DNA from: an uncultured Bacilli bacterium
Lineage (GTDB): Bacteria; Bacillota_I; Bacilli_A; RFN20; CAG-449
Reading direction: 5' to 3'
Length of the DNA stretch: 64,000 bases
NCBI GenBank assembly: GCA_944332075.1
Contig: CALVJL010000004.1
Location: forward strand, 1 to 64,000
Below the pieces are notes generated by a model that was not told the origin of the DNA, made no database searches, and saw nothing but the letters and a program-made list of their open reading frames with translations. This document shows, piece after piece, positions 1 to 64,000 of the stretch (its first letter is position 1; each line of letters starts with the position of its first letter). The translations under genes were made by a program, and so were the position numbers.

Positions 1-276
1 TAAAAAGATCTATTCCAAAAAAAGAAATACTAGATAATGAACTAGCAGGGATGATTTTAGAGTACAATGAATCATTTAATGGAATACTTGGCTATAGAAG
101 AATGACAATGTATATTAATCATTTCAATATTACATTTTAGTGATGAAACGGAGTTGAGAAAAAAGATTGAGGATTATATATTTTTCTATAATAACAATAG
201 ACTTCAAAGCAATTTAAAAGGAATGACACCTAATTTTATGAGATATCATTCCTATTCAAATTATATTTACTTTTAA
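1..276 (+). pseudogene. IS3-family transposase remnant (internally deleted, 5' end off window)
   Basis: The first part reads as the HTH_21 region that precedes the integrase core of IS3/IS150 transposases (NGILGYRRMTMYINH) and stops at a TAG near 140. A second reading frame, from about 140 to the TAA at 274-276, gives the usual C-terminus of the integrase (RKKIEDYIFFYNNNRLQ, then LKGMTP). The catalytic DDE core between these two parts is missing, so several hundred bases have been lost and the element cannot encode an active enzyme. The family assignment rests on these two recognisable ends. The copy runs toward the lipoprotein genes. Confidence 0.8.
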
Positions 277-324
277 TTAATTATTTTTATACTTTTTCCT
301 GTCTACTTGACAAGGAGCAGCTCA
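233..324 (+). repeat. IS3 terminal end, left copy of a 92-bp inverted pair
   Basis: This stretch covers the last transposase codons and the terminal inverted repeat; its reverse complement begins TGAGCTGCTCCTTGTCAAGT. It matches positions 18219-18310 in reverse complement at 91 of 92 bases, the only difference lying next to the tip (c/t). The family-typical outermost dinucleotide TG/CA puts the element boundary at 324. The near identity means either recent copies or gene conversion. Confidence 0.85.
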
Positions 325-356
325 ATTCAATATGGCAGTCTTTTTAACTTAATGTA

Positions 357-2783
357 TTACTTTAATAACGTTGGATATACACCATCAGCAGGTAAAGTTG
401 TTGTTCCAACATCTCTAATTTCGACTTCAGCATAGAGATTATATTCATAGGAATCTAATAATGTTCCAGTTTCTTCATCAGTAAGATAATCGCGTGAATA
501 GAAAGTAATATGCAAAGCATCATTATCTAAGATTTCAAAAGTCATCTTATCAATATAATCTGGACTCATATAGAGGAATGAACACATAACCATGATATCG
601 TTAAAATCATAGGTATAGTAAGTTTCACCGTCTAATACATAATCATTCAGAACATCACCGGCGAAATATCCTAAACCAGTATAATCAAAGATTGATTCAT
701 AATCTAAAGGATGGCTGCCAATAGCAAACGGAACTATTTCACCAGTTTCATAATCTTCATGTTCTTCACGGAATTCATAAAGATAACCTGAGTCAGAGAC
801 CGCTACACCATCACCATAGTATCCAGAATAATATGTATCTTCGGTATAGAAATCATCTTCATCATCCGTATATTCATCGGCTTCTGTTGAGAAGTAATGA
901 ACGCGGAAATTGGATTTGCTTTCTAAGAGATTGAAATAATTAACTAAACTTTGATTATTTCTTTCTTCGGTGAGAGTTTCATCAATACTTCCTTCAACAG
1001 TAGTTAAAGGTTCTGATGTCGCGGTGTTGATGTTTGTCAAAGTATAAGTAATCGCGCTGCCAGCACCTACTAAAGAATTATCAATTAATTCAACTTTAAT
1101 GCCTCCATCTTCAAGTAAGGTAATATAGACTGCGCTTATAGAAGAATATGAGCTGACAGATAACATTTTGCTAAAGATTTCAACGTGACGGCTAGATGAA
1201 GAATAATATCTGCCATCGCTATCACCAAGATAATAAAATGTTGAAAAATCAATATCTTTTAAAGAATACATCTTTTCATATTCAGCAGCTGTTAAATGTT
1301 GAGTATAATCAATTTCATATGATGAGCCGTTTTTCCAGAATGGATAGTAGTTATCACCAGATTTAATATAATTCTGTTCTCTTGATAAAGAATATGACCA
1401 TGTCTCATATCTTCCTTTATCAGTGACAGTTAAAGATGTCATAAATGAATCAGAAGCCGGTGTAGCAGTAAAGGAAGTTAAGTTAGCAAAAGCTGTAACT
1501 AAAGCTTCCGTATTCTTATTTGATGGTAAGGTTGGTAAAACACCTGATTTTAAATAATCATCAAGAAGAGGAACACTTAAGGAATTAATATCGCTTAAAT
1601 TTACGGTAGCGATTAAACTAGCGTCATTATAGAAAGTGACGACACATGTTTTATCTTCATTAACTACAATTTGCATAGTATTAGCTCCTGTTTCCAAGAT
1701 ACTTAAATAATTTGCAAATGAATTGACGTTGAAATAATCTCTAGTGACAAAAGTATTTTCACCAGTCTTTGTAAATTTCGAATAATCTACACGTCCAAGC
1801 GAGAATAATTCTCGATAATATGCTTCATCAGCATCATAATCATACTCAACCGTTAAAGTATTATTAGCAATGGTAAATGGATGTGAGTATCCATCTCTTA
1901 AAACAATTGATCCTGATGAATCTTGACTATCTGGATAGTAATAATAATCATGCCCGAGTTTCATAACAAATCCATAACCGTTATAGTAATCTTTAGCATC
2001 AATAGTCGCGGTGAAATCACCAGTTCCAAAAAGATCTTTTAAAGTAGTATCAGTTGTTACTTCTGTTTCTGGAGAAATATTCTTTTCTAAATAGTTCTCA
2101 GCAGGAGCAAAAGTTGTCGTACCAACATCTGAGATAATAGCTTGATAAGAAATATTTCCTTGCTTTGTATAAAGAGCAAAAGTTAATTGATTGTCTGAAT
2201 TAACATAAATATTGATATAGTCGGCATATTGTTCGCCTTCGTAGTAAATTGTCAAATTCAAAGCATGGCTAAGCATTTCCATAACTTTTGCGTCTTTGAT
2301 TTGATAAATGCCATTTGTTTCATCAATTAATGTTCCTACTTCTGAAACAGAAAAATCAATTACCTCAAAATTAGGAGCGAAGACAGTATCATACATACCT
2401 AAATAAGGCATTTGCAACATGGCTACGTCATTATAAACATTAAATTCATAGACAGTATTATCTTCTAAAGCGATATAACCAGTTTGATTATAGGTATCGA
2501 AGAAATAGCGATTGTCGCGGTAAGTATAAAACGCATCTTTTTCAGAAGTTTGAGTACCCATGAAATACTTCGTTGTAAAATTATTTCCGCTTAAGGCGTC
2601 GATAGCCGCTTGAAGTTTTGCTGAAGAATCAGTTGGAGATGAAGTTGAATCTGTTGAGACTGATTCGCTAGATCCGCTTGAACTCACCGGAGACTGCGAT
2701 GAAGAAGTTTGTGAAGATGTCCCTCCACAAGCTGTTAACATAAGAACTGATAAAGTTAATATTAATAAACTATTTTTTTTCAT
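357..2783 (-). CDS. Large secreted lipoprotein with four degenerate repeats
   Basis: This 808-residue protein has a lipoprotein signal with lipobox LTAC-G (Cys19), followed by a Ser/Thr-rich linker to about residue 55. It is therefore expected to be anchored on the outer face of the membrane. The rest looks like four divergent modules of 170-190 residues, starting near 56, 248, 425 and 610. Each is rich in Tyr/Asp, with strand-rich stretches such as DNTVYEFNVY, and ends in a related motif (ISDVGTTTFAP, LSDINSLSVP, LTNINTATSEP, IRDVGTTTLP). I recognise no named domain. It lies 21 bases downstream of another lipoprotein gene on the same strand, with a GGAGGA site in the gap, so the two are probably co-transcribed. 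Confidence 0.85.
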   Translation of the reverse strand: MKKNSLLILTLSVLMLTACGGTSSQTSSSQSPVSSSGSSESVSTDSTSSPTDSSAKLQAAIDALSGNNFTTKYFMGTQTSEKDAFYTYRDNRYFFDTYNQTGYIALEDNTVYEFNVYNDVAMLQMPYLGMYDTVFAPNFEVIDFSVSEVGTLIDETNGIYQIKDAKVMEMLSHALNLTIYYEGEQYADYINIYVNSDNQLTFALYTKQGNISYQAIISDVGTTTFAPAENYLEKNISPETEVTTDTTLKDLFGTGDFTATIDAKDYYNGYGFVMKLGHDYYYYPDSQDSSGSIVLRDGYSHPFTIANNTLTVEYDYDADEAYYRELFSLGRVDYSKFTKTGENTFVTRDYFNVNSFANYLSILETGANTMQIVVNEDKTCVVTFYNDASLIATVNLSDINSLSVPLLDDYLKSGVLPTLPSNKNTEALVTAFANLTSFTATPASDSFMTSLTVTDKGRYETWSYSLSREQNYIKSGDNYYPFWKNGSSYEIDYTQHLTAAEYEKMYSLKDIDFSTFYYLGDSDGRYYSSSSRHVEIFSKMLSVSSYSSISAVYITLLEDGGIKVELIDNSLVGAGSAITYTLTNINTATSEPLTTVEGSIDETLTEERNNQSLVNYFNLLESKSNFRVHYFSTEADEYTDDEDDFYTEDTYYSGYYGDGVAVSDSGYLYEFREEHEDYETGEIVPFAIGSHPLDYESIFDYTGLGYFAGDVLNDYVLDGETYYTYDFNDIMVMCSFLYMSPDYIDKMTFEILDNDALHITFYSRDYLTDEETGTLLDSYEYNLYAEVEIRDVGTTTLPADGVYPTLLK

Positions 2784-2804
2784 AAAATGTTATGTTCCTC
2801 CAAA

Positions 2805-4256
2805 TTATTCAACAACTGTTACTTCAATATTGTAAGTTACCGATGCATCAGATCTAGCCGCGATGACAATAGTAGCTTTACCTGGAGCAATTGCTTCGTA
2901 AGAACTCCAAAGAGAATTGTAATCAAACTGCATTTCACCTTCGCTATTAATGACATCAGCAATTACAAACTCATCATAATCTAAAGCTGTTGCAGGAAGA
3001 TATTCATCAATAGTGATATCAATTGTGTATAAACTTTCACCTACTGAAATAGTATTATCTTCACCATAATGAGCAGCGACATATTGGCTAACAAAATAAG
3101 TCGTTGGATCAATGGTATTTTCTGAGCTAGATGTTAATTCTAAGCTTTCTGTTTTCATAGAATATGTACTTTCTTCTTCCACGACAGCATCTTGTTTAAG
3201 AGTTTCACTAGCAATATCATAAGAAGTATCCGAATAAACTTTTTGAGTTAAATCAAATGAATCAATAATACCGTTTGGCATAAATTTAATGGTCATCTGG
3301 TAATCACTATAATCAGCATTAACGTTATTAGCCCATACTTTTACATAATAACCTTCAACAGTGATAGTGATTAATTCACCTTTTGTCACAGTTAAAGTTT
3401 CGCTAGTAGATGGCAAACCGGCTATCTCATTAGCGATATCGCTAAATACATAGTAATTTTCGGTACGGCTACGCGCATCTTCAAGCGTAATTTGGCTAGT
3501 TGTCGATTCTGGGAAATCAACAATTTTATATTTAGTGCAATAAGATGATTCAATTTCGTTATTATCAAGGCTTAACTCATAATAAGTATTATCCTTAATC
3601 ATATTAACATCGGTTTCATTTGTTGAATCAGTGCTGCCATAAGCATATTTTATATTCTCCACTGTATCCCGACGAATAATATAATCGGTATAATGCGTAA
3701 CAGTAGTATCGGTTATATCTTCAAAACCAGAAGTATCTTTTTCTTCTTTATGAATTTTGATCTTACCAACCATACTTTCCTTTTGCATAGAAGTATTTCT
3801 AATATAATTGACTAAGTCACCGGTTGTATTAATAGTTGGGAATGCTTCAATAACGCTAATTTCAACAGAGTCAGTTAAATTTGATTTACTATCTTTAACT
3901 GTAATAGTAGCAGTTCCAATACCTAGTCCTTTTACGACACCTTTATTTGAAACAGAAGCAACTAATGGTGATGATGATGTGAAAGTTAAATCAACATCTG
4001 CACCTTCATCATACTCAGCAACAAGAGTAATGGTTGCATTAACTTCTACACTAGTTGGTCCGCTTAAAGTTAAACTGCTAGTAACAACCGCTTGAGAAAT
4101 TGTAGATGAAACTACCTCAGAAGGTGTAGTACTAGTTGTTTGCGATGTAGCGCTAGAAGTAGCCCCTTGACTGCTAACACTCGTTGATGTTCCCCCACAA
4201 GATGCAAGAGCCATTAACGATAAAACAGATAATAGAAATAGCGATTTTGATTTCAT
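2805..4256 (-). CDS. Lipoprotein with Ig-like (BIG_2) domain
   Basis: This 483-residue protein has a lipobox LASC-G (Cys20) and a Ser/Thr-rich linker to about residue 60. A bacterial Ig-like domain follows at about 62-135; the stretch PLVASVSNKGVVKGLGIGTA is typical of BIG_2. The remaining 340 residues have no domain I can name but contain many strand-like segments. It is probably an exported, surface-anchored protein involved in adhesion or binding. An AGGGGA ribosome site precedes the ATG. It is first in a two-gene unit with the 808-residue lipoprotein. The function is not known from sequence. Confidence 0.85.
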   Translation of the reverse strand: MKSKSLFLLSVLSLMALASCGGTSTSVSSQGATSSATSQTTSTTPSEVVSSTISQAVVTSSLTLSGPTSVEVNATITLVAEYDEGADVDLTFTSSSPLVASVSNKGVVKGLGIGTATITVKDSKSNLTDSVEISVIEAFPTINTTGDLVNYIRNTSMQKESMVGKIKIHKEEKDTSGFEDITDTTVTHYTDYIIRRDTVENIKYAYGSTDSTNETDVNMIKDNTYYELSLDNNEIESSYCTKYKIVDFPESTTSQITLEDARSRTENYYVFSDIANEIAGLPSTSETLTVTKGELITITVEGYYVKVWANNVNADYSDYQMTIKFMPNGIIDSFDLTQKVYSDTSYDIASETLKQDAVVEEESTYSMKTESLELTSSSENTIDPTTYFVSQYVAAHYGEDNTISVGESLYTIDITIDEYLPATALDYDEFVIADVINSEGEMQFDYNSLWSSYEAIAPGKATIVIAARSDASVTYNIEVTVVE

Positions 4257-4369
4257 TTTTTCCCCTCCATAAATTAGCTAATTTACAAATATTATTATTA
4301 AAATAAGCATACTAGTTTTTAAGTGTGTATTAAACAAAAATATAACTTATTATAAAATTGTTTTTCTAT

Positions 4370-5026
4370 TTATTTAATAGAATATATTAAGGTTATGGTA
4401 TCATTTAATACAATATCCTTAGCTGAAACATTTAAATTAATTTCATCGTTTTCTATCATTTTATAATTAGCTAAACGAATACCTGAATCTCTTAATATCG
4501 GTGAAAATTTTGGAGTGCCATATTCTATTGATATAATTTCTCCAAGCTGGATTTTAGCGCCTTTTGCAATAGCATTAGCATTTTCAACAGCATTATTTAA
4601 TGCATCCAGCATAACTGCCTGCTTCTGCTTGTTTTCATCTTTCAATCCATAAGACAAACTCATATCAGAATAAATATCATTTTGACTAAGCAAAGTTAAA
4701 ATATTACTGAGCATTACATTATCAAAATCAAAACAAACTTTAACCTGTTCAGAATATCTAAAACCATCTTGTTTAGAAGAGACAATATTATCTTTATTCC
4801 GAACATTAATAAAATTTTGATTAATAATAAAAGATGTTGTAATAATGAATTTGTTATCAATACCAATAGATGTTAACTCTTGGCAAAGTTTTTCATGATC
4901 ATAAGAAGCTTTTTTAATGGTCTTATCATAAGTTTTTTCTTGGCCATGCAAAGTGAAAAATAATATCATCATATCCGCTTTAACATGTATAGAACCATTA
5001 CCGACTATTTTTAATATTTTATCCAT
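4370..5026 (-). CDS. SIMPL domain (DUF541) protein
   Basis: The protein of about 218 residues follows the SIMPL/DUF541 pattern: an N-terminal ILKIVGNGSIHVKAD strand, a long helix around YDKTIKKASYDHEKL, then a central IITTSFIINQNF strand. Members have varied, poorly defined roles. Most are exported, but no signal peptide is visible here, so this one may be cytosolic. The start is placed at 5026 because AGAGGT lies seven bases upstream; a start at 5047 would put this ribosome site inside the gene. It is divergent from the MATE exporter. Confidence 0.75.
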   Translation of the reverse strand: MDKILKIVGNGSIHVKADMMILFFTLHGQEKTYDKTIKKASYDHEKLCQELTSIGIDNKFIITTSFIINQNFINVRNKDNIVSSKQDGFRYSEQVKVCFDFDNVMLSNILTLLSQNDIYSDMSLSYGLKDENKQKQAVMLDALNNAVENANAIAKGAKIQLGEIISIEYGTPKFSPILRDSGIRLANYKMIENDEINLNVSAKDIVLNDTITLIYSIK

Positions 5027-5101
5027 ATTTTTACCTCTTTTATACAATTAAATTATATATCAACGAAAGCAAATCAAACACAATAATCTACCAGCAATAA
5101 T

Positions 5102-5170
5102 ATTCTATAAAATAGCAACTTTGGAACACGTAAGCGTATACATGTTCCTATGTGTATTTTTTTATAGAAT
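5102..5170 (+). promoter_or_regulatory. Inverted-repeat element in the leader of the MATE gene
   Basis: Two perfect 11-base arms (ATTCTATAAAA at 5102-5112 and TTTTATAGAAT at 5160-5170) enclose a second hairpin, GGAACA (5123-5128) with TGTTCC (5143-5148). It lies 80 bases upstream of the exporter start, between divergent genes, so it is not an ordinary terminator for either. It could be a structured 5' leader or an operator. I do not match it to a known riboswitch class. Confidence 0.4.
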
Positions 5171-5250
5171 GGTCTTTATTTTTTATTAAAAAATTATTAA
5201 CAAAGACTAACTTTTATGCTTAAATAATCGGGCTAGAAGGTGAATTAATT

Positions 5251-6729
5251 ATGTTTAAGAAACTTTTTGCTCCAATCGATCTGACAAAGGGCCAGATATA
5301 TAAAGTAATCGTGATTTTCATGATTCCAATTTTTATTTCTTATATTTTTCAACAAATTTATACGTTAACTGACGCAATTATCGTCGGACAAAATTTAACA
5401 GCTAGTGAAGTAAATGGTGTTAATGATGTCTCATCTTTAACATTTATCGTTTTACAATTCGCTTTTGGGTGCTCAGCTGGTTTTTCTGTTATTTCTTCAG
5501 CAAAACAGGGAAGTCACGATCAAGACGGAGTTAGAAAATCTTTTCTCACTCAAATAATTCTTTCCATAATTATTTCTATAATCTTAACGATTGTCGCTGT
5601 TGCATTAATTGATCCACTTTTATCATTAATAGGATTAACAAAAGAGCATGGCGGTGATACTTATGATTCAGCGAAAGAATATATTTTCATCATCTTTTTA
5701 GGAACAATCTGCCAAGTCGCATATAATCAAATCTGCTCATTACTGCGTTCTATTGGTGATTCGCTTACTCCATTACTTTTCTTAATCGCATCAACAATAT
5801 TAAATATCGGCCTTGATTTATTATTTATCGTCGTATTCAAATGGGGTGTTGCCGGCGCGGCAATAGCTACAATTTTAGCTCAAGGGGTATCAGCGATTCT
5901 TTGTTATACTTACACCTTTATCAAATACCCTTTCTTAAGATTTAAAAAAGAAGATTTACATATTGATATTAAATTTTATCTTCACCATTTAAAACTCGGT
6001 TTACCTTTAGCTTTCCAATTTTCAATCTTAGCTATTGGTTTAATTACTTTACAATCAACAATTATTAAATTCGATACCAGTATAACCGGTGTAATTATTG
6101 ATAACGGACCAGCTCAATTAGCTTATGGTGCAGTTAATAAAATTCAAAATTTCTTAATGTGTCCATTTAATGCTTTAGGTACTGCTATGTTATCATATGT
6201 CGGTCAAAACTATGGTGCAGGCAATATCAAACGCGTCAAAAAAGGTTTCTCAACATCAATAATTATCATGTTAATTATTTATGCTATTGTTTTAACTATC
6301 GCATTATTATTAATGATTGATAATACTTTCTTAAAAATATTCTATTCATCTTCATCAATAACTGACAAAACAGCCTATTTAGGAAGAATAAATTTGTTAT
6401 GTACTATTCCTTTCTTTCCTCTAGTTGGAATGGTTTATATCTTTAGATGTTCAGTTCAAGGTGTCGGCAATTCTTTATTCCCTCTCTTAGGAGGTATTGG
6501 AGAATTATTAGCTAGAACTTTAATTTGTATCTTTGGACCATATATTTTCGTATCAACAATTTCTACATCATTAGATTTATTCGCGTCACCTTGGCCATAT
6601 ATCGTCACTTGTTTAGCTGATCCATTGGCTTGGTTAGCTGCAGATGTTTGTATGTTAGGTGGATATATTTTACATATCAATAAACCTTATAAAAAATATT
6701 TAAAAACTAACGAAATAACTTTCAAATAA
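5251..6729 (+). CDS. MATE-family multidrug/toxin exporter
   Basis: This 492-residue integral membrane protein has about 12 hydrophobic segments in two related halves. Its N-terminus has the MATE pattern (IPIFISYIFQQIYTLTDAII, then VGQNLTASEVNGV). MATE proteins export drugs, cationic toxins or metabolites using a sodium or proton gradient. A strong AGAAGGTG site precedes the ATG. The inverted-repeat element at 5102-5170 lies just upstream and may control expression. The substrate cannot be told from the sequence. Confidence 0.9.
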   Translation: MFKKLFAPIDLTKGQIYKVIVIFMIPIFISYIFQQIYTLTDAIIVGQNLTASEVNGVNDVSSLTFIVLQFAFGCSAGFSVISSAKQGSHDQDGVRKSFLTQIILSIIISIILTIVAVALIDPLLSLIGLTKEHGGDTYDSAKEYIFIIFLGTICQVAYNQICSLLRSIGDSLTPLLFLIASTILNIGLDLLFIVVFKWGVAGAAIATILAQGVSAILCYTYTFIKYPFLRFKKEDLHIDIKFYLHHLKLGLPLAFQFSILAIGLITLQSTIIKFDTSITGVIIDNGPAQLAYGAVNKIQNFLMCPFNALGTAMLSYVGQNYGAGNIKRVKKGFSTSIIIMLIIYAIVLTIALLLMIDNTFLKIFYSSSSITDKTAYLGRINLLCTIPFFPLVGMVYIFRCSVQGVGNSLFPLLGGIGELLARTLICIFGPYIFVSTISTSLDLFASPWPYIVTCLADPLAWLAADVCMLGGYILHINKPYKKYLKTNEITFK

Positions 6730-6735
6730 TTACCT

Positions 6736-6764
6736 TTGCTTAATTATCAAATTCACTTTATAAT
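6736..6764 (+). promoter_or_regulatory. Promoter giving a probable leaderless mRNA
   Basis: TTGCTT (6736-6741), a 17-base spacer and a perfect TATAAT (6759-6764) end only six bases before the ATG at 6771. Transcription would start at or next to the start codon. No Shine-Dalgarno sequence is present. Confidence 0.6.
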
Positions 6765-6770
6765 TTTGAT

Positions 6771-7526
6771 ATGAAAGTATATATTTCAATAAAAAATATC
6801 AAAGCGATTGATAATTTATTACAGGCCATTAAAGTTGTCGCATATAGCCATCAAGATATCAATTTTCAAATTATTATTACTGATGATGTAAAACATACCT
6901 TAAGTGAAGATAATAATCTTTCGTTTGTTAAAGAATATTTAATAGATGGACCGTTATTTACTTATGCAATAAAATCAGATCAAAAACTACCAACATTCAA
7001 GGTATTTTCAAATAATTTTGGAAAAGATTTTTATCTAGGTGACTTTGGTAATGATTCTTTAAGCATTGAAGAAAAATTTCAATTAGTAAAAAGCAAAATA
7101 TTCAATAACAAATCATTTTCTTACGCTCTTTTAAAAAGCGATGATAAATTTATCAAATCTCATATCAGCGATAAGAATTTCAAAGGTGTATTAAGCGTTG
7201 AAGATTTATTTAATTCAGATGTAGATATTGCTTTTGGAGATAAATACATTTGCTCTTTTTTAATTTCTTCATTCCGAAGCTACGAAAAATATTTAGCTAT
7301 CAAAGAGCAAAAAAAAGAAGAAAAGAAACCTTTCTTCAATAAAGTATTTGCTTATTTCACTAAATTTAACGCTTCTAAGCCAACAACTTTTTCAATTAAT
7401 GAAATAATTAAGCCATATCAGATTTGCTTCGATATCGGCCAATTATTAATGATTTATGACGATAATCTAGCATATAAAAATTACGTTGATATGTTAGAAT
7501 TATTAATTTCTATCTCAAAGCAATAA
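6771..7526 (+). CDS. Protein of unknown function, 251 residues
   Basis: I do not recognise a family. The protein begins with an alternating strand/helix pattern (KVYISIKNIKAIDNLLQAIK, FQIIITDD) that suggests an alpha/beta fold. A lysine-rich segment (KEQKKEEKKPFFNK) lies near residue 185, and the C-terminus is hydrophobic and helical. No signal peptide or membrane segment is evident. The gene has no Shine-Dalgarno site and a -10 box six bases before the ATG. It is followed by a hairpin with a T-run, so it is probably monocistronic. A weak resemblance to acyltransferase-like alpha/beta folds is too vague to use. Confidence 0.7.
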   Translation: MKVYISIKNIKAIDNLLQAIKVVAYSHQDINFQIIITDDVKHTLSEDNNLSFVKEYLIDGPLFTYAIKSDQKLPTFKVFSNNFGKDFYLGDFGNDSLSIEEKFQLVKSKIFNNKSFSYALLKSDDKFIKSHISDKNFKGVLSVEDLFNSDVDIAFGDKYICSFLISSFRSYEKYLAIKEQKKEEKKPFFNKVFAYFTKFNASKPTTFSINEIIKPYQICFDIGQLLMIYDDNLAYKNYVDMLELLISISKQ

Positions 7527-7557
7527 AAATTCGCGTCTTTAAGGCGCGGTTTTTCTT
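7520..7557. terminator. Bidirectional terminator
   Basis: The hairpin CGCGTCT/AGGCGCG (7532-7548) is followed by TTTTTCTT on the plus strand and, in the other direction, by AATTTTTATT. It can end the upstream plus-strand gene and also a minus-strand transcript coming from the 7560-7800 region. Confidence 0.75.
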
Positions 7558-7797
7558 ATTGCCTTCAAGGCATGTTGCTGGCCGCCCCGATTTCAGGGCG
7601 TTTCTTAGAAGTTCCCTTTATCTCTTAATAACTTGTCTTTGTCGATATAATCCAGATTCTAAAATAGCTTTATATGTCTCTAAAAAGAAAAATGACGGCC
7701 TTCATCCCAAGGCCGCCAAGATAGCAGGATGTAATAAATTACTGCGAATAATTTATTCTATGCTATCAAACGGAACGTTATATTCCGAAAAACAACA
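7530..7797 (-). ncRNA. Candidate structured non-coding RNA, about 260 nt
   Basis: In an AT-rich genome this non-coding stretch holds a row of GC-rich hairpins. On the minus strand, in order, they are: CGGAA/TTCCG; GATAGCA/TGCTATC with an inner AATAAATTA/TAATTTATT stem; GGCCTT/AAGGCC; GCCC/GGGC with a GAAAT loop; TGCCTT/AAGGCA; and the terminator stem. TATAAT (minus strand, 7803-7808) sits where a -10 box should be, and the run ends in a hairpin plus T-run. No comparable T-run follows on the plus side, so I favour the minus strand. It does not show tmRNA, RNase P or SRP RNA signatures. Strand and exact ends are inferred. Confidence 0.4.
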
Positions 7798-8000
7798 ATA
7801 ATATTATAAATGTCTTTTATGAAAAATTAAAGTGTTTAGTAAATTAGATAATCTTTTGTTATGAAAAAAATTCAAACAATTTTACTTAATTTTATACTTG
7901 ACTAGTGTTATCAAATTTTATTTACTCAACGCTACTGCTTTGAAATTCTCGCCCCCATAGGAGGCGGTTTTATGTTGTCCCTTCGGTCCACATAAAAAAA
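7798..8000. other. Non-coding stretch with two small hairpins
   Basis: No gene is visible. The first two thirds are plain AT-rich sequence. Near 7950-7993 there are two hairpins, CGCCCCC/GGAGGCG and an ATGT/ACAT stem with an inner UUCG-type turn, next to the terminator of the mgl operon. They may be read-through structure. Confidence 0.4.
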
Positions 8001-8024
8001 AGAGATTACTGCGAAGTAATCTCT
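8000..8024 (-). terminator. Terminator of the mgl operon
   Basis: AGAGATTACT/AGTAATCTCT is a 10-bp stem with a short loop, followed on the minus strand by eight or more T residues. It lies just after the stop of the last leftward gene of the mgl unit. Confidence 0.85.
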
Positions 8025-8033
8025 TGGAGGGTA

Positions 8034-8357
8034 TTACATAAAGTCAAGCTTCACCACTTGGAAATGGAATAACAAATAGATAATAATGATATGGACTATA
8101 AAGAGGGTTATAGATGTTATCAGAAAACGGTGATGCTTAACCTTATCCTCGTCTCTTATTTCAGGGAACAAGCAATAGAGAAATAATGTGATAACCGACC
8201 CGAAGACAATGGAGGTTAATAATACGGTAATATCATTTGTCTTCATCTTTTCATTCGTCTCAGTATTGCGTAACGTTTTTAGGTAGTGAATACCAATTCC
8301 ATACGTAGCTAACCAACCGAGTACGAAGATAATCATTAATACATAGAAGTCGATCAT
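8034..8357 (-). CDS. Small membrane protein of the mgl operon, unknown function
   Basis: The protein has 107 residues with three predicted membrane segments, at about 4-24, 46-64 and 80-100, and a charged loop (PEIRDEDKVKHHR) between the last two. It begins 11 bases after the mglC stop and is the last gene before a strong terminator, so it is very likely co-transcribed with mglBAC. I know no named family for it. Its position suggests an accessory role in sugar uptake or in membrane organisation of the transporter, but this is inference only. Confidence 0.7.
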   Translation of the reverse strand: MIDFYVLMIIFVLGWLATYGIGIHYLKTLRNTETNEKMKTNDITVLLTSIVFGSVITLFLYCLFPEIRDEDKVKHHRFLITSITLFIVHIIIIYLLFHFQVVKLDFM

Positions 8358-8367
8358 AATTATTAAT

Positions 8368-10038
8368 CTATTTCTTCTTAAGGTACTTCAAGCTATCAAA
8401 TGTAACAGCGAGAAGAATGATAATACCGATGAAGACATTGGTGATATCAGCCGATCCACCGGTCATATCTCTTAAGTAATATTTCAGAATTTCGAAGAGC
8501 AAGCAACCAAAGACCGCTCCTGAAATTTTACCGATACCGCCGGAGAAAGAAATTCCGCCGATAACACAAGCTGCAATCGCTTCGAGTTCCCAACCTTGTC
8601 CGAAGGAGCTAGAAGATGATCCGGTAACTGTTGATTGGAAGAAGCCTCCAAATCCGTATAAGATACCAGCCATAACGAAGACTCCGATAGTTGTCCAGAA
8701 TACTGAGATACCTGAGACAGATGCTGCTTCTGGGTTTCCACCGACAGCATACATATTTTTACCGAAGCGAGTTTTATTCCAGATGAACCAGACAATCGCA
8801 ATTGCGACAACTGAATAGATAAAGGTTAATGGGATACCTGGGAATGATCCAACTTTGAAGATAGATGCAGCAATATTTAACGCATCTTGAGAAATCGTTC
8901 CAGTTTTGATGTTATTAGTACCAAATCCAACCAAGCCCCAAATAATTAATGATGTACCAAGTGTGGAAATGAATGGATGGATTTTGAATTTTGCTGAGAA
9001 GAAACCAGCGATAGCACTAAATAACGTACAAGTGAAGATAGCGACTAATAACGCGACGACAACAGCTAAGCCAAATCCGCCAGTAGCATAGATTCCGTTA
9101 AAGCTAATACCGAAGAATTCAACAGTAGTATTAGGATTGAGGATCATACAGGTAAAGATAGTACCTAATGTAACCATTCTTCCGACAGACAAGTCAGTAC
9201 CAGCCAGTAAGATTAAGCCAGCAACGCCGAGAGCGAAGAAAACTTTAGTTGAGAAATTCTTCAAGATTAAGTTAATCGCATTAATTCCAATCAAGGATGG
9301 ATTAATAACAATACAGACAATCATGAAGATGACAATGATGATATAAAGACCATTCTTAAGTAAGAACTGCGGTAAGCTGAAATTGTAAATATAATTTTCA
9401 ACTTTAGCTTGCATTGTTTCAACAAAACTCTTCTTACCATCACGAGCATTCATTTTCCAGTCTTGACTTTCAATAAATGAATCATGAACTTTATCCTTAA
9501 TTTTTTGTAAGTGATTTTGATGTTTTGTTTTTTCTTCAAATATTTCTTGTTTATAAGTTTGATTTTCTAATTTTAACTTAATTTTATATTCTTCTTTGTT
9601 GTCTTTAAGACCTTCTAAGCCAAGCATCCGTTCTTTATGGCGGTCATTTATTTTTGCCATTTCTTCTTTAAATCTTAGATTTTCCTTGGCTTTTTCCTCT
9701 TTAGCTTCAACTTTTAATTGTTGATATAGAGGTTTATGATTTACATTAACAAATTTAACTGTTTCATCAGCAATTTGCTTAATTTCTTCTTTATTCTCTT
9801 GGGCAACTTGTTTGGCTGCTTCAATACCTGCTTTATTCTTTTCAATCAAGCTCTTTTTTACATCATCAGCAAGAATACGATTGTTTTTAATTTTTCTGTT
9901 TTCGTTTTCTAAAACTTTGATGCGATCAGTACCATTTTTTCTTAATTTATCTAATTTTGATTGATATTCGAGGTACTGGGATTTGAACTCATCGTAAGTA
10001 AGCGAGATAGCAGCCGAATTATTAATTTCTTGACTCAT
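8368..10038 (-). CDS. mglC: Galactose/methyl-galactoside ABC transporter permease with N-terminal coiled coil
   Basis: The C-terminal 330 residues (about 225-556) match MglC/RbsC-type permeases, with around ten membrane segments and the family stretch LGVAGLILLAGTDLSVGRMV. Together with MglA and MglB it would carry galactose or a related sugar across the membrane. The first 215 residues are not part of the normal family. They are very rich in Lys, Glu and Gln, with no helix breaker for long stretches between about 15 and 195, and so look like a cytosolic coiled coil. The whole is about 220 residues longer than a usual MglC. The gene begins 11 bases after the mglA stop. Confidence 0.9.
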   Translation of the reverse strand: MSQEINNSAAISLTYDEFKSQYLEYQSKLDKLRKNGTDRIKVLENENRKIKNNRILADDVKKSLIEKNKAGIEAAKQVAQENKEEIKQIADETVKFVNVNHKPLYQQLKVEAKEEKAKENLRFKEEMAKINDRHKERMLGLEGLKDNKEEYKIKLKLENQTYKQEIFEEKTKHQNHLQKIKDKVHDSFIESQDWKMNARDGKKSFVETMQAKVENYIYNFSLPQFLLKNGLYIIIVIFMIVCIVINPSLIGINAINLILKNFSTKVFFALGVAGLILLAGTDLSVGRMVTLGTIFTCMILNPNTTVEFFGISFNGIYATGGFGLAVVVALLVAIFTCTLFSAIAGFFSAKFKIHPFISTLGTSLIIWGLVGFGTNNIKTGTISQDALNIAASIFKVGSFPGIPLTFIYSVVAIAIVWFIWNKTRFGKNMYAVGGNPEAASVSGISVFWTTIGVFVMAGILYGFGGFFQSTVTGSSSSSFGQGWELEAIAACVIGGISFSGGIGKISGAVFGCLLFEILKYYLRDMTGGSADITNVFIGIIILLAVTFDSLKYLKKK

Positions 10039-10049
10039 AATTTTCTCTC

Positions 10050-11552
10050 CTAAATATATTTAGCACTTAATCTGAGTAATTCTTCCTGATTAGTGTCTTT
10101 GGTATTAACAATACCGGCAATTCTATGATTAGACATAACCGCGATACGATTAGTGATTCCTAAAATCTCTGGCATTTCACTAGATACAACGATACATGTC
10201 TTACCTTCTTTTGCCATTTTGATGATAAGTTGATAAATTTCATACTTAGCACCAACATCAATACCTCTAGTCGGTTCATCAAGTAAAAGGACATCAGGGT
10301 TAATTTCTAACCAGCGACCAATAATAACCTTTTGTTGATTGCCACCGCTTAAGGAGGTAATCATATCATTAGGTCCCATACATTTGGTATGCATGATTTC
10401 GATTTCGTTTTCGGTAGCGTCCTTCATCTTTTTGTCATTAATGATATTAAAATCACAATACGATTTCAAATCAGCTATACAGGTATTAAACACTAAATCT
10501 TTTTTCAAAAATAATCCGTTATATTTTCTTTCTTCTGTAACAAAAGCAAATCCGTTTTTGATTGCATCATTTGAGGAAGTGAAAAGAAGATTTTTGCCGT
10601 TATAGATAATCTCTCCTCCAGAAATAGTTCTTAATCCAAAGAGAGCCTCTAATAATTCGCTTCTACTCGCCCCAACTAAACCATAGAGACCAAATATCTC
10701 ACCTTTTCTTACTGAGAAAGAAATATTTTCTAATTTAGGTTCGTATTTTGTGCAAAGATCTTTAATTTCTAAAACAACATCACCTGGGGTATTATCAACC
10801 GGTGGGAAACGTTGATCTAAAGAACGTCCGACCATTGCAGAAATTAATTCGTTCATATTAGTGTCTTTAACATTCTTTGTCAAAATCATTTGACCATCTC
10901 TCAAGACACTGACTTCATCACATATTTCGAATACTTCGTCCATTTTATGTGATATATAAACAAAGGAAACACCTTCTTTTTTCAATTCATTAACAATTGA
11001 GAAGAGTTTACGTATTTCTTTATCAGTCAATGATGATGTCGGTTCGTCGAGAACGATGATTTTTGAGTTGTAACTGACAGCTTTTGCAATTTCGACCATC
11101 TGTCTCTTTGCAACTGACATCGTCTTCATCTTAGCTTTGACATCAACATTCATTCCAAGTTTCTTAAATAATAACTTAGCATCATTTTCCATTTGTTTTT
11201 CATCGATAACACCAAATTTCATAGGATATCTTCCTAGATATAAATTATCGATGACACTTCTTTCAAGGCATTGATTCAGTTCCTGATGGACCATCGCCAC
11301 ACCATTTTCTAAAGCATCTTTAGGGCCAGAAAATTCTACTAGATTATCACCGAGAAGAATTTCTCCATCATCGCGCGTATAAATGCCGAACAAGATTTTC
11401 ATCATTGTTGATTTACCAGCGCCATTTTCACCCATCAATCCCATGACTGTGCCTTCATGAATTTTAAGATTGATACCTTTTAAGACTTTGTTTTTGCCAA
11501 ATGACTTGGAGATGTTTTTCATTTCTAATATGATGTTCTTTTCATCATTCAT
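10050..11552 (-). CDS. mglA: Galactose/methyl-galactoside ABC transporter ATPase
   Basis: This 500-residue protein has two fused ATPase domains, as in all sugar importers of the MglA/RbsA group. The first has Walker A GENGAGKSTMMK, signature MSVAKRQM and Walker B IIVLDEPTSSL. The second has a degenerate Walker A (GLVGASRSE), signature LSGGNQQKV and Walker B LLLDEPTRGID. This asymmetry is normal for the family. It powers uptake through MglC in the cytoplasm. It lies between mglB and mglC in a leftward operon. Confidence 0.95.
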   Translation of the reverse strand: MNDEKNIILEMKNISKSFGKNKVLKGINLKIHEGTVMGLMGENGAGKSTMMKILFGIYTRDDGEILLGDNLVEFSGPKDALENGVAMVHQELNQCLERSVIDNLYLGRYPMKFGVIDEKQMENDAKLLFKKLGMNVDVKAKMKTMSVAKRQMVEIAKAVSYNSKIIVLDEPTSSLTDKEIRKLFSIVNELKKEGVSFVYISHKMDEVFEICDEVSVLRDGQMILTKNVKDTNMNELISAMVGRSLDQRFPPVDNTPGDVVLEIKDLCTKYEPKLENISFSVRKGEIFGLYGLVGASRSELLEALFGLRTISGGEIIYNGKNLLFTSSNDAIKNGFAFVTEERKYNGLFLKKDLVFNTCIADLKSYCDFNIINDKKMKDATENEIEIMHTKCMGPNDMITSLSGGNQQKVIIGRWLEINPDVLLLDEPTRGIDVGAKYEIYQLIIKMAKEGKTCIVVSSEMPEILGITNRIAVMSNHRIAGIVNTKDTNQEELLRLSAKYI

Positions 11553-11620
11553 ATTATTCTCCCTATAAGCATAGAATTAGACCGGCTTAAAAACCGGCCT
11601 AATATCTAATAATTTAAATT

Positions 11621-12790
11621 TTACTTTAATGTTTCAGCAGTAATCTTAGCGTGGTGGACTCTTAATGCCTTATTAGCAGAATCGTACCAAACAGCCTTAT
11701 CATTTGCTTCCCATTCTTCTTTTGTAGAAACAACTGTCATACCGTCAGTTAATGATTTGTCTTGGATAAGATTATCTAATGCTTTAACGCAGACATCAGC
11801 TTGAGCAGCACCATCGTTTTTAACTGTACCTTTGAATTGACCTTCCTTTTTAATTTCGGTAAGAGCATCATCAAGAGCATCAACACCCCAAATAGGGATA
11901 CCAGCTGAGATGAAAGTTTGGTTAGTAATAATACCGAGAGCCATTCCGTCGTTATTTGATAAGACTAAGTCAATTTGATCACCCTTAGAGTTGAGAACAC
12001 GAGCGACTTCATTAGCTGCAGTAACTGGGTCCCAAGTTGTACCGGCTGTGTCAGTACCGTCAACAATATCAGTTACTTCAACTTTATTCCAAGCACCTTT
12101 TTCAGTATTAACTTCATAAGAGCCACCTGATGCTGTAGCTTTTAATTCAGCGTTAGGATTACCACCTTCAAGATTTCTTTCAAGATAGGCTGGTGACCAT
12201 TGTGTTCTAGCTTCTGCGTCAGCATGGCCTTTTTCGCCTCTAACGACGATAACACCTAATTTGCCATCACCATTTCTATCAAGATTTTCAAACCCAACAG
12301 AATTGATATATTCAGCTGCCATTGCGCCTTGGTAACGTCCACCTTCTGCAGATTCAATACCGACATAGTAAGCATTTTTATAACTATTCATTGTATCGAC
12401 ATCGACAGCACCTGTGGATGTTGATAATTCTCTGTTCCAGAAAATAACAGGTTTTCCGGTATCTTTAACTTTATTAATATAAGATAAGCCGTTTGTTTGG
12501 TCGACAACGTTAATTAAGTATCCACCATAAGCTTGTGTACCAGCGGTTTCAACCATCTTTAATGCTTCAGCATCATCGTTTTTTGCATCAAACAATTCAA
12601 TTTTATTATATCCGTATTTTTCTGATGCTGTTTCAAGTCCTGGTTTCCATAAACCAGACATATTAGGATCTGATAAGTTGTAAGAAATCGCAAAGATATC
12701 TTTTTCTGTAGCTTTTGATCCACATGATGTGAGAACTGCTGCTCCGATAAATAAGGCGCAAGCGCATAATGGAATTAATTTTTTATTCAT
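11621..12790 (-). CDS. mglB: Galactose-type substrate-binding lipoprotein
   Basis: The 389-residue protein has lipobox LTSC-G after the AGGAGGA-supported start at 12790; the extra upstream codons to 12883 have no ribosome site. It is a periplasmic-binding-protein type 1 fold like E. coli MglB. It has the calcium loop DRNGDGKL and the sugar contacts expected in this family: Asn in FWNRE, His/Asp/Arg in GHADAEAR, Asn in LSNNDG, Asp in GVDALDD and Asn in VKNDGAAQAD. It delivers the sugar to MglAC. It is the first gene of the operon, with a cre-like box in the upstream region. Confidence 0.95.
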   Translation of the reverse strand: MNKKLIPLCACALFIGAAVLTSCGSKATEKDIFAISYNLSDPNMSGLWKPGLETASEKYGYNKIELFDAKNDDAEALKMVETAGTQAYGGYLINVVDQTNGLSYINKVKDTGKPVIFWNRELSTSTGAVDVDTMNSYKNAYYVGIESAEGGRYQGAMAAEYINSVGFENLDRNGDGKLGVIVVRGEKGHADAEARTQWSPAYLERNLEGGNPNAELKATASGGSYEVNTEKGAWNKVEVTDIVDGTDTAGTTWDPVTAANEVARVLNSKGDQIDLVLSNNDGMALGIITNQTFISAGIPIWGVDALDDALTEIKKEGQFKGTVKNDGAAQADVCVKALDNLIQDKSLTDGMTVVSTKEEWEANDKAVWYDSANKALRVHHAKITAETLK

Positions 12791-12866
12791 AAATCCTCCT
12801 AATAATTCCAGATTACCGCACACCGCAAAAGGGTTGTGTGGTGTTCTATTTGTGCTTTCATTATTA

Positions 12867-12880
12867 CGTAAGCGCTTACA
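12867..12880 (-). promoter_or_regulatory. cre-like operator 1 (mglB side)
   Basis: The site reads TGTAAGCGCTTACG on the minus strand and differs from the CcpA cre consensus TGWAANCGNTNWCA only at the last base. It is also a near-palindrome as recognised by LacI/GalR proteins. On the minus strand it lies downstream of a possible promoter (TTGTAG, 16 bases, TATAGA), where it would act as a road block. Confidence 0.65.
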
Positions 12881-12982
12881 CAATAAAATGTAAAAATCTC
12901 TATAAAATTAGGTATTTTCTCTACAAATTAAATGATTTTTTATACTGATTTTTTTCTTATTTTTATTAATAAAAATAAACTT

Positions 12983-12996
12983 TGTAAACGCTTACA
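12983..12996 (+). promoter_or_regulatory. cre-like operator 2 (response-regulator side)
   Basis: TGTAAACGCTTACA is a perfect match to the cre consensus of CcpA in Firmicutes. It lies about 20 bases upstream of the -35 box of the two-component operon and 116 bases from the first site, so both arms of the sugar locus are probably under carbon catabolite control. Confidence 0.7.
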
Positions 12997-13014
12997 AAAT
13001 GTTGCTTGCCAATT

Positions 13015-13043
13015 TTGACTAAGCAAAAAAACTATGTTAAAGT
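13015..13043 (+). promoter_or_regulatory. Promoter of the sensor operon, probable leaderless start
   Basis: TTGACT (13015-13020), a 17-base spacer and TAAAGT (13038-13043) end six bases before the ATG at 13050, with no Shine-Dalgarno sequence. The geometry is the same as for the gene at 6771. Confidence 0.5.
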
Positions 13044-13049
13044 TAAAAT

Positions 13050-14648
13050 ATGTATAAAGTAGTTATTGTTGATGATGAACAATCTGTTAGAGAAAGATTG
13101 ATTTCATTAATTAATCGGATGAAAGAAGATTATGAAATTATTGCAACATATGAAAATGGCTATGATGCTCTTTTTTGTTCTTCACTTAATCCAGATATTT
13201 TAATTACTGATATTAAAATGCCCTATGTAGATGGTATTGAACTTATAAAACAGCTAAAATTATCATTACCACTTTTAAAATCCGTTATAATTTCTGGATT
13301 TGATAGTTTTACTTACGCTCAAAAGGCTATCTCTTTAGGGGTTGTAGGTTATTTAACTAAACCAATTTCTTTTCAGGATCTAAAAGAAACATTAGATGCG
13401 ATAAAAAACTCTTTAGACTCACAATTCACAATCAATAACAATACCTAAAAACTACAAAATCGAGCAGATACAGCTTTAAAATTATTACAAAACAACGATT
13501 TAAACCGTCTGATAACCTTAAAAAATATACCTGACGATTTTCTTAGCAAATTAAAAATTGATGAAATAAATTTAGATTATCGATTTATTATGATAGGTTC
13601 TTTTGATTTTGATGATGAAGCAGAAGAAGTTACTTTTTCTCAAACCGAATTAGTTAGTCTCTATCTTGATAATTTAATTAATGACGAATTAAAAATTAAT
13701 CATTTTGAAGATAAAATATCTTATAAGCTTTTTGAAAAAGAAATAGAATCTAATATTTTATTATTATCTAATTCTCCGATGATAAAAGAAGATATTCAAA
13801 ATGTCTTTACTGCTATTCTCGCTAAAATCAAAAAGATTTGCTCTGTTTCTATTTCTATCGGTTTTAGTGAAATGTCTTTATTAAATAAGGAAATAAGTTT
13901 TCGCCGTCTCTATAGACATGCCAAAAGATCACTAGAATATCGTCAAGTTGTCGGTAAAAATATGGTTTTATTTTTTGATGACATTGATAAAGGCGCCCCT
14001 GGAACGGGAAAAATTGATGAAAACGAATATAAAGATATCTCTTACGAAATTCTTTACGGAAAAATTAACAACGCTTTAAGCAAAGTAGAAAAAATTCTTC
14101 AAACTATAACCAGAGAAAATTTTCAAAATACTTATTATTACGTTCTTAATAACCTTTTAGATTATGTTTTAAAATCATGTGTTTCTTTACCTACATTATA
14201 TCAAGAAACTCATGCTCATAAAGATATCGTAAATAATTTATTTTCATTAAAAACAAATGAATCAATTTTAGAATTTTTTAAGAAGTTAATTTTAGACATT
14301 GACGAAATCAACAAAAAAGCACGTCTAAATAAAGTGGAATCAAGCTTCAATCAAATAACTAATTATCTTGATAATAATTATATGAACCCAACTTTATCTC
14401 TTGATGACCTAGCTCAAGAACTCGGGTATAGTTTAAGTTATATTTCTGCAATTTTAAAAAGAAACAATACTTCTTTTACAAAATATTTAACAGATATTAG
14501 AATGTCAAAAGCTAAAATATTATTAAATGAAGAAAATAGCAAATTAATTACTATAGCAAGTCAAGTTGGATACGAAGATCCATATTACTTTTCTCATTGC
14601 TTTAAAAAATATTTTGGTATTTCACCTGGAGAATTCCGTAAAAAATGA
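13050..14648 (+). pseudogene. YesN-type response regulator interrupted by an in-frame stop
   Basis: Residues 1-130 are a receiver domain with the acidic pair in IVDDE, phospho-acceptor Asp in ILITDIKMP, Ser in IISG and Lys in LTKP. A TAA codon (13446-13448) ends it. The same frame stays open from there to 14648: a linker, a degenerate GGDEF-like middle (VSISIGFSE, GKNMVLFF) and a C-terminal AraC-type double HTH (LAQELGYSLSYISAIL, IASQVGYEDPYYFSHCFKKY). A single CAA-to-TAA change would explain the break. The full protein would have 532 codons, normal for YesN regulators. The downstream part could restart at an ATG at 13590 and make a receiver-less DNA-binding protein. It is coupled to the kinase gene by ATGA. 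Confidence 0.8.
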
Positions 14649-16351
14649 GAAGACCATTGACCATTAAAGCAAAATTAACTTTAACAATTATTGCCATGTT
14701 TTTTGTATTCGTTTTTTTAACAAGTTTTACGACATACAATCTCTACTATAACAATTTAATTTCATATACTAATAGGCAAATTGAAGCAACATCCTACCAA
14801 TCATTAAATAATTATGAAGCCTATTTTGATAATGTCATAAAAGTAACTACAAATATTCAAGAGAGAATCAACAATTCAGAAATAACCGATGAAAAAGAAC
14901 AATTAATCGAATATCTTGATGATTTAAAATCTCTTCGCGAAGAAGTAATGTCCATCGCTATTTATGATTTACAAGGCCAATTAATTATTTCTAGTTCCAA
15001 TTACAATAATAATTACGATATTACGCTTTCCGACTGGTTTGTCAACGCGAAGAATAATCCGTTAATCAATGTATTTTCAAGAATTGACGTTGTTAACAAC
15101 GAGACATATGCTTTTACTCTTTCTAAACAAGTAACCTATGGGAAAGATAGTAAAAAAGGTATTGCAAAAATAGATTTAGATTTTACTGATATCGTAACAT
15201 TAATCGATAGAACAGATCTCGGAGAAGGTGGGCATATCACTATTTATGACAAAGGATATAATGTTGTGTTCTGTTCGCGAGAATATAATGAGCAAGAAAA
15301 AGAATTAGTTAAAAATCTTGTTTTAGGAAACGACATTATTACGTTAGACGGAGTTGAATATAATTTATTTTTATCCACGATAAGCAAGACAACTTGGAAA
15401 GTGGCAATTTTTACTAATTATGAAAATGTGTCTTCGGTAATTTGGAATTTTTTATATGCTATTATTCTATTAGCGATAACAATAAGTTTTCTCTTTCTAA
15501 TATTTATTAATCTTCTAGCGACATCAATAACTACACCGATTAGTAAACTCCAAAATCAAATGGCTAATATAGTTTCTCTTGATTATATTCAAATACCTAA
15601 AGAAGAAATTAAAGGATCTATTGAAGTTGAAGCTCTCGCTGATTCTTTCGATAAACTTTTAGAAAGAATTCGCAGTCAGACAATTAAACTAAAACGCGAA
15701 GAGGCTGAAAAGCACAAATCTGAGCTTAGAGCCTTACAAAACCAAATCAATCCACATTTTTTATATAATACACTTGATTCTATTATCTATTTAATTGATA
15801 AAGGCGAAAATGAAAAAGCGGAAGAAATGATTTTAGCTCTTTCTAAATTCTTTAGAATTTCTATTTCCAGGGGGAAAAATATAATTCCTTTGTCAAAAGA
15901 AGTCGAACATGCTAAAAATTATTTGCTTATTCAAAAAATTCGTTTTGGTGAAAAATTTAATTATTCTATCGATTTTGATCCGCAACTCAACAAATATTAT
16001 ACCATCAAACTTATCTTGCAACCTTTAGTAGAAAACGCCATCGTTCACGGATTAAAAGAAATGCAAGGTATTGGAGAAATATCAGTAAAAGCATATTTAT
16101 CTGGTGACTTAATTAAAATTATCATCAAAGATAATGGATTCGGGATTCTTCCAGAAAAACTAGAAGAAATCAAAAAGTCTCTTAACGATAATAAAAAGCA
16201 AAATGGTGTTGGTATCAAAAATGTCTATCAAAGATTAAAACTTTATTATGGTAATCAAGCTGACATTTTAATTGAAAGCGAACTTGATGTCGGTACGACA
16301 ATAACCATCATAATCCCGTCTCAGGAGGCCTTAAGCGATGAAGAAAAGTAA
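14645..16351 (+). CDS. YesM/LytS-type sensor histidine kinase
   Basis: The 568-residue membrane kinase has membrane helices at about 13-33 and 265-290. They flank an extracellular sensor domain, and a HAMP linker follows. The His_kinase domain has the phospho-acceptor His in QINPHFLYNTLDS, the N box LQPLVENAIVHGL and the ATP-lid Gly motifs DNGFGI and NGVGIKNVYQRL. It would phosphorylate the adjacent response regulator. Its start overlaps the regulator stop by four bases, and its end overlaps the next gene by 14, so the three are one translationally coupled unit. A link to the sugar-binding lipoprotein that follows is likely. Confidence 0.93.
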   Translation: MRRPLTIKAKLTLTIIAMFFVFVFLTSFTTYNLYYNNLISYTNRQIEATSYQSLNNYEAYFDNVIKVTTNIQERINNSEITDEKEQLIEYLDDLKSLREEVMSIAIYDLQGQLIISSSNYNNNYDITLSDWFVNAKNNPLINVFSRIDVVNNETYAFTLSKQVTYGKDSKKGIAKIDLDFTDIVTLIDRTDLGEGGHITIYDKGYNVVFCSREYNEQEKELVKNLVLGNDIITLDGVEYNLFLSTISKTTWKVAIFTNYENVSSVIWNFLYAIILLAITISFLFLIFINLLATSITTPISKLQNQMANIVSLDYIQIPKEEIKGSIEVEALADSFDKLLERIRSQTIKLKREEAEKHKSELRALQNQINPHFLYNTLDSIIYLIDKGENEKAEEMILALSKFFRISISRGKNIIPLSKEVEHAKNYLLIQKIRFGEKFNYSIDFDPQLNKYYTIKLILQPLVENAIVHGLKEMQGIGEISVKAYLSGDLIKIIIKDNGFGILPEKLEEIKKSLNDNKKQNGVGIKNVYQRLKLYYGNQADILIESELDVGTTITIIIPSQEALSDEEK

Positions 16352-17360
16352 TCTAATTATGCTGCTAATTGTCTGTCTATCACTCTTTAGCTGCAGTTCA
16401 AGGAAAAAAATAAATATGTTTTTCTATTCAGATGAAGATGAGTTTATAACAGAATTATCTGATAAATTAAACAATAAATTATCGCCATATTTTGATATAG
16501 ACATAAATTATTCCGATAATTCTCAATCAACTCAAAATTATCAAATTGTTGAAGCTATAAAAAATAACAGCAATCTAATAATAGTAAATACCGTTGACCG
16601 CTTAGCATCGTCTTCTATTGTAGAAAAAGCCGCGACAAAAAATATACCTTTAATATTCGTAAACCGCGAGCCATTAATAGAAGATATAATAGGCTATGAT
16701 AATGCTTATTATGTCGGTACTAATTCATTTTATGAAGGTGTGTTACAAGCGCAAATCGCTAACAATTTATTTTTTTCTGAAGGAGGATTTATCAACTCTC
16801 GCTTTGATAAAAATAAGGACGGGATTTTGCAAATCGTCTTAATTAAAGGCGAACAAGGTCACCAAGATAGTGAAGAAAGAAGTCAAAATAGCATCTCCCA
16901 ATTAAAAATAATGGGCTATAATGTCCAAATACTTGAAAGCGTATTTTGTGATTGGTCAAGAGATATAGCTTTGGAATCTTTTCATAAAATATATGATAAT
17001 CATCAAAATGAAATAGAGTTAGTTATTTCATGTAATGACGAAATGGCATTAGGTTGTTCAGATTATTTAAAAACTCTACCTGATTATGATAGCTCTCAAA
17101 CTATTTTAGACCAATATTTCCCAATTATTGGAGTAAACGGCCGTTCTCTCGGAATTGAAGCAATTAAAAATGGTGATATCTATGGAACAGTAACTAATGA
17201 TTCAATAGCTCAAGCCGATGCTATTTATCAATTATCGATGCGTTTATTAAATAATCAATCCCTATCTGATTTTCCTTATACTTTTGAACGCGGAAAATTT
17301 ATTAGAACTAAAGGCGAAATATTAACATTAGACACACTTAAAGAAAGACAGCTAATTTAA
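16338..17360 (+). CDS. Galactose-binding-like lipoprotein, probable ligand sensor for the kinase
   Basis: This 340-residue lipoprotein (lipobox LFSC-S) is homologous to the MglB of this same locus. It shares FVNREP, the calcium loop DKNKDGIL, GHQDSEER, SCNDEMALG and VTNDSIAQAD. One sugar contact, the Asp of GVDALDD in MglB, is Asn here (GVNGRS). It has no transporter genes of its own and is fused by a 14-base overlap to the histidine kinase. In known three-component systems such a protein binds the sugar outside the cell and signals through the kinase. Its role here is inferred from this arrangement. Confidence 0.85.
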   Translation: MKKSNLIMLLIVCLSLFSCSSRKKINMFFYSDEDEFITELSDKLNNKLSPYFDIDINYSDNSQSTQNYQIVEAIKNNSNLIIVNTVDRLASSSIVEKAATKNIPLIFVNREPLIEDIIGYDNAYYVGTNSFYEGVLQAQIANNLFFSEGGFINSRFDKNKDGILQIVLIKGEQGHQDSEERSQNSISQLKIMGYNVQILESVFCDWSRDIALESFHKIYDNHQNEIELVISCNDEMALGCSDYLKTLPDYDSSQTILDQYFPIIGVNGRSLGIEAIKNGDIYGTVTNDSIAQADAIYQLSMRLLNNQSLSDFPYTFERGKFIRTKGEILTLDTLKERQLI

Positions 17361-17362
17361 AT

Positions 17363-18224
17363 TAGTTATCATTTTCATCAAGCAATTTTTTTGACGGCAA
17401 AATTAATAATCTAGAAATTCTTTTCTTATAATTTAAGTAATCTTTTCTTCTTTTTAATTGTCTTTTTTCTGCGAGAGGAATTGAAATAAAATTAAAAAGT
17501 AAAATCATCAAAACAGCTCCGATAAATAAATACCAATAATCTATTAAAAGAAGGGAATAAGATAAAATACACGCCTATCCATATTAAAATTTCTCCTAAA
17601 TAATTTGGATGACGGGAGTATTTCCAAAGTCCGATTTGAATAACTTTTCCTTTGTTGTCGCTTCTTAAAAATTCATGCATTTGATAATCTGCAAAAAATT
17701 CAAGACACGTACCGATAAAAATAATTACTATTCCAATTATTGAGAAATAATTAAGTGAATTATTAAAAACGACTATTAAAGGATAAAATCCCGCGAATAC
17801 TAATAATGTTGGCATCATCATAATTCCAAACAAATTGATAATTTGCCAAACAAAAGGGTTATTTGATTCTTGCAATTGTTTATATCGCCAATCAACCCAT
17901 TTTATATTTTCAAAAGTAATAATCCAATTAATAGTTAATCTAATGCTCCATATGCTAAATACTATATACGTCAAATAATGATATATGTTTAAATTATTTA
18001 TATTTTTTATTAAAAGATAAGTAACCATGACAAATGGTGTCAAACTCCAATAAGCATCATATAAGCTAGAATTTTTTATTGTTAACGATAATAGATAAAT
18101 GACAATTGTCGCAATTATATCAAAAAGGAATAATTTAAGTGCTAAATTATCAACATTAATTACTGCTAAAAATCCGATAGCATAAGCAATTAAATAAAAT
18201 ATAAAAAAGAGTGCTAATTGAACT
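17363..18224 (-). pseudogene. DUF1295 / isoprenylcysteine methyltransferase-like gene, 5'-truncated and frameshifted
   Basis: The minus strand encodes a multi-pass membrane protein of the DUF1295 (steroid 5-alpha-reductase-like) family. It has NSSLYDAYWSLTP near the N-terminus and KYSRHPNYLGEILIWIGVYF further on. Two lesions are visible. Upstream, the frame runs with no start codon straight into the IS3 end and hits a TGA inside it. Near 17540-17550 the frame shifts by one base; the other frame then continues the family C-terminus (FISIPLAEKRQLKRR, KKRISRLL) to the TAA at 17363. The longest intact piece, 17492-18043, would begin with TTG in mid-protein. I regard the gene as dead. Confidence 0.85.
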
Positions 18225-18310
18225 GCTCCTTGTCAAGTAGACAGGAAAAAGTATAAAAATAATTAATTAAAAGTAAATATAATTTGAATAGGAATGATAT
18301 CTCATAAAAT
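18219..18310 (-). repeat. IS3 terminal end, right copy of the inverted pair
   Basis: This is a 92-base solo end of the same IS3 element as at 233-324, in opposite orientation. Identity stops abruptly at 18310, and no other part of the element follows. It abuts the coding frame of the broken methyltransferase gene. Confidence 0.85.
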
Positions 18311-18428
18311 AGCAATCCAAAAAAACGAAATGATTGCTACGTATATTTAGTAAAACAATATTATTGCGTAAAAATACTATGTTATTTTCTTAATTAAAAA
18401 AATATCAAAGTGAAATTTAGATACACAA

Positions 18429-19247
18429 TTATTGAACTTTAAATCGATATAATGTATTTGATTTCATATTAATAAATGTATCTAAATTAAAATTAGATAA
18501 TGACACATCTTCAATTTTAAAATTTAATCGGTTAAACAGTTTCTCTTCCGTATCAAGTGAAACATTAAATAAGTATATCTGAGAGTATTTGTTTAAATTT
18601 TCTATCAATTTATTTTTAATATACTTATAATCATTTTCAATATCGTCAAATAAATAATATTTAAGAGCTTTATTAACCTGAAAGGGATCAAGCTTTATGC
18701 TCATAATATATTCATTAACTTCTTTTCTTCTTGCAATCGTCGCATCAGTTTCAATTTCAATAAATTTAGACTTCATGACCACATTATTAACTATTTCATT
18801 AGGATATATATCGACAATTTGCCCAAAATATTTAATATCATAATGCCTATCAATAGAATTAACTTCCGGATGTTCTTTTTGATAATTAATAAATTTCATA
18901 ACATCCGGATTTCCTAATTTTCGTCTACGATACTTTTTTAAATTATTTTCTAAAGCAAAATAAGTTGGAAAAATTTCATCATTATGAATGAAAAACTCAT
19001 CTTTAACAATTTTTTCTTTTAAAGATTTTAGTTCATCAATTTTTTGCTTAATTCGCATTTGTTTAAATTGCTCATAAGTGCAATTTTCCCCATTAGTAAC
19101 ACCTAAAAAACTTGGTATATCAAAGTCTTCATCATAAAAAGAAAACACTATTTGATAATCATAACCATCTATGTTTTTTTCTTGATTATTCAATAAACAA
19201 AGATAGGAAGCATGATTATTTAAAATTTTGTCACTTAATTCATTCAT
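18429..19247 (-). CDS. Hypothetical protein, 272 residues
   Basis: I do not recognise a family. The protein is soluble-looking, rich in Lys, Asn and Asp, with helical charged stretches around residues 65-85 (IKQKIDELKSLKEKIVKD) and 190-230. No signal peptide or membrane helix is present. It stands alone between the IS end and the tRNA/thioesterase unit and has no clear Shine-Dalgarno site. The base composition is slightly more AT-rich than the neighbouring housekeeping genes, so it may be part of the accessory segment. Confidence 0.65.
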   Translation of the reverse strand: MNELSDKILNNHASYLCLLNNQEKNIDGYDYQIVFSFYDEDFDIPSFLGVTNGENCTYEQFKQMRIKQKIDELKSLKEKIVKDEFFIHNDEIFPTYFALENNLKKYRRRKLGNPDVMKFINYQKEHPEVNSIDRHYDIKYFGQIVDIYPNEIVNNVVMKSKFIEIETDATIARRKEVNEYIMSIKLDPFQVNKALKYYLFDDIENDYKYIKNKLIENLNKYSQIYLFNVSLDTEEKLFNRLNFKIEDVSLSNFNLDTFINMKSNTLYRFKVQ

Positions 19248-19296
19248 ACCATGATTTTATCTATTTAAGTATTTGTTAGAAAGATTTTTATCAAAA

Positions 19297-19344
19297 AAAC
19301 AAAAAGTCTGCTCATCATAAGTTTCCTCATGAATATAAGCAGAC
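19297..19344 (-). terminator. Terminator after tRNA-Ala
   Basis: On the minus strand GTCTGCT ... AGCAGAC (19306-19344) forms a stem with further pairing inside and is followed by TTTTTGTTTTT. It would end the thioesterase-tRNA transcript. Confidence 0.75.
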
Positions 19345-19358
19345 ATATCGCTCAAATA

Positions 19359-19434
19359 TGGTGGAACTGACGGGACTCGAACCCGCTACCTATTCGTTGC
19401 GAACGAATCGCTCTCCCAGATGAGCTACAGTCCC
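19359..19434 (-). tRNA. tRNA-Ala(CGC)
   Basis: A complete 76-nt cloverleaf includes an encoded CCA. The acceptor stem is GGGACTG/CAGTTCC with the G3-U70 pair that identifies alanine tRNAs. The D stem is GCTC/GAGC. The anticodon stem is ATTCG/CGAAT with loop TTCGCAA (anticodon CGC), and the T loop is TTCGAGT. It reads the GCG codon. Its first base directly follows the stop codon of the thioesterase gene, so it must be cut out of that transcript. Confidence 0.95.
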
Positions 19435-20157
19435 TTAACGCAAGGTTATTTTGGACACGAAACTAACTTCGCCATCCTCCGTAAATCCCTTAAGCATTAT
19501 AACATTGCCATCTCTTTTATAAAAGATTTTTATCAATGAATTAGGCATTAATTCTTTAATATGATCGATTTCAAAATCAGCAATTTCATCATTTTTTTGA
19601 AGATTAATCGCATTCAGAATAAATCTAGCGTAATTCGCATTATTAACGTGTCCGTTGTGATCTAAATCTGAAAGAGTTGTTTTCTCTTCATAGACAGAAA
19701 AACCTTCAACAGAAAAATCTTCTATTTTTCTAAAAGTACCAGGAAAATTCTCTTCATCTAAAATATCGCATGTGTATTGAATATTTCTCGTAAAGCTTAA
19801 ATGTCTAGTCGCGACATTAACAACTACCCATTTAGAAATGCCTTCAATTAAGACTTCACCTTTTTCATCGGTTATTACATATTCTCGATCAAAGTCAATT
19901 TTACCTTTTTCTTTTGGCCAAGTTGATACAGTGACAGTTGAATAAAGAGGTGGATTTTTAATAACTTCATACTTAGTTCTTAAAAGAACCCAAATCAAAT
20001 TATCTTTAATCATTTTATCAAAACCAACACCGATTAAATCAGCATGCTTACCAGCGACATCTTGAAATAAGTCAAGTACTGCATGCGGTGTTAGATGATC
20101 AAATGTATCAAAATCACTAATTCTTAATCTAAAATTTTCCTGATATTTCTCGTTCAT
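19435..20157 (-). CDS. Acyl-ACP thioesterase (FatA/FatB-like)
   Basis: The 240-residue protein has two hot-dog folds of the acyl-ACP thioesterase family. The first has FRLRISDFDTFDHLTPHAVL and WVLLRTKYEV. The second has the conserved LDHNGHVNNANYARFI. It would release fatty acids from acyl carrier protein in the cytoplasm, which sets chain length in some anaerobes. The length is normal for bacterial members. A TGAGGC site precedes the ATG. Its TAA stop is immediately followed by the tRNA. Confidence 0.9.
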   Translation of the reverse strand: MNEKYQENFRLRISDFDTFDHLTPHAVLDLFQDVAGKHADLIGVGFDKMIKDNLIWVLLRTKYEVIKNPPLYSTVTVSTWPKEKGKIDFDREYVITDEKGEVLIEGISKWVVVNVATRHLSFTRNIQYTCDILDEENFPGTFRKIEDFSVEGFSVYEEKTTLSDLDHNGHVNNANYARFILNAINLQKNDEIADFEIDHIKELMPNSLIKIFYKRDGNVIMLKGFTEDGEVSFVSKITLR

Positions 20158-20388
20158 AATTTTGCCTCACAAGATAATTTTATTCTAGTAGATTATTAGT
20201 TGCAAGAAATGAAAATCAGCTTTCATTATTTTCATATTTGCATTCAAAAAAGTTTATTATACAATGAGAATACAAAAGCAACAGGCCATAATTTCAAGGC
20301 TAAATAGTGCTATACATTGAGAAAAATGTATCAGACATTTTGTTGTTTTTATTATGGATTGTTTCTATTGATGGGAGGTGAAATCATC

Positions 20389-21633
20389 GTGTCTAAAACC
20401 GTTTTTTGCATTGACATTAAATCTTTCTATGCATCGGTTGAATGCGTCGACAGAGGCTTAAATCCTTTCTTAATCCCTCTTGTTGTAGCCGATAAAGAAC
20501 GCGGTAACGGATCAATTGTTCTCGCAGTTTCTCCGGCATTACGCGCGGATGGAGTGCCATCTAGACTTAGAATCTTTGACTTACCTAAACGTGATGATAT
20601 CGTCTTTGCTAAGCCGCGGATGAAACGTTATCTAGAAATATCTTCCAAAATAGTTTCTTTATATCTTGACTATGTCGGTGAAGATGATTTACATATTTAC
20701 TCCATCGATGAATGTTTTCTTGATGTTACGCATTATTTAAAATTTTATAATCTAACCCCGTATGAACTAGCTATGAAAATTAAAAATGATATTTATAAAA
20801 GGTTTTCCCTAACAGTAACTATAGGGATAGGTCATAATCTTTTAGTCAGCAAACTAGCAATGGATATTGAAGCTAAACATTCTAAAAATATGATTGCTCA
20901 ATGGAATCAAGAAGATATTAAATCTAAGCTTTGGAAAGTTGCACCTCTTTCTAAAATGTGGGGAATTAGCCATGGATATGAAAGAAAATTAAATCGTCTA
21001 GGAATTTATTCTGTAGGTGATTTAGCTAACTACCCTAAACAAAGATTACATTCTTTATTTGGAGTAAAAGGTGATGAACTCTCAGATAACGCTAACGGCA
21101 TTGATTATAGCGATATCCGTAACAAATATATTCCGGACACTACATCCTTCACCTCTGGGCAGGTTTTCTTCCGAGATTACCATAAAAATGAAATGAAAAT
21201 AATCATTGAAGAAATGCTTGATGATCTATTATTAAGGCTTCTTAGCAGTCATTTATTATCTTCTTCAATCAGTTTAACAATTACTTACGCTAAACCTTAT
21301 GATGGGGGATTTTCTCGGCAATGCTCATTACCATATCCAACATGCGATCAAGAAATAATTTTTATATCATTATTAAACTTATTTAATCACTACATTGAAG
21401 ATAAACCGATACGAATGATTTCTATTAGTTTAGGAAAACTTACTAATGCAAATTTTTATCAACTAAATCTATTTTCTTCAGCCGATGAACAAATAAAAAA
21501 ACATAAATTATTTTTAACCATTGCCAAAATCAAAGATAAATATGGCAAAAATTCTATTTTAAGAGGTTCTTCTAAGTTAGAATGCTCTTCAATTTATAAT
21601 CGTCACAATCTAATAGGAGGTCACGCGTTATGA
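20389..21633 (+). CDS. Y-family DNA polymerase, UvrX/UmuC type
   Basis: This 414-residue translesion polymerase shows the catalytic Asp of FCIDIKSFYASVECVDRG, the active-site pair in YSIDECFLDVT, and a helix-hairpin-helix part (LGIYSVGDLANYPKQRLHSL) before the little finger. It copies damaged DNA. The start is the GTG at 20389, with GGGAGGTG eight bases upstream; the open frame runs further upstream but without a ribosome site. Overlap of the stop with the next ATG (ATGA) couples it to the YolD-like gene. No LexA box of the Bacillus type is visible upstream. Confidence 0.9.
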   Translation: MSKTVFCIDIKSFYASVECVDRGLNPFLIPLVVADKERGNGSIVLAVSPALRADGVPSRLRIFDLPKRDDIVFAKPRMKRYLEISSKIVSLYLDYVGEDDLHIYSIDECFLDVTHYLKFYNLTPYELAMKIKNDIYKRFSLTVTIGIGHNLLVSKLAMDIEAKHSKNMIAQWNQEDIKSKLWKVAPLSKMWGISHGYERKLNRLGIYSVGDLANYPKQRLHSLFGVKGDELSDNANGIDYSDIRNKYIPDTTSFTSGQVFFRDYHKNEMKIIIEEMLDDLLLRLLSSHLLSSSISLTITYAKPYDGGFSRQCSLPYPTCDQEIIFISLLNLFNHYIEDKPIRMISISLGKLTNANFYQLNLFSSADEQIKKHKLFLTIAKIKDKYGKNSILRGSSKLECSSIYNRHNLIGGHAL

Positions 21634-21929
21634 ACACAGATATGAAAAAATGGATGCCTTTTTCATCGTTAACAGAACAATCTTCCTTTCTAAAGCAAAT
21701 GAAATTAAACCGCCTTTACTGCAATAAACCCATCCTTAGCGACGAGCAAAAAGAAGATATCAATTACATTTTGACTCATTATTTAGATAGAAATTTAAAG
21801 GTATTTTACTATGATAAATATATTCGTAATATCGAGGGTATAGCTCACTTAGATTTATGTAATCAACTATTAATCATTGGAAAAACAAAAATCAATCTTC
21901 AAGACATTACATCAATACTTGTCAAATAA
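21630..21929 (+). CDS. YolD-like protein
   Basis: The 99-residue protein has the YolD-family beginning (MKKWMPFSSLTEQ) and short length. YolD proteins are regularly encoded next to UvrX/UmuC-type polymerases in Bacilli and their plasmids or prophages, and are thought to assist translesion synthesis. It overlaps the polymerase stop by four bases. Confidence 0.85.
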   Translation: MNTDMKKWMPFSSLTEQSSFLKQMKLNRLYCNKPILSDEQKEDINYILTHYLDRNLKVFYYDKYIRNIEGIAHLDLCNQLLIIGKTKINLQDITSILVK

Positions 21930-21948
21930 AATTATCTGTCATTATAAT
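21919..21948 (+). promoter_or_regulatory. Promoter of the rRNA/tRNA methyltransferase gene, probable leaderless start
   Basis: TTGTCA (21919-21924), an 18-base spacer and TATAAT (21943-21948) lie eight bases before the ATG at 21957. No Shine-Dalgarno sequence is present. The -35 box lies over the end of the YolD-like gene. Confidence 0.55.
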
Positions 21949-21956
21949 GTTGTTAT

Positions 21957-22676
21957 ATGGAAATTAAAAGTTATCGCAAGGATTTATTCTATTCCTACAC
22001 TCTCGGAGCTTTTCCGACAATTGAACTATTAAAAAAACATCAAAAAGATGTTATTAAAATATTGGTGCATTCGTCTTTTCATAACGAAGAAGTCCTTTCC
22101 TTAATTCATTCATTAAGAAAAGACACAGAAATTCAGATTAATGATAAATTAATTAGTAAGTTATCTAACAAAGAAAACTGCTATTTAGCCGCGGTTTTCA
22201 ATAAATATCAAATGACCTTAAATCCAAATAAAAATCATATTGTTTTAGTTAATCCAATGAATATGGGAAACTTTGGAACAATAATTAGAAGCGCCTTGGG
22301 ATTTGGTTTTACCGATATCGCAGTTATTAAACCGGCTATTGATATTTTTGACCCGAAAGTATTACGCGCGGCCATGGGTTCTTTCTTTTCTTCAAATATT
22401 GTTTATTTCAATACGATTGAAGAATACAAAGCTCTTTATCCAGATCACAAACTGCATTCATTCATGTTACAGGCTAAAAAGACTCTTCAAGAAACAGAAT
22501 TTGAAAGCACTCCGCTTTCTTTAGTGTTCGGCAATGAATCTTCAGGACTACCAGAAAATTATCTTGACGATAATTCAATCATAATTAAGCATAGTAATGA
22601 TATTGATTCATTAAATTTACCAACTGCTGTCGGCATCGCCTTATATGAAGTTGATAAACAATTAAAAAAGAGATGA
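21957..22676 (+). CDS. TrmH/SpoU-family RNA methyltransferase
   Basis: The 239-residue protein has an N-terminal substrate-binding part and a C-terminal SPOUT knot. The SPOUT motifs are VLVNPMNMGNFGTIIRSALG (motif 1), SLVFGNESSGLPE (motif 2) and SLNLPTAVGIALYE (motif 3). It methylates a ribose 2'-OH in rRNA or tRNA using S-adenosylmethionine. The target is not determined by sequence. The stop codon lies inside the terminator stem that follows. Confidence 0.9.
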   Translation: MEIKSYRKDLFYSYTLGAFPTIELLKKHQKDVIKILVHSSFHNEEVLSLIHSLRKDTEIQINDKLISKLSNKENCYLAAVFNKYQMTLNPNKNHIVLVNPMNMGNFGTIIRSALGFGFTDIAVIKPAIDIFDPKVLRAAMGSFFSSNIVYFNTIEEYKALYPDHKLHSFMLQAKKTLQETEFESTPLSLVFGNESSGLPENYLDDNSIIIKHSNDIDSLNLPTAVGIALYEVDKQLKKR

Positions 22677-22697
22677 AATTTCATCTCTTATTTTTTT
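22669..22697. terminator. Bidirectional terminator
   Basis: AGAGATGAA/TTCATCTCT (22669-22688) is a perfect dyad with an A-run before it and a T-run after it, between convergent genes. Confidence 0.85.
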
Positions 22698-23322
22698 ATT
22701 CTTCTTCAACTCCGAATGTTACAAAGCTAAGCACTCTTTGGAAAGTTAAATCATCTTTACAAACAAAGATAATTTCATCATTAGCTTTAAATTCATAGTC
22801 AGGTCCTGGTGAAGTAATCGTCTGGCCATTTGATTTAACTGCGACTACTGTTGCCTCGGTATAATTATAGAAATAAACATCGCCAATTGTCTTACCAATT
22901 AACCAGCAATCAGAAGTGATTACCATTTTTTGGAAAGCGATAGTTTCATCTGTTTGATAGCGGAAATTATCCATTAACTGATTAATTGACTCTTCAAGTT
23001 CATCATGAAGAGATTGGACATCACCTAAAATTTTGATAAGTCCTTTATAATCATTATCGATATTAACTTCACTATCCCAGCTATCGCGGTATTGTTTTGC
23101 GTTCATAATTGAATCGACAAAAACTCCAACACCATGTTTAATCTCTACAATTTTCTTGTCTTGAAGGATATTCAAAGCCTTTCTAATTGTTTCCGGTGAG
23201 ACATTATAACTGGCCGCGAGAACTGACCGACCTTTTAAAATATCGCCTTCTTGAAATTCACCATTAAGAATTCTGTTGGTGACATCATGAGCGATTTTCA
23301 CGTAACGAGGCATTTTTTCCAT
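22696..23322 (-). CDS. GntR-family regulator with RCK_C (TrkA-C) domain, BusR-like
   Basis: The protein has 208 residues from the ATG at 23322, which has a GGAG site. Residues 1-70 are a GntR winged helix (VSPETIRKALNILQDKKIVEIKHGVGVFV). A helical linker follows, then an RCK_C domain at about 120-208 (IGKTIGDVYFYNYTEATVVAV ... FKANDEIIFVCKDD). This is the architecture of BusR, the c-di-AMP-responsive repressor of osmolyte uptake in Lactobacillales. The ligand is inferred. No bus or trk genes are adjacent; the divergent neighbour encodes a DUF1189-like membrane protein. Confidence 0.85.
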   Translation of the reverse strand: MEKMPRYVKIAHDVTNRILNGEFQEGDILKGRSVLAASYNVSPETIRKALNILQDKKIVEIKHGVGVFVDSIMNAKQYRDSWDSEVNIDNDYKGLIKILGDVQSLHDELEESINQLMDNFRYQTDETIAFQKMVITSDCWLIGKTIGDVYFYNYTEATVVAVKSNGQTITSPGPDYEFKANDEIIFVCKDDLTFQRVLSFVTFGVEEE

Positions 23323-23480
23323 AGAAATCTCCAATCATTGTTAAATCCATTTTACAACATAATTTAATGTTTTTGTACTTTCTATTTAATGTTATCACAC
23401 TTTTTCTTTTATCAATATAATTTATATTATTTGAAATGATTAATAATTAATTGTATTATTATCAAGAAAGGAAAAGTTAA

Positions 23481-24494
23481 ATGAAAACATTGAAATTTAT
23501 ACTTGCTTCTCTCTTTAGCAATAAACGTATCGTCGATGAAGGTTCACAGCATCCTTTCTGGGTTGCGATAATTATTTTTCTTATCTCTCTAGTAATTGCG
23601 GTTGTTCCGATGACAGTATCAATTATGAGCGTGCAAGGAAGTAGTTTAATCACCACGACAGAAAATTATGCTCTTGACTACTCTTTACAGAAATTCTCTA
23701 TTGATTATTTAAATGATCAATCTGAAGCGAAAGCTGATGTTATTGATGATCAAATGGTCTTTGTCAATTTTGATGAAGGAGCTGATATTTCTCATGACGG
23801 TCATGTCACTTTAGCAGTTCGTTATCTACCTAACGAAAATGATCTTGGCAAGTTATTAAAATCTATCAAAACAAGTTATGTTATCGAAAGTGAAGAAACA
23901 ACTGATAATAAAGTCAGCGAAATTCCTTCAATGTTAATATTCGGTAAAACAAATATGTATCTCTACTTATATGCCGGCAATGCTACATGTACATTTACTG
24001 AATCTAATGGTGAAATAACTATTTCTAATGAAACACAAGCTGCGCGTAGCCAAGCTTATAACTATGTCGATATTCCAGAAAATTTATCATCGCTTAATAG
24101 TTTCTACTCAGTAGATTCCAAAAATACCGACAACATCTTATCAAACTGGGAAAACTTCTTCGATAAAGCTTATGAAAATCCACGTAACCACGCTGCATTA
24201 GTTTCTTCATTTATGTTCTTAGGAATTGATGTTGCTATCGTTATTATCTTAGCTTTAGTCTTATTCTTATTATCAAGAACAAAATCTTCACCGGTAAAAT
24301 TAAGTTTCCTCACTGCATTAAAGTTCGATATGTTTGCTACTTTATCACCAGCAATTATCGGAATGATTATTTCTCTCTTCTGGTCAGCAATTGCTTACAT
24401 CGGATTTATAATCTGCTTCGGTATCCGTGCAACATTCTTAGGAATGAAGACAACTTCACCTAATAATAATCAACCTGATACAGTCAGAAAATAA
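23481..24494 (+). CDS. DUF1189-like membrane protein
   Basis: This 337-residue protein has a helix near residues 25-50, then an extracellular region of about 200 residues, then three or four hydrophobic segments from about 252 to 325. The topology and N-terminus (MKTLKFILASLFSNKRIVDE) resemble the DUF1189 family, some of which are annotated near maltodextrin genes, but the function is unknown. A clear AAGGAAAAG site precedes the ATG. It is divergent from the GntR/RCK_C regulator and may be its target. Confidence 0.6.
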   Translation: MKTLKFILASLFSNKRIVDEGSQHPFWVAIIIFLISLVIAVVPMTVSIMSVQGSSLITTTENYALDYSLQKFSIDYLNDQSEAKADVIDDQMVFVNFDEGADISHDGHVTLAVRYLPNENDLGKLLKSIKTSYVIESEETTDNKVSEIPSMLIFGKTNMYLYLYAGNATCTFTESNGEITISNETQAARSQAYNYVDIPENLSSLNSFYSVDSKNTDNILSNWENFFDKAYENPRNHAALVSSFMFLGIDVAIVIILALVLFLLSRTKSSPVKLSFLTALKFDMFATLSPAIIGMIISLFWSAIAYIGFIICFGIRATFLGMKTTSPNNNQPDTVRK

Positions 24495-24500
24495 GGTTAA

Positions 24501-24540
24501 AAAAAGATGCAACGCTTAATGTAATTAGTTGCATCTTTTT
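24501..24540. terminator. Bidirectional terminator
   Basis: AAAGATGCAAC/GTTGCATCTTT forms an 11-bp stem with A- and T-runs on its flanks, between convergent genes. Confidence 0.85.
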
Positions 24541-24547
24541 ATTTTAC

Positions 24548-24907
24548 TTAATTTTCAGAAATTATTTTCTCTTTAAACGATTTCTTTAAACAATCAATCG
24601 CCTTATCAAGAAAGGTTTCTTCACCGACAGTATTAATCTTAAAAAGCACTGCTTGCGATCCGCCGCTGGTAAACATCATAACGTTTGTCGTATCAGAATT
24701 TCCTACTAAGAAGACGGATAGACTAACGCGGTTCCCTCCAAAAAATGAATATCTCTCAAAAACTAATGCTCCATAATTGATATCTGCAAAAGTTTGATGT
24801 TCTTCGCTTTCAAGAGTTGTAGATGAAGATAAATGATTGAAACTTTCTTTAATAGAAGTAAATGCTTCAATAAAATTACTCTTTAAAGTGCATTTATATT
24901 TTGCCAT
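24548..24907 (-). CDS. DUF6054-like small protein
   Basis: The 119-residue protein has the pattern VFERYSFFGGNRVSLSVFLV, which I associate with the DUF6054 family of Firmicutes. It is a cytosolic alpha/beta protein of unknown role. It starts two bases after the stop of the upstream sugar-nucleotide dehydrogenase gene and is probably co-transcribed with it. Confidence 0.6.
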   Translation of the reverse strand: MAKYKCTLKSNFIEAFTSIKESFNHLSSSTTLESEEHQTFADINYGALVFERYSFFGGNRVSLSVFLVGNSDTTNVMMFTSGGSQAVLFKINTVGEETFLDKAIDCLKKSFKEKIISEN

Positions 24908-24909
24908 TA

Positions 24910-26223
24910 TTAGTTTTCTTTCTTTTTATAAGATTTTTTACCGATAGCATAATATTCGACATCTTTTAAGACATAAGGATTTAAAACACCTTTAAAGTCA
25001 AAGACAACTGGATTACGCATATATTCAACAAATTGTTCATTTGTTAAATCTTGGAATTCTTTTGACTGATTAAGGAAAATAGCAGCATCGCATGTTTTCA
25101 AAGCTTCGTCTAAAGTATTAGCATATGCGATATGCTGATCAGATTTCATCTTTTTACGGAAAGCTGATGTAGCAATTGAGTCATAAGCGATGATACGGCA
25201 ATCTTCTTTTAAGAGCTCAGCGATAACTTTATTAGCAGGAGATTGTCTAATATCATCAGTATTGCCTTTATAAGACAATCCTAAGACTGCAAATCTCTTC
25301 GTTGATAAATCATCACCATAAACTTGTTTTAATTTCTTAATAAGTCTGGACGGTCTTCTATCATTAGCTCTCATCGCAGCATCAAGGACTCTTAATTTTA
25401 CGTTATTATCCTTAGCTGTTTGCATAAGAACTCTTGTATCCTGCGTTAACCAAGGTCCACCAAAGCCAATGCCAGATGATAAGTATTTTGGACCGATACG
25501 CGGATCCAAACCAATACCATAGCTAACCTCTTGAATATCAGCATGAACAGCTTCGCAAACATCAGCGATTTCATTAATATATGAAACCTTAACCGCTAAA
25601 TATGCATTAGAAGCATATTTAATAAGTTCTGCAGATTCTGGTGAAACAATTAATAATTTACAATCAAAATTTTCATATAATTCTTTCATCATTAATTGAG
25701 CATTACGCGATGTAACGCCGCAGACAATACGCGACGGCTGCAACATATCGCGCATAGCTGTTCCTTGAGCGATAAATTCTGGGTTTGATACAACATCAAT
25801 TTTAAATTTATGATTGGTAATATTAGTCATGAAATCTTTAACATCACGATTCGTACCAACAGGTACTGTTGAACGGATTACGACTGTTATATCATTTTGA
25901 ACATGCTTGCAGCATTCTTTTAAAGTGTTATAAAAGCCTGTTAAATCACAATGACCTTCGCCATCATCTGTAATTTCATTGCAGATAATGAGCATATTTG
26001 CACCATAGACCGCGTCGCGGTATTCGGAAGTAAAGCGGATATGATCGGCGTTTTTCATTAATTGTTCTTGAAGATGAGGCTCGACAAAATTTGTTTCTCC
26101 ACGACGGAGGGACGCAATATTTTTCTTATCTGAATCTAAGGCAAAAACTTCATGTCCTTTTTCAGCAAATCCAATCGCATTTACCAAGCCGACAAATCCG
26201 ATACCAACAACTGTAACTTTCAT
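24910..26223 (-). CDS. UDP-glucose/GDP-mannose dehydrogenase family protein lacking the catalytic Cys
   Basis: The protein has about 437 residues with three parts: an N-terminal NAD-binding domain (VVGIGFVGLVNAIGFAEKGH), a central dimer domain (AELIKYASNAYLAVKVSYINEI, which holds the conserved Lys and Asn) and a C-terminal UDP-binding domain (LGLSYKGNTDDIRQSP). The family oxidises UDP-sugars to uronic acids through a Cys in a GGxCxxKD motif. Here that motif reads GFGGPWLTQD, with Trp at the Cys position (codon 25450-25452). The usual reaction should therefore fail at the thioester step. The start is the ATG at 26223 with an AGGAGG site. No capsule genes are nearby. Confidence 0.85.
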   Translation of the reverse strand: MKVTVVGIGFVGLVNAIGFAEKGHEVFALDSDKKNIASLRRGETNFVEPHLQEQLMKNADHIRFTSEYRDAVYGANMLIICNEITDDGEGHCDLTGFYNTLKECCKHVQNDITVVIRSTVPVGTNRDVKDFMTNITNHKFKIDVVSNPEFIAQGTAMRDMLQPSRIVCGVTSRNAQLMMKELYENFDCKLLIVSPESAELIKYASNAYLAVKVSYINEIADVCEAVHADIQEVSYGIGLDPRIGPKYLSSGIGFGGPWLTQDTRVLMQTAKDNNVKLRVLDAAMRANDRRPSRLIKKLKQVYGDDLSTKRFAVLGLSYKGNTDDIRQSPANKVIAELLKEDCRIIAYDSIATSAFRKKMKSDQHIAYANTLDEALKTCDAAIFLNQSKEFQDLTNEQFVEYMRNPVVFDFKGVLNPYVLKDVEYYAIGKKSYKKKEN

Positions 26224-26510
26224 CAAAAAGGCCTCCTATTCTTCGAAAGTACTTCTGCACATATTATCGCATTAATTATAGCTATTTGCAATTTTATATT
26301 ACTTTATAATATAAATACATTAGTTTTTAATATATTGTTGAAAACATTTGGACACAAATTTAAAAAAAGCAATTAATTTTTTTATAAAAAATATGTATCA
26401 TATTATAGATATAGTTTTGCGATACTCTAATATTATTATAAATTTATAACTAGTTTTCTTTTTTTAAAAAAGCCAACCTATTATAATAGTAACATTGACA
26501 GAGGTTGATT

Positions 26511-27353
26511 ATGGATTTTATTTTATTACTCAAAAAAATCGTTCTAGCAATTGTTCAAGGCATCGCGGAAATATTACCAATATCATCATCAGGCCATCTT
26601 TTAATATTTTCTAATATTTTGGATATTAATACTAATGGTATGCAATTACCAATTTTTTTGCATTTTGGTTCATTGGTGGCAATGATTATTTATTACAGAA
26701 AAGATATTGGAAATATTATTGTTTCCGTTCTCCGTTACCTTTTTAAAAAGGATCGTGAAGAAGATACTAAATTCTACTGTCGCTTATTTTTATTATTAGT
26801 CGTTGCGTCTATTCCAGCAGCAATCGTCGGATTCTTACTTAATGATATTATCAATGACTATCTTTCAAATCTTTATTTTGTTTTCTCATTTTTAATTGTT
26901 ACCGGTATTATCCTTTTGATAAACAAAAAATTATCCGGTACCAAAACTTTAAGAGAAATGAAGTTCACCGATGCTCTCGGCGTCGGAGCTTTCCAATGCA
27001 TCGGTATCTTACCAGGCATTTCCCGTTCTGGTTCTACTATCTTCGGAGGTAAGGTAATGAAATTATCCAATGAAGATGCAGCACATTTTTCATTTTTAAT
27101 GTTCTTACCTGTCACAGCCGGTAGCTTCTTACTAGAATTAATCAGCGATTGGGATCAAATCGTTCAATATAAAACATTTGATTTAATCAGCGATATCATC
27201 GCAGTCATCATCGCAGGAATCGTAACATTCTTATCAGTAAAATATTTATTCAAAATCATAAAAAAAGGCAAACTTCACTATTTTGCCTTCTATTGTTTTG
27301 CTGTCGGAATCATCGGCATAATTACCTGCTTATGCCTTAAATATGGATTTTAA
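26511..27353 (+). CDS. uppP: Undecaprenyl-diphosphatase (BacA/UppP)
   Basis: The roughly 280-residue polytopic membrane protein has the first UppP motif (IVQGIAEILPISSSGHL) and the second (LPGISRSGSTIFGGKVMK). It removes a phosphate from undecaprenyl diphosphate to recycle the lipid carrier of cell-wall synthesis; high levels give bacitracin resistance. The start is the ATG at 26511 with an AGAGG site. A TATAAT at about 26481 fits a promoter. It overlaps the convergent gene by four bases. Confidence 0.95.
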   Translation: MDFILLLKKIVLAIVQGIAEILPISSSGHLLIFSNILDINTNGMQLPIFLHFGSLVAMIIYYRKDIGNIIVSVLRYLFKKDREEDTKFYCRLFLLLVVASIPAAIVGFLLNDIINDYLSNLYFVFSFLIVTGIILLINKKLSGTKTLREMKFTDALGVGAFQCIGILPGISRSGSTIFGGKVMKLSNEDAAHFSFLMFLPVTAGSFLLELISDWDQIVQYKTFDLISDIIAVIIAGIVTFLSVKYLFKIIKKGKLHYFAFYCFAVGIIGIITCLCLKYGF

Positions 27354-27700
27354 TCTCCATAATCTGATCCACGTGATTTAGATTCAACAAGAATTTGTAA
27401 TTTATTAGTAATATCAAAGAAAGTATAGATGATATAATCATCGGCTTTAGTTACTGGATCTTCATCTGTTTCTTCATCCATGCCAGTAAAAATAACTTTT
27501 TTATTGAGTTTAACAACTCTCTCCATTTCTTTAAGTACCACATCTTTTTTATCTGGATAATGATCACAGAAATTTGAAAAATACGAATAGAAAATCGGTT
27601 CAATATAGAAACGCGATCCATCATCATATTCAAAAAGAGTAGAAAATGGATTATTTTTATCTTCAATTTGCTTAATACTAGAAAACTCTTTATATAACAT
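27350..27700 (-). CDS. Hypothetical acidic protein, 116 residues
   Basis: I do not recognise a family with confidence. The protein is acidic, with an N-terminal helix, a strand pair (STLFEYDDGSRFYIEPIF) and an acidic middle (MDEETDEDPVTKADDYIIYT). There is no signal peptide. A GAGG site precedes the ATG. It is convergent and overlaps the end of uppP by four bases. Confidence 0.6.
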   Translation of the reverse strand: MLYKEFSSIKQIEDKNNPFSTLFEYDDGSRFYIEPIFYSYFSNFCDHYPDKKDVVLKEMERVVKLNKKVIFTGMDEETDEDPVTKADDYIIYTFFDITNKLQILVESKSRGSDYGD

Positions 27701-27764
27701 AAATAACCTCGCTTATATAATCTTATCATTTACTGAAAATATAGAAACATTTAATATAAAAGAT

Positions 27765-28592
27765 ATGGAAAAATATTTAATTTGTCTTGATTTAGATGGC
27801 ACCTTACTTAATAAAAAAAGCAAAATCAGCTTCTTTAATAAAATGATTTTAAAATTTTTGATGAGAAATGGTTCCTATGTAATACTTAACTCCGGTCGTC
27901 CGTATCAGGGCATGCTTTCATTTATTCGTGAATTAAAATTGTTTAATTATCCTTTCATCGCCTCAAACGGAGGAGGAATTTATTATCTAAATCATAAATA
28001 TGAGATAGTTCGCGATTATTTAATGACGATGGATGACAATAAACTTCAAGAATTTTTTGAAGGTATTAAAGATCATTTAGTTTATGCTTATTTTAAAAGT
28101 GAAAAAGATGAATTTTATTATAATAAGGACAAAGTTCCACCTTATTTTATCCATCATTATAAAGATGTCCAGGAGATTGAAATATCTTCTTTTTCTTCTT
28201 TAAAAAACATTATCGCCGGTTCGTTTGCTATCGATGAAACTTTAAATGAACGCTTCGAAAAAAATAGGATTAAAGGAAAATATTCTTTTCTCGATTTTTT
28301 AGAATGGAAAAATCCAGAAGACAATATTCATTATTACGATTTTGCCAAAAGCGGAGTCAACAAAGGATCAACTTTATTATTTTTAGCTAAAAAGTTAAAA
28401 ATTAAGCCAAATAACGTAATCGCTTTTGGTGATGATTTAAACGATTTAAGCATGCTAAAAATAACTGAAAACGGATATCTTATGAAGCAAAGTCAGCATT
28501 TGCAAGAAGATAATATAAAAATACTGCCTTATTCTAACGAGAAGTCTGGTGTTGGAAAATTTTTATTTAAATATTTTCGTAAATTATTTTAA
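27765..28592 (+). CDS. HAD-superfamily Cof-type phosphatase
   Basis: This 275-residue protein has HAD motif I (CLDLDGTLLNKKS), motif II (ILNSGRP), a Cof-type C2 cap, and motif III/IV (VIAFGDDLNDLSMLK). Members dephosphorylate sugar phosphates and cofactors such as FMN or pyridoxal phosphate in the cytoplasm; the substrate is not predictable. No Shine-Dalgarno sequence is visible, and AT-rich -10-like hexamers (TAATAT, TATAAA) lie just before the ATG, so this may be another leaderless gene. Its end overlaps the convergent gene by nine bases. Confidence 0.88.
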   Translation: MEKYLICLDLDGTLLNKKSKISFFNKMILKFLMRNGSYVILNSGRPYQGMLSFIRELKLFNYPFIASNGGGIYYLNHKYEIVRDYLMTMDDNKLQEFFEGIKDHLVYAYFKSEKDEFYYNKDKVPPYFIHHYKDVQEIEISSFSSLKNIIAGSFAIDETLNERFEKNRIKGKYSFLDFLEWKNPEDNIHYYDFAKSGVNKGSTLLFLAKKLKIKPNNVIAFGDDLNDLSMLKITENGYLMKQSQHLQEDNIKILPYSNEKSGVGKFLFKYFRKLF

Positions 28593-29117
28593 TAAGCTAA
28601 GATATTCCATCTTCTTTTCTTCTGGAACATCAGCGATATTTAATAATAAATTAGCTTTAGATCCCGAATAAACTGAATTAATTAAATCTAGAGCAATATC
28701 GACATCAGATAATAAATTTTTATTACAAAGCGGATGAATATCAATTAAATATTCTTCTAAAATTTTAGCTTTTAAATACAAAGTTAATGGAACTTCACAG
28801 GCATAGCAGGCTGCTTTTCTAATCGCTGTCTCATCTTTGCTGCGATATGCATCCATTAAAGCTTTATAGCTTTTAGCATCTTCGTCGATAAGCTTTTCTC
28901 CAACACTTTTAATTTCTTCAATTTTTGAAATATATTCTTTAACTTTTTCTTGTTTATCTTCATAGCCTTTTTTATTAACTGTAAAATTTAATGCCATTAA
29001 TCCTAAAGATGCGCTTAATGATAAAACAATTGCTAAAGCCGAACCTCCTCCGGGAGTTGAAACCTTTTTCGATAGTTCATCGAGATAATCTTTTACCGAT
29101 AAATTTAATAATTCCAT
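28584..29117 (-). CDS. Cyclodeaminase/cyclohydrolase family protein (FTCD_C)
   Basis: The protein has 177 residues and is all helical. It has the FTCD_C stretch VSTPGGGSALAIVLSLSASLGLMALN written around a PGGGS turn, followed by a long helix (KVKEYISKIEEI). Family members act on formimino- or methenyl-tetrahydrofolate. The start at 29117 is chosen for the AGAGGA site 12 bases upstream. No histidine-degradation genes are nearby, so a folate interconversion role is the simplest reading. Confidence 0.85.
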   Translation of the reverse strand: MELLNLSVKDYLDELSKKVSTPGGGSALAIVLSLSASLGLMALNFTVNKKGYEDKQEKVKEYISKIEEIKSVGEKLIDEDAKSYKALMDAYRSKDETAIRKAACYACEVPLTLYLKAKILEEYLIDIHPLCNKNLLSDVDIALDLINSVYSGSKANLLLNIADVPEEKKMEYLSLLK

Positions 29118-29305
29118 GTGATATCCTCTTTTCTTAGATAATATCAAATCTTCGCTAGAAAAAGTATACTTATCGCTTACTGATGAAATATCAGTAAAAA
29201 TTAATTGAAAAGAGTTTAAAATCTCTTATAATTAAATAGAATGTTTATTTATATACTTTTTTATGTGTTATAATAAACAAGCCTATTCTCAGGGGGAAAC
29301 TTTCA

Positions 29306-29785
29306 ATGGTCAAACAAAGTAACAAAAAAAGCATATTTGTAATGTTAACCTTAATTTTAACAATCATTTCATTTTTAGTTTTAGTTCTAACACCGACAAT
29401 CTTCATTAGATCAACACCTGTTTGGGGTTGGACAACGATTTTTGGCGGAAAAGTCAGCTTATCCAACACTAATTTATTAGAATTTAATTTCAACTGGACC
29501 ATCTATATCATTTGGTTATTAATCTTAATCGCCGGTATCTCGACATACTGCATCGGTCCAAAATCAAGAGGCTATTATATTTTCTCAGCTATTGTTCAAA
29601 TATTATTAGCAATCTTTATTTTCACCATTGGTTCATCTTGGTTAAAGACTTCTTGGATTGTTGGTCAAGGACCTGCAAACCTTGAAAGAATGGTCTTAGG
29701 CGTTGGACCTTGGGTCAGCGGTATCTTAGCAGTTATCAATGCTTTGTTATCAATCGTTGAATTCAGAGTTGTAAAATTAAGATAA
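29306..29785 (+). CDS. Small four-helix membrane protein, unknown function
   Basis: The 159-residue protein has membrane segments at about 10-30, 65-85, 92-112 and 130-152 and a basic start (MVKQSNKKS). The segment between helices 1 and 2 would be extracellular. A GGGGGAAAC site precedes the ATG, and a strong terminator follows directly, so the gene is monocistronic. I know no named family. Confidence 0.7.
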   Translation: MVKQSNKKSIFVMLTLILTIISFLVLVLTPTIFIRSTPVWGWTTIFGGKVSLSNTNLLEFNFNWTIYIIWLLILIAGISTYCIGPKSRGYYIFSAIVQILLAIFIFTIGSSWLKTSWIVGQGPANLERMVLGVGPWVSGILAVINALLSIVEFRVVKLR

Positions 29786-29811
29786 GAGATCGTTATGATC
29801 TCTTTTTTTTA
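29785..29811 (+). terminator. Terminator
   Basis: AGAGATC/GATCTCT is a seven-bp stem followed by eight or more T residues, just after the small membrane protein stop. Confidence 0.8.
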
Positions 29812-29888
29812 TTCCTATTGATAATTAGATTTTAGTTACCTAAAATATTTTTATTAATAATAATTATTAATAATAGAAAGGATTTATT

Positions 29889-31289
29889 ATGATTAGCAAA
29901 AAAATTGCTGTAGAAGTATTAAATAAAGCTTTAGCAACCGGTGCTGATTTCGCGGAAATTTTCAGTGAAGAAACACATTCTGAAATTATTGCTCTTGATA
30001 ATGAAAAATGTGAAACTAGCAACGATAACATCGTTTATGGTGTCGGTATCCGTTTGCTAAGAAACTTACAAAGCGTCTATGGATATACAAATGACGTATC
30101 TCGCGCAGGTCTTATGACCCTTGCCGAAACCTTATCAAAATCATTTGATGGGGAAAGAATCAAAACCGTTTCTGAATTAAAGACTAAAAAAGTTGAAAAA
30201 AAACATCGTCCTTTAATACCTTTAACTTCTGTTTCTAAAAAAGATAAAATCGATTATTTATTAAAAGGATGCAAAGCAGCTAAAGCAGTCGATGAAGAAA
30301 AAATTGTCCGCGTTATGGCTAGCTTTCTCAGTAAAGAACAAAGCGTAGACATTTATAATTCCGATGGAAAATATATCCACGATGAACGTTCACGCGGACG
30401 TATCTCGGTTTCTGTTATCGCCTCTGATGGTGAGAAGTTTGAATCCGGAGCTGAATCACCAGGAGCCTGCAAGGGATTTGAATTCTTCCAAAACGAAGTA
30501 AATATTGAAGAATTAGGTAAAGAGGCTGCAGAGAAGGCTTTATTAATGCTCGATGCTAAAGAATGTCCTTCTGGACAAATGCCGGTTATCATCGGCAATG
30601 GCTTTGGAGGAGTTATCTTCCATGAGGCATGCGGCCATTCATTAGAAGCTTCATCTGTTTCTAAAAATCTTTCTGTATTCTCCAATAAATTAGGTCAACA
30701 AATCGCTTCACCTTTAGTATCAGCTGTCGATGATGGAACGATTGAAGGAGCATGGGGCAGTGAAAACGTTGATGATGAAGGTCATGCGACACATCGCAAT
30801 CTCTTAATCAAAGACGGAATCCTTAATTCCTATTTAATCGACTCATTTAACGGCAGAAGAATGGGTATGAAAGAAAACGGAGCATCTAGAAGACAATCAT
30901 ATAAATATGAACCAACTTCTAGAATGTCAAACACCTTCATCTTGCCAGGTAAAAGCACTGTTGATGAAATTATCAAGAGCACAAAATTTGGCTTGTACGC
31001 TAAATCTTTAGGCGGCGGATCAGTCAATCCTGCAACCGGTGAATTTAACTTTGTAGCCACCGAAGCTTATATCGTTAAAGATGGAAAGATTGCTTATCCG
31101 GTTAAAGGTGCAACTTTAATTGGATCTGGAGCTGAAGTATTGTTAAAAGTCGATATGGTAGCTAATGATTTATCGCGCGCTCAAGGCATGTGCGGAGCAG
31201 CATCTGGATCAATTCCTACCGATGTTGGAGAACCGACAATCCGCGTTTCAAGCATGACAGTCGGAGGCAGAGGGGAGAAAATTAACTAA
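29889..31289 (+). CDS. tldD: Metalloprotease TldD
   Basis: The 466-residue protein has the TldD active-site motif FHEACGHSLEA (HExxxH zinc site). TldD forms a heterodimer with TldE/PmbA and cleaves small unfolded peptides, for example in maturation of modified peptides. An AAAGGA site precedes the ATG. Its TAA shares one base with the ATG of the next gene (TAATG). Confidence 0.93.
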   Translation: MISKKIAVEVLNKALATGADFAEIFSEETHSEIIALDNEKCETSNDNIVYGVGIRLLRNLQSVYGYTNDVSRAGLMTLAETLSKSFDGERIKTVSELKTKKVEKKHRPLIPLTSVSKKDKIDYLLKGCKAAKAVDEEKIVRVMASFLSKEQSVDIYNSDGKYIHDERSRGRISVSVIASDGEKFESGAESPGACKGFEFFQNEVNIEELGKEAAEKALLMLDAKECPSGQMPVIIGNGFGGVIFHEACGHSLEASSVSKNLSVFSNKLGQQIASPLVSAVDDGTIEGAWGSENVDDEGHATHRNLLIKDGILNSYLIDSFNGRRMGMKENGASRRQSYKYEPTSRMSNTFILPGKSTVDEIIKSTKFGLYAKSLGGGSVNPATGEFNFVATEAYIVKDGKIAYPVKGATLIGSGAEVLLKVDMVANDLSRAQGMCGAASGSIPTDVGEPTIRVSSMTVGGRGEKIN

Positions 31290-32605
31290 TGAACTATCAA
31301 GAATTTTTTATAAAAGCTAAAGAAAACGAAATTGAAGAATCAGAACTCTCATTCGGCAAATCCAAATCATTGTCTTTTACTATCTATAATGGAGATCTTG
31401 AAAACTATACCTTTAGCAATAACTCATCGTTATCAGCACGCGGTAAATATCACGGCAAAGCAGGTTATGTAAATACTGAGAAATTAGATGCTTCAACTAT
31501 TCCATTCCTTATTGAGAAAATCAAAGAAAATGCTGAAGTTAATAATTCTTCTGATGAATTGATTATCTTTAAAGGCTCTGAGAAATATCATAACAAAAAG
31601 GTTTATTCCAAAAAGTTAGATGAGACTCCAGCCGATGAAAAGATTGCTATTTTAAAAAAGCTTTACGAAGTTATCCTTAGTCAAGATAAACGCATAACTG
31701 ATATTGAATTATCTTATCAAGAAGATTTAAGCGAATATATTTTAATGAATTCTTATGGCTTAAATTTAAAGAGCAAAAGCAATTGCTTCGTTATTTACGC
31801 AGAAGTTATCGCCCGTCAAGGAGAAGAAACTAAAACCGATGGAAAAGTTTATGTCGGTCAAGATTTAAGTCAATTTGACATCGATACTTTTGCTAAAGAT
31901 GCGGTTAAAAAGACTGTTTCTCAATTTAATTCAATTATCTGCGATTCTAAAAAATATAGAGCTATCTTATCAAGTGATGTAGCTTCATCATTCTTAAATT
32001 TCTATTTAGGTCACATCATTGCGGATGAAGTTCAAAAAAACACTTCGCATTTCAAAGGAAAATTAAACGAAAAAATTGCATCAAGCAAAGTTACTATTGA
32101 AGAAAGACCTCTTGATAAAGGTCCATCATTCCGCAGCTTTGATGATGAAGGTGTTGCGACAAGCAATAAAGTCTTAATCGATAAAGGTGTATTAAAGACT
32201 TATCTTTATAACTTAGCAACTGCGAAAAAAGATAACACTGTTTCTACCGGTAACGGATACAGAAGCAGCGGAAAAGTCTCTACCGCTTTAACTAATGCTC
32301 GTCTAAAGCCATCTAAACTGAGCGAAAGCGACTTAATTAATAAAGTCAAAGAAGGTATCTATATCAGCGATGTTGAAGGTTTACATGCCGGAATGAACGG
32401 ACAATCTGGTAACTTCTCTTTACAAGCTCGCGGATATCTTATTAAAGATGGACAATTATCTACACCAGTTTCATTAATTACTGTTGCGGGAAATTTATTC
32501 ACAATCTTCCAAGATGTAATGATGGTCGCTAATAACATTGAAAATTATCGCTCTGTCAATTCACCATCATTATTAATTAAGAGTATTGCAGTATCCGGAA
32601 AATAG
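31289..32605 (+). CDS. TldE/PmbA-type partner of TldD
   Basis: This 438-residue protein is homologous to TldD but lacks the HExxxH site, as expected for the TldE/PmbA subunit. It has family stretches such as FRSFDDEGVATSNKVLIDKG and SGNFSLQARGYLIKDGQ. It forms the non-catalytic half of the heterodimer that shapes the channel to the active site. It is translationally coupled to tldD. No peptide-modification genes are adjacent, so the substrate is unknown. Confidence 0.9.
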   Translation: MNYQEFFIKAKENEIEESELSFGKSKSLSFTIYNGDLENYTFSNNSSLSARGKYHGKAGYVNTEKLDASTIPFLIEKIKENAEVNNSSDELIIFKGSEKYHNKKVYSKKLDETPADEKIAILKKLYEVILSQDKRITDIELSYQEDLSEYILMNSYGLNLKSKSNCFVIYAEVIARQGEETKTDGKVYVGQDLSQFDIDTFAKDAVKKTVSQFNSIICDSKKYRAILSSDVASSFLNFYLGHIIADEVQKNTSHFKGKLNEKIASSKVTIEERPLDKGPSFRSFDDEGVATSNKVLIDKGVLKTYLYNLATAKKDNTVSTGNGYRSSGKVSTALTNARLKPSKLSESDLINKVKEGIYISDVEGLHAGMNGQSGNFSLQARGYLIKDGQLSTPVSLITVAGNLFTIFQDVMMVANNIENYRSVNSPSLLIKSIAVSGK

Positions 32606-32620
32606 ATTATTAGTAAAAGA

Positions 32621-32650
32621 AAACTGAGGATTTAAATCCTCAGTTTTTTT
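32621..32650. terminator. Bidirectional terminator
   Basis: AAACTGAGGATTT/AAATCCTCAGTTT is a perfect dyad with flanking A- and T-runs, between convergent genes. Confidence 0.85.
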
Positions 32651-33251
32651 ATAATTCTTTTTTCTTTCTTTTTAATAAAAACCAAAAAATACAGAGTATT
32701 TGTATTGGAATACCTAAATAAAAAACTAATGCATTATTGCCGTTTTCATAAAAATAATGTAATGGCAGATATATTCCCACACAGACAGTCCAAATTAAAA
32801 CAGAGACTGAGATAGCAACCATCCATCTTTTACCCCAAATGGCAGTAAATACTATTAAAACAATCGCGGTTATTGGAAAGGCATAAATAAAACATAACCA
32901 TGTATATTGAGAGTTAGGAATTGATAATCCTAAAATTACATATACTAAAACTGTTACGACCCAAACCAATAAACATGATAATATTGTGATAATAATTTTA
33001 TTTCTTAGAAAGCTTTGATGCTTTTTCACTTTATCAGAAATTAAATCATTTAACGTAATTCCTAATAATTCGCATAACTTTAACATTACCATAAAGTCAG
33101 GTAGGCCATCGCCTCTTTCCCATTTAGAAATTGCTTTATCAGAATATGATAGTTTTTCTGCAAGTTCAAGCTGAGTAAGATTATTTCTCTTACGATAATA
33201 CGCGATGTTTTTAGCGATGTTATTTTTAATTTTTAATTCATCCATAGTCAT
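32649..33251 (-). CDS. XRE-family HTH regulator with four membrane helices
   Basis: In this 200-residue protein, residues 10-65 form a Cro/C1-type HTH (NLTQLELAEKLSYSDKAISKWERG). Four hydrophobic helices follow, at about 87-110, 116-138, 144-165 and 174-194. The form is common in Firmicutes and is a membrane-tethered repressor. There are two possible ATGs (33251 and 33245). Two dyads built on TCTAC/GTAGA lie upstream and may be its operators. Confidence 0.85.
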   Translation of the reverse strand: MTMDELKIKNNIAKNIAYYRKRNNLTQLELAEKLSYSDKAISKWERGDGLPDFMVMLKLCELLGITLNDLISDKVKKHQSFLRNKIIITILSCLLVWVVTVLVYVILGLSIPNSQYTWLCFIYAFPITAIVLIVFTAIWGKRWMVAISVSVLIWTVCVGIYLPLHYFYENGNNALVFYLGIPIQILCIFWFLLKRKKKEL

Positions 33252-33284
33252 AATTTATCATATATATAGCTATTTTTCAACGAT

Positions 33285-33299
33285 TCTACCCGTAGTAGA
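33285..33299. promoter_or_regulatory. Possible operator 1 of the XRE regulator
   Basis: TCTAC-N5-GTAGA is an interrupted dyad 34 bases upstream of the regulator start. It shares its half-sites with the dyad at 33336. Confidence 0.4.
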
Positions 33300-33335
33300 G
33301 TTCACAAAAATAACTATACTTTCAGCAAATTCATT

Positions 33336-33348
33336 AGTAGAATCTACT
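33336..33348. promoter_or_regulatory. Possible operator 2 of the XRE regulator
   Basis: AGTAGAATCTACT is a perfect dyad with six-base arms around one central base. It lies between the divergent regulator and the gene at 33415. Confidence 0.45.
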
Positions 33349-33414
33349 TTTTTATCAATAGAGCACAAAATAGGTGGTTTTAATATATATTAAGTTTATC
33401 AGGAGGCAAAAACG

Positions 33415-33804
33415 ATGAAGTACTCAATTATCACTGATTCAAATACAAATTTATCCAAAGCATTAAATGATTATTCTATTATAGAAATCAACGTCGATAA
33501 ATATAAAAAAGGCAAAATCACCTATGGTATTGATTTAGCGTTAAATAATAGTGATGGTGTTATCTATTTAACTAACGAAGAAAACTTTGCCACCATAAAA
33601 GATATTGCTGAAAAAGAATTAAAAGTTCATGACAAAATTATTATTGTCGCTGATGTAAATTCTGCCGAAATTGGTAAAAACAATTTAGCTCTCAAAGTCT
33701 TAAGAGCAGCAGATCCAGTTAAAGTCCTCGTAGCTGAAAAAACATCTTATGTCGAATTAGTCAGTCAGGACTTAATGATGGAAAAGACCATCATTAACGC
33801 TTAA
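33415..33804 (+). CDS. Hypothetical protein, 129 residues
   Basis: The first residues, YSIITDSNTNLSK, recall the start of DegV fatty-acid-binding proteins, but the remainder does not follow DegV and is much too short. It looks like a small alpha/beta protein with repeated strands (GVIYLTNE, KIIIVADV, KVLVAEK). It has a strong AGGAGG site and no signal peptide. It is divergent from the XRE regulator and may be under its control. Confidence 0.65.
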   Translation: MKYSIITDSNTNLSKALNDYSIIEINVDKYKKGKITYGIDLALNNSDGVIYLTNEENFATIKDIAEKELKVHDKIIIVADVNSAEIGKNNLALKVLRAADPVKVLVAEKTSYVELVSQDLMMEKTIINA

Positions 33805-33865
33805 GTGCTATATCCAAGCGAGCACTGACCTCTTATACTCACACAAAGTAGCTTGGATTTAAAAT

Positions 33866-33896
33866 AAAATCTAAGAGAATTGTCTCTTAGATTTTT
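33866..33896. terminator. Bidirectional terminator
   Basis: ATCTAAGAGA/TCTCTTAGAT (33869-33892) has a four-base loop and flanking A- and T-runs, between convergent genes. Confidence 0.85.
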
Positions 33897-35860
33897 TAAT
33901 TTAATTCCGCTCTTAATTCCAATATGATATCGCGTAATTCAGCCGCTCTTTCAAAGTCGAGATCGCGTGCTGCTTCACGCATTTCTTTTTCTAATGACTT
34001 AATATACTTTTCTTTTTCGGTACGCGTCAACTTGCCTTTATTCTTCTTTTGAGGCTTGCTGTCCATTATCTTTAAAGGTAAAGAAATCGGTTTAATAATT
34101 GTTTGAGGAACGATATTATTCTCTTCATTATATTTTTCTTGGATTTCCCGACGGCGATTAGTTTCATCAATGGCTTTTTTCATTGAATCAGTTACTCTTT
34201 GAGCGTACATAATCACTCGTCCATGGGCATTTCTTGCCGCGCGTCCAATAACTTGAATTAATGATCTTTCGCTTCTTAAGAACCCTTCTTTATCCGCGTC
34301 AAGAATCGCGATTAACGAAACTTCAGGAATATCTAATCCTTCTCTTAAAAGATTGATACCGACCAAAATATCGTATTTTCCTTTTCTTAAATCATAGATA
34401 ATTTCCGTTCTCTCTAATGTTTTTGTTTCATTATGCAAATAAACAACTTTTAAGCCTTGTTCTTTTAAATATGCGGTTAAATTTTCCGCGTCGCGAATTG
34501 TCATCGTAACAATCATCGCACGTTCTCCATTTGCGATAACTTTTTTTACTTCACCAATCAAATCATAAACCGGATTAGAGACGTTCTTTACATCAATCTT
34601 TGGATCTAACAAACCGGTTGGACGAATAATTTGTTCAATAACTTCACCATTAGTTTTATCCAATTCATAATCACCTGGCGTTGCTGATGTACAAATCATT
34701 TGATTGATTTTACTTTCAAATTCATCAAATCGCAATGGTCTATTATCTAAAGCTGAAGGCAATCTAAAACCATAATCAACTAAGGTTTGTTTTCTTGAAC
34801 GGTCGCCATTATACATCGCATTAATCTGAGGTAATGTCGCATGTGATTCATCAACAATCAAAAGAAAATCTTTCGGGAAATAATCAAATAAAGTATATGG
34901 TGTTTCCCCTTCTTTACGTCCATCGATATGTCGCGCATAATTTTCAATACCTGGGCAAATACCAAACTCTAAAAGCGATTCAATGTCGCGATTAGTTCTT
35001 TGAGAAAGTCTTTCTTCTTCTAGTAGTTTTCCATTTACATGGAAATAATCTAATCTTTCTTTTAATTCTTCACGAATTGTTTTTACCGCTTCTTTTATTC
35101 GATCAATTGAAGAAGTATGTTCATAAGCCGGGAAGATAGGAAATTCTTGATAAGAATGCATTACTTCACCGCTTAAAGGATTGCAGGTTAAAATCTCTTC
35201 AATTCTATCATCTTCATCAAAATAAATTTTAATAATAAATTCACTCGAGGAAGCTGGAGCGATACTGATTACATCTCCATTAGCTCTAAATGTTCCCGGA
35301 GTTAAATCGATATTATTTCTTTTAAACTGAATAATTGCTAATCTTCTAATAAATTCATCGCGGTCAATGACATCTCCGACATGCGGAAATAAAATAAGCG
35401 AACGATATTCAGCAGGATCCGTTAAACCATAAATTGAGGCAACAGAAGCGACAATTATTGTGTCGCGTCTTTCCAAGACCGAATTAATCGCAGAAGCCCG
35501 CATTATTTCAATTTCCTCATTCATTACCGCATTTTTTTCAATATATATATCCGTTGATGGAACATAAGCTTCTGGTTTATAAAAATCAAAGTTTGATACG
35601 AAATATTCAACGCGGTTATTAGGAAATAATTCTTTAAATTCCGCATAAAGTTGACCGGCCAAAGTTTTATTATGAACAATGACTAAAGTCGGACGATTAA
35701 CTTTAGCAATAACATTTGCGACTGTAAAGGTTTTCCCGGTTCCAGTTGCACCTAAAAGGACTTGGACTTTCTTTTTATCATCGAGTCCCTGAACTAGTTT
35801 ATCAATAGCTTGCTGCTGATCACCTTTAGGAGTAAATTTGCTAACTAGTTGAAAATCCAT
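33896..35860 (-). CDS. uvrB: Excinuclease ABC subunit B
   Basis: The 654-residue UvrB has Walker A LGATGTGKTFT, the beta-hairpin region VSNFDFYKPEAYVPSTDIY, helicase motif II DESH, motif VI IQVIGRAARNAHG, and the C-terminal UVR motif (KEMREAARDLDFERAAELRD). It verifies DNA damage in nucleotide excision repair with UvrA and UvrC, which are not in this window. The length is normal. Its ATG shares one base with the stop of the YitT-type gene upstream. Confidence 0.98.
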   Translation of the reverse strand: MDFQLVSKFTPKGDQQQAIDKLVQGLDDKKKVQVLLGATGTGKTFTVANVIAKVNRPTLVIVHNKTLAGQLYAEFKELFPNNRVEYFVSNFDFYKPEAYVPSTDIYIEKNAVMNEEIEIMRASAINSVLERRDTIIVASVASIYGLTDPAEYRSLILFPHVGDVIDRDEFIRRLAIIQFKRNNIDLTPGTFRANGDVISIAPASSSEFIIKIYFDEDDRIEEILTCNPLSGEVMHSYQEFPIFPAYEHTSSIDRIKEAVKTIREELKERLDYFHVNGKLLEEERLSQRTNRDIESLLEFGICPGIENYARHIDGRKEGETPYTLFDYFPKDFLLIVDESHATLPQINAMYNGDRSRKQTLVDYGFRLPSALDNRPLRFDEFESKINQMICTSATPGDYELDKTNGEVIEQIIRPTGLLDPKIDVKNVSNPVYDLIGEVKKVIANGERAMIVTMTIRDAENLTAYLKEQGLKVVYLHNETKTLERTEIIYDLRKGKYDILVGINLLREGLDIPEVSLIAILDADKEGFLRSERSLIQVIGRAARNAHGRVIMYAQRVTDSMKKAIDETNRRREIQEKYNEENNIVPQTIIKPISLPLKIMDSKPQKKNKGKLTRTEKEKYIKSLEKEMREAARDLDFERAAELRDIILELRAELN

Positions 35861-36837
35861 TATTTTTCCTCATTATTTTTACTAATGTCTTTTTCTGTTT
35901 GCTTTTCTTTTTTACTAAATAATTTTAATTTAGGTTTTTCATGGCTTTTAAAGCCTTCTCCGCGAACATAACTAGCTTTATTAGAAAAAACAAAAGCATT
36001 TGGATCGACCTTAGCGATAATATCTTCCAAAATATAATATTCTTTAATATCGCAAACAACTTGCAGAATCGTGATATCTTTTTGAGAATATCCACCTTCT
36101 CCGCGTACTAAAGTTGATCCGCGATCTAGTTTTTTCAAAATAAACTGATTTAATTCCTCATATTTTTGAGAAATGATATTAACAACCACATTCTTTTCTG
36201 TATCAAATAGTTTATTGACCATGAAAGATGCAACAAAACTTGACATAATTCCCATTAAAGTTACATCGAAATCATTAACGAAAATTAATCCGAGGATAAT
36301 TATAGTTGTATCAATTAAAAGATATGGTATAGAAGCCTTGATGCCTGTATACTTCTGAACTGCCAAAGTAATAACATCAACTCCACCTGTGGAGCCTCCG
36401 CCGAGATAAGTTAACGCACACCCCGCTCCAACAAAAACACCACCGACTAATGCCGATATCAAATAATTAACTGTTGGCAAATCATTGGCTACAGTCTGAA
36501 GATTAAGCATTGTATTTTTTTGTAAAAAAGTACCTAGCATAAAGGCTAAAGGATAGACAATCGCGGAAATAATCGTTTTCACCGCAAATGCATTACCGAG
36601 CAATAACCAGCCGAGAATAAAGAAGCCCCAAGTTAAAACCGTAATCATCATATCAATTGACCATGAAGTAAAATGATTAATGATGATAGCAATTCCGGAA
36701 ACTCCTCCAGAAATAATATTATAAGGTGTTAAAAATATTCCTGTTCCCACGCCTAAAATAACTGAACCGAGAATAACCAACAAAATCTTTTTGATTTTTC
36801 TTTTTTGTTGAGAAGTTAATTTTAAGCGATTAGTCAT
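35860..36837 (-). CDS. YitT-family membrane protein
   Basis: The 325-residue protein has about five membrane helices in the DUF161 region (GIFLTPYNIISGGVSGIAII; GGGSTGGVDVITLAVQKYTG). A soluble C-terminal DUF2179 domain follows (YILEDIIAKVDPNAFVFSNK). The function is unknown; some members are linked to transport or sporulation. The start lies inside the end of prfB (8-base overlap) with a GAGGTG site, and the stop overlaps uvrB, so prfB-yitT-uvrB are coupled. Confidence 0.9.
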   Translation of the reverse strand: MTNRLKLTSQQKRKIKKILLVILGSVILGVGTGIFLTPYNIISGGVSGIAIIINHFTSWSIDMMITVLTWGFFILGWLLLGNAFAVKTIISAIVYPLAFMLGTFLQKNTMLNLQTVANDLPTVNYLISALVGGVFVGAGCALTYLGGGSTGGVDVITLAVQKYTGIKASIPYLLIDTTIIILGLIFVNDFDVTLMGIMSSFVASFMVNKLFDTEKNVVVNIISQKYEELNQFILKKLDRGSTLVRGEGGYSQKDITILQVVCDIKEYYILEDIIAKVDPNAFVFSNKASYVRGEGFKSHEKPKLKLFSKKEKQTEKDISKNNEEK

Positions 36838-37943
36838 TGTTTTTCACCTCATATGCTAAATATGCCTTAATAAATCCATCAATATTTCCGTCGAGAACAC
36901 CTTTTACATCACCTGTTTCATAATTAGTCCGATGATCTTTAACTAAGGTATACGGGCAGAAAACATAGGAACGGATTTGTGACCCCCATTCAATATTCTT
37001 TTGCTCACCTTGAAGTGACGAAATCTTATCTTTTCTTTCTTGTTCTTTTAAAAGATATAATCGGCTTTTAAGAATGTTCATCGCCGTTTCTCTATTTTGT
37101 ATTTGATTACGTTGATTTTGACAAGTTACTACAATACCTGTAGGTATATGTGTAATTCTAACTGCCGAATCAGTTTTATTAACATTTTGCCCACCGGCAC
37201 CAGATGAGCGATATGTATCGATACGTAAATCTTTTTCTTCAATTTGAATATCTATTTTATCGCTTAATTCTGGAGTTACTTCAACTGAAGCGAAGGAAGT
37301 ATGCCGCCTTTTAGAAGCATCAAATGGCGAAATTCTTACCAGGCGATGAACTCCGCTTTCACCTTTTAAATAACCATAAGCATCTTTGCCTTTAATTAAA
37401 AATGAAACACTTTTTAATCCGGCTTCTTCACCTTCAAGAGAAGAGATCATTTGAATTTTAAAATGGTGCTCTTCACAATATCTTACATACATCCGATAAA
37501 GCATTTCTGCCCAATCTTGAGATTCAGTTCCTCCAGCGCCTGAATGGATTTCCATGATGCAATTAGAATTATCGTATTCACCGCTTAAAAGGACTTCCAA
37601 AGAAAAATCAGTAAGTTCTTTTTCTAATTTATCGACATCAGAAATTAACGAAGAAAATATTTCTTCGTCAAATTCATCTTTAATTAACAAATAAGTTTCA
37701 TTTAAATCATTTATCGACTTGCTCAAAGATTGATAAGTATTAATCTTATCGTTGATTAAATTGAATTTATCAATCGTTTTTTGAGCAGCTCTTTGATTAC
37801 TCCAGAAATTATCTGAATTAATTTCTGCATTTAATTCTTCGCTTTGACTTTTTAATTTATCTAAGTCAAAGTGAATCACCTAACTCTTTCAAAACAACTG
37901 ATAAACTCTCCAATTTATTTCTAATTTCGAAGAGCTCAGCCAT
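36830..37943 (-). CDS. prfB: Peptide chain release factor 2, programmed +1 frameshift
   Basis: Translation starts at the ATG at 37943 and reads MAELFEIRNKLESL in the zero frame for 25 codons, to CTT followed by TGA (37868-37866). A +1 shift at CTTTGAC gives DLDKLKSQSEEL and the rest of RF2, to 36830. The main part has the stop-codon reading tripeptide region and the catalytic GGQ (SSGAGGQNVNKTDSAVR). RF2 releases peptides at UGA and UAA. The shift at codon 26 provides autoregulation by RF2 level. The ATG overlaps the secA stop (TAATG). Confidence 0.95.
37865..37871 (-). promoter_or_regulatory. prfB programmed frameshift site
   Basis: CTTTGAC on the minus strand is the classic slippery site, with UGA as the poor stop. 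An AGGTGA purine stretch a few bases upstream can act as the internal Shine-Dalgarno stimulator. Confidence 0.93.
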
Positions 37944-40444
37944 TACTTATTTTCCTCCGCGGCAGGTTTGTTTTCTGCTACTTTTTCTTCTGTTTTTTCA
38001 CCACTATTTTGAGCGACTGCTTCTTTCTGCGCCTCAACGCGTTCTTTAGCTTGCTCTGGTGTTTCTGTTCTTAATCTAACTTGCGCTCTAATTAAGCCAA
38101 GAGTAACTTCATCAGAGATAGTTTCAATCATTTCATTAAACATATCCCAACCTTCTTTAACATAATCTTGAAGAGGATTGGTTTGTGCGTAACTTCTTAA
38201 ATGGATACCTTCTCTTAATTTAGCCATTGAATCAATATGAGTTGTCCAGTTGCGATCAATTCTATTTAAAGCGACCATTTTTTCAACTTGATCAGCTGAA
38301 CCTTCTGGCCAAGTTTTTCTCTTTTGATTGTAGTAAGAAAGTAATAATTCAGCGATATCTTCGCTAGCTTCATCAATCGGAGCATCAGTATAACCTTCTT
38401 CGTTAAATGAACCAACTGGTAAGTATTTAGGTTCCAAAGTCGCTTTTAATTTCTTACCATCGAGATATTTTTCTCTTTCTTCGCCGGCTAAAGAAGAATT
38501 AATAATCTTTTTCGCGGTATTATGGAAATATTCGACAATTGTATCATAGATAGAATCTGAGAAAAGAACCTTATCTCTTTGCTCATACATGATTTTTCTT
38601 TGTTGTCTTAAAACATCATCATAATCCATTAATGACTTACGGGTATCAAAGTTTTGACCTTCAATTCTCTTTTGAGCATTAGTAACAAGATTAGTAACCA
38701 TCTTATTATCAAATCCTTCGTCACCAACTGATTTAAAGAAAGCCTGTAAAATATCAGAATTACCGAAACGTAACATTAATTCATCATCTTGGCAAACGAA
38801 GAAACGAGAATATCCTGGATCTCCTTGACGGCCAGAACGTCCTCTTAATTGGTTATCGATACGTCTAGCTTCATGTCTTTCGGTTCCGATAACACATAAT
38901 CCCGCTGCATGTTTAACTTCATCAGTGTCTTTAATATCACGAACTCCCGGCCCTAATTTAATATCGGTACCACGACCGGCCATATTAGTTGCGATGGTAA
39001 TTGCTCCCATTTGACCAGCCTGTTCAATAATATGTGCTTCTCTTTCGTGGTTTTTAGCGTTTAAAACTTCATGCTGTAAGCCTTCTTTATCAAGCATCTT
39101 AGATAACATTTCTGATTTTTCAACAGAAACAGTACCGACTAAGATAGGTTGACCAAGAGCATGTCTTTTCTTGATTTCTTCAAGGATAGCTTTATATTTT
39201 GCTTTTTCGCTGCCATAAACCATATCAGTATCGTCATAACGAATAACCGGTTTATTGGTTGGAATACAAACAACGTTCATATTATAAACTTTTTGGAATT
39301 CTTCTTCCTCGGTTTTTGCTGTACCAGTCATTCCGCCGATTTTATCATAAAGTCCGAAGAAATTTTGATAAGTAATTGTCGCCATAGTGATGGTTTCTTG
39401 TTTAATCTTGACGTTTTCTTTTGCTTGGATTGCTTGCTGTAAACCATCAGAATATTCTCTTCCTTTTAAAACACGTCCAGTGAATTGGTCAATTAAGTGA
39501 ATTTCTCCATCAGCGACCATATATTCAACATTTCTCTTCATTACATAGTTTGCTTTTAAAGCTTGAGTAATTCTATGAACTAAATCTTGGTTAGCAGGAT
39601 TTGAAGAGTCATAGATATTTTTAACATTGAAGGCTCTTTCGGCTGCATCAACACCTGAATCTGTTAATGAGCAAGTCTTTGTTTTGATATCAATTGTGAA
39701 ATCTTTATCTTTTCTTAAAGATTTAACAAAGCGGTCAGCAAAAATATATGTGGATGCCGAAGCTCTTTCACCACCAGAAATAATTAATGGTGTTCTCGAT
39801 TCATCAATTAAAATAGAGTCTGCTTCATCGACGATTGCATAATGAAGTCCGCGAAGAACTCTTCTATCAACAGTTTGGGCCATATTATCACGAAGATAAT
39901 CAAAGCCTAATTCTGAGTTTGTCGTATAAGTGATATCTGCTAAATAAGCTTGCTTTTTAGCTTGAGTATCTTTTTCTCTTAAATTAACGTCTACGGTTAA
40001 TCCTAAGAAGCGGAAAACTTGTCCCATTAATTCACAGTCACGAGAAGCGAGGTATTCGTTAACGGTGACTACGTGGACACCTTTACCTTCAAGAGCATTA
40101 AGGTAAACTGGCATGGTTTCTGTTAAGGTCTTACCTTCACCAGTCTTCATTTCAGCGACATCACCTTGATTAAGGACAATTGCACCTTCAATTTGAACGA
40201 AGAAAGGAAATTCTCCTCTAACTCTTCTGTCAGCTTCTCTAACAACTGCATAAGCCTCAGGTAAAATATCATCCAACGTTTTTCCATTAGCTAATAATTC
40301 CTTAAAATATGGTGTTTTGTTTTTTAATTCTTCATCGCTTAATTTAGCCATTTCATCTTCATATGAAACAACTTGATCAGCAATGCGTTTAATCTTTTTT
40401 AATCTTCTTTCGTCGATGCGTAATAATTTATCAATAAAACTCAT
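37943..40444 (-). CDS. secA: Preprotein translocase ATPase SecA
   Basis: This 833-residue protein has Walker A EMKTGEGKTLT, DEAD-type motif VDEADSILIDESRTPLI, helicase motif VI QLRGRSGRQGDPG, and the helical scaffold domain. SecA drives export of the lipoproteins and other Sec substrates through SecYEG. The C-terminal tail is Glu/Lys/Ala-rich and lacks the Cys-rich zinc-binding SecB site, as in many Gram-positives. It is coupled to prfB, the usual secA-prfB order of Firmicutes. Confidence 0.98.
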   Translation of the reverse strand: MSFIDKLLRIDERRLKKIKRIADQVVSYEDEMAKLSDEELKNKTPYFKELLANGKTLDDILPEAYAVVREADRRVRGEFPFFVQIEGAIVLNQGDVAEMKTGEGKTLTETMPVYLNALEGKGVHVVTVNEYLASRDCELMGQVFRFLGLTVDVNLREKDTQAKKQAYLADITYTTNSELGFDYLRDNMAQTVDRRVLRGLHYAIVDEADSILIDESRTPLIISGGERASASTYIFADRFVKSLRKDKDFTIDIKTKTCSLTDSGVDAAERAFNVKNIYDSSNPANQDLVHRITQALKANYVMKRNVEYMVADGEIHLIDQFTGRVLKGREYSDGLQQAIQAKENVKIKQETITMATITYQNFFGLYDKIGGMTGTAKTEEEEFQKVYNMNVVCIPTNKPVIRYDDTDMVYGSEKAKYKAILEEIKKRHALGQPILVGTVSVEKSEMLSKMLDKEGLQHEVLNAKNHEREAHIIEQAGQMGAITIATNMAGRGTDIKLGPGVRDIKDTDEVKHAAGLCVIGTERHEARRIDNQLRGRSGRQGDPGYSRFFVCQDDELMLRFGNSDILQAFFKSVGDEGFDNKMVTNLVTNAQKRIEGQNFDTRKSLMDYDDVLRQQRKIMYEQRDKVLFSDSIYDTIVEYFHNTAKKIINSSLAGEEREKYLDGKKLKATLEPKYLPVGSFNEEGYTDAPIDEASEDIAELLLSYYNQKRKTWPEGSADQVEKMVALNRIDRNWTTHIDSMAKLREGIHLRSYAQTNPLQDYVKEGWDMFNEMIETISDEVTLGLIRAQVRLRTETPEQAKERVEAQKEAVAQNSGEKTEEKVAENKPAAEENK

Positions 40445-40580
40445 TTATTTTGGCATCCTTTCTATACACACTTATTTATTATATATAAATAAAACTCATC
40501 TTAAAAGCATATTGAAGATGGTTAAAAATTTTATCGTCTTTTTTTACGATATCTTAGGTTTTAAAATAACTAATTTTTCT

Positions 40581-40612
40581 ATAAAAAATGGTTAGAAATT
40601 AATTCTAACCAT
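40581..40612 (-). terminator. Terminator of the lipase-like gene
   Basis: ATGGTTAGAA/TTCTAACCAT is a 10-bp stem followed on the minus strand by a T-run. Confidence 0.8.
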
Positions 40613-40618
40613 ATGATT

Positions 40619-41518
40619 TTATTTCAAATAAAAGTCGATAATATCAGAAAAAACATCCTCTTTATTATCTTCGTTAAGTATTTCATGTCTCATATGTGCG
40701 AAACGATGAATTTCAACATCGTATCCGAGTTTTCTTAAAAAATCTACAGACTTATCTGTTCCTTTTTTAAATCCCGTGCATGGATCATCCTCACCGACAA
40801 AAGCAGCTATTTTTAGATTCTTATTTTTAACCTGATATTTTCTTTTTTTATCCATGTTCGCGGTGAGTTTTATTAAATCTCTATACCCAGCATTCGTAAA
40901 AGAAAAACCGCATAAAGGATCTAGCAAGTATGTTTGGATGTTAGACGGATTATAAGACAGCCAATCTAGCTTAGTTTTTGGTGATGTAACCTTTTTATTA
41001 AAGCCTCCGGTAGTCATTTTTTTCAAAAAGTGTCCATGGGTTTTGGCCCCTTTAATTAGACAAATTAGATTTGCTAAAGGAACACCGAAATACGCGGCTT
41101 TTTGATGGAAAGGTAATCCGGATAAAATGACCTTCTGATATTTATCATCATTGGTTTGCAAAACATTTCTGCAAGTAATTGTGCCCATTGAATGAGCGAA
41201 AATATAGACCGGTATCCCCGGATATGTTTTTTGAATGTACTCAGTTATTTGTTTTTGATCATCAATTAAATTCTGCGCGCCATTTTTATATCCAAAGAAT
41301 CCTAAATCTTCTTTAGGGCAATTTTCACCATGTCCGCGCATATCGCTAGTAACTACGCTCATGCCAGCTAAATTTAATTTTTCCGCCAGCTCTTTATATC
41401 TTCCTTGATGTTCTTCCATCCCATGCATTACTTGAACAATAGCTACTGGATTAGTGATTTCATAAACATTTAGGCAAAGAGAGACATTTTCTCTTCCCTT
41501 CAAAATTATTTGTTTCAT
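40619..41518 (-). CDS. Alpha/beta hydrolase, monoacylglycerol-lipase-like
   Basis: The 299-residue protein has an alpha/beta-hydrolase fold. It shows the oxyanion region VQVMHGMEEHQGRY, the lid-entry motif DMRGHGEN, the nucleophile elbow FAHSMGT (GxSxG with Ala in the first place), Asp in FVGEDDPCTGF and His in FAHMRHEIL. The family (serine aminopeptidase S33 / lysophospholipase PldB) cleaves mono- or lysolipids. No signal peptide is present, so it should act in the cytoplasm. A GAGGAG site precedes the ATG. Confidence 0.88.
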   Translation of the reverse strand: MKQIILKGRENVSLCLNVYEITNPVAIVQVMHGMEEHQGRYKELAEKLNLAGMSVVTSDMRGHGENCPKEDLGFFGYKNGAQNLIDDQKQITEYIQKTYPGIPVYIFAHSMGTITCRNVLQTNDDKYQKVILSGLPFHQKAAYFGVPLANLICLIKGAKTHGHFLKKMTTGGFNKKVTSPKTKLDWLSYNPSNIQTYLLDPLCGFSFTNAGYRDLIKLTANMDKKRKYQVKNKNLKIAAFVGEDDPCTGFKKGTDKSVDFLRKLGYDVEIHRFAHMRHEILNEDNKEDVFSDIIDFYLK

Positions 41519-41544
41519 ATCTACTCCTCAAATATCTAAATCAA

Positions 41545-43347
41545 TTATAGCACAGTTTTTTGATTTGATTCGTATTGTAAAAGATAAAGTTTATAGTAAT
41601 AGCCTTTCTTTTTTAATAATTCTTGATGATTTCCTTGTTCAACGATTTCACCATGCATTAAACAGATGATATTATCCGCGTGCTGGATAGTTGAGAGTCG
41701 GTGAGCCACTATTAGCATCGTACCTATCGTTTTCATTTTATTTAGAGAATCTTGAATTAATCTTTCTGTTTCAGTGTCAATATTTGCCGTTGCTTCATCA
41801 AGTATCAATATTTCTGGTTTACGGATAATTGTTCGCGCAAAAGATATTAACTGTCTTTGACCAGACGAAAAATTACTGCCATTTTCTGAAACTTCAGTAT
41901 TTAATCCGTCCTTTAAATGTGAAATAAATTGATCAGCATTGACGTATTTTATTGCCCTATTAACTTCTTCATCAGTAATCGTTTCATCGCGTAAAACTAT
42001 ATTATCTTTTACTGTCCCAGAGAACATAAAAACATCTTGAAGCATCTGGCCAATTTTTCTTCTCAAAATATTTAAAGGTATATCCTTTATATCGATATCA
42101 TCAATAAGAATCTGACCTTTTTGAATATCATAATTTCTGACAATTAAAGAAAGAATCGTCGTCTTACCGGCACCAGTTGCTCCAACAAAAGCTACTGTTT
42201 GATGCGGTTTAACAACAAACGAGACATCTTTAAGTATCCATTCTTCATCTTTATAAGCAAAATAAACATGTTTAAATTCTATTTTTCCATTAAAATGTTC
42301 AATTTCTTTTTTTCCTTCATCAACAATTGTTGAGTCCATATCGAGTATATTAAATATTCTACCCGATGAAACTATTCCAGCTTGTAACTTATCAAATTGC
42401 TCTGCAATATTTTGAATCGGTCCAAAAAACGAATCTGTAAATTGGTAATAAGTTGTTAATCTGCCAAACGTAAATAGTGAGCCAAAGAAAACTCTTCCAT
42501 CGACAACCATTTTAAATCCTAAGAAAAAAACTAATGCTAACGCTAAATAGTAAAGTAAAGTGATGGTTGGGCGATAAACAGCAAAAACAAACATAACAAA
42601 TTTATTTGCTTTAACAAGTTTGCGATTACCATTTTCGAATTCTTGATACTTTCTTTGTTCTTGATTAAATATCTGAATAATTTTCATTCCATTGAGATTT
42701 TCAGATAAAAATGTATTCAAGTTTGATACTTCTTTTCTTTCGTTAGAAAAAGCTTTTTGGGAATAATGACGATACATAAGCGTCACAAAAATAATTAATG
42801 CAATAAAAATTAACATATACAAAGTGATTAAAGGATTTACATAGATCATAAATGCAAAAAATCCAATAATCATCAAAATGTATTTAAGAAGATTTACCAA
42901 AACGTTTGTATATAGTTCGTTTAAAGCATTGGTATCACTATTAACCCTTGTAACTAATCTTCCAATTGGAATATTGCTTAATTGGTCATGAGAAAACGAT
43001 TCAATTTTTTCAAAAACTGCCTGACGTAAAGTAAATACCACTTCTTGTCCCGCTTTTTGAATAACCATTACTTCATAGTATGTTAAAACAACATTAGCGA
43101 TAATGACTAATAGATAAGATCCACAAAAAAGACAAATATAGATTATTGATTGAGTAGCTAAATTTTCTACCTTCAAAACATCCATATATGATCCAACAAT
43201 AAATGGAATTAAAATGTTGAGAATAACATTAATAACAATCAACAAAAAGCCTAATATAAATTTTCCTTTAACCGGCGAAATATACTTAAAAGTTCTTTTT
43301 ATAATATCTAAATCGCTATAATGTTTTGTCAAAGTGATATCAACCAT
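41545..43347 (-). CDS. ABC exporter half-transporter B (catalytic site intact)
   Basis: The roughly 600-residue protein has a six-helix membrane domain and an ATPase domain with Walker A GATGAGKTT, signature FSSGQRQ (non-canonical) and Walker B ILILDEATANID with the catalytic Glu. It pairs with the upstream half-transporter as an exporter of the LmrCD/BmrCD/TM287-288 type, for drugs or lipids. The ATG at 43347 is chosen for the AGGCGGTG site upstream and lies inside the end of the partner gene. Confidence 0.92.
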   Translation of the reverse strand: MVDITLTKHYSDLDIIKRTFKYISPVKGKFILGFLLIVINVILNILIPFIVGSYMDVLKVENLATQSIIYICLFCGSYLLVIIANVVLTYYEVMVIQKAGQEVVFTLRQAVFEKIESFSHDQLSNIPIGRLVTRVNSDTNALNELYTNVLVNLLKYILMIIGFFAFMIYVNPLITLYMLIFIALIIFVTLMYRHYSQKAFSNERKEVSNLNTFLSENLNGMKIIQIFNQEQRKYQEFENGNRKLVKANKFVMFVFAVYRPTITLLYYLALALVFFLGFKMVVDGRVFFGSLFTFGRLTTYYQFTDSFFGPIQNIAEQFDKLQAGIVSSGRIFNILDMDSTIVDEGKKEIEHFNGKIEFKHVYFAYKDEEWILKDVSFVVKPHQTVAFVGATGAGKTTILSLIVRNYDIQKGQILIDDIDIKDIPLNILRRKIGQMLQDVFMFSGTVKDNIVLRDETITDEEVNRAIKYVNADQFISHLKDGLNTEVSENGSNFSSGQRQLISFARTIIRKPEILILDEATANIDTETERLIQDSLNKMKTIGTMLIVAHRLSTIQHADNIICLMHGEIVEQGNHQELLKKKGYYYKLYLLQYESNQKTVL

Positions 43348-45112
43348 GATAATCACCGCCTTCTAATTCATTCTCTAGTGATTGAAGTCTAACCATATTG
43401 CTATATGTAGGAGAATTTTGCATTAAATATTCATGTGTACCATATGACTCTAAACATCCATTGTTTAAAACAATAATTTTATCTAAATGTTCAACCGTAG
43501 AAACACGAGATGCAACGACAATCGTTGTCATGCCTTTTCTTTTTTCACGTAAATTAGATAATATTTTTTCCTCTGTTTTAACATCAACAGCTGAAACTGA
43601 ATCATCAAGCACCATTATTGGACTTTTTTTAATATACGCTCTAGCGATAGCTATTCTTTGCTTTTGTCCGCCGGATAAAGTAACTCCGCGCTCACCGACA
43701 AGAGTTCGATATCCTTCAACAAAATCAACAATATTACTATGTACATCAGCGAATTCAGCTGCCTCAATTGCTTCTTCATCACTTAAATCCGTATTATTGA
43801 AGCATATATTATCTTTAATTGTGGTTGAGAATAAAAAGCTCTCTTGAGGAACATAAGCAACATTGTCGCGTAGCTGCCTTAAAGGAATTGTCATAATATC
43901 TTGGCCATCTATAAAAATTTCACCGCGGTTATAATTATCTAATCGAAGCAATACTGAAGCTAATGTTGATTTTCCAGATCCAATTTTGCCAACTATTCCA
44001 ACTCTTTCTCCAGCCTCAATAGTCAGGGAAATATCGTGCAAAGCTTCTTCACCATCGCTATATTTATAAGAAAAATGTCGAAATTCAATTTGACCTTTTA
44101 TTTCTGGTAAAAAGCTAACTTCGCCATCTTTAACATCTTCGTCTGCATCGAGTAGAGCAGTTATTCTTTTCAAAGATGTCTTCGCACGAGAACGTAACGC
44201 AATTATTTGTCCTAAAGCAATCATCGGCCAAATAATCGTATTGAAATAACCATTAAACTCAAATAAATCCGCTCTAGAAAATTTTATATTCCAAGTTCCA
44301 GTAAATGTATAATAAATAAATAATCCACCAATAAAGAGGGCAATTACAATCATCCCTTGAATCAATAAAGAAATCAAAGTGTCTAACATTGCCGAAAATC
44401 TTACAAGTGAGATATCTTTATTTTTAGTATTTAAATTAACTTTTTTAAAAGCCTTAGCCTCAGCTATTTCTCTAACAAAAGCTTTGATTACCCGCAACCC
44501 GGTAAACATTTCCTGTGTATAATCCGACATTCTTTCAAATGCATTTTGTCTCTGCAAGAAAATTTCTTCAATTTTCTTATCAATAAAGTATGCAGAAATG
44601 CAAAGAACTGCTAAAGGAATAAGACAAATTAGAGTCAAAATTACATTTACCTGGAACATTTTTATCAATGTGAGTATTGATAAAAAGAAAGCGTCAACCA
44701 GCATGACTGTACCCCAACCAAATGACTGATTTATCGTGTCCAAATCATTTGTATAATAGGACATAATTCCGCCAACTTTATTATTTTTATAGTAATTTTG
44801 CGATAGTTTTTCATTTTTCGAAAACATTTCTAAGCGTAAATCCGATTGGATATTAATCGCTCCAGACAATATAAAAGTTCTCCAAATAAATCTGCCAATT
44901 AACATGCCAAAAGCGATTAATACAATATAAATGCAATTTGTTGTTAGATATTGAGTAGTCAATGTACCATCATCATAACTTCTAGTAATATTAGCGATTA
45001 CTTCAGGAACAAAAAGTTGAATAACGTTAACAAATGCCAAAAAGATGATCCCAATAAAAAAATGAAAGAAATATTTTTTATAAAAACGGTTAATGTATTT
45101 ACCAAAAATCAT
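43340..45112 (-). CDS. ABC exporter half-transporter A (degenerate catalytic site)
   Basis: The 590-residue protein has six membrane helices and an ATPase domain with Walker A GKIGSGKST, canonical signature LSGGQKQR and Walker B IMVLDDSVSAVD, where Asp replaces the catalytic Glu. Its signature completes the active site of the partner, while its own Walker B site is weak. This is the asymmetric pattern of heterodimeric exporters. It overlaps the partner gene by eight bases. A GAGGTGAGAG site precedes the ATG. Confidence 0.92.
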   Translation of the reverse strand: MIFGKYINRFYKKYFFHFFIGIIFLAFVNVIQLFVPEVIANITRSYDDGTLTTQYLTTNCIYIVLIAFGMLIGRFIWRTFILSGAINIQSDLRLEMFSKNEKLSQNYYKNNKVGGIMSYYTNDLDTINQSFGWGTVMLVDAFFLSILTLIKMFQVNVILTLICLIPLAVLCISAYFIDKKIEEIFLQRQNAFERMSDYTQEMFTGLRVIKAFVREIAEAKAFKKVNLNTKNKDISLVRFSAMLDTLISLLIQGMIVIALFIGGLFIYYTFTGTWNIKFSRADLFEFNGYFNTIIWPMIALGQIIALRSRAKTSLKRITALLDADEDVKDGEVSFLPEIKGQIEFRHFSYKYSDGEEALHDISLTIEAGERVGIVGKIGSGKSTLASVLLRLDNYNRGEIFIDGQDIMTIPLRQLRDNVAYVPQESFLFSTTIKDNICFNNTDLSDEEAIEAAEFADVHSNIVDFVEGYRTLVGERGVTLSGGQKQRIAIARAYIKKSPIMVLDDSVSAVDVKTEEKILSNLREKRKGMTTIVVASRVSTVEHLDKIIVLNNGCLESYGTHEYLMQNSPTYSNMVRLQSLENELEGGDYHG

Positions 45113-45173
45113 TCTCTCACCTCAATTATTATTAATACTATCTAAATAATATTTACTAGTAAAGATAAAGAGA

Positions 45174-45884
45174 TTAATTTTCTTTTTGCTTCAGCAAGGT
45201 ATGAGACATTGCTAAAAATTTTAATTTCTTTGTAGGTAGAGATTTAAGCAAATTTAAACAGCTATGTATAGTTGAGCCTGTTGTTATAACGTCGTCGATT
45301 AAACAAACTTTTTTATTAGCTAAATATTTAGCCTTTTCTGTAAGAACAAAAACATCTGAATTTTTTTCCCTACTTGCTTTATCAAGATTGGCTTGTTTGA
45401 CGTCTTTAACTTTTTTTAAAGCGCTAATGTAAGTAAAATTATGACTTTTAAGCATCTCTTCGACATGATTAAACCCTCGTTCTTCATCACTATTTTCATA
45501 AGATGGCACAGGGACGAAAATATAGCCGTGAAAATAAACTTTTATTAATATTTTTTGATAAGAAAAAAAGATTGGAGCTAATGGCAAATCATAACATCCT
45601 TTAAACTGATAGAGAAGGGATTGAATTTTATCATTATAGTCATAAAAATAATATCCTTTAATTCCATTAATTAGAATTTTTTCTAATTTTGGATTCATTT
45701 CTTTATAGCATCTTTGACATAAAGAAAGAGGAAAACAAAAAATAGAAGAAAATGTATTAAATGGTATGGTTTTTCCGCATATTTTACAATAAGGTTTGGT
45801 TATATTTTTTGATTTCTGCAATAGCTTTTTCCATTTCTGATGTAACAAACTGACAAAGAAAAACAACTTTTCCATCATAGGCAT
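45174..45884 (-). CDS. comFC: ComFC-type phosphoribosyltransferase-like protein
   Basis: The protein has a Cys4 zinc knuckle (YCKICGKTIPF ... SLCQRCYKE) and a C-terminal phosphoribosyltransferase domain with the PRPP loop VCLIDDVITTGSTIHS. ComFC is needed for DNA uptake in competent Bacilli and binds ComFA. The start at 45884 would overlap comFA by about 100 bases, and B. subtilis ComFC begins only a few residues before its first CxxC. A TTG near 45827 is a likelier start, but I cannot settle it. Confidence 0.85.
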   Translation of the reverse strand: MPMMEKLFFFVSLLHQKWKKLLQKSKNITKPYCKICGKTIPFNTFSSIFCFPLSLCQRCYKEMNPKLEKILINGIKGYYFYDYNDKIQSLLYQFKGCYDLPLAPIFFSYQKILIKVYFHGYIFVPVPSYENSDEERGFNHVEEMLKSHNFTYISALKKVKDVKQANLDKASREKNSDVFVLTEKAKYLANKKVCLIDDVITTGSTIHSCLNLLKSLPTKKLKFLAMSHTLLKQKEN

Positions 45885-46917
45885 CTATCTTCCTTCCTAC
45901 CCTTCCAGAAATTTGAATCAGTGATGCTTTATCATAAATACTATGTTCACTTTTATAGATAATTACCTGTAAATTTTTAATTGTAACTCCGCGTTCTAAT
46001 ACAGAAGTTGTTACTAGATAATCATATTTGCCCTCTTTAAATTTTTTTATAATGTCTTCGCGTTTATCTCTTTTAGAATGAACGTATTCACCATGAGATA
46101 AAAACTTGTTTAAAAATCCATAAACATCTTCACAATCTTCAATAGTCGGAGCAAAAATTAACAACGGCAATTTTTTTAAAACAAAATATTTTACTTCGTC
46201 ATAAAGAGCGGGTTTTAAAATAAATGGTCTGCGTTTAATAATTGGAACAGGTAATGGATGATGATGGTATCTTTCAAATAAAGTCAAATACACACCTTTC
46301 GTGCTTGTTATAATTTCTTTCATTCGTTTTAAAGGTGTCGCACTAAGCATTATAAAAATTCCTCTGATTGATTTTTTGAAATAGTATTCAAGCACTTGAT
46401 TCCCATAAAAAGGAAAAGCGTCAGTTTCATCAATAATTAATAAATCAAAATAGCGATTATAACGATAAAGTTGATGAGTTGTTAATAATACGATATCTCC
46501 TTCTAAAGAGTCGGTATGATCACCATAAACCGCAACAATTTTAAATATTGGGAAGGCTTCTTTAAAGCGCGGATATAAATCAATTACCACATCTTTTCTC
46601 GGCACAGCAAAACCTACTTGTTTACCATGATTAAGCGCATAATTAATCGTTTGGAAAACCAATTCAGTCTTCCCGGCTCCGCATATTGCATGAATCAATA
46701 CATTTTTATTATCAATAAAGGCTTGCAATACTTGATTAGAAATCTCTTGTTGCTTTTCGGATAATGGATATTTTAATTGTATTTGAAAATCATTTTCTGA
46801 TATCTCATAAAACGTTGCTTCTTTACCAATAAACGTTATACATTTTCGACAAATATATTTATTTTTTAATTTGAAAAAATATTTTTTATCCTCATTGCCG
46901 CACCTTAAGCAACGCAT
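45784..46917 (-). CDS. comFA: ComFA-type DNA translocase/helicase
   Basis: The 377-residue protein begins with a Cys4 zinc finger (RCLRCGNEDKKYFF ... YICRKC). It continues with helicase motif I (HAICGAGKTELVF), motif II (LLIIDETDAFPF), motif III (MLSATPL) and motif VI (LIQISGRVGRK). It drives uptake of single-stranded DNA during transformation. It is near normal length for the family, slightly short of B. subtilis. It overlaps the upstream membrane protein gene by 13 bases. Other com genes are outside the window. Confidence 0.9.
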   Translation of the reverse strand: MRCLRCGNEDKKYFFKLKNKYICRKCITFIGKEATFYEISENDFQIQLKYPLSEKQQEISNQVLQAFIDNKNVLIHAICGAGKTELVFQTINYALNHGKQVGFAVPRKDVVIDLYPRFKEAFPIFKIVAVYGDHTDSLEGDIVLLTTHQLYRYNRYFDLLIIDETDAFPFYGNQVLEYYFKKSIRGIFIMLSATPLKRMKEIITSTKGVYLTLFERYHHHPLPVPIIKRRPFILKPALYDEVKYFVLKKLPLLIFAPTIEDCEDVYGFLNKFLSHGEYVHSKRDKREDIIKKFKEGKYDYLVTTSVLERGVTIKNLQVIIYKSEHSIYDKASLIQISGRVGRKIDAYDGKVVFLCQFVTSEMEKAIAEIKKYNQTLL

Positions 46918-47474
46918 TCTTCGATTTCACCTTTTTTAATTAACTTTTCTTTTTTGAAAAATAAGCCTGATTCCATTATTAAAACCGCCGCTAAAAGATA
47001 AGCCATCGCCTGATATCCATCAGAATATAGTTCATCGCTGTATTGTTGATAATTTAAAAGGTAACGTTCATAACTGTATACTTCTTCACCATTAATAACT
47101 AAGCTATAGCAAAACACATTATTACCCGAAGTAAAATCTTTAACTGCTCGCTGATCAATCATAAAAATTGCCTTATCTTCTGGGGAGTAGGAAATAAGCG
47201 GACCATTATTAATCGACATCGTTCCATCGACAATAATTGTTCCAGAATTATTCATGTCGAATCGAATATAGTAATAGGGCTTTTCCGCATCATGAGCTAC
47301 CTCTGCAACATTCATCTCATAAGTTATCAAATTTTGATAATTGACGCTTCCTAAAACAAAATCGTTTTGAACTAGACTCGCACATTTAAAAACGGCCATT
47401 AATAAAAAGACGATGGCCGCTATTAAAAAACTAAAATTATATCGTTTAAAAAAGCCCTTGATTTTTGAAAGCAT
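46905..47474 (-). CDS. Membrane protein of unknown function, 189 residues
   Basis: The protein has a basic start (KIKGFFKRYNF), a membrane helix at about 14-33, a strand-rich extracellular region (35-150) and a second helix near 153-172, then a charged tail. I know no family. It overlaps comFA by 13 bases and has an AAAGGAGG site. Its place upstream of comFA suggests it is in the competence transcript, but a role there is only a guess. Confidence 0.65.
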   Translation of the reverse strand: MLSKIKGFFKRYNFSFLIAAIVFLLMAVFKCASLVQNDFVLGSVNYQNLITYEMNVAEVAHDAEKPYYYIRFDMNNSGTIIVDGTMSINNGPLISYSPEDKAIFMIDQRAVKDFTSGNNVFCYSLVINGEEVYSYERYLLNYQQYSDELYSDGYQAMAYLLAAVLIMESGLFFKKEKLIKKGEIEECVA

Positions 47475-47530
47475 TTTTTAATCCTCCTTCAATAATCTAA
47501 TAGGGCTTTATTTTTTATTTTAATTAAAAA

Positions 47531-47962
47531 TTATCCTTCAATCATATCAACGCGAATTTGATGTCTGCCGCCTTCAAACTCACTACTTAAGAAAATATCA
47601 ATGTAGCGCTGAGCTTGTTCTTTAGTTGTATATTTTGCTCCCATCGACATCATATTTGCTTTATTGTGACGAACGATTAAAGAAGCAACATCATCGTTAT
47701 AAACTAAGCCGCATCTAATACCTTTGACCTTATTTGCAGTCATCATCACGCCTTCACCAGTCGTGCAAATAACGATGCCTTTACTGCCTTCATGCTCAGC
47801 AACAAATTCAGCCGCTTTTTTAGCAAACTCCGGATAATTACAAGATTCTGTTGAATTAGTTCCAAAATCAATAACTTGATAACCTTTGCTTTCAAGATAA
47901 GTTTTTACGTCTTCTTTTAAAAGAAATCCACCATGATCACAAGCTAATGCTATCTGTTCCAT
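47531..47962 (-). CDS. rpiB: Ribose-5-phosphate isomerase B / LacAB family
   Basis: The 143-residue protein has the RpiB start (IALACDHGGFLLKEDVKTYL), the active-site Cys in GIVICTTGEGVMMTANKVKGI, and the conserved HNKANMMSMGA. The loop reads GEG where RpiB usually has GIG, so substrate preference may differ slightly. It interconverts ribose- and ribulose-5-phosphate. The start lies inside the end of the upstream gene (13-base overlap). Confidence 0.92.
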   Translation of the reverse strand: MEQIALACDHGGFLLKEDVKTYLESKGYQVIDFGTNSTESCNYPEFAKKAAEFVAEHEGSKGIVICTTGEGVMMTANKVKGIRCGLVYNDDVASLIVRHNKANMMSMGAKYTTKEQAQRYIDIFLSSEFEGGRHQIRVDMIEG

Positions 47963-48558
47963 ACTTTTTCTACCTCCTCAAAGCTTAAAGAGCCTTGTCT
48001 GATTAATTTTAATTCATCGCCATCAATTAATACAATCGTTGATGGAAGATTTGAATGACACTTACCTTTAACTACACCTCTTAATTTACCATCGAATTTT
48101 TTTAAGCAACTATCAGAATCAAGAAGAGGGGGTTCGCTAGATAAGTTTGCTGATGTAACTAGCATTGGTACCCCTACTCTAGCAATTAAATCAGGTACTT
48201 CTTTTAAAGCAGCAATTCTAATTCCTACCGACTTACTAGATAAAGTTAAATGGTGAGCAAGATCTTTCTTAGCCGGGAATAAGAATGTGACTTCACCTGG
48301 CATAAATACATCAATTAATCTTTCCATTTTTTCATTTAAATCAACAAATCTACCAATATCTTTTTTATCAGAAACCATAATTGTAAATGGTTTATCAGGA
48401 GTTCTTTGTTTCAATGCGCAAAGTTTATTAAATGCTTCTAACGAATCATAACGAACACCGAAACCAAAAACCGTCTCTGTTGGAAAAGCTAAGACATCAC
48501 CATCTTTAACTATTTCAACACATTTTTCATCTTCAAAATTTAATAATTCAGTTTTCAT
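47950..48558 (-). CDS. Threonylcarbamoyl-AMP synthase (TsaC/YwlC type)
   Basis: The 202-residue protein has the YrdC fold (DVLAFPTETVFGFGVRYDS, KPFTIMVSD, VPMLVTSANLS). It makes threonylcarbamoyl-AMP for the t6A modification of tRNAs. The length fits the TsaC form without the C-terminal Sua5 domain. It overlaps prmC by four bases (ATGA). Confidence 0.92.
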   Translation of the reverse strand: MKTELLNFEDEKCVEIVKDGDVLAFPTETVFGFGVRYDSLEAFNKLCALKQRTPDKPFTIMVSDKKDIGRFVDLNEKMERLIDVFMPGEVTFLFPAKKDLAHHLTLSSKSVGIRIAALKEVPDLIARVGVPMLVTSANLSSEPPLLDSDSCLKKFDGKLRGVVKGKCHSNLPSTIVLIDGDELKLIRQGSLSFEEVEKVWNR

Positions 48559-49388
48559 AATCGCCTTTCTAATTTCATAAACCTCACGTTTTTATTCATA
48601 TCACAAATAAATTCATAATGATAACCTTTTGCGTATTTCTCAGCTAATTTCTTTAAAATATCAACTTGTTCAGGAGAAATCTCAAAAAAGATTAATTTAG
48701 GGAATGCTATTTTCTTGAGATTTTTAAGCATATTATGATAAAAATATGTTCCTTCTTCTGATGCGAATAAAGCCGTATTAGGCTCATTTGTCACCACCCG
48801 CATATCAGCTTGTTCTTGCTTAGCGATATATGGAGGATTAGACACTAATATATCAACATTTTCATTAATATTTTCAAAAATGTCACTTATAAAAAAATCA
48901 ACATTACTACCATTTTTTTGATTATTAATTTTTGCCACATCCAAAGCATCATTCATCTTATCACAAGCGATAACTCTATGAGGAATATTCTGATTTGTTA
49001 AATATAAATCTAAACTAATCGCGATACATCCCGAGCCTGTTCCCATATCAAGAACAGTAATATTTCTTAGCTTATTTTTTTCAATTTCTTTTTTTACTAG
49101 ATATACTAGTTCTTCAGTCTCATCACGAGGTATTAAAACTCTTGAATCAACATAAAACTCATGCTGATCGAAAGTTCTTTTATTAAGAATATAGCTTATT
49201 GGTTCAGATTTTAATCTTTCAAATAAAGGTAATATTTTACTTTCATCAAGTTCAATATCTTTCTTCATGATGATCTCGTATCTTTCCAAATGAAAAATAT
49301 CTTCGATTAAAATGAAGATATCTTCCTTAGTTATTTGATCATTTATAAGTTTTTTTCCTTCTGCAAGAATATTACTTAATTTCATCAT
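48555..49388 (-). CDS. prmC: Release factor glutamine methyltransferase PrmC
   Basis: The roughly 276-residue protein has the S-adenosylmethionine motif VLDMGTGSGCIAISL and the catalytic NPPY (VSNPPYIAKQ). It methylates the Gln of the GGQ motif in RF1 and RF2. Two adjacent ATGs (49388 and 49385) are possible. It overlaps the prfA end by 14-17 bases, the standard prfA-prmC order. Confidence 0.95.
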   Translation of the reverse strand: MMKLSNILAEGKKLINDQITKEDIFILIEDIFHLERYEIIMKKDIELDESKILPLFERLKSEPISYILNKRTFDQHEFYVDSRVLIPRDETEELVYLVKKEIEKNKLRNITVLDMGTGSGCIAISLDLYLTNQNIPHRVIACDKMNDALDVAKINNQKNGSNVDFFISDIFENINENVDILVSNPPYIAKQEQADMRVVTNEPNTALFASEEGTYFYHNMLKNLKKIAFPKLIFFEISPEQVDILKKLAEKYAKGYHYEFICDMNKNVRFMKLERRL

Positions 49389-50475
49389 TCATCTTTTTAG
49401 CTTCTAATGCCATCTTATCTTGTTGATCAGCATTAATTAAAGCATCAATAATTTCATCGAGTTCACCTTCCATAACTCTGTCGAGTTTTTGAATAGTGAA
49501 TCCGATTCGGTGATCGGTCACTCTGTTTTGAGGATAGTTATACGTTCTAATTTTTTCACTTCTTTCACCGGTTCCGACTTTTAATCTTCTTTCAGCTTCA
49601 ATTTTTTCGTTTTGCTCAGCTTGCTTTAATGCATAAACACGCGCTCTTAATAAATTCATCGCGATTTCTCTATTTTGCAATTGAGATCTTTCAACTTGGC
49701 AAGCTACAACAATACCAGTCGGAATATGCGTAATTCTAACAGCTGACTCTGTTTTGTTAACGTTTTGTCCACCAGCTCCTGAAGAACGATAAGTGTCTAT
49801 TTGTAAATCTGCCGGATTAATTTCAACCTCAACCTCTTCGGCTTCCGGCATAACAAGAACCGTCGCAGTTGATGTATGAATTCTGCCAGCTGCTTCAGTC
49901 TTTGGAACTCTTTGCACGCGGTGAGCACCTGATTCAAATTTTAAACGGGAATAAACTCCTTCCCCTTTAATCATGAAAGAAATAGAAGCAAAGCCACCCA
50001 TCTCTGATTCAGAAGAGTCTAACACTTGAATTTTCCAACCCTTACTTTCAGCATAACGTGTATACATTCTAAATAAATCACCGGCGAAAATATTTGCTTC
50101 ATCTCCACCAGCAGCTCCGCGGATTTCACAAATAATATTTTTATTATCGTTTGGATCCTTCGGAATTAACATTAATTTCATTTCTTCATAGAGAGTTTCT
50201 TGCTGCTTAGCTAATTCTTTTAAATTTTCTTTAGCAAATGCTGCAATTTCAGGATCTTCATCGGTTTCCATAATTTTTGAATCCTCAATATCGCTAAGAA
50301 TTTTTTTATATTTTTTATAGCTTTCAACTGGTTCTTCTAGATTAGCTCTTTCCTTATTTAATTCAGTCATCATTTTGATGTTGGAAATAACTTCATCTTT
50401 ACATAATAATTCATCGATTTCATTAAGCCGCTTTTCCATCGCGGTTAATCTTTCAATCATCTTGTCTTGCTGCAT
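49372..50475 (-). CDS. prfA: Peptide chain release factor 1
   Basis: This 367-residue RF1 has the GGQ loop (SSGAGGQNVNKTESAVR) and the RF1-type codon recognition region. It releases peptides at UAA and UAG. A GAAGGTG site supports the ATG at 50475. It is the first gene of the prfA-prmC-tsaC-rpiB string. Confidence 0.97.
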   Translation of the reverse strand: MQQDKMIERLTAMEKRLNEIDELLCKDEVISNIKMMTELNKERANLEEPVESYKKYKKILSDIEDSKIMETDEDPEIAAFAKENLKELAKQQETLYEEMKLMLIPKDPNDNKNIICEIRGAAGGDEANIFAGDLFRMYTRYAESKGWKIQVLDSSESEMGGFASISFMIKGEGVYSRLKFESGAHRVQRVPKTEAAGRIHTSTATVLVMPEAEEVEVEINPADLQIDTYRSSGAGGQNVNKTESAVRITHIPTGIVVACQVERSQLQNREIAMNLLRARVYALKQAEQNEKIEAERRLKVGTGERSEKIRTYNYPQNRVTDHRIGFTIQKLDRVMEGELDEIIDALINADQQDKMALEAKKMNDEIK

Positions 50476-50504
50476 CTTTTTTCACCTTCAAATCACATAT
50501 TATA

Positions 50505-50541
50505 TTAACAAAAAATATCTTGTTAAAAAATAACAAGATAT
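50505..50541 (-). terminator. Terminator of rtcB
   Basis: ATATCTTGTTA/TAACAAGATAT is an 11-bp stem followed on the minus strand by a T-run. Confidence 0.8.
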
Positions 50542-50573
50542 CAAAGGTAAAAAAAATCTAGCAAATTTTAATA

Positions 50574-51779
50574 TTAATGCGCTTTAAAATTGTAAAGAGG
50601 TTTGATTATTCTTATATCGTCTATTAGTAATGGAAGGTATTTTAAAATATCATTTTTATTTTTATATGCCTGAGGCGCTTCATCAATAGTAGTTTCTCCA
50701 ACCGAAGTCGAATAAATATTTTTCATCTCCTCTTTAAAATCAGCTAACGATATTTTATCTTTAGCATTCATTCTGCTAAGAGCTCTACCTGCTCCATGCG
50801 GCGCGGAACTATTATACTCTTGAATGCCTTTGCCAATTCCTAAAATACAACCATCGCGCATATTAAGAGGAATAATTACTCTTTTTCCAAGCGAGGCATC
50901 AATTGACCCTTTACGTAAAATTTTTTCTTCTAAATCAATATAATTATGAATACAAGTAAAACTATCGACTATTGCACAGTTTAAAAATTTGACGATTTTT
51001 TCCGCGATTAACTGGCGATTTCTAGCAGCAAATTTTTGAACTATCCCCATATCGTGAAGATAATTATCTAAATCTTGTCCTTCAAGATAGCATAAATCTT
51101 TATTTGGATAGACAATATTTTTAGCTAAGTTTTTCAAATTTTGGAGACGATCATTAATCAAGTTTTCTTGATTATGCAATAAGCAATCATCAATTATTTT
51201 CTGAGCTTCTAATCGATAATTGAAAATTTGATTAAAGGTATGATTAACCGCGATTTTTTGATAAATCTCGCAAACCTGTACGCCGAGACTACGCGATCCA
51301 CTATGAATAATAAGATAATGGTTACCTTCATTATCAACATCGATTTCGATAAAATGATTTCCACCACCGAGAGATCCTAAAGAACGAGTTAAATAATTAA
51401 TATCTCTAAGCTGACTAAAGCATCTTAACCCCTCTAAAGGAAAGTCTTCTAAGACTTCATCATTCACAGAAAATCCTGACGGAATATTCTGGTTAATAAA
51501 ATCATCTAAAGAAGGAAAATCAATATACTCTTTACCGAGATTAATCACCTCCATTCCACATCCGATATCGACACCGACTAAAGAAGGAACTACTTTATCA
51601 TTAATCGTCATAGTTAGTCCAATAACTGAACCTGTTCCTGAATGAACATCGCTCATAACAACAATATTTGATTCTTTTGAAAATGGCTGATTGACTAACT
51701 GCTGAATTTGCTGATAAGCTGTATCTTCTATAATATCTGCTAAAACTATTGCTTGGTTATATTGACCTTTAATTTGCAT
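50574..51779 (-). CDS. rtcB: RtcB-type RNA-splicing/repair ligase
   Basis: The 401-residue protein has the RtcB metal and nucleotide residues: DVHSGTGSV, Cys in VDIGCGME, GGGNHFIEID, IHSGSRSLG, HNYIDLE and the GMP-accepting His in SSAPHGAGRALSR. The enzyme joins 2',3'-cyclic phosphate and 5'-OH RNA ends with GTP and manganese. The ATG at 51779 is chosen because GAGGAG would touch the other ATG at 51788. It stands alone with its own terminator, divergent from a WYL-type gene. Confidence 0.93.
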   Translation of the reverse strand: MQIKGQYNQAIVLADIIEDTAYQQIQQLVNQPFSKESNIVVMSDVHSGTGSVIGLTMTINDKVVPSLVGVDIGCGMEVINLGKEYIDFPSLDDFINQNIPSGFSVNDEVLEDFPLEGLRCFSQLRDINYLTRSLGSLGGGNHFIEIDVDNEGNHYLIIHSGSRSLGVQVCEIYQKIAVNHTFNQIFNYRLEAQKIIDDCLLHNQENLINDRLQNLKNLAKNIVYPNKDLCYLEGQDLDNYLHDMGIVQKFAARNRQLIAEKIVKFLNCAIVDSFTCIHNYIDLEEKILRKGSIDASLGKRVIIPLNMRDGCILGIGKGIQEYNSSAPHGAGRALSRMNAKDKISLADFKEEMKNIYSTSVGETTIDEAPQAYKNKNDILKYLPLLIDDIRIIKPLYNFKAH

Positions 51780-51850
51780 AGTAATCATCTCCTCACTTAT
51801 ATTATCTTGTATCTATTTCTTCGAAAAAATGGTGAGATTAACCATTTATT

Positions 51851-51861
51851 TGACCCCTTTT
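51851..51861. repeat. Direct repeat 1 between rtcB and the WYL-like gene
   Basis: TGACCCCTTTT, preceded by TTTATT, is repeated exactly at 51895-51905, 44 bases away, about four helical turns. This is a likely operator pair. Confidence 0.5.
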
Positions 51862-51894
51862 TCTCTAGTTTTTTAATTATTTTTTCTTTATTTA

Positions 51895-51905
51895 TGACCC
51901 CTTTT
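51895..51905. repeat. Direct repeat 2 between rtcB and the WYL-like gene
   Basis: This is the second copy of TGACCCCTTTT, also preceded by TTTATT(TA). It lies 30 bases before the start of the WYL-like gene. Confidence 0.5.
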
Positions 51906-51934
51906 AATGGTATATTAACTTTGAGGTGATAAAG

Positions 51935-52903
51935 ATGGAAGAAAAAATTAAAATAAATATTTCTCCAATGACAATGGAAATATTAAGTAACGACATGGAA
52001 AAATTTTCGTTTTCTAAAAACAATAAACTGCAGCAGAACGCTTTTCTTAATATTTTGATTAATAATTATTATCAAGAGTTTATTAAGACAAAAGAAAACC
52101 AAATAAATTTAATTGAAAACGTATTAAGAGATTGCGATAAGGACTCAAAATCATTAGCAGCTTTAATTGCAGAAAAATTAGCTAAAAATGATACAAAAGA
52201 TTTAAAGCCATTTTCAGTTACGCTTAATTTTAAGCCTTCGCATATCGCTTCATCAGCAATTGAATATATTTGCTATTATTGTTTAAAAGATTATTCCCTC
52301 TCGGAATTCTTAAGGATGCTATTAGTAAGTTATACCCGTCTCCATCCTCTAGTACGAGAAAAAATAATTTTTAAAGATTTCGTTGAGAATATTAATCAAT
52401 CTATTAAAAAAGGAGTTAATATTATCTATCGTTTAAAAGAAAATTCTTCACTTAAACAAGGCCGTCCAATCGTCATGGTTAATAGCAAAGAAGAACTTTT
52501 CAATTATGTAATCTTAAAAAAAGAAGATGCTATTATTTCTGTAAAACTATCCAATTTCAAGTATATAAACTTAATTAAAGAACATTATGATCTAAGTCAA
52601 AAAGACTTAGATATAGTTGAAAAAATGCAAACTAATAATCCTTCTTTCCTCTACCAAGGAAACGAAGAAGAAATCCATGTTAAATTAACTTATGAAGGAG
52701 AAAAAATGTATTTGTCGCATTATATTCATCGTCCTCCTTACTTAAGAAAAGAAAACGGGAATTATTACTTTAACTGCAGTTATTTTCAAGCTTATATCTA
52801 TTTTCAACGTTTTGGGAAAGAAGCAATAATTATTTCGCCTAAATCTTTGCAGAAAAAATTATTATCTTTTTATCAAAAAGCAGTTATAGCAAATTCAAAA
52901 TAA
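51935..52903 (+). CDS. Putative RHH/WYL-type transcription regulator
   Basis: The roughly 322-residue protein has two N-terminal strand-helix-helix patterns that resemble ribbon-helix-helix motifs (IKINISPMTMEILSNDMEKF near 5-50 and PFSVTLNFKPSHIASSAIEY near 95-145). A middle part follows, and the C-terminus is typical of WYL proteins (YFQRFGKEAIIISPKSLQKK). WYL domains bind ligands or nucleic acid ends and control DNA- or RNA-damage responses and CRISPR accessory genes. No CRISPR is seen here. The start at 51935 has GAGGTG. It is divergent from rtcB and probably regulates it. The assignment is by pattern only. Confidence 0.6.
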   Translation: MEEKIKINISPMTMEILSNDMEKFSFSKNNKLQQNAFLNILINNYYQEFIKTKENQINLIENVLRDCDKDSKSLAALIAEKLAKNDTKDLKPFSVTLNFKPSHIASSAIEYICYYCLKDYSLSEFLRMLLVSYTRLHPLVREKIIFKDFVENINQSIKKGVNIIYRLKENSSLKQGRPIVMVNSKEELFNYVILKKEDAIISVKLSNFKYINLIKEHYDLSQKDLDIVEKMQTNNPSFLYQGNEEEIHVKLTYEGEKMYLSHYIHRPPYLRKENGNYYFNCSYFQAYIYFQRFGKEAIIISPKSLQKKLLSFYQKAVIANSK

Positions 52904-52963
52904 AATTGAAAAAATATTACACCAGCTATATAATAATTGTATTATTAAATTGTGAGGGTGTTT

Positions 52964-53551
52964 ATGAAATCTGATTCGCGAATCTTTAAATCGAAGACAG
53001 CTTTAAAGAAAGCGCTTGTTATATTACTTGCTAATCAGCCTTTTAACGAAATTACTGTTCAGGATATCTGTCATACCGCCAATGTTACAAGAGTAACCTT
53101 CTACGCACACTATCATGATAAAGAAAGCTTGATGCACGATCTTATTGAAGATTCTTTAAACGATATTTTTTCTTTCGGTAAAGAGCTTAATAGTTTATCC
53201 TTCAAAGAGCAAATATCCTATATTGTTACAATGATATTTTCAAATACAATCGATAAAATCGCTCAATATAAAAGCATAGAAAAAATTTTTGATTGCCAAG
53301 GTGATTCCTTAATCGTTCATATGCTTCAATTAACCGCTATGAATAAAATTGTAAAAAATCTTGATGCTTTCCTAATTAAAAGCAACGAGGAATTTGCCTA
53401 CCATTCATCATTAATCGCTTCGTATTTAATGGGAGGAGTAACTGAAATGATTCACTATTATATAGTTAATCACGATAAAATCTCCGTTGACGAATTAAGA
53501 AAATACGGAGCGTTAATTATCAATAGAAGTTTAAAAGCCTTACTTTCCTAA
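52964..53551 (+). CDS. TetR-family regulator
   Basis: In this 195-residue protein, residues 5-55 are a TetR HTH (FNEITVQDICHTANVTRVTFYAHYHDKESL). The C-terminal helices are of the TetR_C type seen in small Firmicutes regulators. The start at 52964 has a GAGGG site. It ends 12 bases inside the convergent hydrolase gene, which could be its target, but no operator is recognised. Confidence 0.9.
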   Translation: MKSDSRIFKSKTALKKALVILLANQPFNEITVQDICHTANVTRVTFYAHYHDKESLMHDLIEDSLNDIFSFGKELNSLSFKEQISYIVTMIFSNTIDKIAQYKSIEKIFDCQGDSLIVHMLQLTAMNKIVKNLDAFLIKSNEEFAYHSSLIASYLMGGVTEMIHYYIVNHDKISVDELRKYGALIINRSLKALLS

Positions 53552-54502
53552 AGCAAATAAAATTTGATTTTTTAACGGATTATGCACTAAAGCATCATCC
53601 GTTTTTTCATATGTAAACTTTTGGTAAACATTACTATCATAAGTGATATAAAACAGTGAGAAATCATCTATATCATAGCATGAGGAATAGACTGTATACT
53701 CAGGGTTATCTCCATCATATGCCTCGCCTTTTAAAACTTTTACTTTTGCTAGTAAATCAAAGTATGCTTTTCTTTCTTCATCAATCGACGTTTTTTTATC
53801 TTGATGATACTTATAGAAAAAAGCTCTAATAAATCTCGAAGGAGAAGAGGCATCACCTGGTAATGATAGGCTGCCCATACCCAAAGAATGTGGTATTAAA
53901 TTCAAATCTGGCGAAAAGCGATTTTCAATTTGTTTACTAGATAATCCCATATAATTATTAACGTTTTCTAAATGATAAGAAAAAGGTGGATTATTTGTTA
54001 GTATTTGATATGGATTATCATAGATTTTTAAACCTTCTTTTGATTGTTCAACAACAATAGCTCCGCTTTTATCTGCGATTAAATAATGAAGAGGAGCTAA
54101 TGGTAAATTATCTAGGAAACGAATGTCGGTAATATTTAATTTATCAATATCTTTTTTAACATCGTCGAGCGATTTATAAAGGCTTAAAAAATAAGTAATA
54201 ATTTCATAAGGGGCTAAATTTATTTTTCCATTTTGAGGTTTATTAAAAACAGCATTACGCGGAAAATTCAAGGAAGCCACGCCTAATCCTTGATCATTAA
54301 TACCCTCAAAAAGCAAAGGTGTTTCGTTAATGACAGTTCCTACTCCAAGAATTTGATAATGTTGCTTAATTGCATTTTCGTTTTTAAAATTTAAAATAAA
54401 TTTAGAAGGGATATAGATGCTTTCGCATTGCAACGGATAAGCTAAATCAAGATTTCTTCCAAAATAGCTATGACTAAACTGCAAAAAAACTGATGTGCAC
54501 AT
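53540..54502 (-). CDS. Choloylglycine hydrolase family (bile salt hydrolase / penicillin V acylase)
   Basis: This 320-residue Ntn-hydrolase has the nucleophile Cys2 directly after the start Met (MCTSVFL), Arg and Asp in GRNLDLAYP, Asn in LTNNPPFSYH and Arg in SPSRFIRAFFY. All are residues of the family active site. Members remove glycine/taurine from bile salts or cleave penicillin V or acyl-homoserine lactones. Which of these applies cannot be told by eye. No signal peptide is present, so the site is cytoplasmic. Confidence 0.9.
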   Translation of the reverse strand: MCTSVFLQFSHSYFGRNLDLAYPLQCESIYIPSKFILNFKNENAIKQHYQILGVGTVINETPLLFEGINDQGLGVASLNFPRNAVFNKPQNGKINLAPYEIITYFLSLYKSLDDVKKDIDKLNITDIRFLDNLPLAPLHYLIADKSGAIVVEQSKEGLKIYDNPYQILTNNPPFSYHLENVNNYMGLSSKQIENRFSPDLNLIPHSLGMGSLSLPGDASSPSRFIRAFFYKYHQDKKTSIDEERKAYFDLLAKVKVLKGEAYDGDNPEYTVYSSCYDIDDFSLFYITYDSNVYQKFTYEKTDDALVHNPLKNQILFALGK

Positions 54503-54622
54503 ATTTTTTCTCCTAATCTTTTGTTAATTTTATTATGACACATTTTTTCTAAAATAGATATTTTAAAAATCTTGACCTAGAGTTATCTCTAGATGCTATC
54601 TTATTAATCAGAGGAGAATATT

Positions 54623-55339
54623 ATGAAAAAACCTTATATTATCTGCCACATGATGATCTCAATTGATGGCAAAATAACCGGCGATTTCTTTTCTTACAAA
54701 GAAAGTCAACAAGCCGGAGAATATTATGATTCTAAAGCTATTATATACGGCAAAAAAGCCTGGCTATGCGGAAAAAATACTTTTATTGATAATTTCCCTC
54801 ATAAAGGCAAAATTGATTTATCTAAGTATAAAGATGTAGTTTCTAATTATGATAATTATTATCTGCCAAGCAAAGAAAACTATGCGATTTGCTTAGATAG
54901 AAGAGGAAGTGTTTTATGGACTAGCGATAAAATTGAATATCCTAATAATCATTTAAACAAAATTTTACAAGTCGTAACTAGACAAGCTTCACTTGAATAT
55001 TTAGGTTATTTGAAATCTTTAAACATTCCTTATATTGTCAATGGGGAAGACGATTTAGATCTAAATTCATTAATGGATACTTTATTTTCTCAATTCAACA
55101 TTGATTTATTGTCTGTTAACGGAGGAGGAATTATCAACGGATCTTTCTTTAATGAAGATTTAATCGACGAAATTTCCTTAATAGTTTCTCCGATGGTTGA
55201 AGGCAATCAAGGTGGATCAATAGCTGACTATAAGGGAACATCACCTAAATTTTCTAAATCTTTCCATCTCGAAAAAATCAATCGCTTTGGCGATAGTTTA
55301 GAAATCATTTATAAAAAAGAAGCTGCTACTAAACGGTAA
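54623..55339 (+). CDS. RibD C-terminal / dihydrofolate-reductase-like protein
   Basis: The 238-residue protein has the RibD_C start (PYIICHMMISIDGKITGDFF) and the C-terminal LLSVNGGGIINGSFFNEDLIDE, which holds the NADPH-binding Gly motif. It resembles the reductase half of RibD without the deaminase half. The substrate may be a pterin, a flavin precursor or another carbonyl. No riboflavin genes are nearby. An AGAGGAGA site precedes the ATG. Confidence 0.88.
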   Translation: MKKPYIICHMMISIDGKITGDFFSYKESQQAGEYYDSKAIIYGKKAWLCGKNTFIDNFPHKGKIDLSKYKDVVSNYDNYYLPSKENYAICLDRRGSVLWTSDKIEYPNNHLNKILQVVTRQASLEYLGYLKSLNIPYIVNGEDDLDLNSLMDTLFSQFNIDLLSVNGGGIINGSFFNEDLIDEISLIVSPMVEGNQGGSIADYKGTSPKFSKSFHLEKINRFGDSLEIIYKKEAATKR

Positions 55340-55352
55340 CAGCTTTTCCTTT
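55320..55352. terminator. Terminator between convergent genes
   Basis: AAGCTG/CAGCTT encloses further pairing and is followed by TTTCCTTTTT. It overlaps the end of the RibD-C gene. Confidence 0.55.
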
Positions 55353-55354
55353 TT

Positions 55355-56020
55355 CTAGAAGAATGTGCCTCTAGCGGCTTCTTTAATTTCTTTAGATGCT
55401 GTAAATGGAACTCTAGTTGTATAACCATTTTTAGCAGCAACAATCATCTTAGTTGGCCATTCTTGAATTGCAGCATTCCATTGGAAGACGCTATCGTTAT
55501 AAAGTTCTCTTGCAGCAGTAATCTCTTTTTGTAAAAGGGAGTTTTGTCTTAAGCATTCTTCAATCTCGTCATGAGCTTTTAAATTAGGATATTGCTCAAA
55601 TGCAACATTGATTTGTCCAAACAATCTATCAACTGCTTGACTTGTTTCATTTCTTGTCGCATCACTAGATGTATTTCCTCCGCGGTACATTGCAACCTTA
55701 GTCATAACGTCTTTATCGAGATCAATTGCCTTATCAAGTAATTTTGCAGCATTTTGCAAAATAACAACCCTTTGTTCAAGATAGTTATCGATCTGTGAAG
55801 CATTATGTTGGATTTTTTGTTGGAGTTGACGTAGATACACACCAGCTTTTATTTTCATAAATAAAAAGATAAGACCTGGAATGATACCTGCCACCCAAAG
55901 AATAATTTCGAAAATAGTACTTCCGAAACCAACTTTCACAGGGATTTGTTTTTCAATAACATTTACATCTCTTCCTTCAGGATTTACAACACCATTAAGT
56001 TCATCTAATTCGTTAGCCAT
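55355..56020 (-). CDS. lemA: LemA-family membrane protein
   Basis: The 221-residue protein has one membrane helix near residues 33-55, then a long helical domain with the LemA pattern (LQQKIQHNASQIDNYLEQRV; QNAAKLLDK; YNDSVFQWNAAIQEWP). The N-terminal 30 residues are soluble. LemA proteins occur with other membrane proteins in many bacteria; the function is unsettled. It begins 14 bases after the 613-residue gene and is probably in the same operon. Confidence 0.88.
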   Translation of the reverse strand: MANELDELNGVVNPEGRDVNVIEKQIPVKVGFGSTIFEIILWVAGIIPGLIFLFMKIKAGVYLRQLQQKIQHNASQIDNYLEQRVVILQNAAKLLDKAIDLDKDVMTKVAMYRGGNTSSDATRNETSQAVDRLFGQINVAFEQYPNLKAHDEIEECLRQNSLLQKEITAARELYNDSVFQWNAAIQEWPTKMIVAAKNGYTTRVPFTASKEIKEAARGTFF

Positions 56021-56034
56021 AAATTTTCTCCTTT

Positions 56035-57876
56035 CTATTTATTTTTGACGAATCTGTCTTTAATATATTTTACAAAATAATTATCGTCTTGTTGAGTATA
56101 TTCTTTACCTTCTTCAATATAGAAACCTACAAAATTCTTATTGCGAATTGAACTTTGCAATACTTCGTTTCCTTGAGAATCATCTCTTACTAATGTAGCA
56201 TCATCGCGAAGATCAAATTGTCTTATACCTACTCGAGACGTTTTATTAACCGGAATAAAGTCAAACCAATTAACTGCAACATCGTAGAGTCTGCCATTAT
56301 TCGCCATTACTGGTACTACAGTGACATTTGGAATTTTTTGATAAGAATAGGCAACTACGTCGAAGATATCAGTTTCGCCAACTGAATTTTGATAATTTAC
56401 TTTTAAAATTAACTTCTCAGCAGCCTCTTGAGGACGGAACACTAAATCGGCAACTTTAGCCATTTCGTTAACAAAACTTTCAGCTTCTAATGTTGAAACA
56501 TGATTAAGAATCTCACCAGGATTATATAATCCAGCATCAGTAGTTTGATAAAGCGGTATTGCTAAAATTGGAGCTAAATCAAAATAAAGTGATCCGAATA
56601 AATTTTTCAAATAAGCTAAGTAATCTTTTTTTAGAAGATCATAATCGTAATATAAATTAAATATAGTTGGATCATAATCAAACATATCTTTACCATGAAG
56701 AGTAGAAACTATATTCAATTTCTTATCTTTTCTGAAGTAAAAATCATCACCATAAGGTTCTTTAGCCGTGATAATTTCTACCATATTTTGTTGAGCTAAA
56801 GGTGTGAATAATAAGCGATACTGCACTTCATTATCACGATTGAATGCACCAAACAAAACATCAAATTCAGAATTAGTTAACGCCTGAAATCCTCTTCCTT
56901 GTTTAGTAGCCTTTTCGGTTAATTTTTCTAATTGCTTTTCACCTTTTTTTACTAGGTTATCAATTTGCTTTTCGGTGCTATCAGTCTCTACACCAGAAGG
57001 CCTACGGGTAAAGGATAAATCCGGCGCTGCTTCATTTCCGTAGATGACAGCAGAATCAAAATAATATTTAGGAACTGGTTTTACAACAGTTGCAGTTAGT
57101 GTTTGACTAACAGTTCTAGTATAAGTTCTACCATTGCTATGATATGTTTCTGCCCAAGACACTGTTCTGCTGCCGACATAAGTAAAATTCACCATTTCGG
57201 TAGCAAAAAGTTTAACTCTTATAAATGGATTACTTGAAATATCTCCGGATTGAACCGAACATACCGAGACATTTTGATTGTAACGATAATTATAATTATA
57301 AAGCGAATGTAGCATTAATAATTTTTGCGGTTTTAATTCCTCATCTAGTTTAATAACATCTGTTGTTCTATTTACTAAACGGATAAAGTCTTTATAAGTA
57401 AGTAATTGCCTAAAAGGATTAAGCATGGCAATACCTTGATTTAACGCTTGATAATATGCCGCTTGATGCTTTTCAAAAATACTATTTAGGTTTTTTATTT
57501 TTTTATTAATTACTAAGAAAATCAATAAAACCATTCCAATAGCCACTACTGCACCGATAGCTATAAGAAAGATTTTTGTCAATATTTCTAAATCTAAACA
57601 AATACCGACAATTGCCATAACAACTCCTGCGACAAGCAAGAAAATACATAAGGCTAACAAAAATTTAAAACCAACCAATGTCTTTTGAGTATCTTCAATT
57701 TTTTTCTTTAAGCGATTAATTTCAGCAACAATTTTTCTGTTTGCAGCTTCATCAATATTAGCAACGCGAACTAAAGCATTTAAAAACTCTGCGGCATTTT
57801 TGTCATATTCCGCTTTCAGCGGTCCCTTATAGAAATCTATCGGGTCAAAACTGAGAGGGTCTTTTCTACTAATCAT
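56035..57876 (-). CDS. Large membrane protein partner of LemA (DUF3137-like)
   Basis: This 613-residue protein has an N-terminal soluble segment, two membrane helices at about 68-92 and 100-124, and a large C-terminal cytosolic or surface domain of strand-rich character (FTYVGSRTVSWAETYHSNGR). The position next to lemA and the two-helix layout resemble DUF3137-type partners of LemA, but I do not see a strict match. A helical Lys/Glu stretch near 305-330 may be a coiled coil. The function is unknown. Confidence 0.7.
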   Translation of the reverse strand: MISRKDPLSFDPIDFYKGPLKAEYDKNAAEFLNALVRVANIDEAANRKIVAEINRLKKKIEDTQKTLVGFKFLLALCIFLLVAGVVMAIVGICLDLEILTKIFLIAIGAVVAIGMVLLIFLVINKKIKNLNSIFEKHQAAYYQALNQGIAMLNPFRQLLTYKDFIRLVNRTTDVIKLDEELKPQKLLMLHSLYNYNYRYNQNVSVCSVQSGDISSNPFIRVKLFATEMVNFTYVGSRTVSWAETYHSNGRTYTRTVSQTLTATVVKPVPKYYFDSAVIYGNEAAPDLSFTRRPSGVETDSTEKQIDNLVKKGEKQLEKLTEKATKQGRGFQALTNSEFDVLFGAFNRDNEVQYRLLFTPLAQQNMVEIITAKEPYGDDFYFRKDKKLNIVSTLHGKDMFDYDPTIFNLYYDYDLLKKDYLAYLKNLFGSLYFDLAPILAIPLYQTTDAGLYNPGEILNHVSTLEAESFVNEMAKVADLVFRPQEAAEKLILKVNYQNSVGETDIFDVVAYSYQKIPNVTVVPVMANNGRLYDVAVNWFDFIPVNKTSRVGIRQFDLRDDATLVRDDSQGNEVLQSSIRNKNFVGFYIEEGKEYTQQDDNYFVKYIKDRFVKNK

Positions 57877-57919
57877 ATTTTAATTTTACTTTATTTAACG
57901 TTTTTTGCAATATATCTTT

Positions 57920-60900
57920 CTATTTGCCCGATATGCAATCATCCATCATAAATGCTAATTTCCGTTTATTATAAGAATTATTGATTGTGATGACTTGATA
58001 AATAGCAATTAAAGCAATACCTGCAGCTGTTAAATATCCACCTTTCTTAAGTTCAGGAGTATAATATTTTAATTCGTAATGATAATTTCCTTCATCGCAG
58101 ATAAAACCAATAAATCCGCCCTGCATTTGATAAATATCTGGGGAGGATAATTTTTCACCATCTAATGAATATCTTTCAAGCGACCAGCCTTTATCATATG
58201 GAATTTGCAAAACTACAATCTTAGGTGATTCATAGTTAGTATCAAAAGCAAAATAGTTAATGTCGTGTTCAATATTAGTAAATTGATTTTCTTTTAGAGG
58301 CTGTAAATTTGCTAAATAAGCATCTTCATATTCATATGTGATATCCGGCCACATCAAATATTGGGTTTGATTCATCGTTTCATTAACTTGAATTTTGATT
58401 CTTGTAACTTGATCATCAACATAAAATCCACGTTCTTTTTTCCATTCTCCATTACTCCGAGCATACCATTGAACCATATGGGTATCATGGGTTATGACAT
58501 ACTCTTCGCCAGTAGGCTTCCGTCCATAGAGAGTAATATCTAAGTTTTCGCCCATTCTCGCTTGAACGGTTACGTAGCACTTGCCGCGAGTCGCGCAATC
58601 TGCACCGATTTTATAAGACGATGTATCAATATCAATATAGGAATTCCAAGTTAAAGAACGCGCCGCTGATGTTGAAAAAGGAATTGGTTCTTCATAACCA
58701 GTAAAGCTACCATTTTCCCAAACAGCTTTATAGATTTTAGTTTGTAAGCTGCTCGGATGAATAGAAGTATAATCGCTTGAGATATCTTCTACATTTAAAA
58801 CGTTGAAATCTGAATTATTTTGATAATCTTCACCAAATAATGCTTCAAGATCATCTTCATACATAACCGCGCCTTTAAGATAAGCATTTTCATTTCTAAC
58901 TGTATCATCAGTCATCAGCTTTGCCGGAACAATATTATCAAAAGCATATCCTAATTCAATATAATTTTCATTCCGGTAAACCGAGTGATCATCGGTTGAT
59001 AAATATTCATTGAATCCAAACGGAATATTATTGTCATCATCTTTCAAAATATAATATTTGATTCCGAGGAATTCATCAAGATTAATTCTCTTTTCATGAA
59101 TGCCCATCGACCAAGAGCCATTATATTTAACATCTGACCAACTTAAGAAATCATCAAGATTTGTATCATAAATTGAATGGAATGTTCCAACACCAGGTGT
59201 TCCCATCATCATCGCAAAGTTATTATTATCTCTATTCGCGGATGTTGAGAAGATTCGGAAATAAGTATCGTCTTCTTTTTTTATTGTATCTGCTAAAGCC
59301 ATTTCTTCACGGAAATTATTCGGTCCGCCATATAGAGATGAATATGAAACTGTCCCTTGTCCCATCAAGACGGTTATGTTGCACATCACAATCGCTTCTA
59401 AAGCGACAAAATACCGAAGGTTGCCAGTTAATGATACTTTTTGATAATTCTTTCTCAGATAAAGATACATCACGATAATATAGGCTAATTCAGCAAAGAC
59501 ATAAGCTCTTCTATCCGCTAAATCTTTTAAATTATTCGCGCCTTCCATATATAAAACGTCTGCTTTATATAGCATTAATCCAAACAAGAAGACAACTACT
59601 GCGACAGAAATATCTAAATAGTAAACTTTCATCTCCGCGCGATTATCGTATTCTTTCGCGATAAAGATAATCAAAAAGGCGATGATAAAGATATACCATC
59701 TCGCATAGGCAACTGAAGTAAATCCCGAAAAGCAATAATAGGCAAACGGAGTAAATAATCCAAGTAAGCAGAGGAATAAGCCTACTAATACCGAAAATTT
59801 TTTCTTTTTTAAAGATGAAATAATACTCGGAATAAAAAAGAGCATAATCGGTGTGAAAATGAAAAGTGATGCATAAGTATTGTCGTAACTATTAACCGCG
59901 ATAACCGCTGAATCAAAGCAAGAGAAATTCGGAGTTAAAAATCCGATTAACGGATAAAGAAGTCTCTTAGAACCTTCATCTTGCCAAACAAATAATACTG
60001 AGAAAAAGTTCTTTATAGCTTCTGAAAAAGATAAATCACCTTTACCAAACAAATTTTTGCAGGCATCTAATAAATCGGTTAAATACGTTTGACTTGTAAC
60101 TCGAGAATTGCCTAAAGCGACAGAAAAACATGGGAATAAAACAAAAGCTGAAAGCATCAATCCGCAGGCAAAAGCAAAAACACCTAGTAAAATAACTTCC
60201 GCGCGGACATCAATCATCCTAATTTTGACATTTGTTCTCTGATAACGTTTATCCGTAGCTTCTTCCATCAAAGTTTTATAATATTTTAAATTTTGGAAAT
60301 AACGGAATATCGCATAGAAAGCCCCGATAAAACAAAAAGCGATTAAGAAGAAATAATTAGTTAATCCAGTAATAAAAATTGTAATTATTAATAATAACGG
60401 TTTTTGATCTTTAATAATCTTTTCAATGCCAAGTAGCATCAACGGGACTAAAACGGCGATTTCTAAGAAGTGGTTAAACCATAAATAATATAAATTCCAG
60501 CCGCAGAAAGCATAAGCGATACCGAAAAGCCAAGTCGTCTCTTCTTTAACGCGGAACTTTTCCAATAATAACTTCATCGTGACACCGGCTAAAACCATTT
60601 TTGTCATCATCATGAAAGCTTGAGCCTGAATTAACCAGCCACGCGGCACTAAAAGCAAAACTAAAAAGAAAGGATTAAATAAATAATAAAAGGAATTCGC
60701 ACCGATGTTATTAACGCCTAGCATCGCCGAATCATCCCACATGACAAATTTTCCGCTGGTCAATGAGGCCCACCAATCATCGTATCCATTATAATAAAAA
60801 GGAATTTGTTGAAGAGTAAAATCGCCAGACATTGGAATCGTAAATGAGTTTCTAATTAACGTAACTAAAAACATTAAAAAGACAATTACGTATAGAAAGA

Positions 60901-61009
60901 TGACATAGCAAAAAAAGCGATTCTGAGTTAGCTTGCGAAAAAGAGTTTTCAATTTGCTGAAAAATGGTTGTTCATTAATTGATTTTACTGCTTCGAAAAC
61001 GTTTTTCAT
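57920..61009 (-). CDS. YfhO-family membrane protein
   Basis: The 1029-residue protein has about 13-14 membrane helices in the first 540 residues, a GT-C-like layout. The stretch SGDFTLQQIPFYYNGYDDWW lies in the first outer loop, and a large extracytoplasmic domain is inserted before one last helix. YfhO proteins take part in glycosylation of lipoteichoic acid in Bacilli. The length is slightly above usual. It begins seven bases after the rlmH stop. Confidence 0.9.
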   Translation of the reverse strand: MKNVFEAVKSINEQPFFSKLKTLFRKLTQNRFFCYVIFLYVIVFLMFLVTLIRNSFTIPMSGDFTLQQIPFYYNGYDDWWASLTSGKFVMWDDSAMLGVNNIGANSFYYLFNPFFLVLLLVPRGWLIQAQAFMMMTKMVLAGVTMKLLLEKFRVKEETTWLFGIAYAFCGWNLYYLWFNHFLEIAVLVPLMLLGIEKIIKDQKPLLLIITIFITGLTNYFFLIAFCFIGAFYAIFRYFQNLKYYKTLMEEATDKRYQRTNVKIRMIDVRAEVILLGVFAFACGLMLSAFVLFPCFSVALGNSRVTSQTYLTDLLDACKNLFGKGDLSFSEAIKNFFSVLFVWQDEGSKRLLYPLIGFLTPNFSCFDSAVIAVNSYDNTYASLFIFTPIMLFFIPSIISSLKKKKFSVLVGLFLCLLGLFTPFAYYCFSGFTSVAYARWYIFIIAFLIIFIAKEYDNRAEMKVYYLDISVAVVVFLFGLMLYKADVLYMEGANNLKDLADRRAYVFAELAYIIVMYLYLRKNYQKVSLTGNLRYFVALEAIVMCNITVLMGQGTVSYSSLYGGPNNFREEMALADTIKKEDDTYFRIFSTSANRDNNNFAMMMGTPGVGTFHSIYDTNLDDFLSWSDVKYNGSWSMGIHEKRINLDEFLGIKYYILKDDDNNIPFGFNEYLSTDDHSVYRNENYIELGYAFDNIVPAKLMTDDTVRNENAYLKGAVMYEDDLEALFGEDYQNNSDFNVLNVEDISSDYTSIHPSSLQTKIYKAVWENGSFTGYEEPIPFSTSAARSLTWNSYIDIDTSSYKIGADCATRGKCYVTVQARMGENLDITLYGRKPTGEEYVITHDTHMVQWYARSNGEWKKERGFYVDDQVTRIKIQVNETMNQTQYLMWPDITYEYEDAYLANLQPLKENQFTNIEHDINYFAFDTNYESPKIVVLQIPYDKGWSLERYSLDGEKLSSPDIYQMQGGFIGFICDEGNYHYELKYYTPELKKGGYLTAAGIALIAIYQVITINNSYNKRKLAFMMDDCISGK

Positions 61010-61015
61010 GTTGCC

Positions 61016-61495
61016 TCACTTATGATAAATCTCATTGTTATTAATCTTAAATACGCGATATAACTGTTCAAGAACAATCACTCTTGTTAACTGATGTGGG
61101 AAAGTTAATTTAGATAAGCACCATCTTTCTTTAGAAAGAGACCGTAATTCATCACTCAATCCGAGAGAACCCCCGATAACAAGAGCTATCGAAGAATGCT
61201 GACTAATTATTTTTTGAAAATTTCCAGCTAGCGATAAAGAATCATATTCTTTGCCATGTAAATCAATCAAAACTAAGTAATCTTGATCTTTTAACTGCTT
61301 TATTACCCTTTTCCCTTCGTTAACTAAAACCTGTTCTTCTTCTTTTTTTGAAGCCTTAGGAGAAGATGCTTCATCCTTAACTTCAATTACATTTATCTTA
61401 CAATATCTCGACAATCTTTTTAAATATTCTTTAATAGCATCGCTTAAAAAATTTTCTTTGATTTCACCGACACAAATTAATTTAATATTAACCAT
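61016..61495 (-). CDS. rlmH: 23S rRNA pseudouridine-1915 N3-methyltransferase
   Basis: The 159-residue SPOUT protein has the knot motif LVIGGSLGLSDELR and the conserved end KLTFPHQLTRVIVLEQLYRV ... EIYHK. It methylates pseudouridine 1915 in helix 69 of 23S rRNA after ribosome assembly. It overlaps yycJ by eight bases. Confidence 0.97.
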   Translation of the reverse strand: MVNIKLICVGEIKENFLSDAIKEYLKRLSRYCKINVIEVKDEASSPKASKKEEEQVLVNEGKRVIKQLKDQDYLVLIDLHGKEYDSLSLAGNFQKIISQHSSIALVIGGSLGLSDELRSLSKERWCLSKLTFPHQLTRVIVLEQLYRVFKINNNEIYHK

Positions 61496-62258
61496 TGATT
61501 ATTTCCTTTGCGATATTTCCGCCTTCTAACTTTTGATGTTGGCTCGCGCAACGGACATTAATATTGCTAATATCAACATTACGCTTATGCATGATTTTAT
61601 TAAATGCACTTAAAGCTAACTCTGGAGTATCCGCTTCTTCAGAAAGATGCGCTAAAGTTACTTCTTTAGTTTTTGAAGTAATGAGTTCAGAAAGATATAA
61701 CGCGCTATCTTCATTAGAAAGATGGCCTTTAGGCCCCATAATCCGATCAATCAAGCATTGAGGTCTTCCGGTATTTAACTGCATTCTAACATCGTGATTA
61801 GCTTCAAAGATATAATAATCCGCGCCTTTTAAAAACGGCAAAACGCGTTCATAAATATATCCAGTATCGGTAATATAAACCATTTTTTCATCATCATAAG
61901 TTATAACAAAACCAATTGATCCCTTCGCGTCATGGCTAGTTGGAACAACTAAAACATGAAAACCATCAAAATCATATTCATGATAAGGTATCAATTCATG
62001 TTGCTCATCGACATCTAAAGTAACATTAGAAGCATATATAACATCTTTAGGAAAGATTTTTAAAGAAGCAATATGATCTGTATGGGAATGCGTTACTAAA
62101 ACCGTTTTGATTTGATCTAGCATCACGCCGGTTTCATCAAAATATTGTTTAGCTTGTTTTAATGATTTTATTCCGCAATCGATAACCAAATAATGATGAT
62201 TAGCTTCTATTAATGTGCAATTTCCTTTACTTCCAGATTCAAAAACATAGTAACGCAT
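61488..62258 (-). CDS. yycJ: YycJ/WalJ-type metallo-beta-lactamase-fold nuclease
   Basis: This 256-residue protein has the metal motif THSHTDHIASL, then SHDAKGSIGF and ITDTGYI. YycJ is an exonuclease-like protein encoded near the origin in Firmicutes, in many together with walKR, which is absent here. An AAGGAGA site precedes the ATG. It lies two bases after the dnaB stop. Confidence 0.93.
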   Translation of the reverse strand: MRYYVFESGSKGNCTLIEANHHYLVIDCGIKSLKQAKQYFDETGVMLDQIKTVLVTHSHTDHIASLKIFPKDVIYASNVTLDVDEQHELIPYHEYDFDGFHVLVVPTSHDAKGSIGFVITYDDEKMVYITDTGYIYERVLPFLKGADYYIFEANHDVRMQLNTGRPQCLIDRIMGPKGHLSNEDSALYLSELITSKTKEVTLAHLSEEADTPELALSAFNKIMHKRNVDISNINVRCASQHQKLEGGNIAKEIING

Positions 62259-62260
62259 GT

Positions 62261-63655
62261 TTATTCTCCTTGTTTAAAAGAATTCGTAGTTAGTTCGACG
62301 AATTTAGAAATATTCATTAAGAATGATAATAAGAATTCACCTGTCGGACCTTGTCTATTTTTTGCGACATTAACGTGAATTGTATCATTATTGGAAAAAT
62401 CATTAGCGTCATTAGCTTCAATGGTATTTTGATCCACTTGATTGGTTTTTTGATAAGCGTCGCGGTGCAAGAGCATAACCACATCGGCATCTTGCTCAAT
62501 AGAACCAGAATCTCTTAAGTCGGAAAGCATAGGCTGTCTTTTACCTTTTTCGTTATCACGAGATAACTGCGAAAGTACGAGAATTGGTAAATCTAAATCT
62601 CTAGCAATCGACTTTAATGTTCTCATGATTTCATCGATATTATCTTTGTTGCTAGGTAAAGGATTATTTAATCTAACCAAACCTAAATAGTCGATAACAA
62701 CAAATCCGAGATTAGGGTCGCGAGATTTTAATTTACTTAATTTTGTTCTAATATCTCCAACTTTAATTCCAGATGTATCATCAATAAGAATTTTTGTTGT
62801 ATTAATCCGCGTTTCAGCCTCACTTAAAGCGATAAGATCGCTGTCGGTAACATTACCTTTGCGGAACTTTCTAGAAGATACAGAAGAAACCGAAGAAAGA
62901 ATTCTTTCAACGATTTGCTCAGCATTCATTTCAACCGAAAATAAGACTACCGTCTTTTTAGTCAAATAGGCAACCTGCCATAAAAAATTAAGAGCTAACG
63001 CGGTTTTACCTACGGAAGGACGCGCGGCTAAAATATAAATTGAACCATTTTGCCAACCATTAATAAGCGAGTTAAGAATCTTATATCCCGTATCTAAACC
63101 TGTGACATCGTTTTTATCTCTTTGACGATATTTAGCTTCAATCTTCCGGTTAAGGTTTGTGACAACATCAGACAAGTCCACAAAGTCGCCAGTCGCTCGA
63201 TTACGAGTTATTGAAACAACTTTATTCGTATACTCTTCCAAAAAATCACCGATATCGCTGGTAGTCGGCTTATTAAAATAAGCTTCTTTTAAATCATCGG
63301 TAGTTTTAAATAACGTCCGAATAATTGAATAATCTCTAACAATTTTAAGGTGATATGAGGCATCACTTGAGGATAAAGAGATATCCGAAATATTAAGAAG
63401 ATAATCAATTCCTCCAATCTTATCGAGAGCCTTCATCGCATTAAGTTCATTAACCAAAGCGACATTATCAACTTCAATATTTTTCTTATAAAGACTAATC
63501 AAAGCTTTAAAAATAACTGCATTTTGTTTTTGATCATAAAAATCAGTTGGAGATAACGTATCAATTGCTTCAATTAAAAAGTTTCGCGAAGCAATCATCG
63601 CTCCGAGAACAGCCTTTTCTGAATCAATTGACGCAGGAACAGGTAAAGTGGCCAT
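62261..63655 (-). CDS. dnaB: Replicative DNA helicase
   Basis: The 464-residue helicase has the DnaB N-terminal domain (PASIDSEKAVLGAMI), Walker A AARPSVGKTALALN, Walker B LGFVVIDYLGLV, and the late motifs LSQLSRDNEKGKRQPMLSDL and SIEQDADVVMLLHRD. It unwinds DNA at the replication fork. It begins two bases after the rplI stop, the common rplI-dnaB order. Confidence 0.97.
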   Translation of the reverse strand: MATLPVPASIDSEKAVLGAMIASRNFLIEAIDTLSPTDFYDQKQNAVIFKALISLYKKNIEVDNVALVNELNAMKALDKIGGIDYLLNISDISLSSSDASYHLKIVRDYSIIRTLFKTTDDLKEAYFNKPTTSDIGDFLEEYTNKVVSITRNRATGDFVDLSDVVTNLNRKIEAKYRQRDKNDVTGLDTGYKILNSLINGWQNGSIYILAARPSVGKTALALNFLWQVAYLTKKTVVLFSVEMNAEQIVERILSSVSSVSSRKFRKGNVTDSDLIALSEAETRINTTKILIDDTSGIKVGDIRTKLSKLKSRDPNLGFVVIDYLGLVRLNNPLPSNKDNIDEIMRTLKSIARDLDLPILVLSQLSRDNEKGKRQPMLSDLRDSGSIEQDADVVMLLHRDAYQKTNQVDQNTIEANDANDFSNNDTIHVNVAKNRQGPTGEFLLSFLMNISKFVELTTNSFKQGE

Positions 63656-63657
63656 AA

Positions 63658-64000
63658 TTATTTTTTCTCGGAAACATGGACATTAACCGTTCCGATAACT
63701 CCTTTATACAATTCAATTCTAAGACGAGTAAATCCAAAAGCATTAACTGGATATTTATCAACAAATTTTCTCTTATCAAGAACGATTGAATACTTTTTCT
63801 CCATTTCCTCACAGATTTGTTTAGGAGAAATATTACCAAACATTCTGCCATCTTTACTAGTTGAAGCGGTAAATTCCAAAGTAATAGTTTTTAATTTTTC
63901 AGCGATTTCTTGGGCTTCTTGTTTCTTTTGTTCGTTTTCTTCTTCGCGTTTAACGATTTCATTATGTAAGAAGGTTGCCGAACCTTGAGTATATTTAATA
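63658..64000 (-). CDS. rplI: Ribosomal protein bL9, C-terminal part (5' end beyond window)
   Basis: The visible 113 residues have the long central helix (HNEIVKREEENEQKKQEAQE) and the C-terminal domain (LEFTASTSKDGRMFGNISPK ... GFTRLRIELYKGVIG) of bL9. It binds 23S rRNA at the L1 stalk base. The start and the first third lie outside the window. Confidence 0.93.
   Translation of the reverse strand, partial: IKYTQGSATFLHNEIVKREEENEQKKQEAQEIAEKLKTITLEFTASTSKDGRMFGNISPKQICEEMEKKYSIVLDKRKFVDKYPVNAFGFTRLRIELYKGVIGTVNVHVSEKK

Follow-up and report, generated by a model that had tools for sequence, protein, structure and literature searches.

The 322-aa protein encoded divergently from rtcB, the gene of an RNA 3'-phosphate ligase, in an uncultured Bacilli bacterium belongs by fold to the ribbon-helix-helix (RHH)-WYL proteins of the RspWYL1 type. 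Twin direct repeats lie in the promoter shared by the two genes, and both the pairing with rtcB and the twin sites recur among relatives. These observations point, with a probability that we put at about 0.7, to a transcription regulator whose RHH dimer sits on the twin sites and controls its own gene and rtcB, probably by repression until a ligand arrives. Its homologues face several kinds of RNA-related partners, and the protein is best understood as a switch that acts locally on cassettes for RNA repair or RNA stress and on its own gene, possibly in response to an RNA or nucleotide ligand.

rtcB and the RHH-WYL gene are divergent neighbours

The window, i.e. the whole 64,000-nucleotide stretch analysed here, comes from a MAG-type draft assembly of 1.47 Mb (G000), and all genomes compared with it are draft assemblies as well. 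A genome-wide search of G000 found a single RtcB, the product of this rtcB, in which VGVDIGCGM, GGGNHF, HSGSRSLG and PHGAGR can be read; we take these to be the catalytic Cys/His motifs of RtcB. rtcA is not adjacent to rtcB at this locus. An operon of rtcB with the downstream genes prfA and prmC was rejected because a hairpin with a U-run lies in between (Table 1), for which a GC-based terminator scan had no entry. The regulator gene is separated from rtcB by 146 bp, and a sister genome keeps the same locus with a regulator 88% identical to that of the window; a search of genome contigs with the single regulator protein found two loci. A gene for a TetR/DhaS-like regulator (52952-53551) lies 3' of the RHH-WYL gene on the same strand, likewise in the sister genome.

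Table 1 Features of the rtcB locus, promoter repeats of homologues and divergent partners (G, genome; C, contig)
Feature	Position or genomes	Strand	Basis or remark
Probable intrinsic terminator of rtcB, AT-rich 12-bp hairpin and U-run, before prfA	50511..50545	-	fold z-score -3.3
rtcB, RNA 3'-phosphate ligase, 404 aa	50574..51788	-	PF01139, E 7.8e-56; intact open frame
Shared divergent promoter region, 146 bp	51789..51934	.	ORF ends
Possible -10 of rtcB (GATAAT)	51801..51806	-	read from sequence; alone not above chance
Repeat 1, proposed operator site nearer rtcB, TGACCCCTTTT	51851..51861	+	exact repeat; counterpart pairs upstream of homologues
Repeat 2, proposed operator site nearer regulator, TGACCCCTTTT	51895..51905	+	exact repeat; counterpart pairs upstream of homologues
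Possible -10 of regulator gene (TATATT), just past repeat 2	51911..51916	+	read from sequence; alone not above chance
RHH-WYL regulator, 322 aa, ATG at 51935	51935..52903	+	family profile against 6oaw RspWYL1, E 2.8e-26
First ribbon-helix-helix unit, aa 1-65	51935..52129	+	predicted strand 5-9, helices 11-23 and 31-65; aligned to RspWYL1 from residue 26
Second ribbon-helix-helix unit, aa 93-135	52211..52339	+	predicted strand 95-99, helices 106-116 and 122-134
WYL and C-terminal (WCX-like) region, aa 145-316	52367..52882	+	PADLOC WYL, E 2.9e-5; PF13280/PF25583 in family members
Homologue promoter repeat GACCCC	G002		
Homologue promoter repeat GGACCCC/AGACCCC	G012		
Homologue promoter repeat GTACCC	G003, G004, G006		
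Homologue promoter repeat TGACCCC/GAACCC	G152		
Homologue promoter repeat TGACCCC, twice	G159		
Homologue promoter repeat TTTTGACCA	G040		
Homologue promoter repeat ACCACAAAA	G033		
Homologue promoter repeat AAGTGTTCC	G023		
Homologue promoter repeat TTGTTACCA	G004, second copy		
Partner rtcB, directly divergent	G000, G002, G009, G012, G054:C42		5 loci
Partner DUF2828 then rtcB, divergent	G031, G033		2 loci
Partner DUF2828 alone, divergent	G034, G076, G149:C6		3 loci
Partner MXAN_6230/SCO0854-like protein, divergent	G004, G006, G040, G149:C1, G152		5 loci
Partner ROOL RNA, divergent	G023, G054:C128, G147, G149:C5, G150, G157, G159, G246, G248, G251		10 loci

The regulator has the fold of RspWYL1

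Searched alone, the regulator had no Pfam match, resembled RspWYL1 (PDB 6oaw) weakly (E 0.0015) and matched the PADLOC WYL profile with residues 145-316. A profile of its family, built from the 26-member alignment A1 (the regulator and 25 homologues), aligned nearly full length to 6oaw (positions 7-327 to residues 26-390) and to no other PDB chain significantly; PF13280 (WYL) was found in 10 and PF25583 (WCX) in 11 of the 26 members. In RspWYL1, one chain carries two RHH motifs in its N-terminal half, then the WYL domain and a C-terminal domain for dimerisation (PMC6547453), the same order as in the regulator. Foldseek analysis of an AlphaFold2 model, made from a three-sequence alignment and of moderate confidence (mean pLDDT 65), placed both 6oaw chains at the top of the PDB list (E 4e-9), with DriD and PafBC next and weak. 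The initial annotation had described two RHH-like parts and a WYL-like end, had proposed kinship with Cas13d accessory proteins and had named a profile search for these domains as a check, with the lack of a match as a refutation; family profile, predicted model and Foldseek list all bear out this domain order, with RspWYL1 as the best structural match.

RspWYL1 itself is an accessory of type VI-D CRISPR-Cas13d. Neither Cas13d nor a CRISPR array lies beside the regulator, whose neighbours are rtcB and housekeeping genes, and the protein is thus a relative of RspWYL1 and not a Cas13d accessory. Whereas published descriptions make RspWYL1 a booster of Cas13d that binds ssRNA, and not a DNA-binding regulator, the window protein faces rtcB. 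The reported preference of RspWYL1 for ssRNA and its action on Cas13d (PMC6547453) nevertheless count against a regulator of transcription, and the protein might instead be a post-transcriptional helper that captures ssRNA and passes it to RtcB, to a DUF2828 protein or to ROOL, the repeats serving its own expression only. In favour, RspWYL1, the nearest relative with a solved structure, has a high affinity for ssRNA and enhances the activity of an RNA enzyme (PMC6547453), the recurrent partners of the family (Table 1) are RNA-related, and a Lys/Arg is retained across the family in the strand of the second RHH unit, at the position of the Arg that RspWYL1 needs for ssRNA binding (profile alignment; PMC6547453). 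However, divergent genes with a shared promoter are typical of a regulator and the gene that it controls, the twin repeats are conserved in the promoters, the partners are chemically dissimilar (an enzyme, a vWA protein, a TerD-like protein and a non-coding RNA), and those of distant relatives, JetA and ClpP, are no RNA enzymes. We therefore regard an RNA-binding helper as quite unlikely.

Twin repeats mark the shared promoter

The initial annotation had pointed to two identical 11-base repeats, 44 bases apart, in the shared promoter. Indeed, both copies of TGACCCCTTTT are exact and 44 bp apart, start to start (0.01 expected in the window), and they are the only two in the whole 1.47-Mb genome, where the reversed control has none; they are thus a specific feature of this promoter. 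Twin direct repeats recur upstream of homologues at distances of 39-56 bp, with letters specific to the lineage and the cores GACCCC, GTACCC, ACCAC, GTGTTCC and GTTACCA. In a simple test against 60 shuffles that preserved dinucleotides, the repeat pair scored above every shuffle in 13 of 30 homologue promoters; about half of the 30 had no significant pair by this test, which counts against the regulator reading, as do the weak promoter boxes within the 146 bp. Because the twin repeat is kept whatever the neighbouring gene, it belongs to the regulator and not to rtcB, and its most likely role is that of an operator for the regulator itself. By eye, many homologue promoters show a weaker third element of the type GGTGnnA on the divergent-gene side of repeat 1, at a distance of about 22 bp (e.g. 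51828-51850 in the window), and it may form an imperfect inverted site with repeat 1. An RNA hairpin in the intergenic region was rejected, the fold being no better than that of shuffles.

In the mechanism that we propose, the paired RHH units of the dimer would bind the twin TGACCCCTTTT sites, and the bound dimer would control its own gene and rtcB, most likely repressing both. Binding of a signal to the WYL/C-terminal part would cause release, the probable candidates being a short single-stranded RNA and a nucleotide product of RNA damage; rtcB would then be expressed and RtcB would ligate broken RNA. We infer DNA binding, and repression seems favoured over activation by roughly two to one. 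The ligand could plausibly be a nucleic acid, given that RspWYL1 binds ssRNA (PMC6547453) and that DriD, whose structures in the fold list show a response to ssDNA, was solved with it; that the ligand is RNA has, in our estimate, less than an even chance. The initial annotation had suggested RNA-damage sensing, with cyclic-phosphate RNA ends as a candidate ligand.

Alternatively, the liganded protein might act on rtcB as an activator, recruiting RNA polymerase from the twin sites like DriD or PafBC and repressing only itself. DriD and PafBC, the next solved WYL relatives in the fold list, are activators, and the possible -10 of rtcB is preceded by repeat 1 at a distance of about 45-50 bp. In contrast, the position of repeat 2, within or next to the promoter of the regulator gene, fits self-repression, and repression is the mode of known defence WYL regulators with a single target, such as CapW (PMC9122588), so that activation appears doubtful. 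CapW also illustrates that WYL regulators with other DNA-binding domains control defence genes (PMC9122588). Like BrxR and CapW (wHTH-WYL-WCX; BREX and CBASS), the proposed repressor joins a WYL domain to a WCX-type C-terminal part and would exert local control of one cassette. BrxR, CapW, PafBC and DriD have an N-terminal winged helix, whereas the window protein has paired RHH units and its putative sites are spaced direct repeats.

The pairing with rtcB recurs, and rtcB is one partner among several

A conserved link with rtcB had been set beforehand as a check on the initial annotation, and the absence of one as a refutation. Such a link was found: the regulator adjoins rtcB or sits one gene away in 7 of the 11 genomes of the order that carry this rtcB clade (G000, G002, G009, G012, G054, G031 and G033), within about 2 kb, though the proteins are only 26-36% identical at the lowest. 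G001, of the same genus, has rtcB and lacks the regulator, which counts against the regulator reading, and a remoter rtcB group in the order (33-38% identical) shows no linkage to the regulator. That regulator and rtcB are unrelated neighbours might be argued from the rearranged MAG genomes and from the homologues in G030, G036, G068 and G088, which have no recognisable partner; with chance proximity well under 1% per genome, the recurrence in 7 of 11 genomes refutes this in practice and leaves it highly improbable.

Homologues of the regulator were found in 35 of 279 genomes of the order, and 32 of their loci were read for neighbours. A divergent partner (rtcB, DUF2828 with or without rtcB, an SCO0854/TerD-like protein or ROOL) was recognised at 25 of the 32 (Table 1); among the seven loci with none of these, that of G142 has ROOL 2.5 kb off. 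G149 carries three paralogues, each opposite another partner type, and G054 carries two. Beyond the order, a homologue in G608 lies opposite ROOL and one in G595 tail to tail with DUF2828. Partner types cluster in the tree, yet do not form single clades, with L064, L091 and L092 on long branches; counted on well-supported branches, the rtcB pairing requires at least two changes and the ROOL pairing at least three. The rtcB pairing was thus gained or lost more than once, and the repeated acquisition or loss of the same few partners argues for functionally equivalent targets. Remoter RHH-WYL relatives (L121, L117, L107) adjoin Wadjet JetA, a SIR2-STAND protein and ClpP, which suggests that the wider family is associated with cassettes for defence or stress. 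There is no support for an origin of the regulators in phages: scans of IMG/VR with different family members, able to detect close matches alone, found no homologue, the regulators have no PHROGs match, and no phage contig carries a close homologue.

These neighbourhoods also bear on the proposal that the protein takes the place of RtcR, the activator of proteobacterial rtcBA. RtcR is likewise a divergent regulator of an RNA-repair ligase gene and responds to damaged tRNAs (PMC7790460), but it combines a CARF domain with a sigma-54 AAA+ activator (PMC4012209, PMC7790460), neither of which the window protein has. The divergent position and the conserved link with rtcB stand; an rtcB-dedicated replacement of RtcR does not, because DUF2828, SCO0854/TerD-like proteins and ROOL are equally or more frequent partners and remote relatives adjoin JetA, SIR2-STAND and ClpP, as in a family of local switches. 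RNA repair by RtcB would have, in addition to RtcR, a kind of regulator with no structural relation to it, and RspWYL1 would be placed in a wider family of promoter-linked switches. In the papers searched, coverage of which was partial so that an earlier remark is possible, RspWYL1-type proteins were not found as divergent regulators of rtcB, DUF2828, SCO0854-like genes or ROOL.

DUF2828 and SCO0854-like partners

All five DUF2828 members that are at least 53% identical to the query clade face a regulator, whereas seven others (40-43%) do not. In a profile comparison, DUF2828 matched a TROVE protein with a probability of 79.5 (P 1.5e-5; unrelated control, 0.1), which suggests a Ro60-like vWA protein, with kinship seen in the vWA half only; the helical half was not detected. 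Two tandem hairpins were observed in the 5' leaders of the DUF2828 genes at L062, L063, L073, L078 and L082, where ACAGCAA is conserved on their 5' side and, in the ten copies, two pairs of an 8-bp stem are compensated. They have no Rfam match and are possibly a Y-RNA-like partner of the Ro-like protein, or a leader element. Three of the MXAN_6230/SCO0854-like partners were tested against NCBIfam NF041916 and matched at E 1e-61 to 1e-77, under the 600-bit cut-off; the others were assigned by homology. Those opposite the regulator at L075, L076, L077, L085 and L094 have 705-735 aa and, by eye, a TerD-like stretch.

ROOL RNA is a recurrent divergent neighbour

ROOL, an abundant RNA that forms cages, is described as having no known function or protein partner and as a phage or prophage RNA near tRNA islands (PMC12286853). 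Ten ROOL loci beside homologues scored 113-216 bits over the full model (1-574) of Rfam RF03087, the gathering cut-off of which is 99.1. ROOL is divergent from the RHH-WYL gene at L080, L081, L083, L086-L089, L095, L079, L028 and L112, all in chromosomes and not in recognised phages. A 97-position model of the ROOL 3' part counted 36 ROOL genes in 32 of 273 genomes of the order, 10 of them with the regulator divergently next door, a count of adjacent cases that is not unbiased because the model was built partly from these loci. ROOL and regulator occur in the same genome 14 times against about 4 expected (Fisher p 2e-6, kinship uncorrected and with the same training of the model). The other 19 ROOL genes whose upstream side was read share no common neighbour, except for one acetyltransferase-type gene in the three genomes of the window's genus.

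More tentatively, and with clearly less confidence than in the switch at rtcB, we propose that RHH-WYL proteins are RNA-damage-responsive transcription switches, each with its own twin operator, and that ROOL is one output: a cage RNA that would be produced, like RtcB, the Ro60-like DUF2828 protein and the TerD-like protein, in response to one kind of stress, as part of a bacterial RNA-repair or RNA-storage response. By extension, RspWYL1 may primarily regulate its Cas13d cassette. The searched papers, again with partial coverage, contain no tie of ROOL to any regulator or protein partner. ROOL gains a recurrent genetic neighbour whose other targets would be RNA-repair and RNA-quality genes. 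This offers a first lead on the conditions that may switch ROOL on, the timing of its expression being testable through a small protein and a short promoter.

Control of ROOL by the window's own regulator was rejected: the ROOL gene of G000 faces another gene on another contig, with no TGACCCC within 19 kb, and being away from the locus and without these operators it gives no sign of such control. This one ROOL gene of the genome (G000:C9:30734-31274, L097) lies opposite an acetyltransferase gene, an arrangement also present in the two other genomes of the genus.
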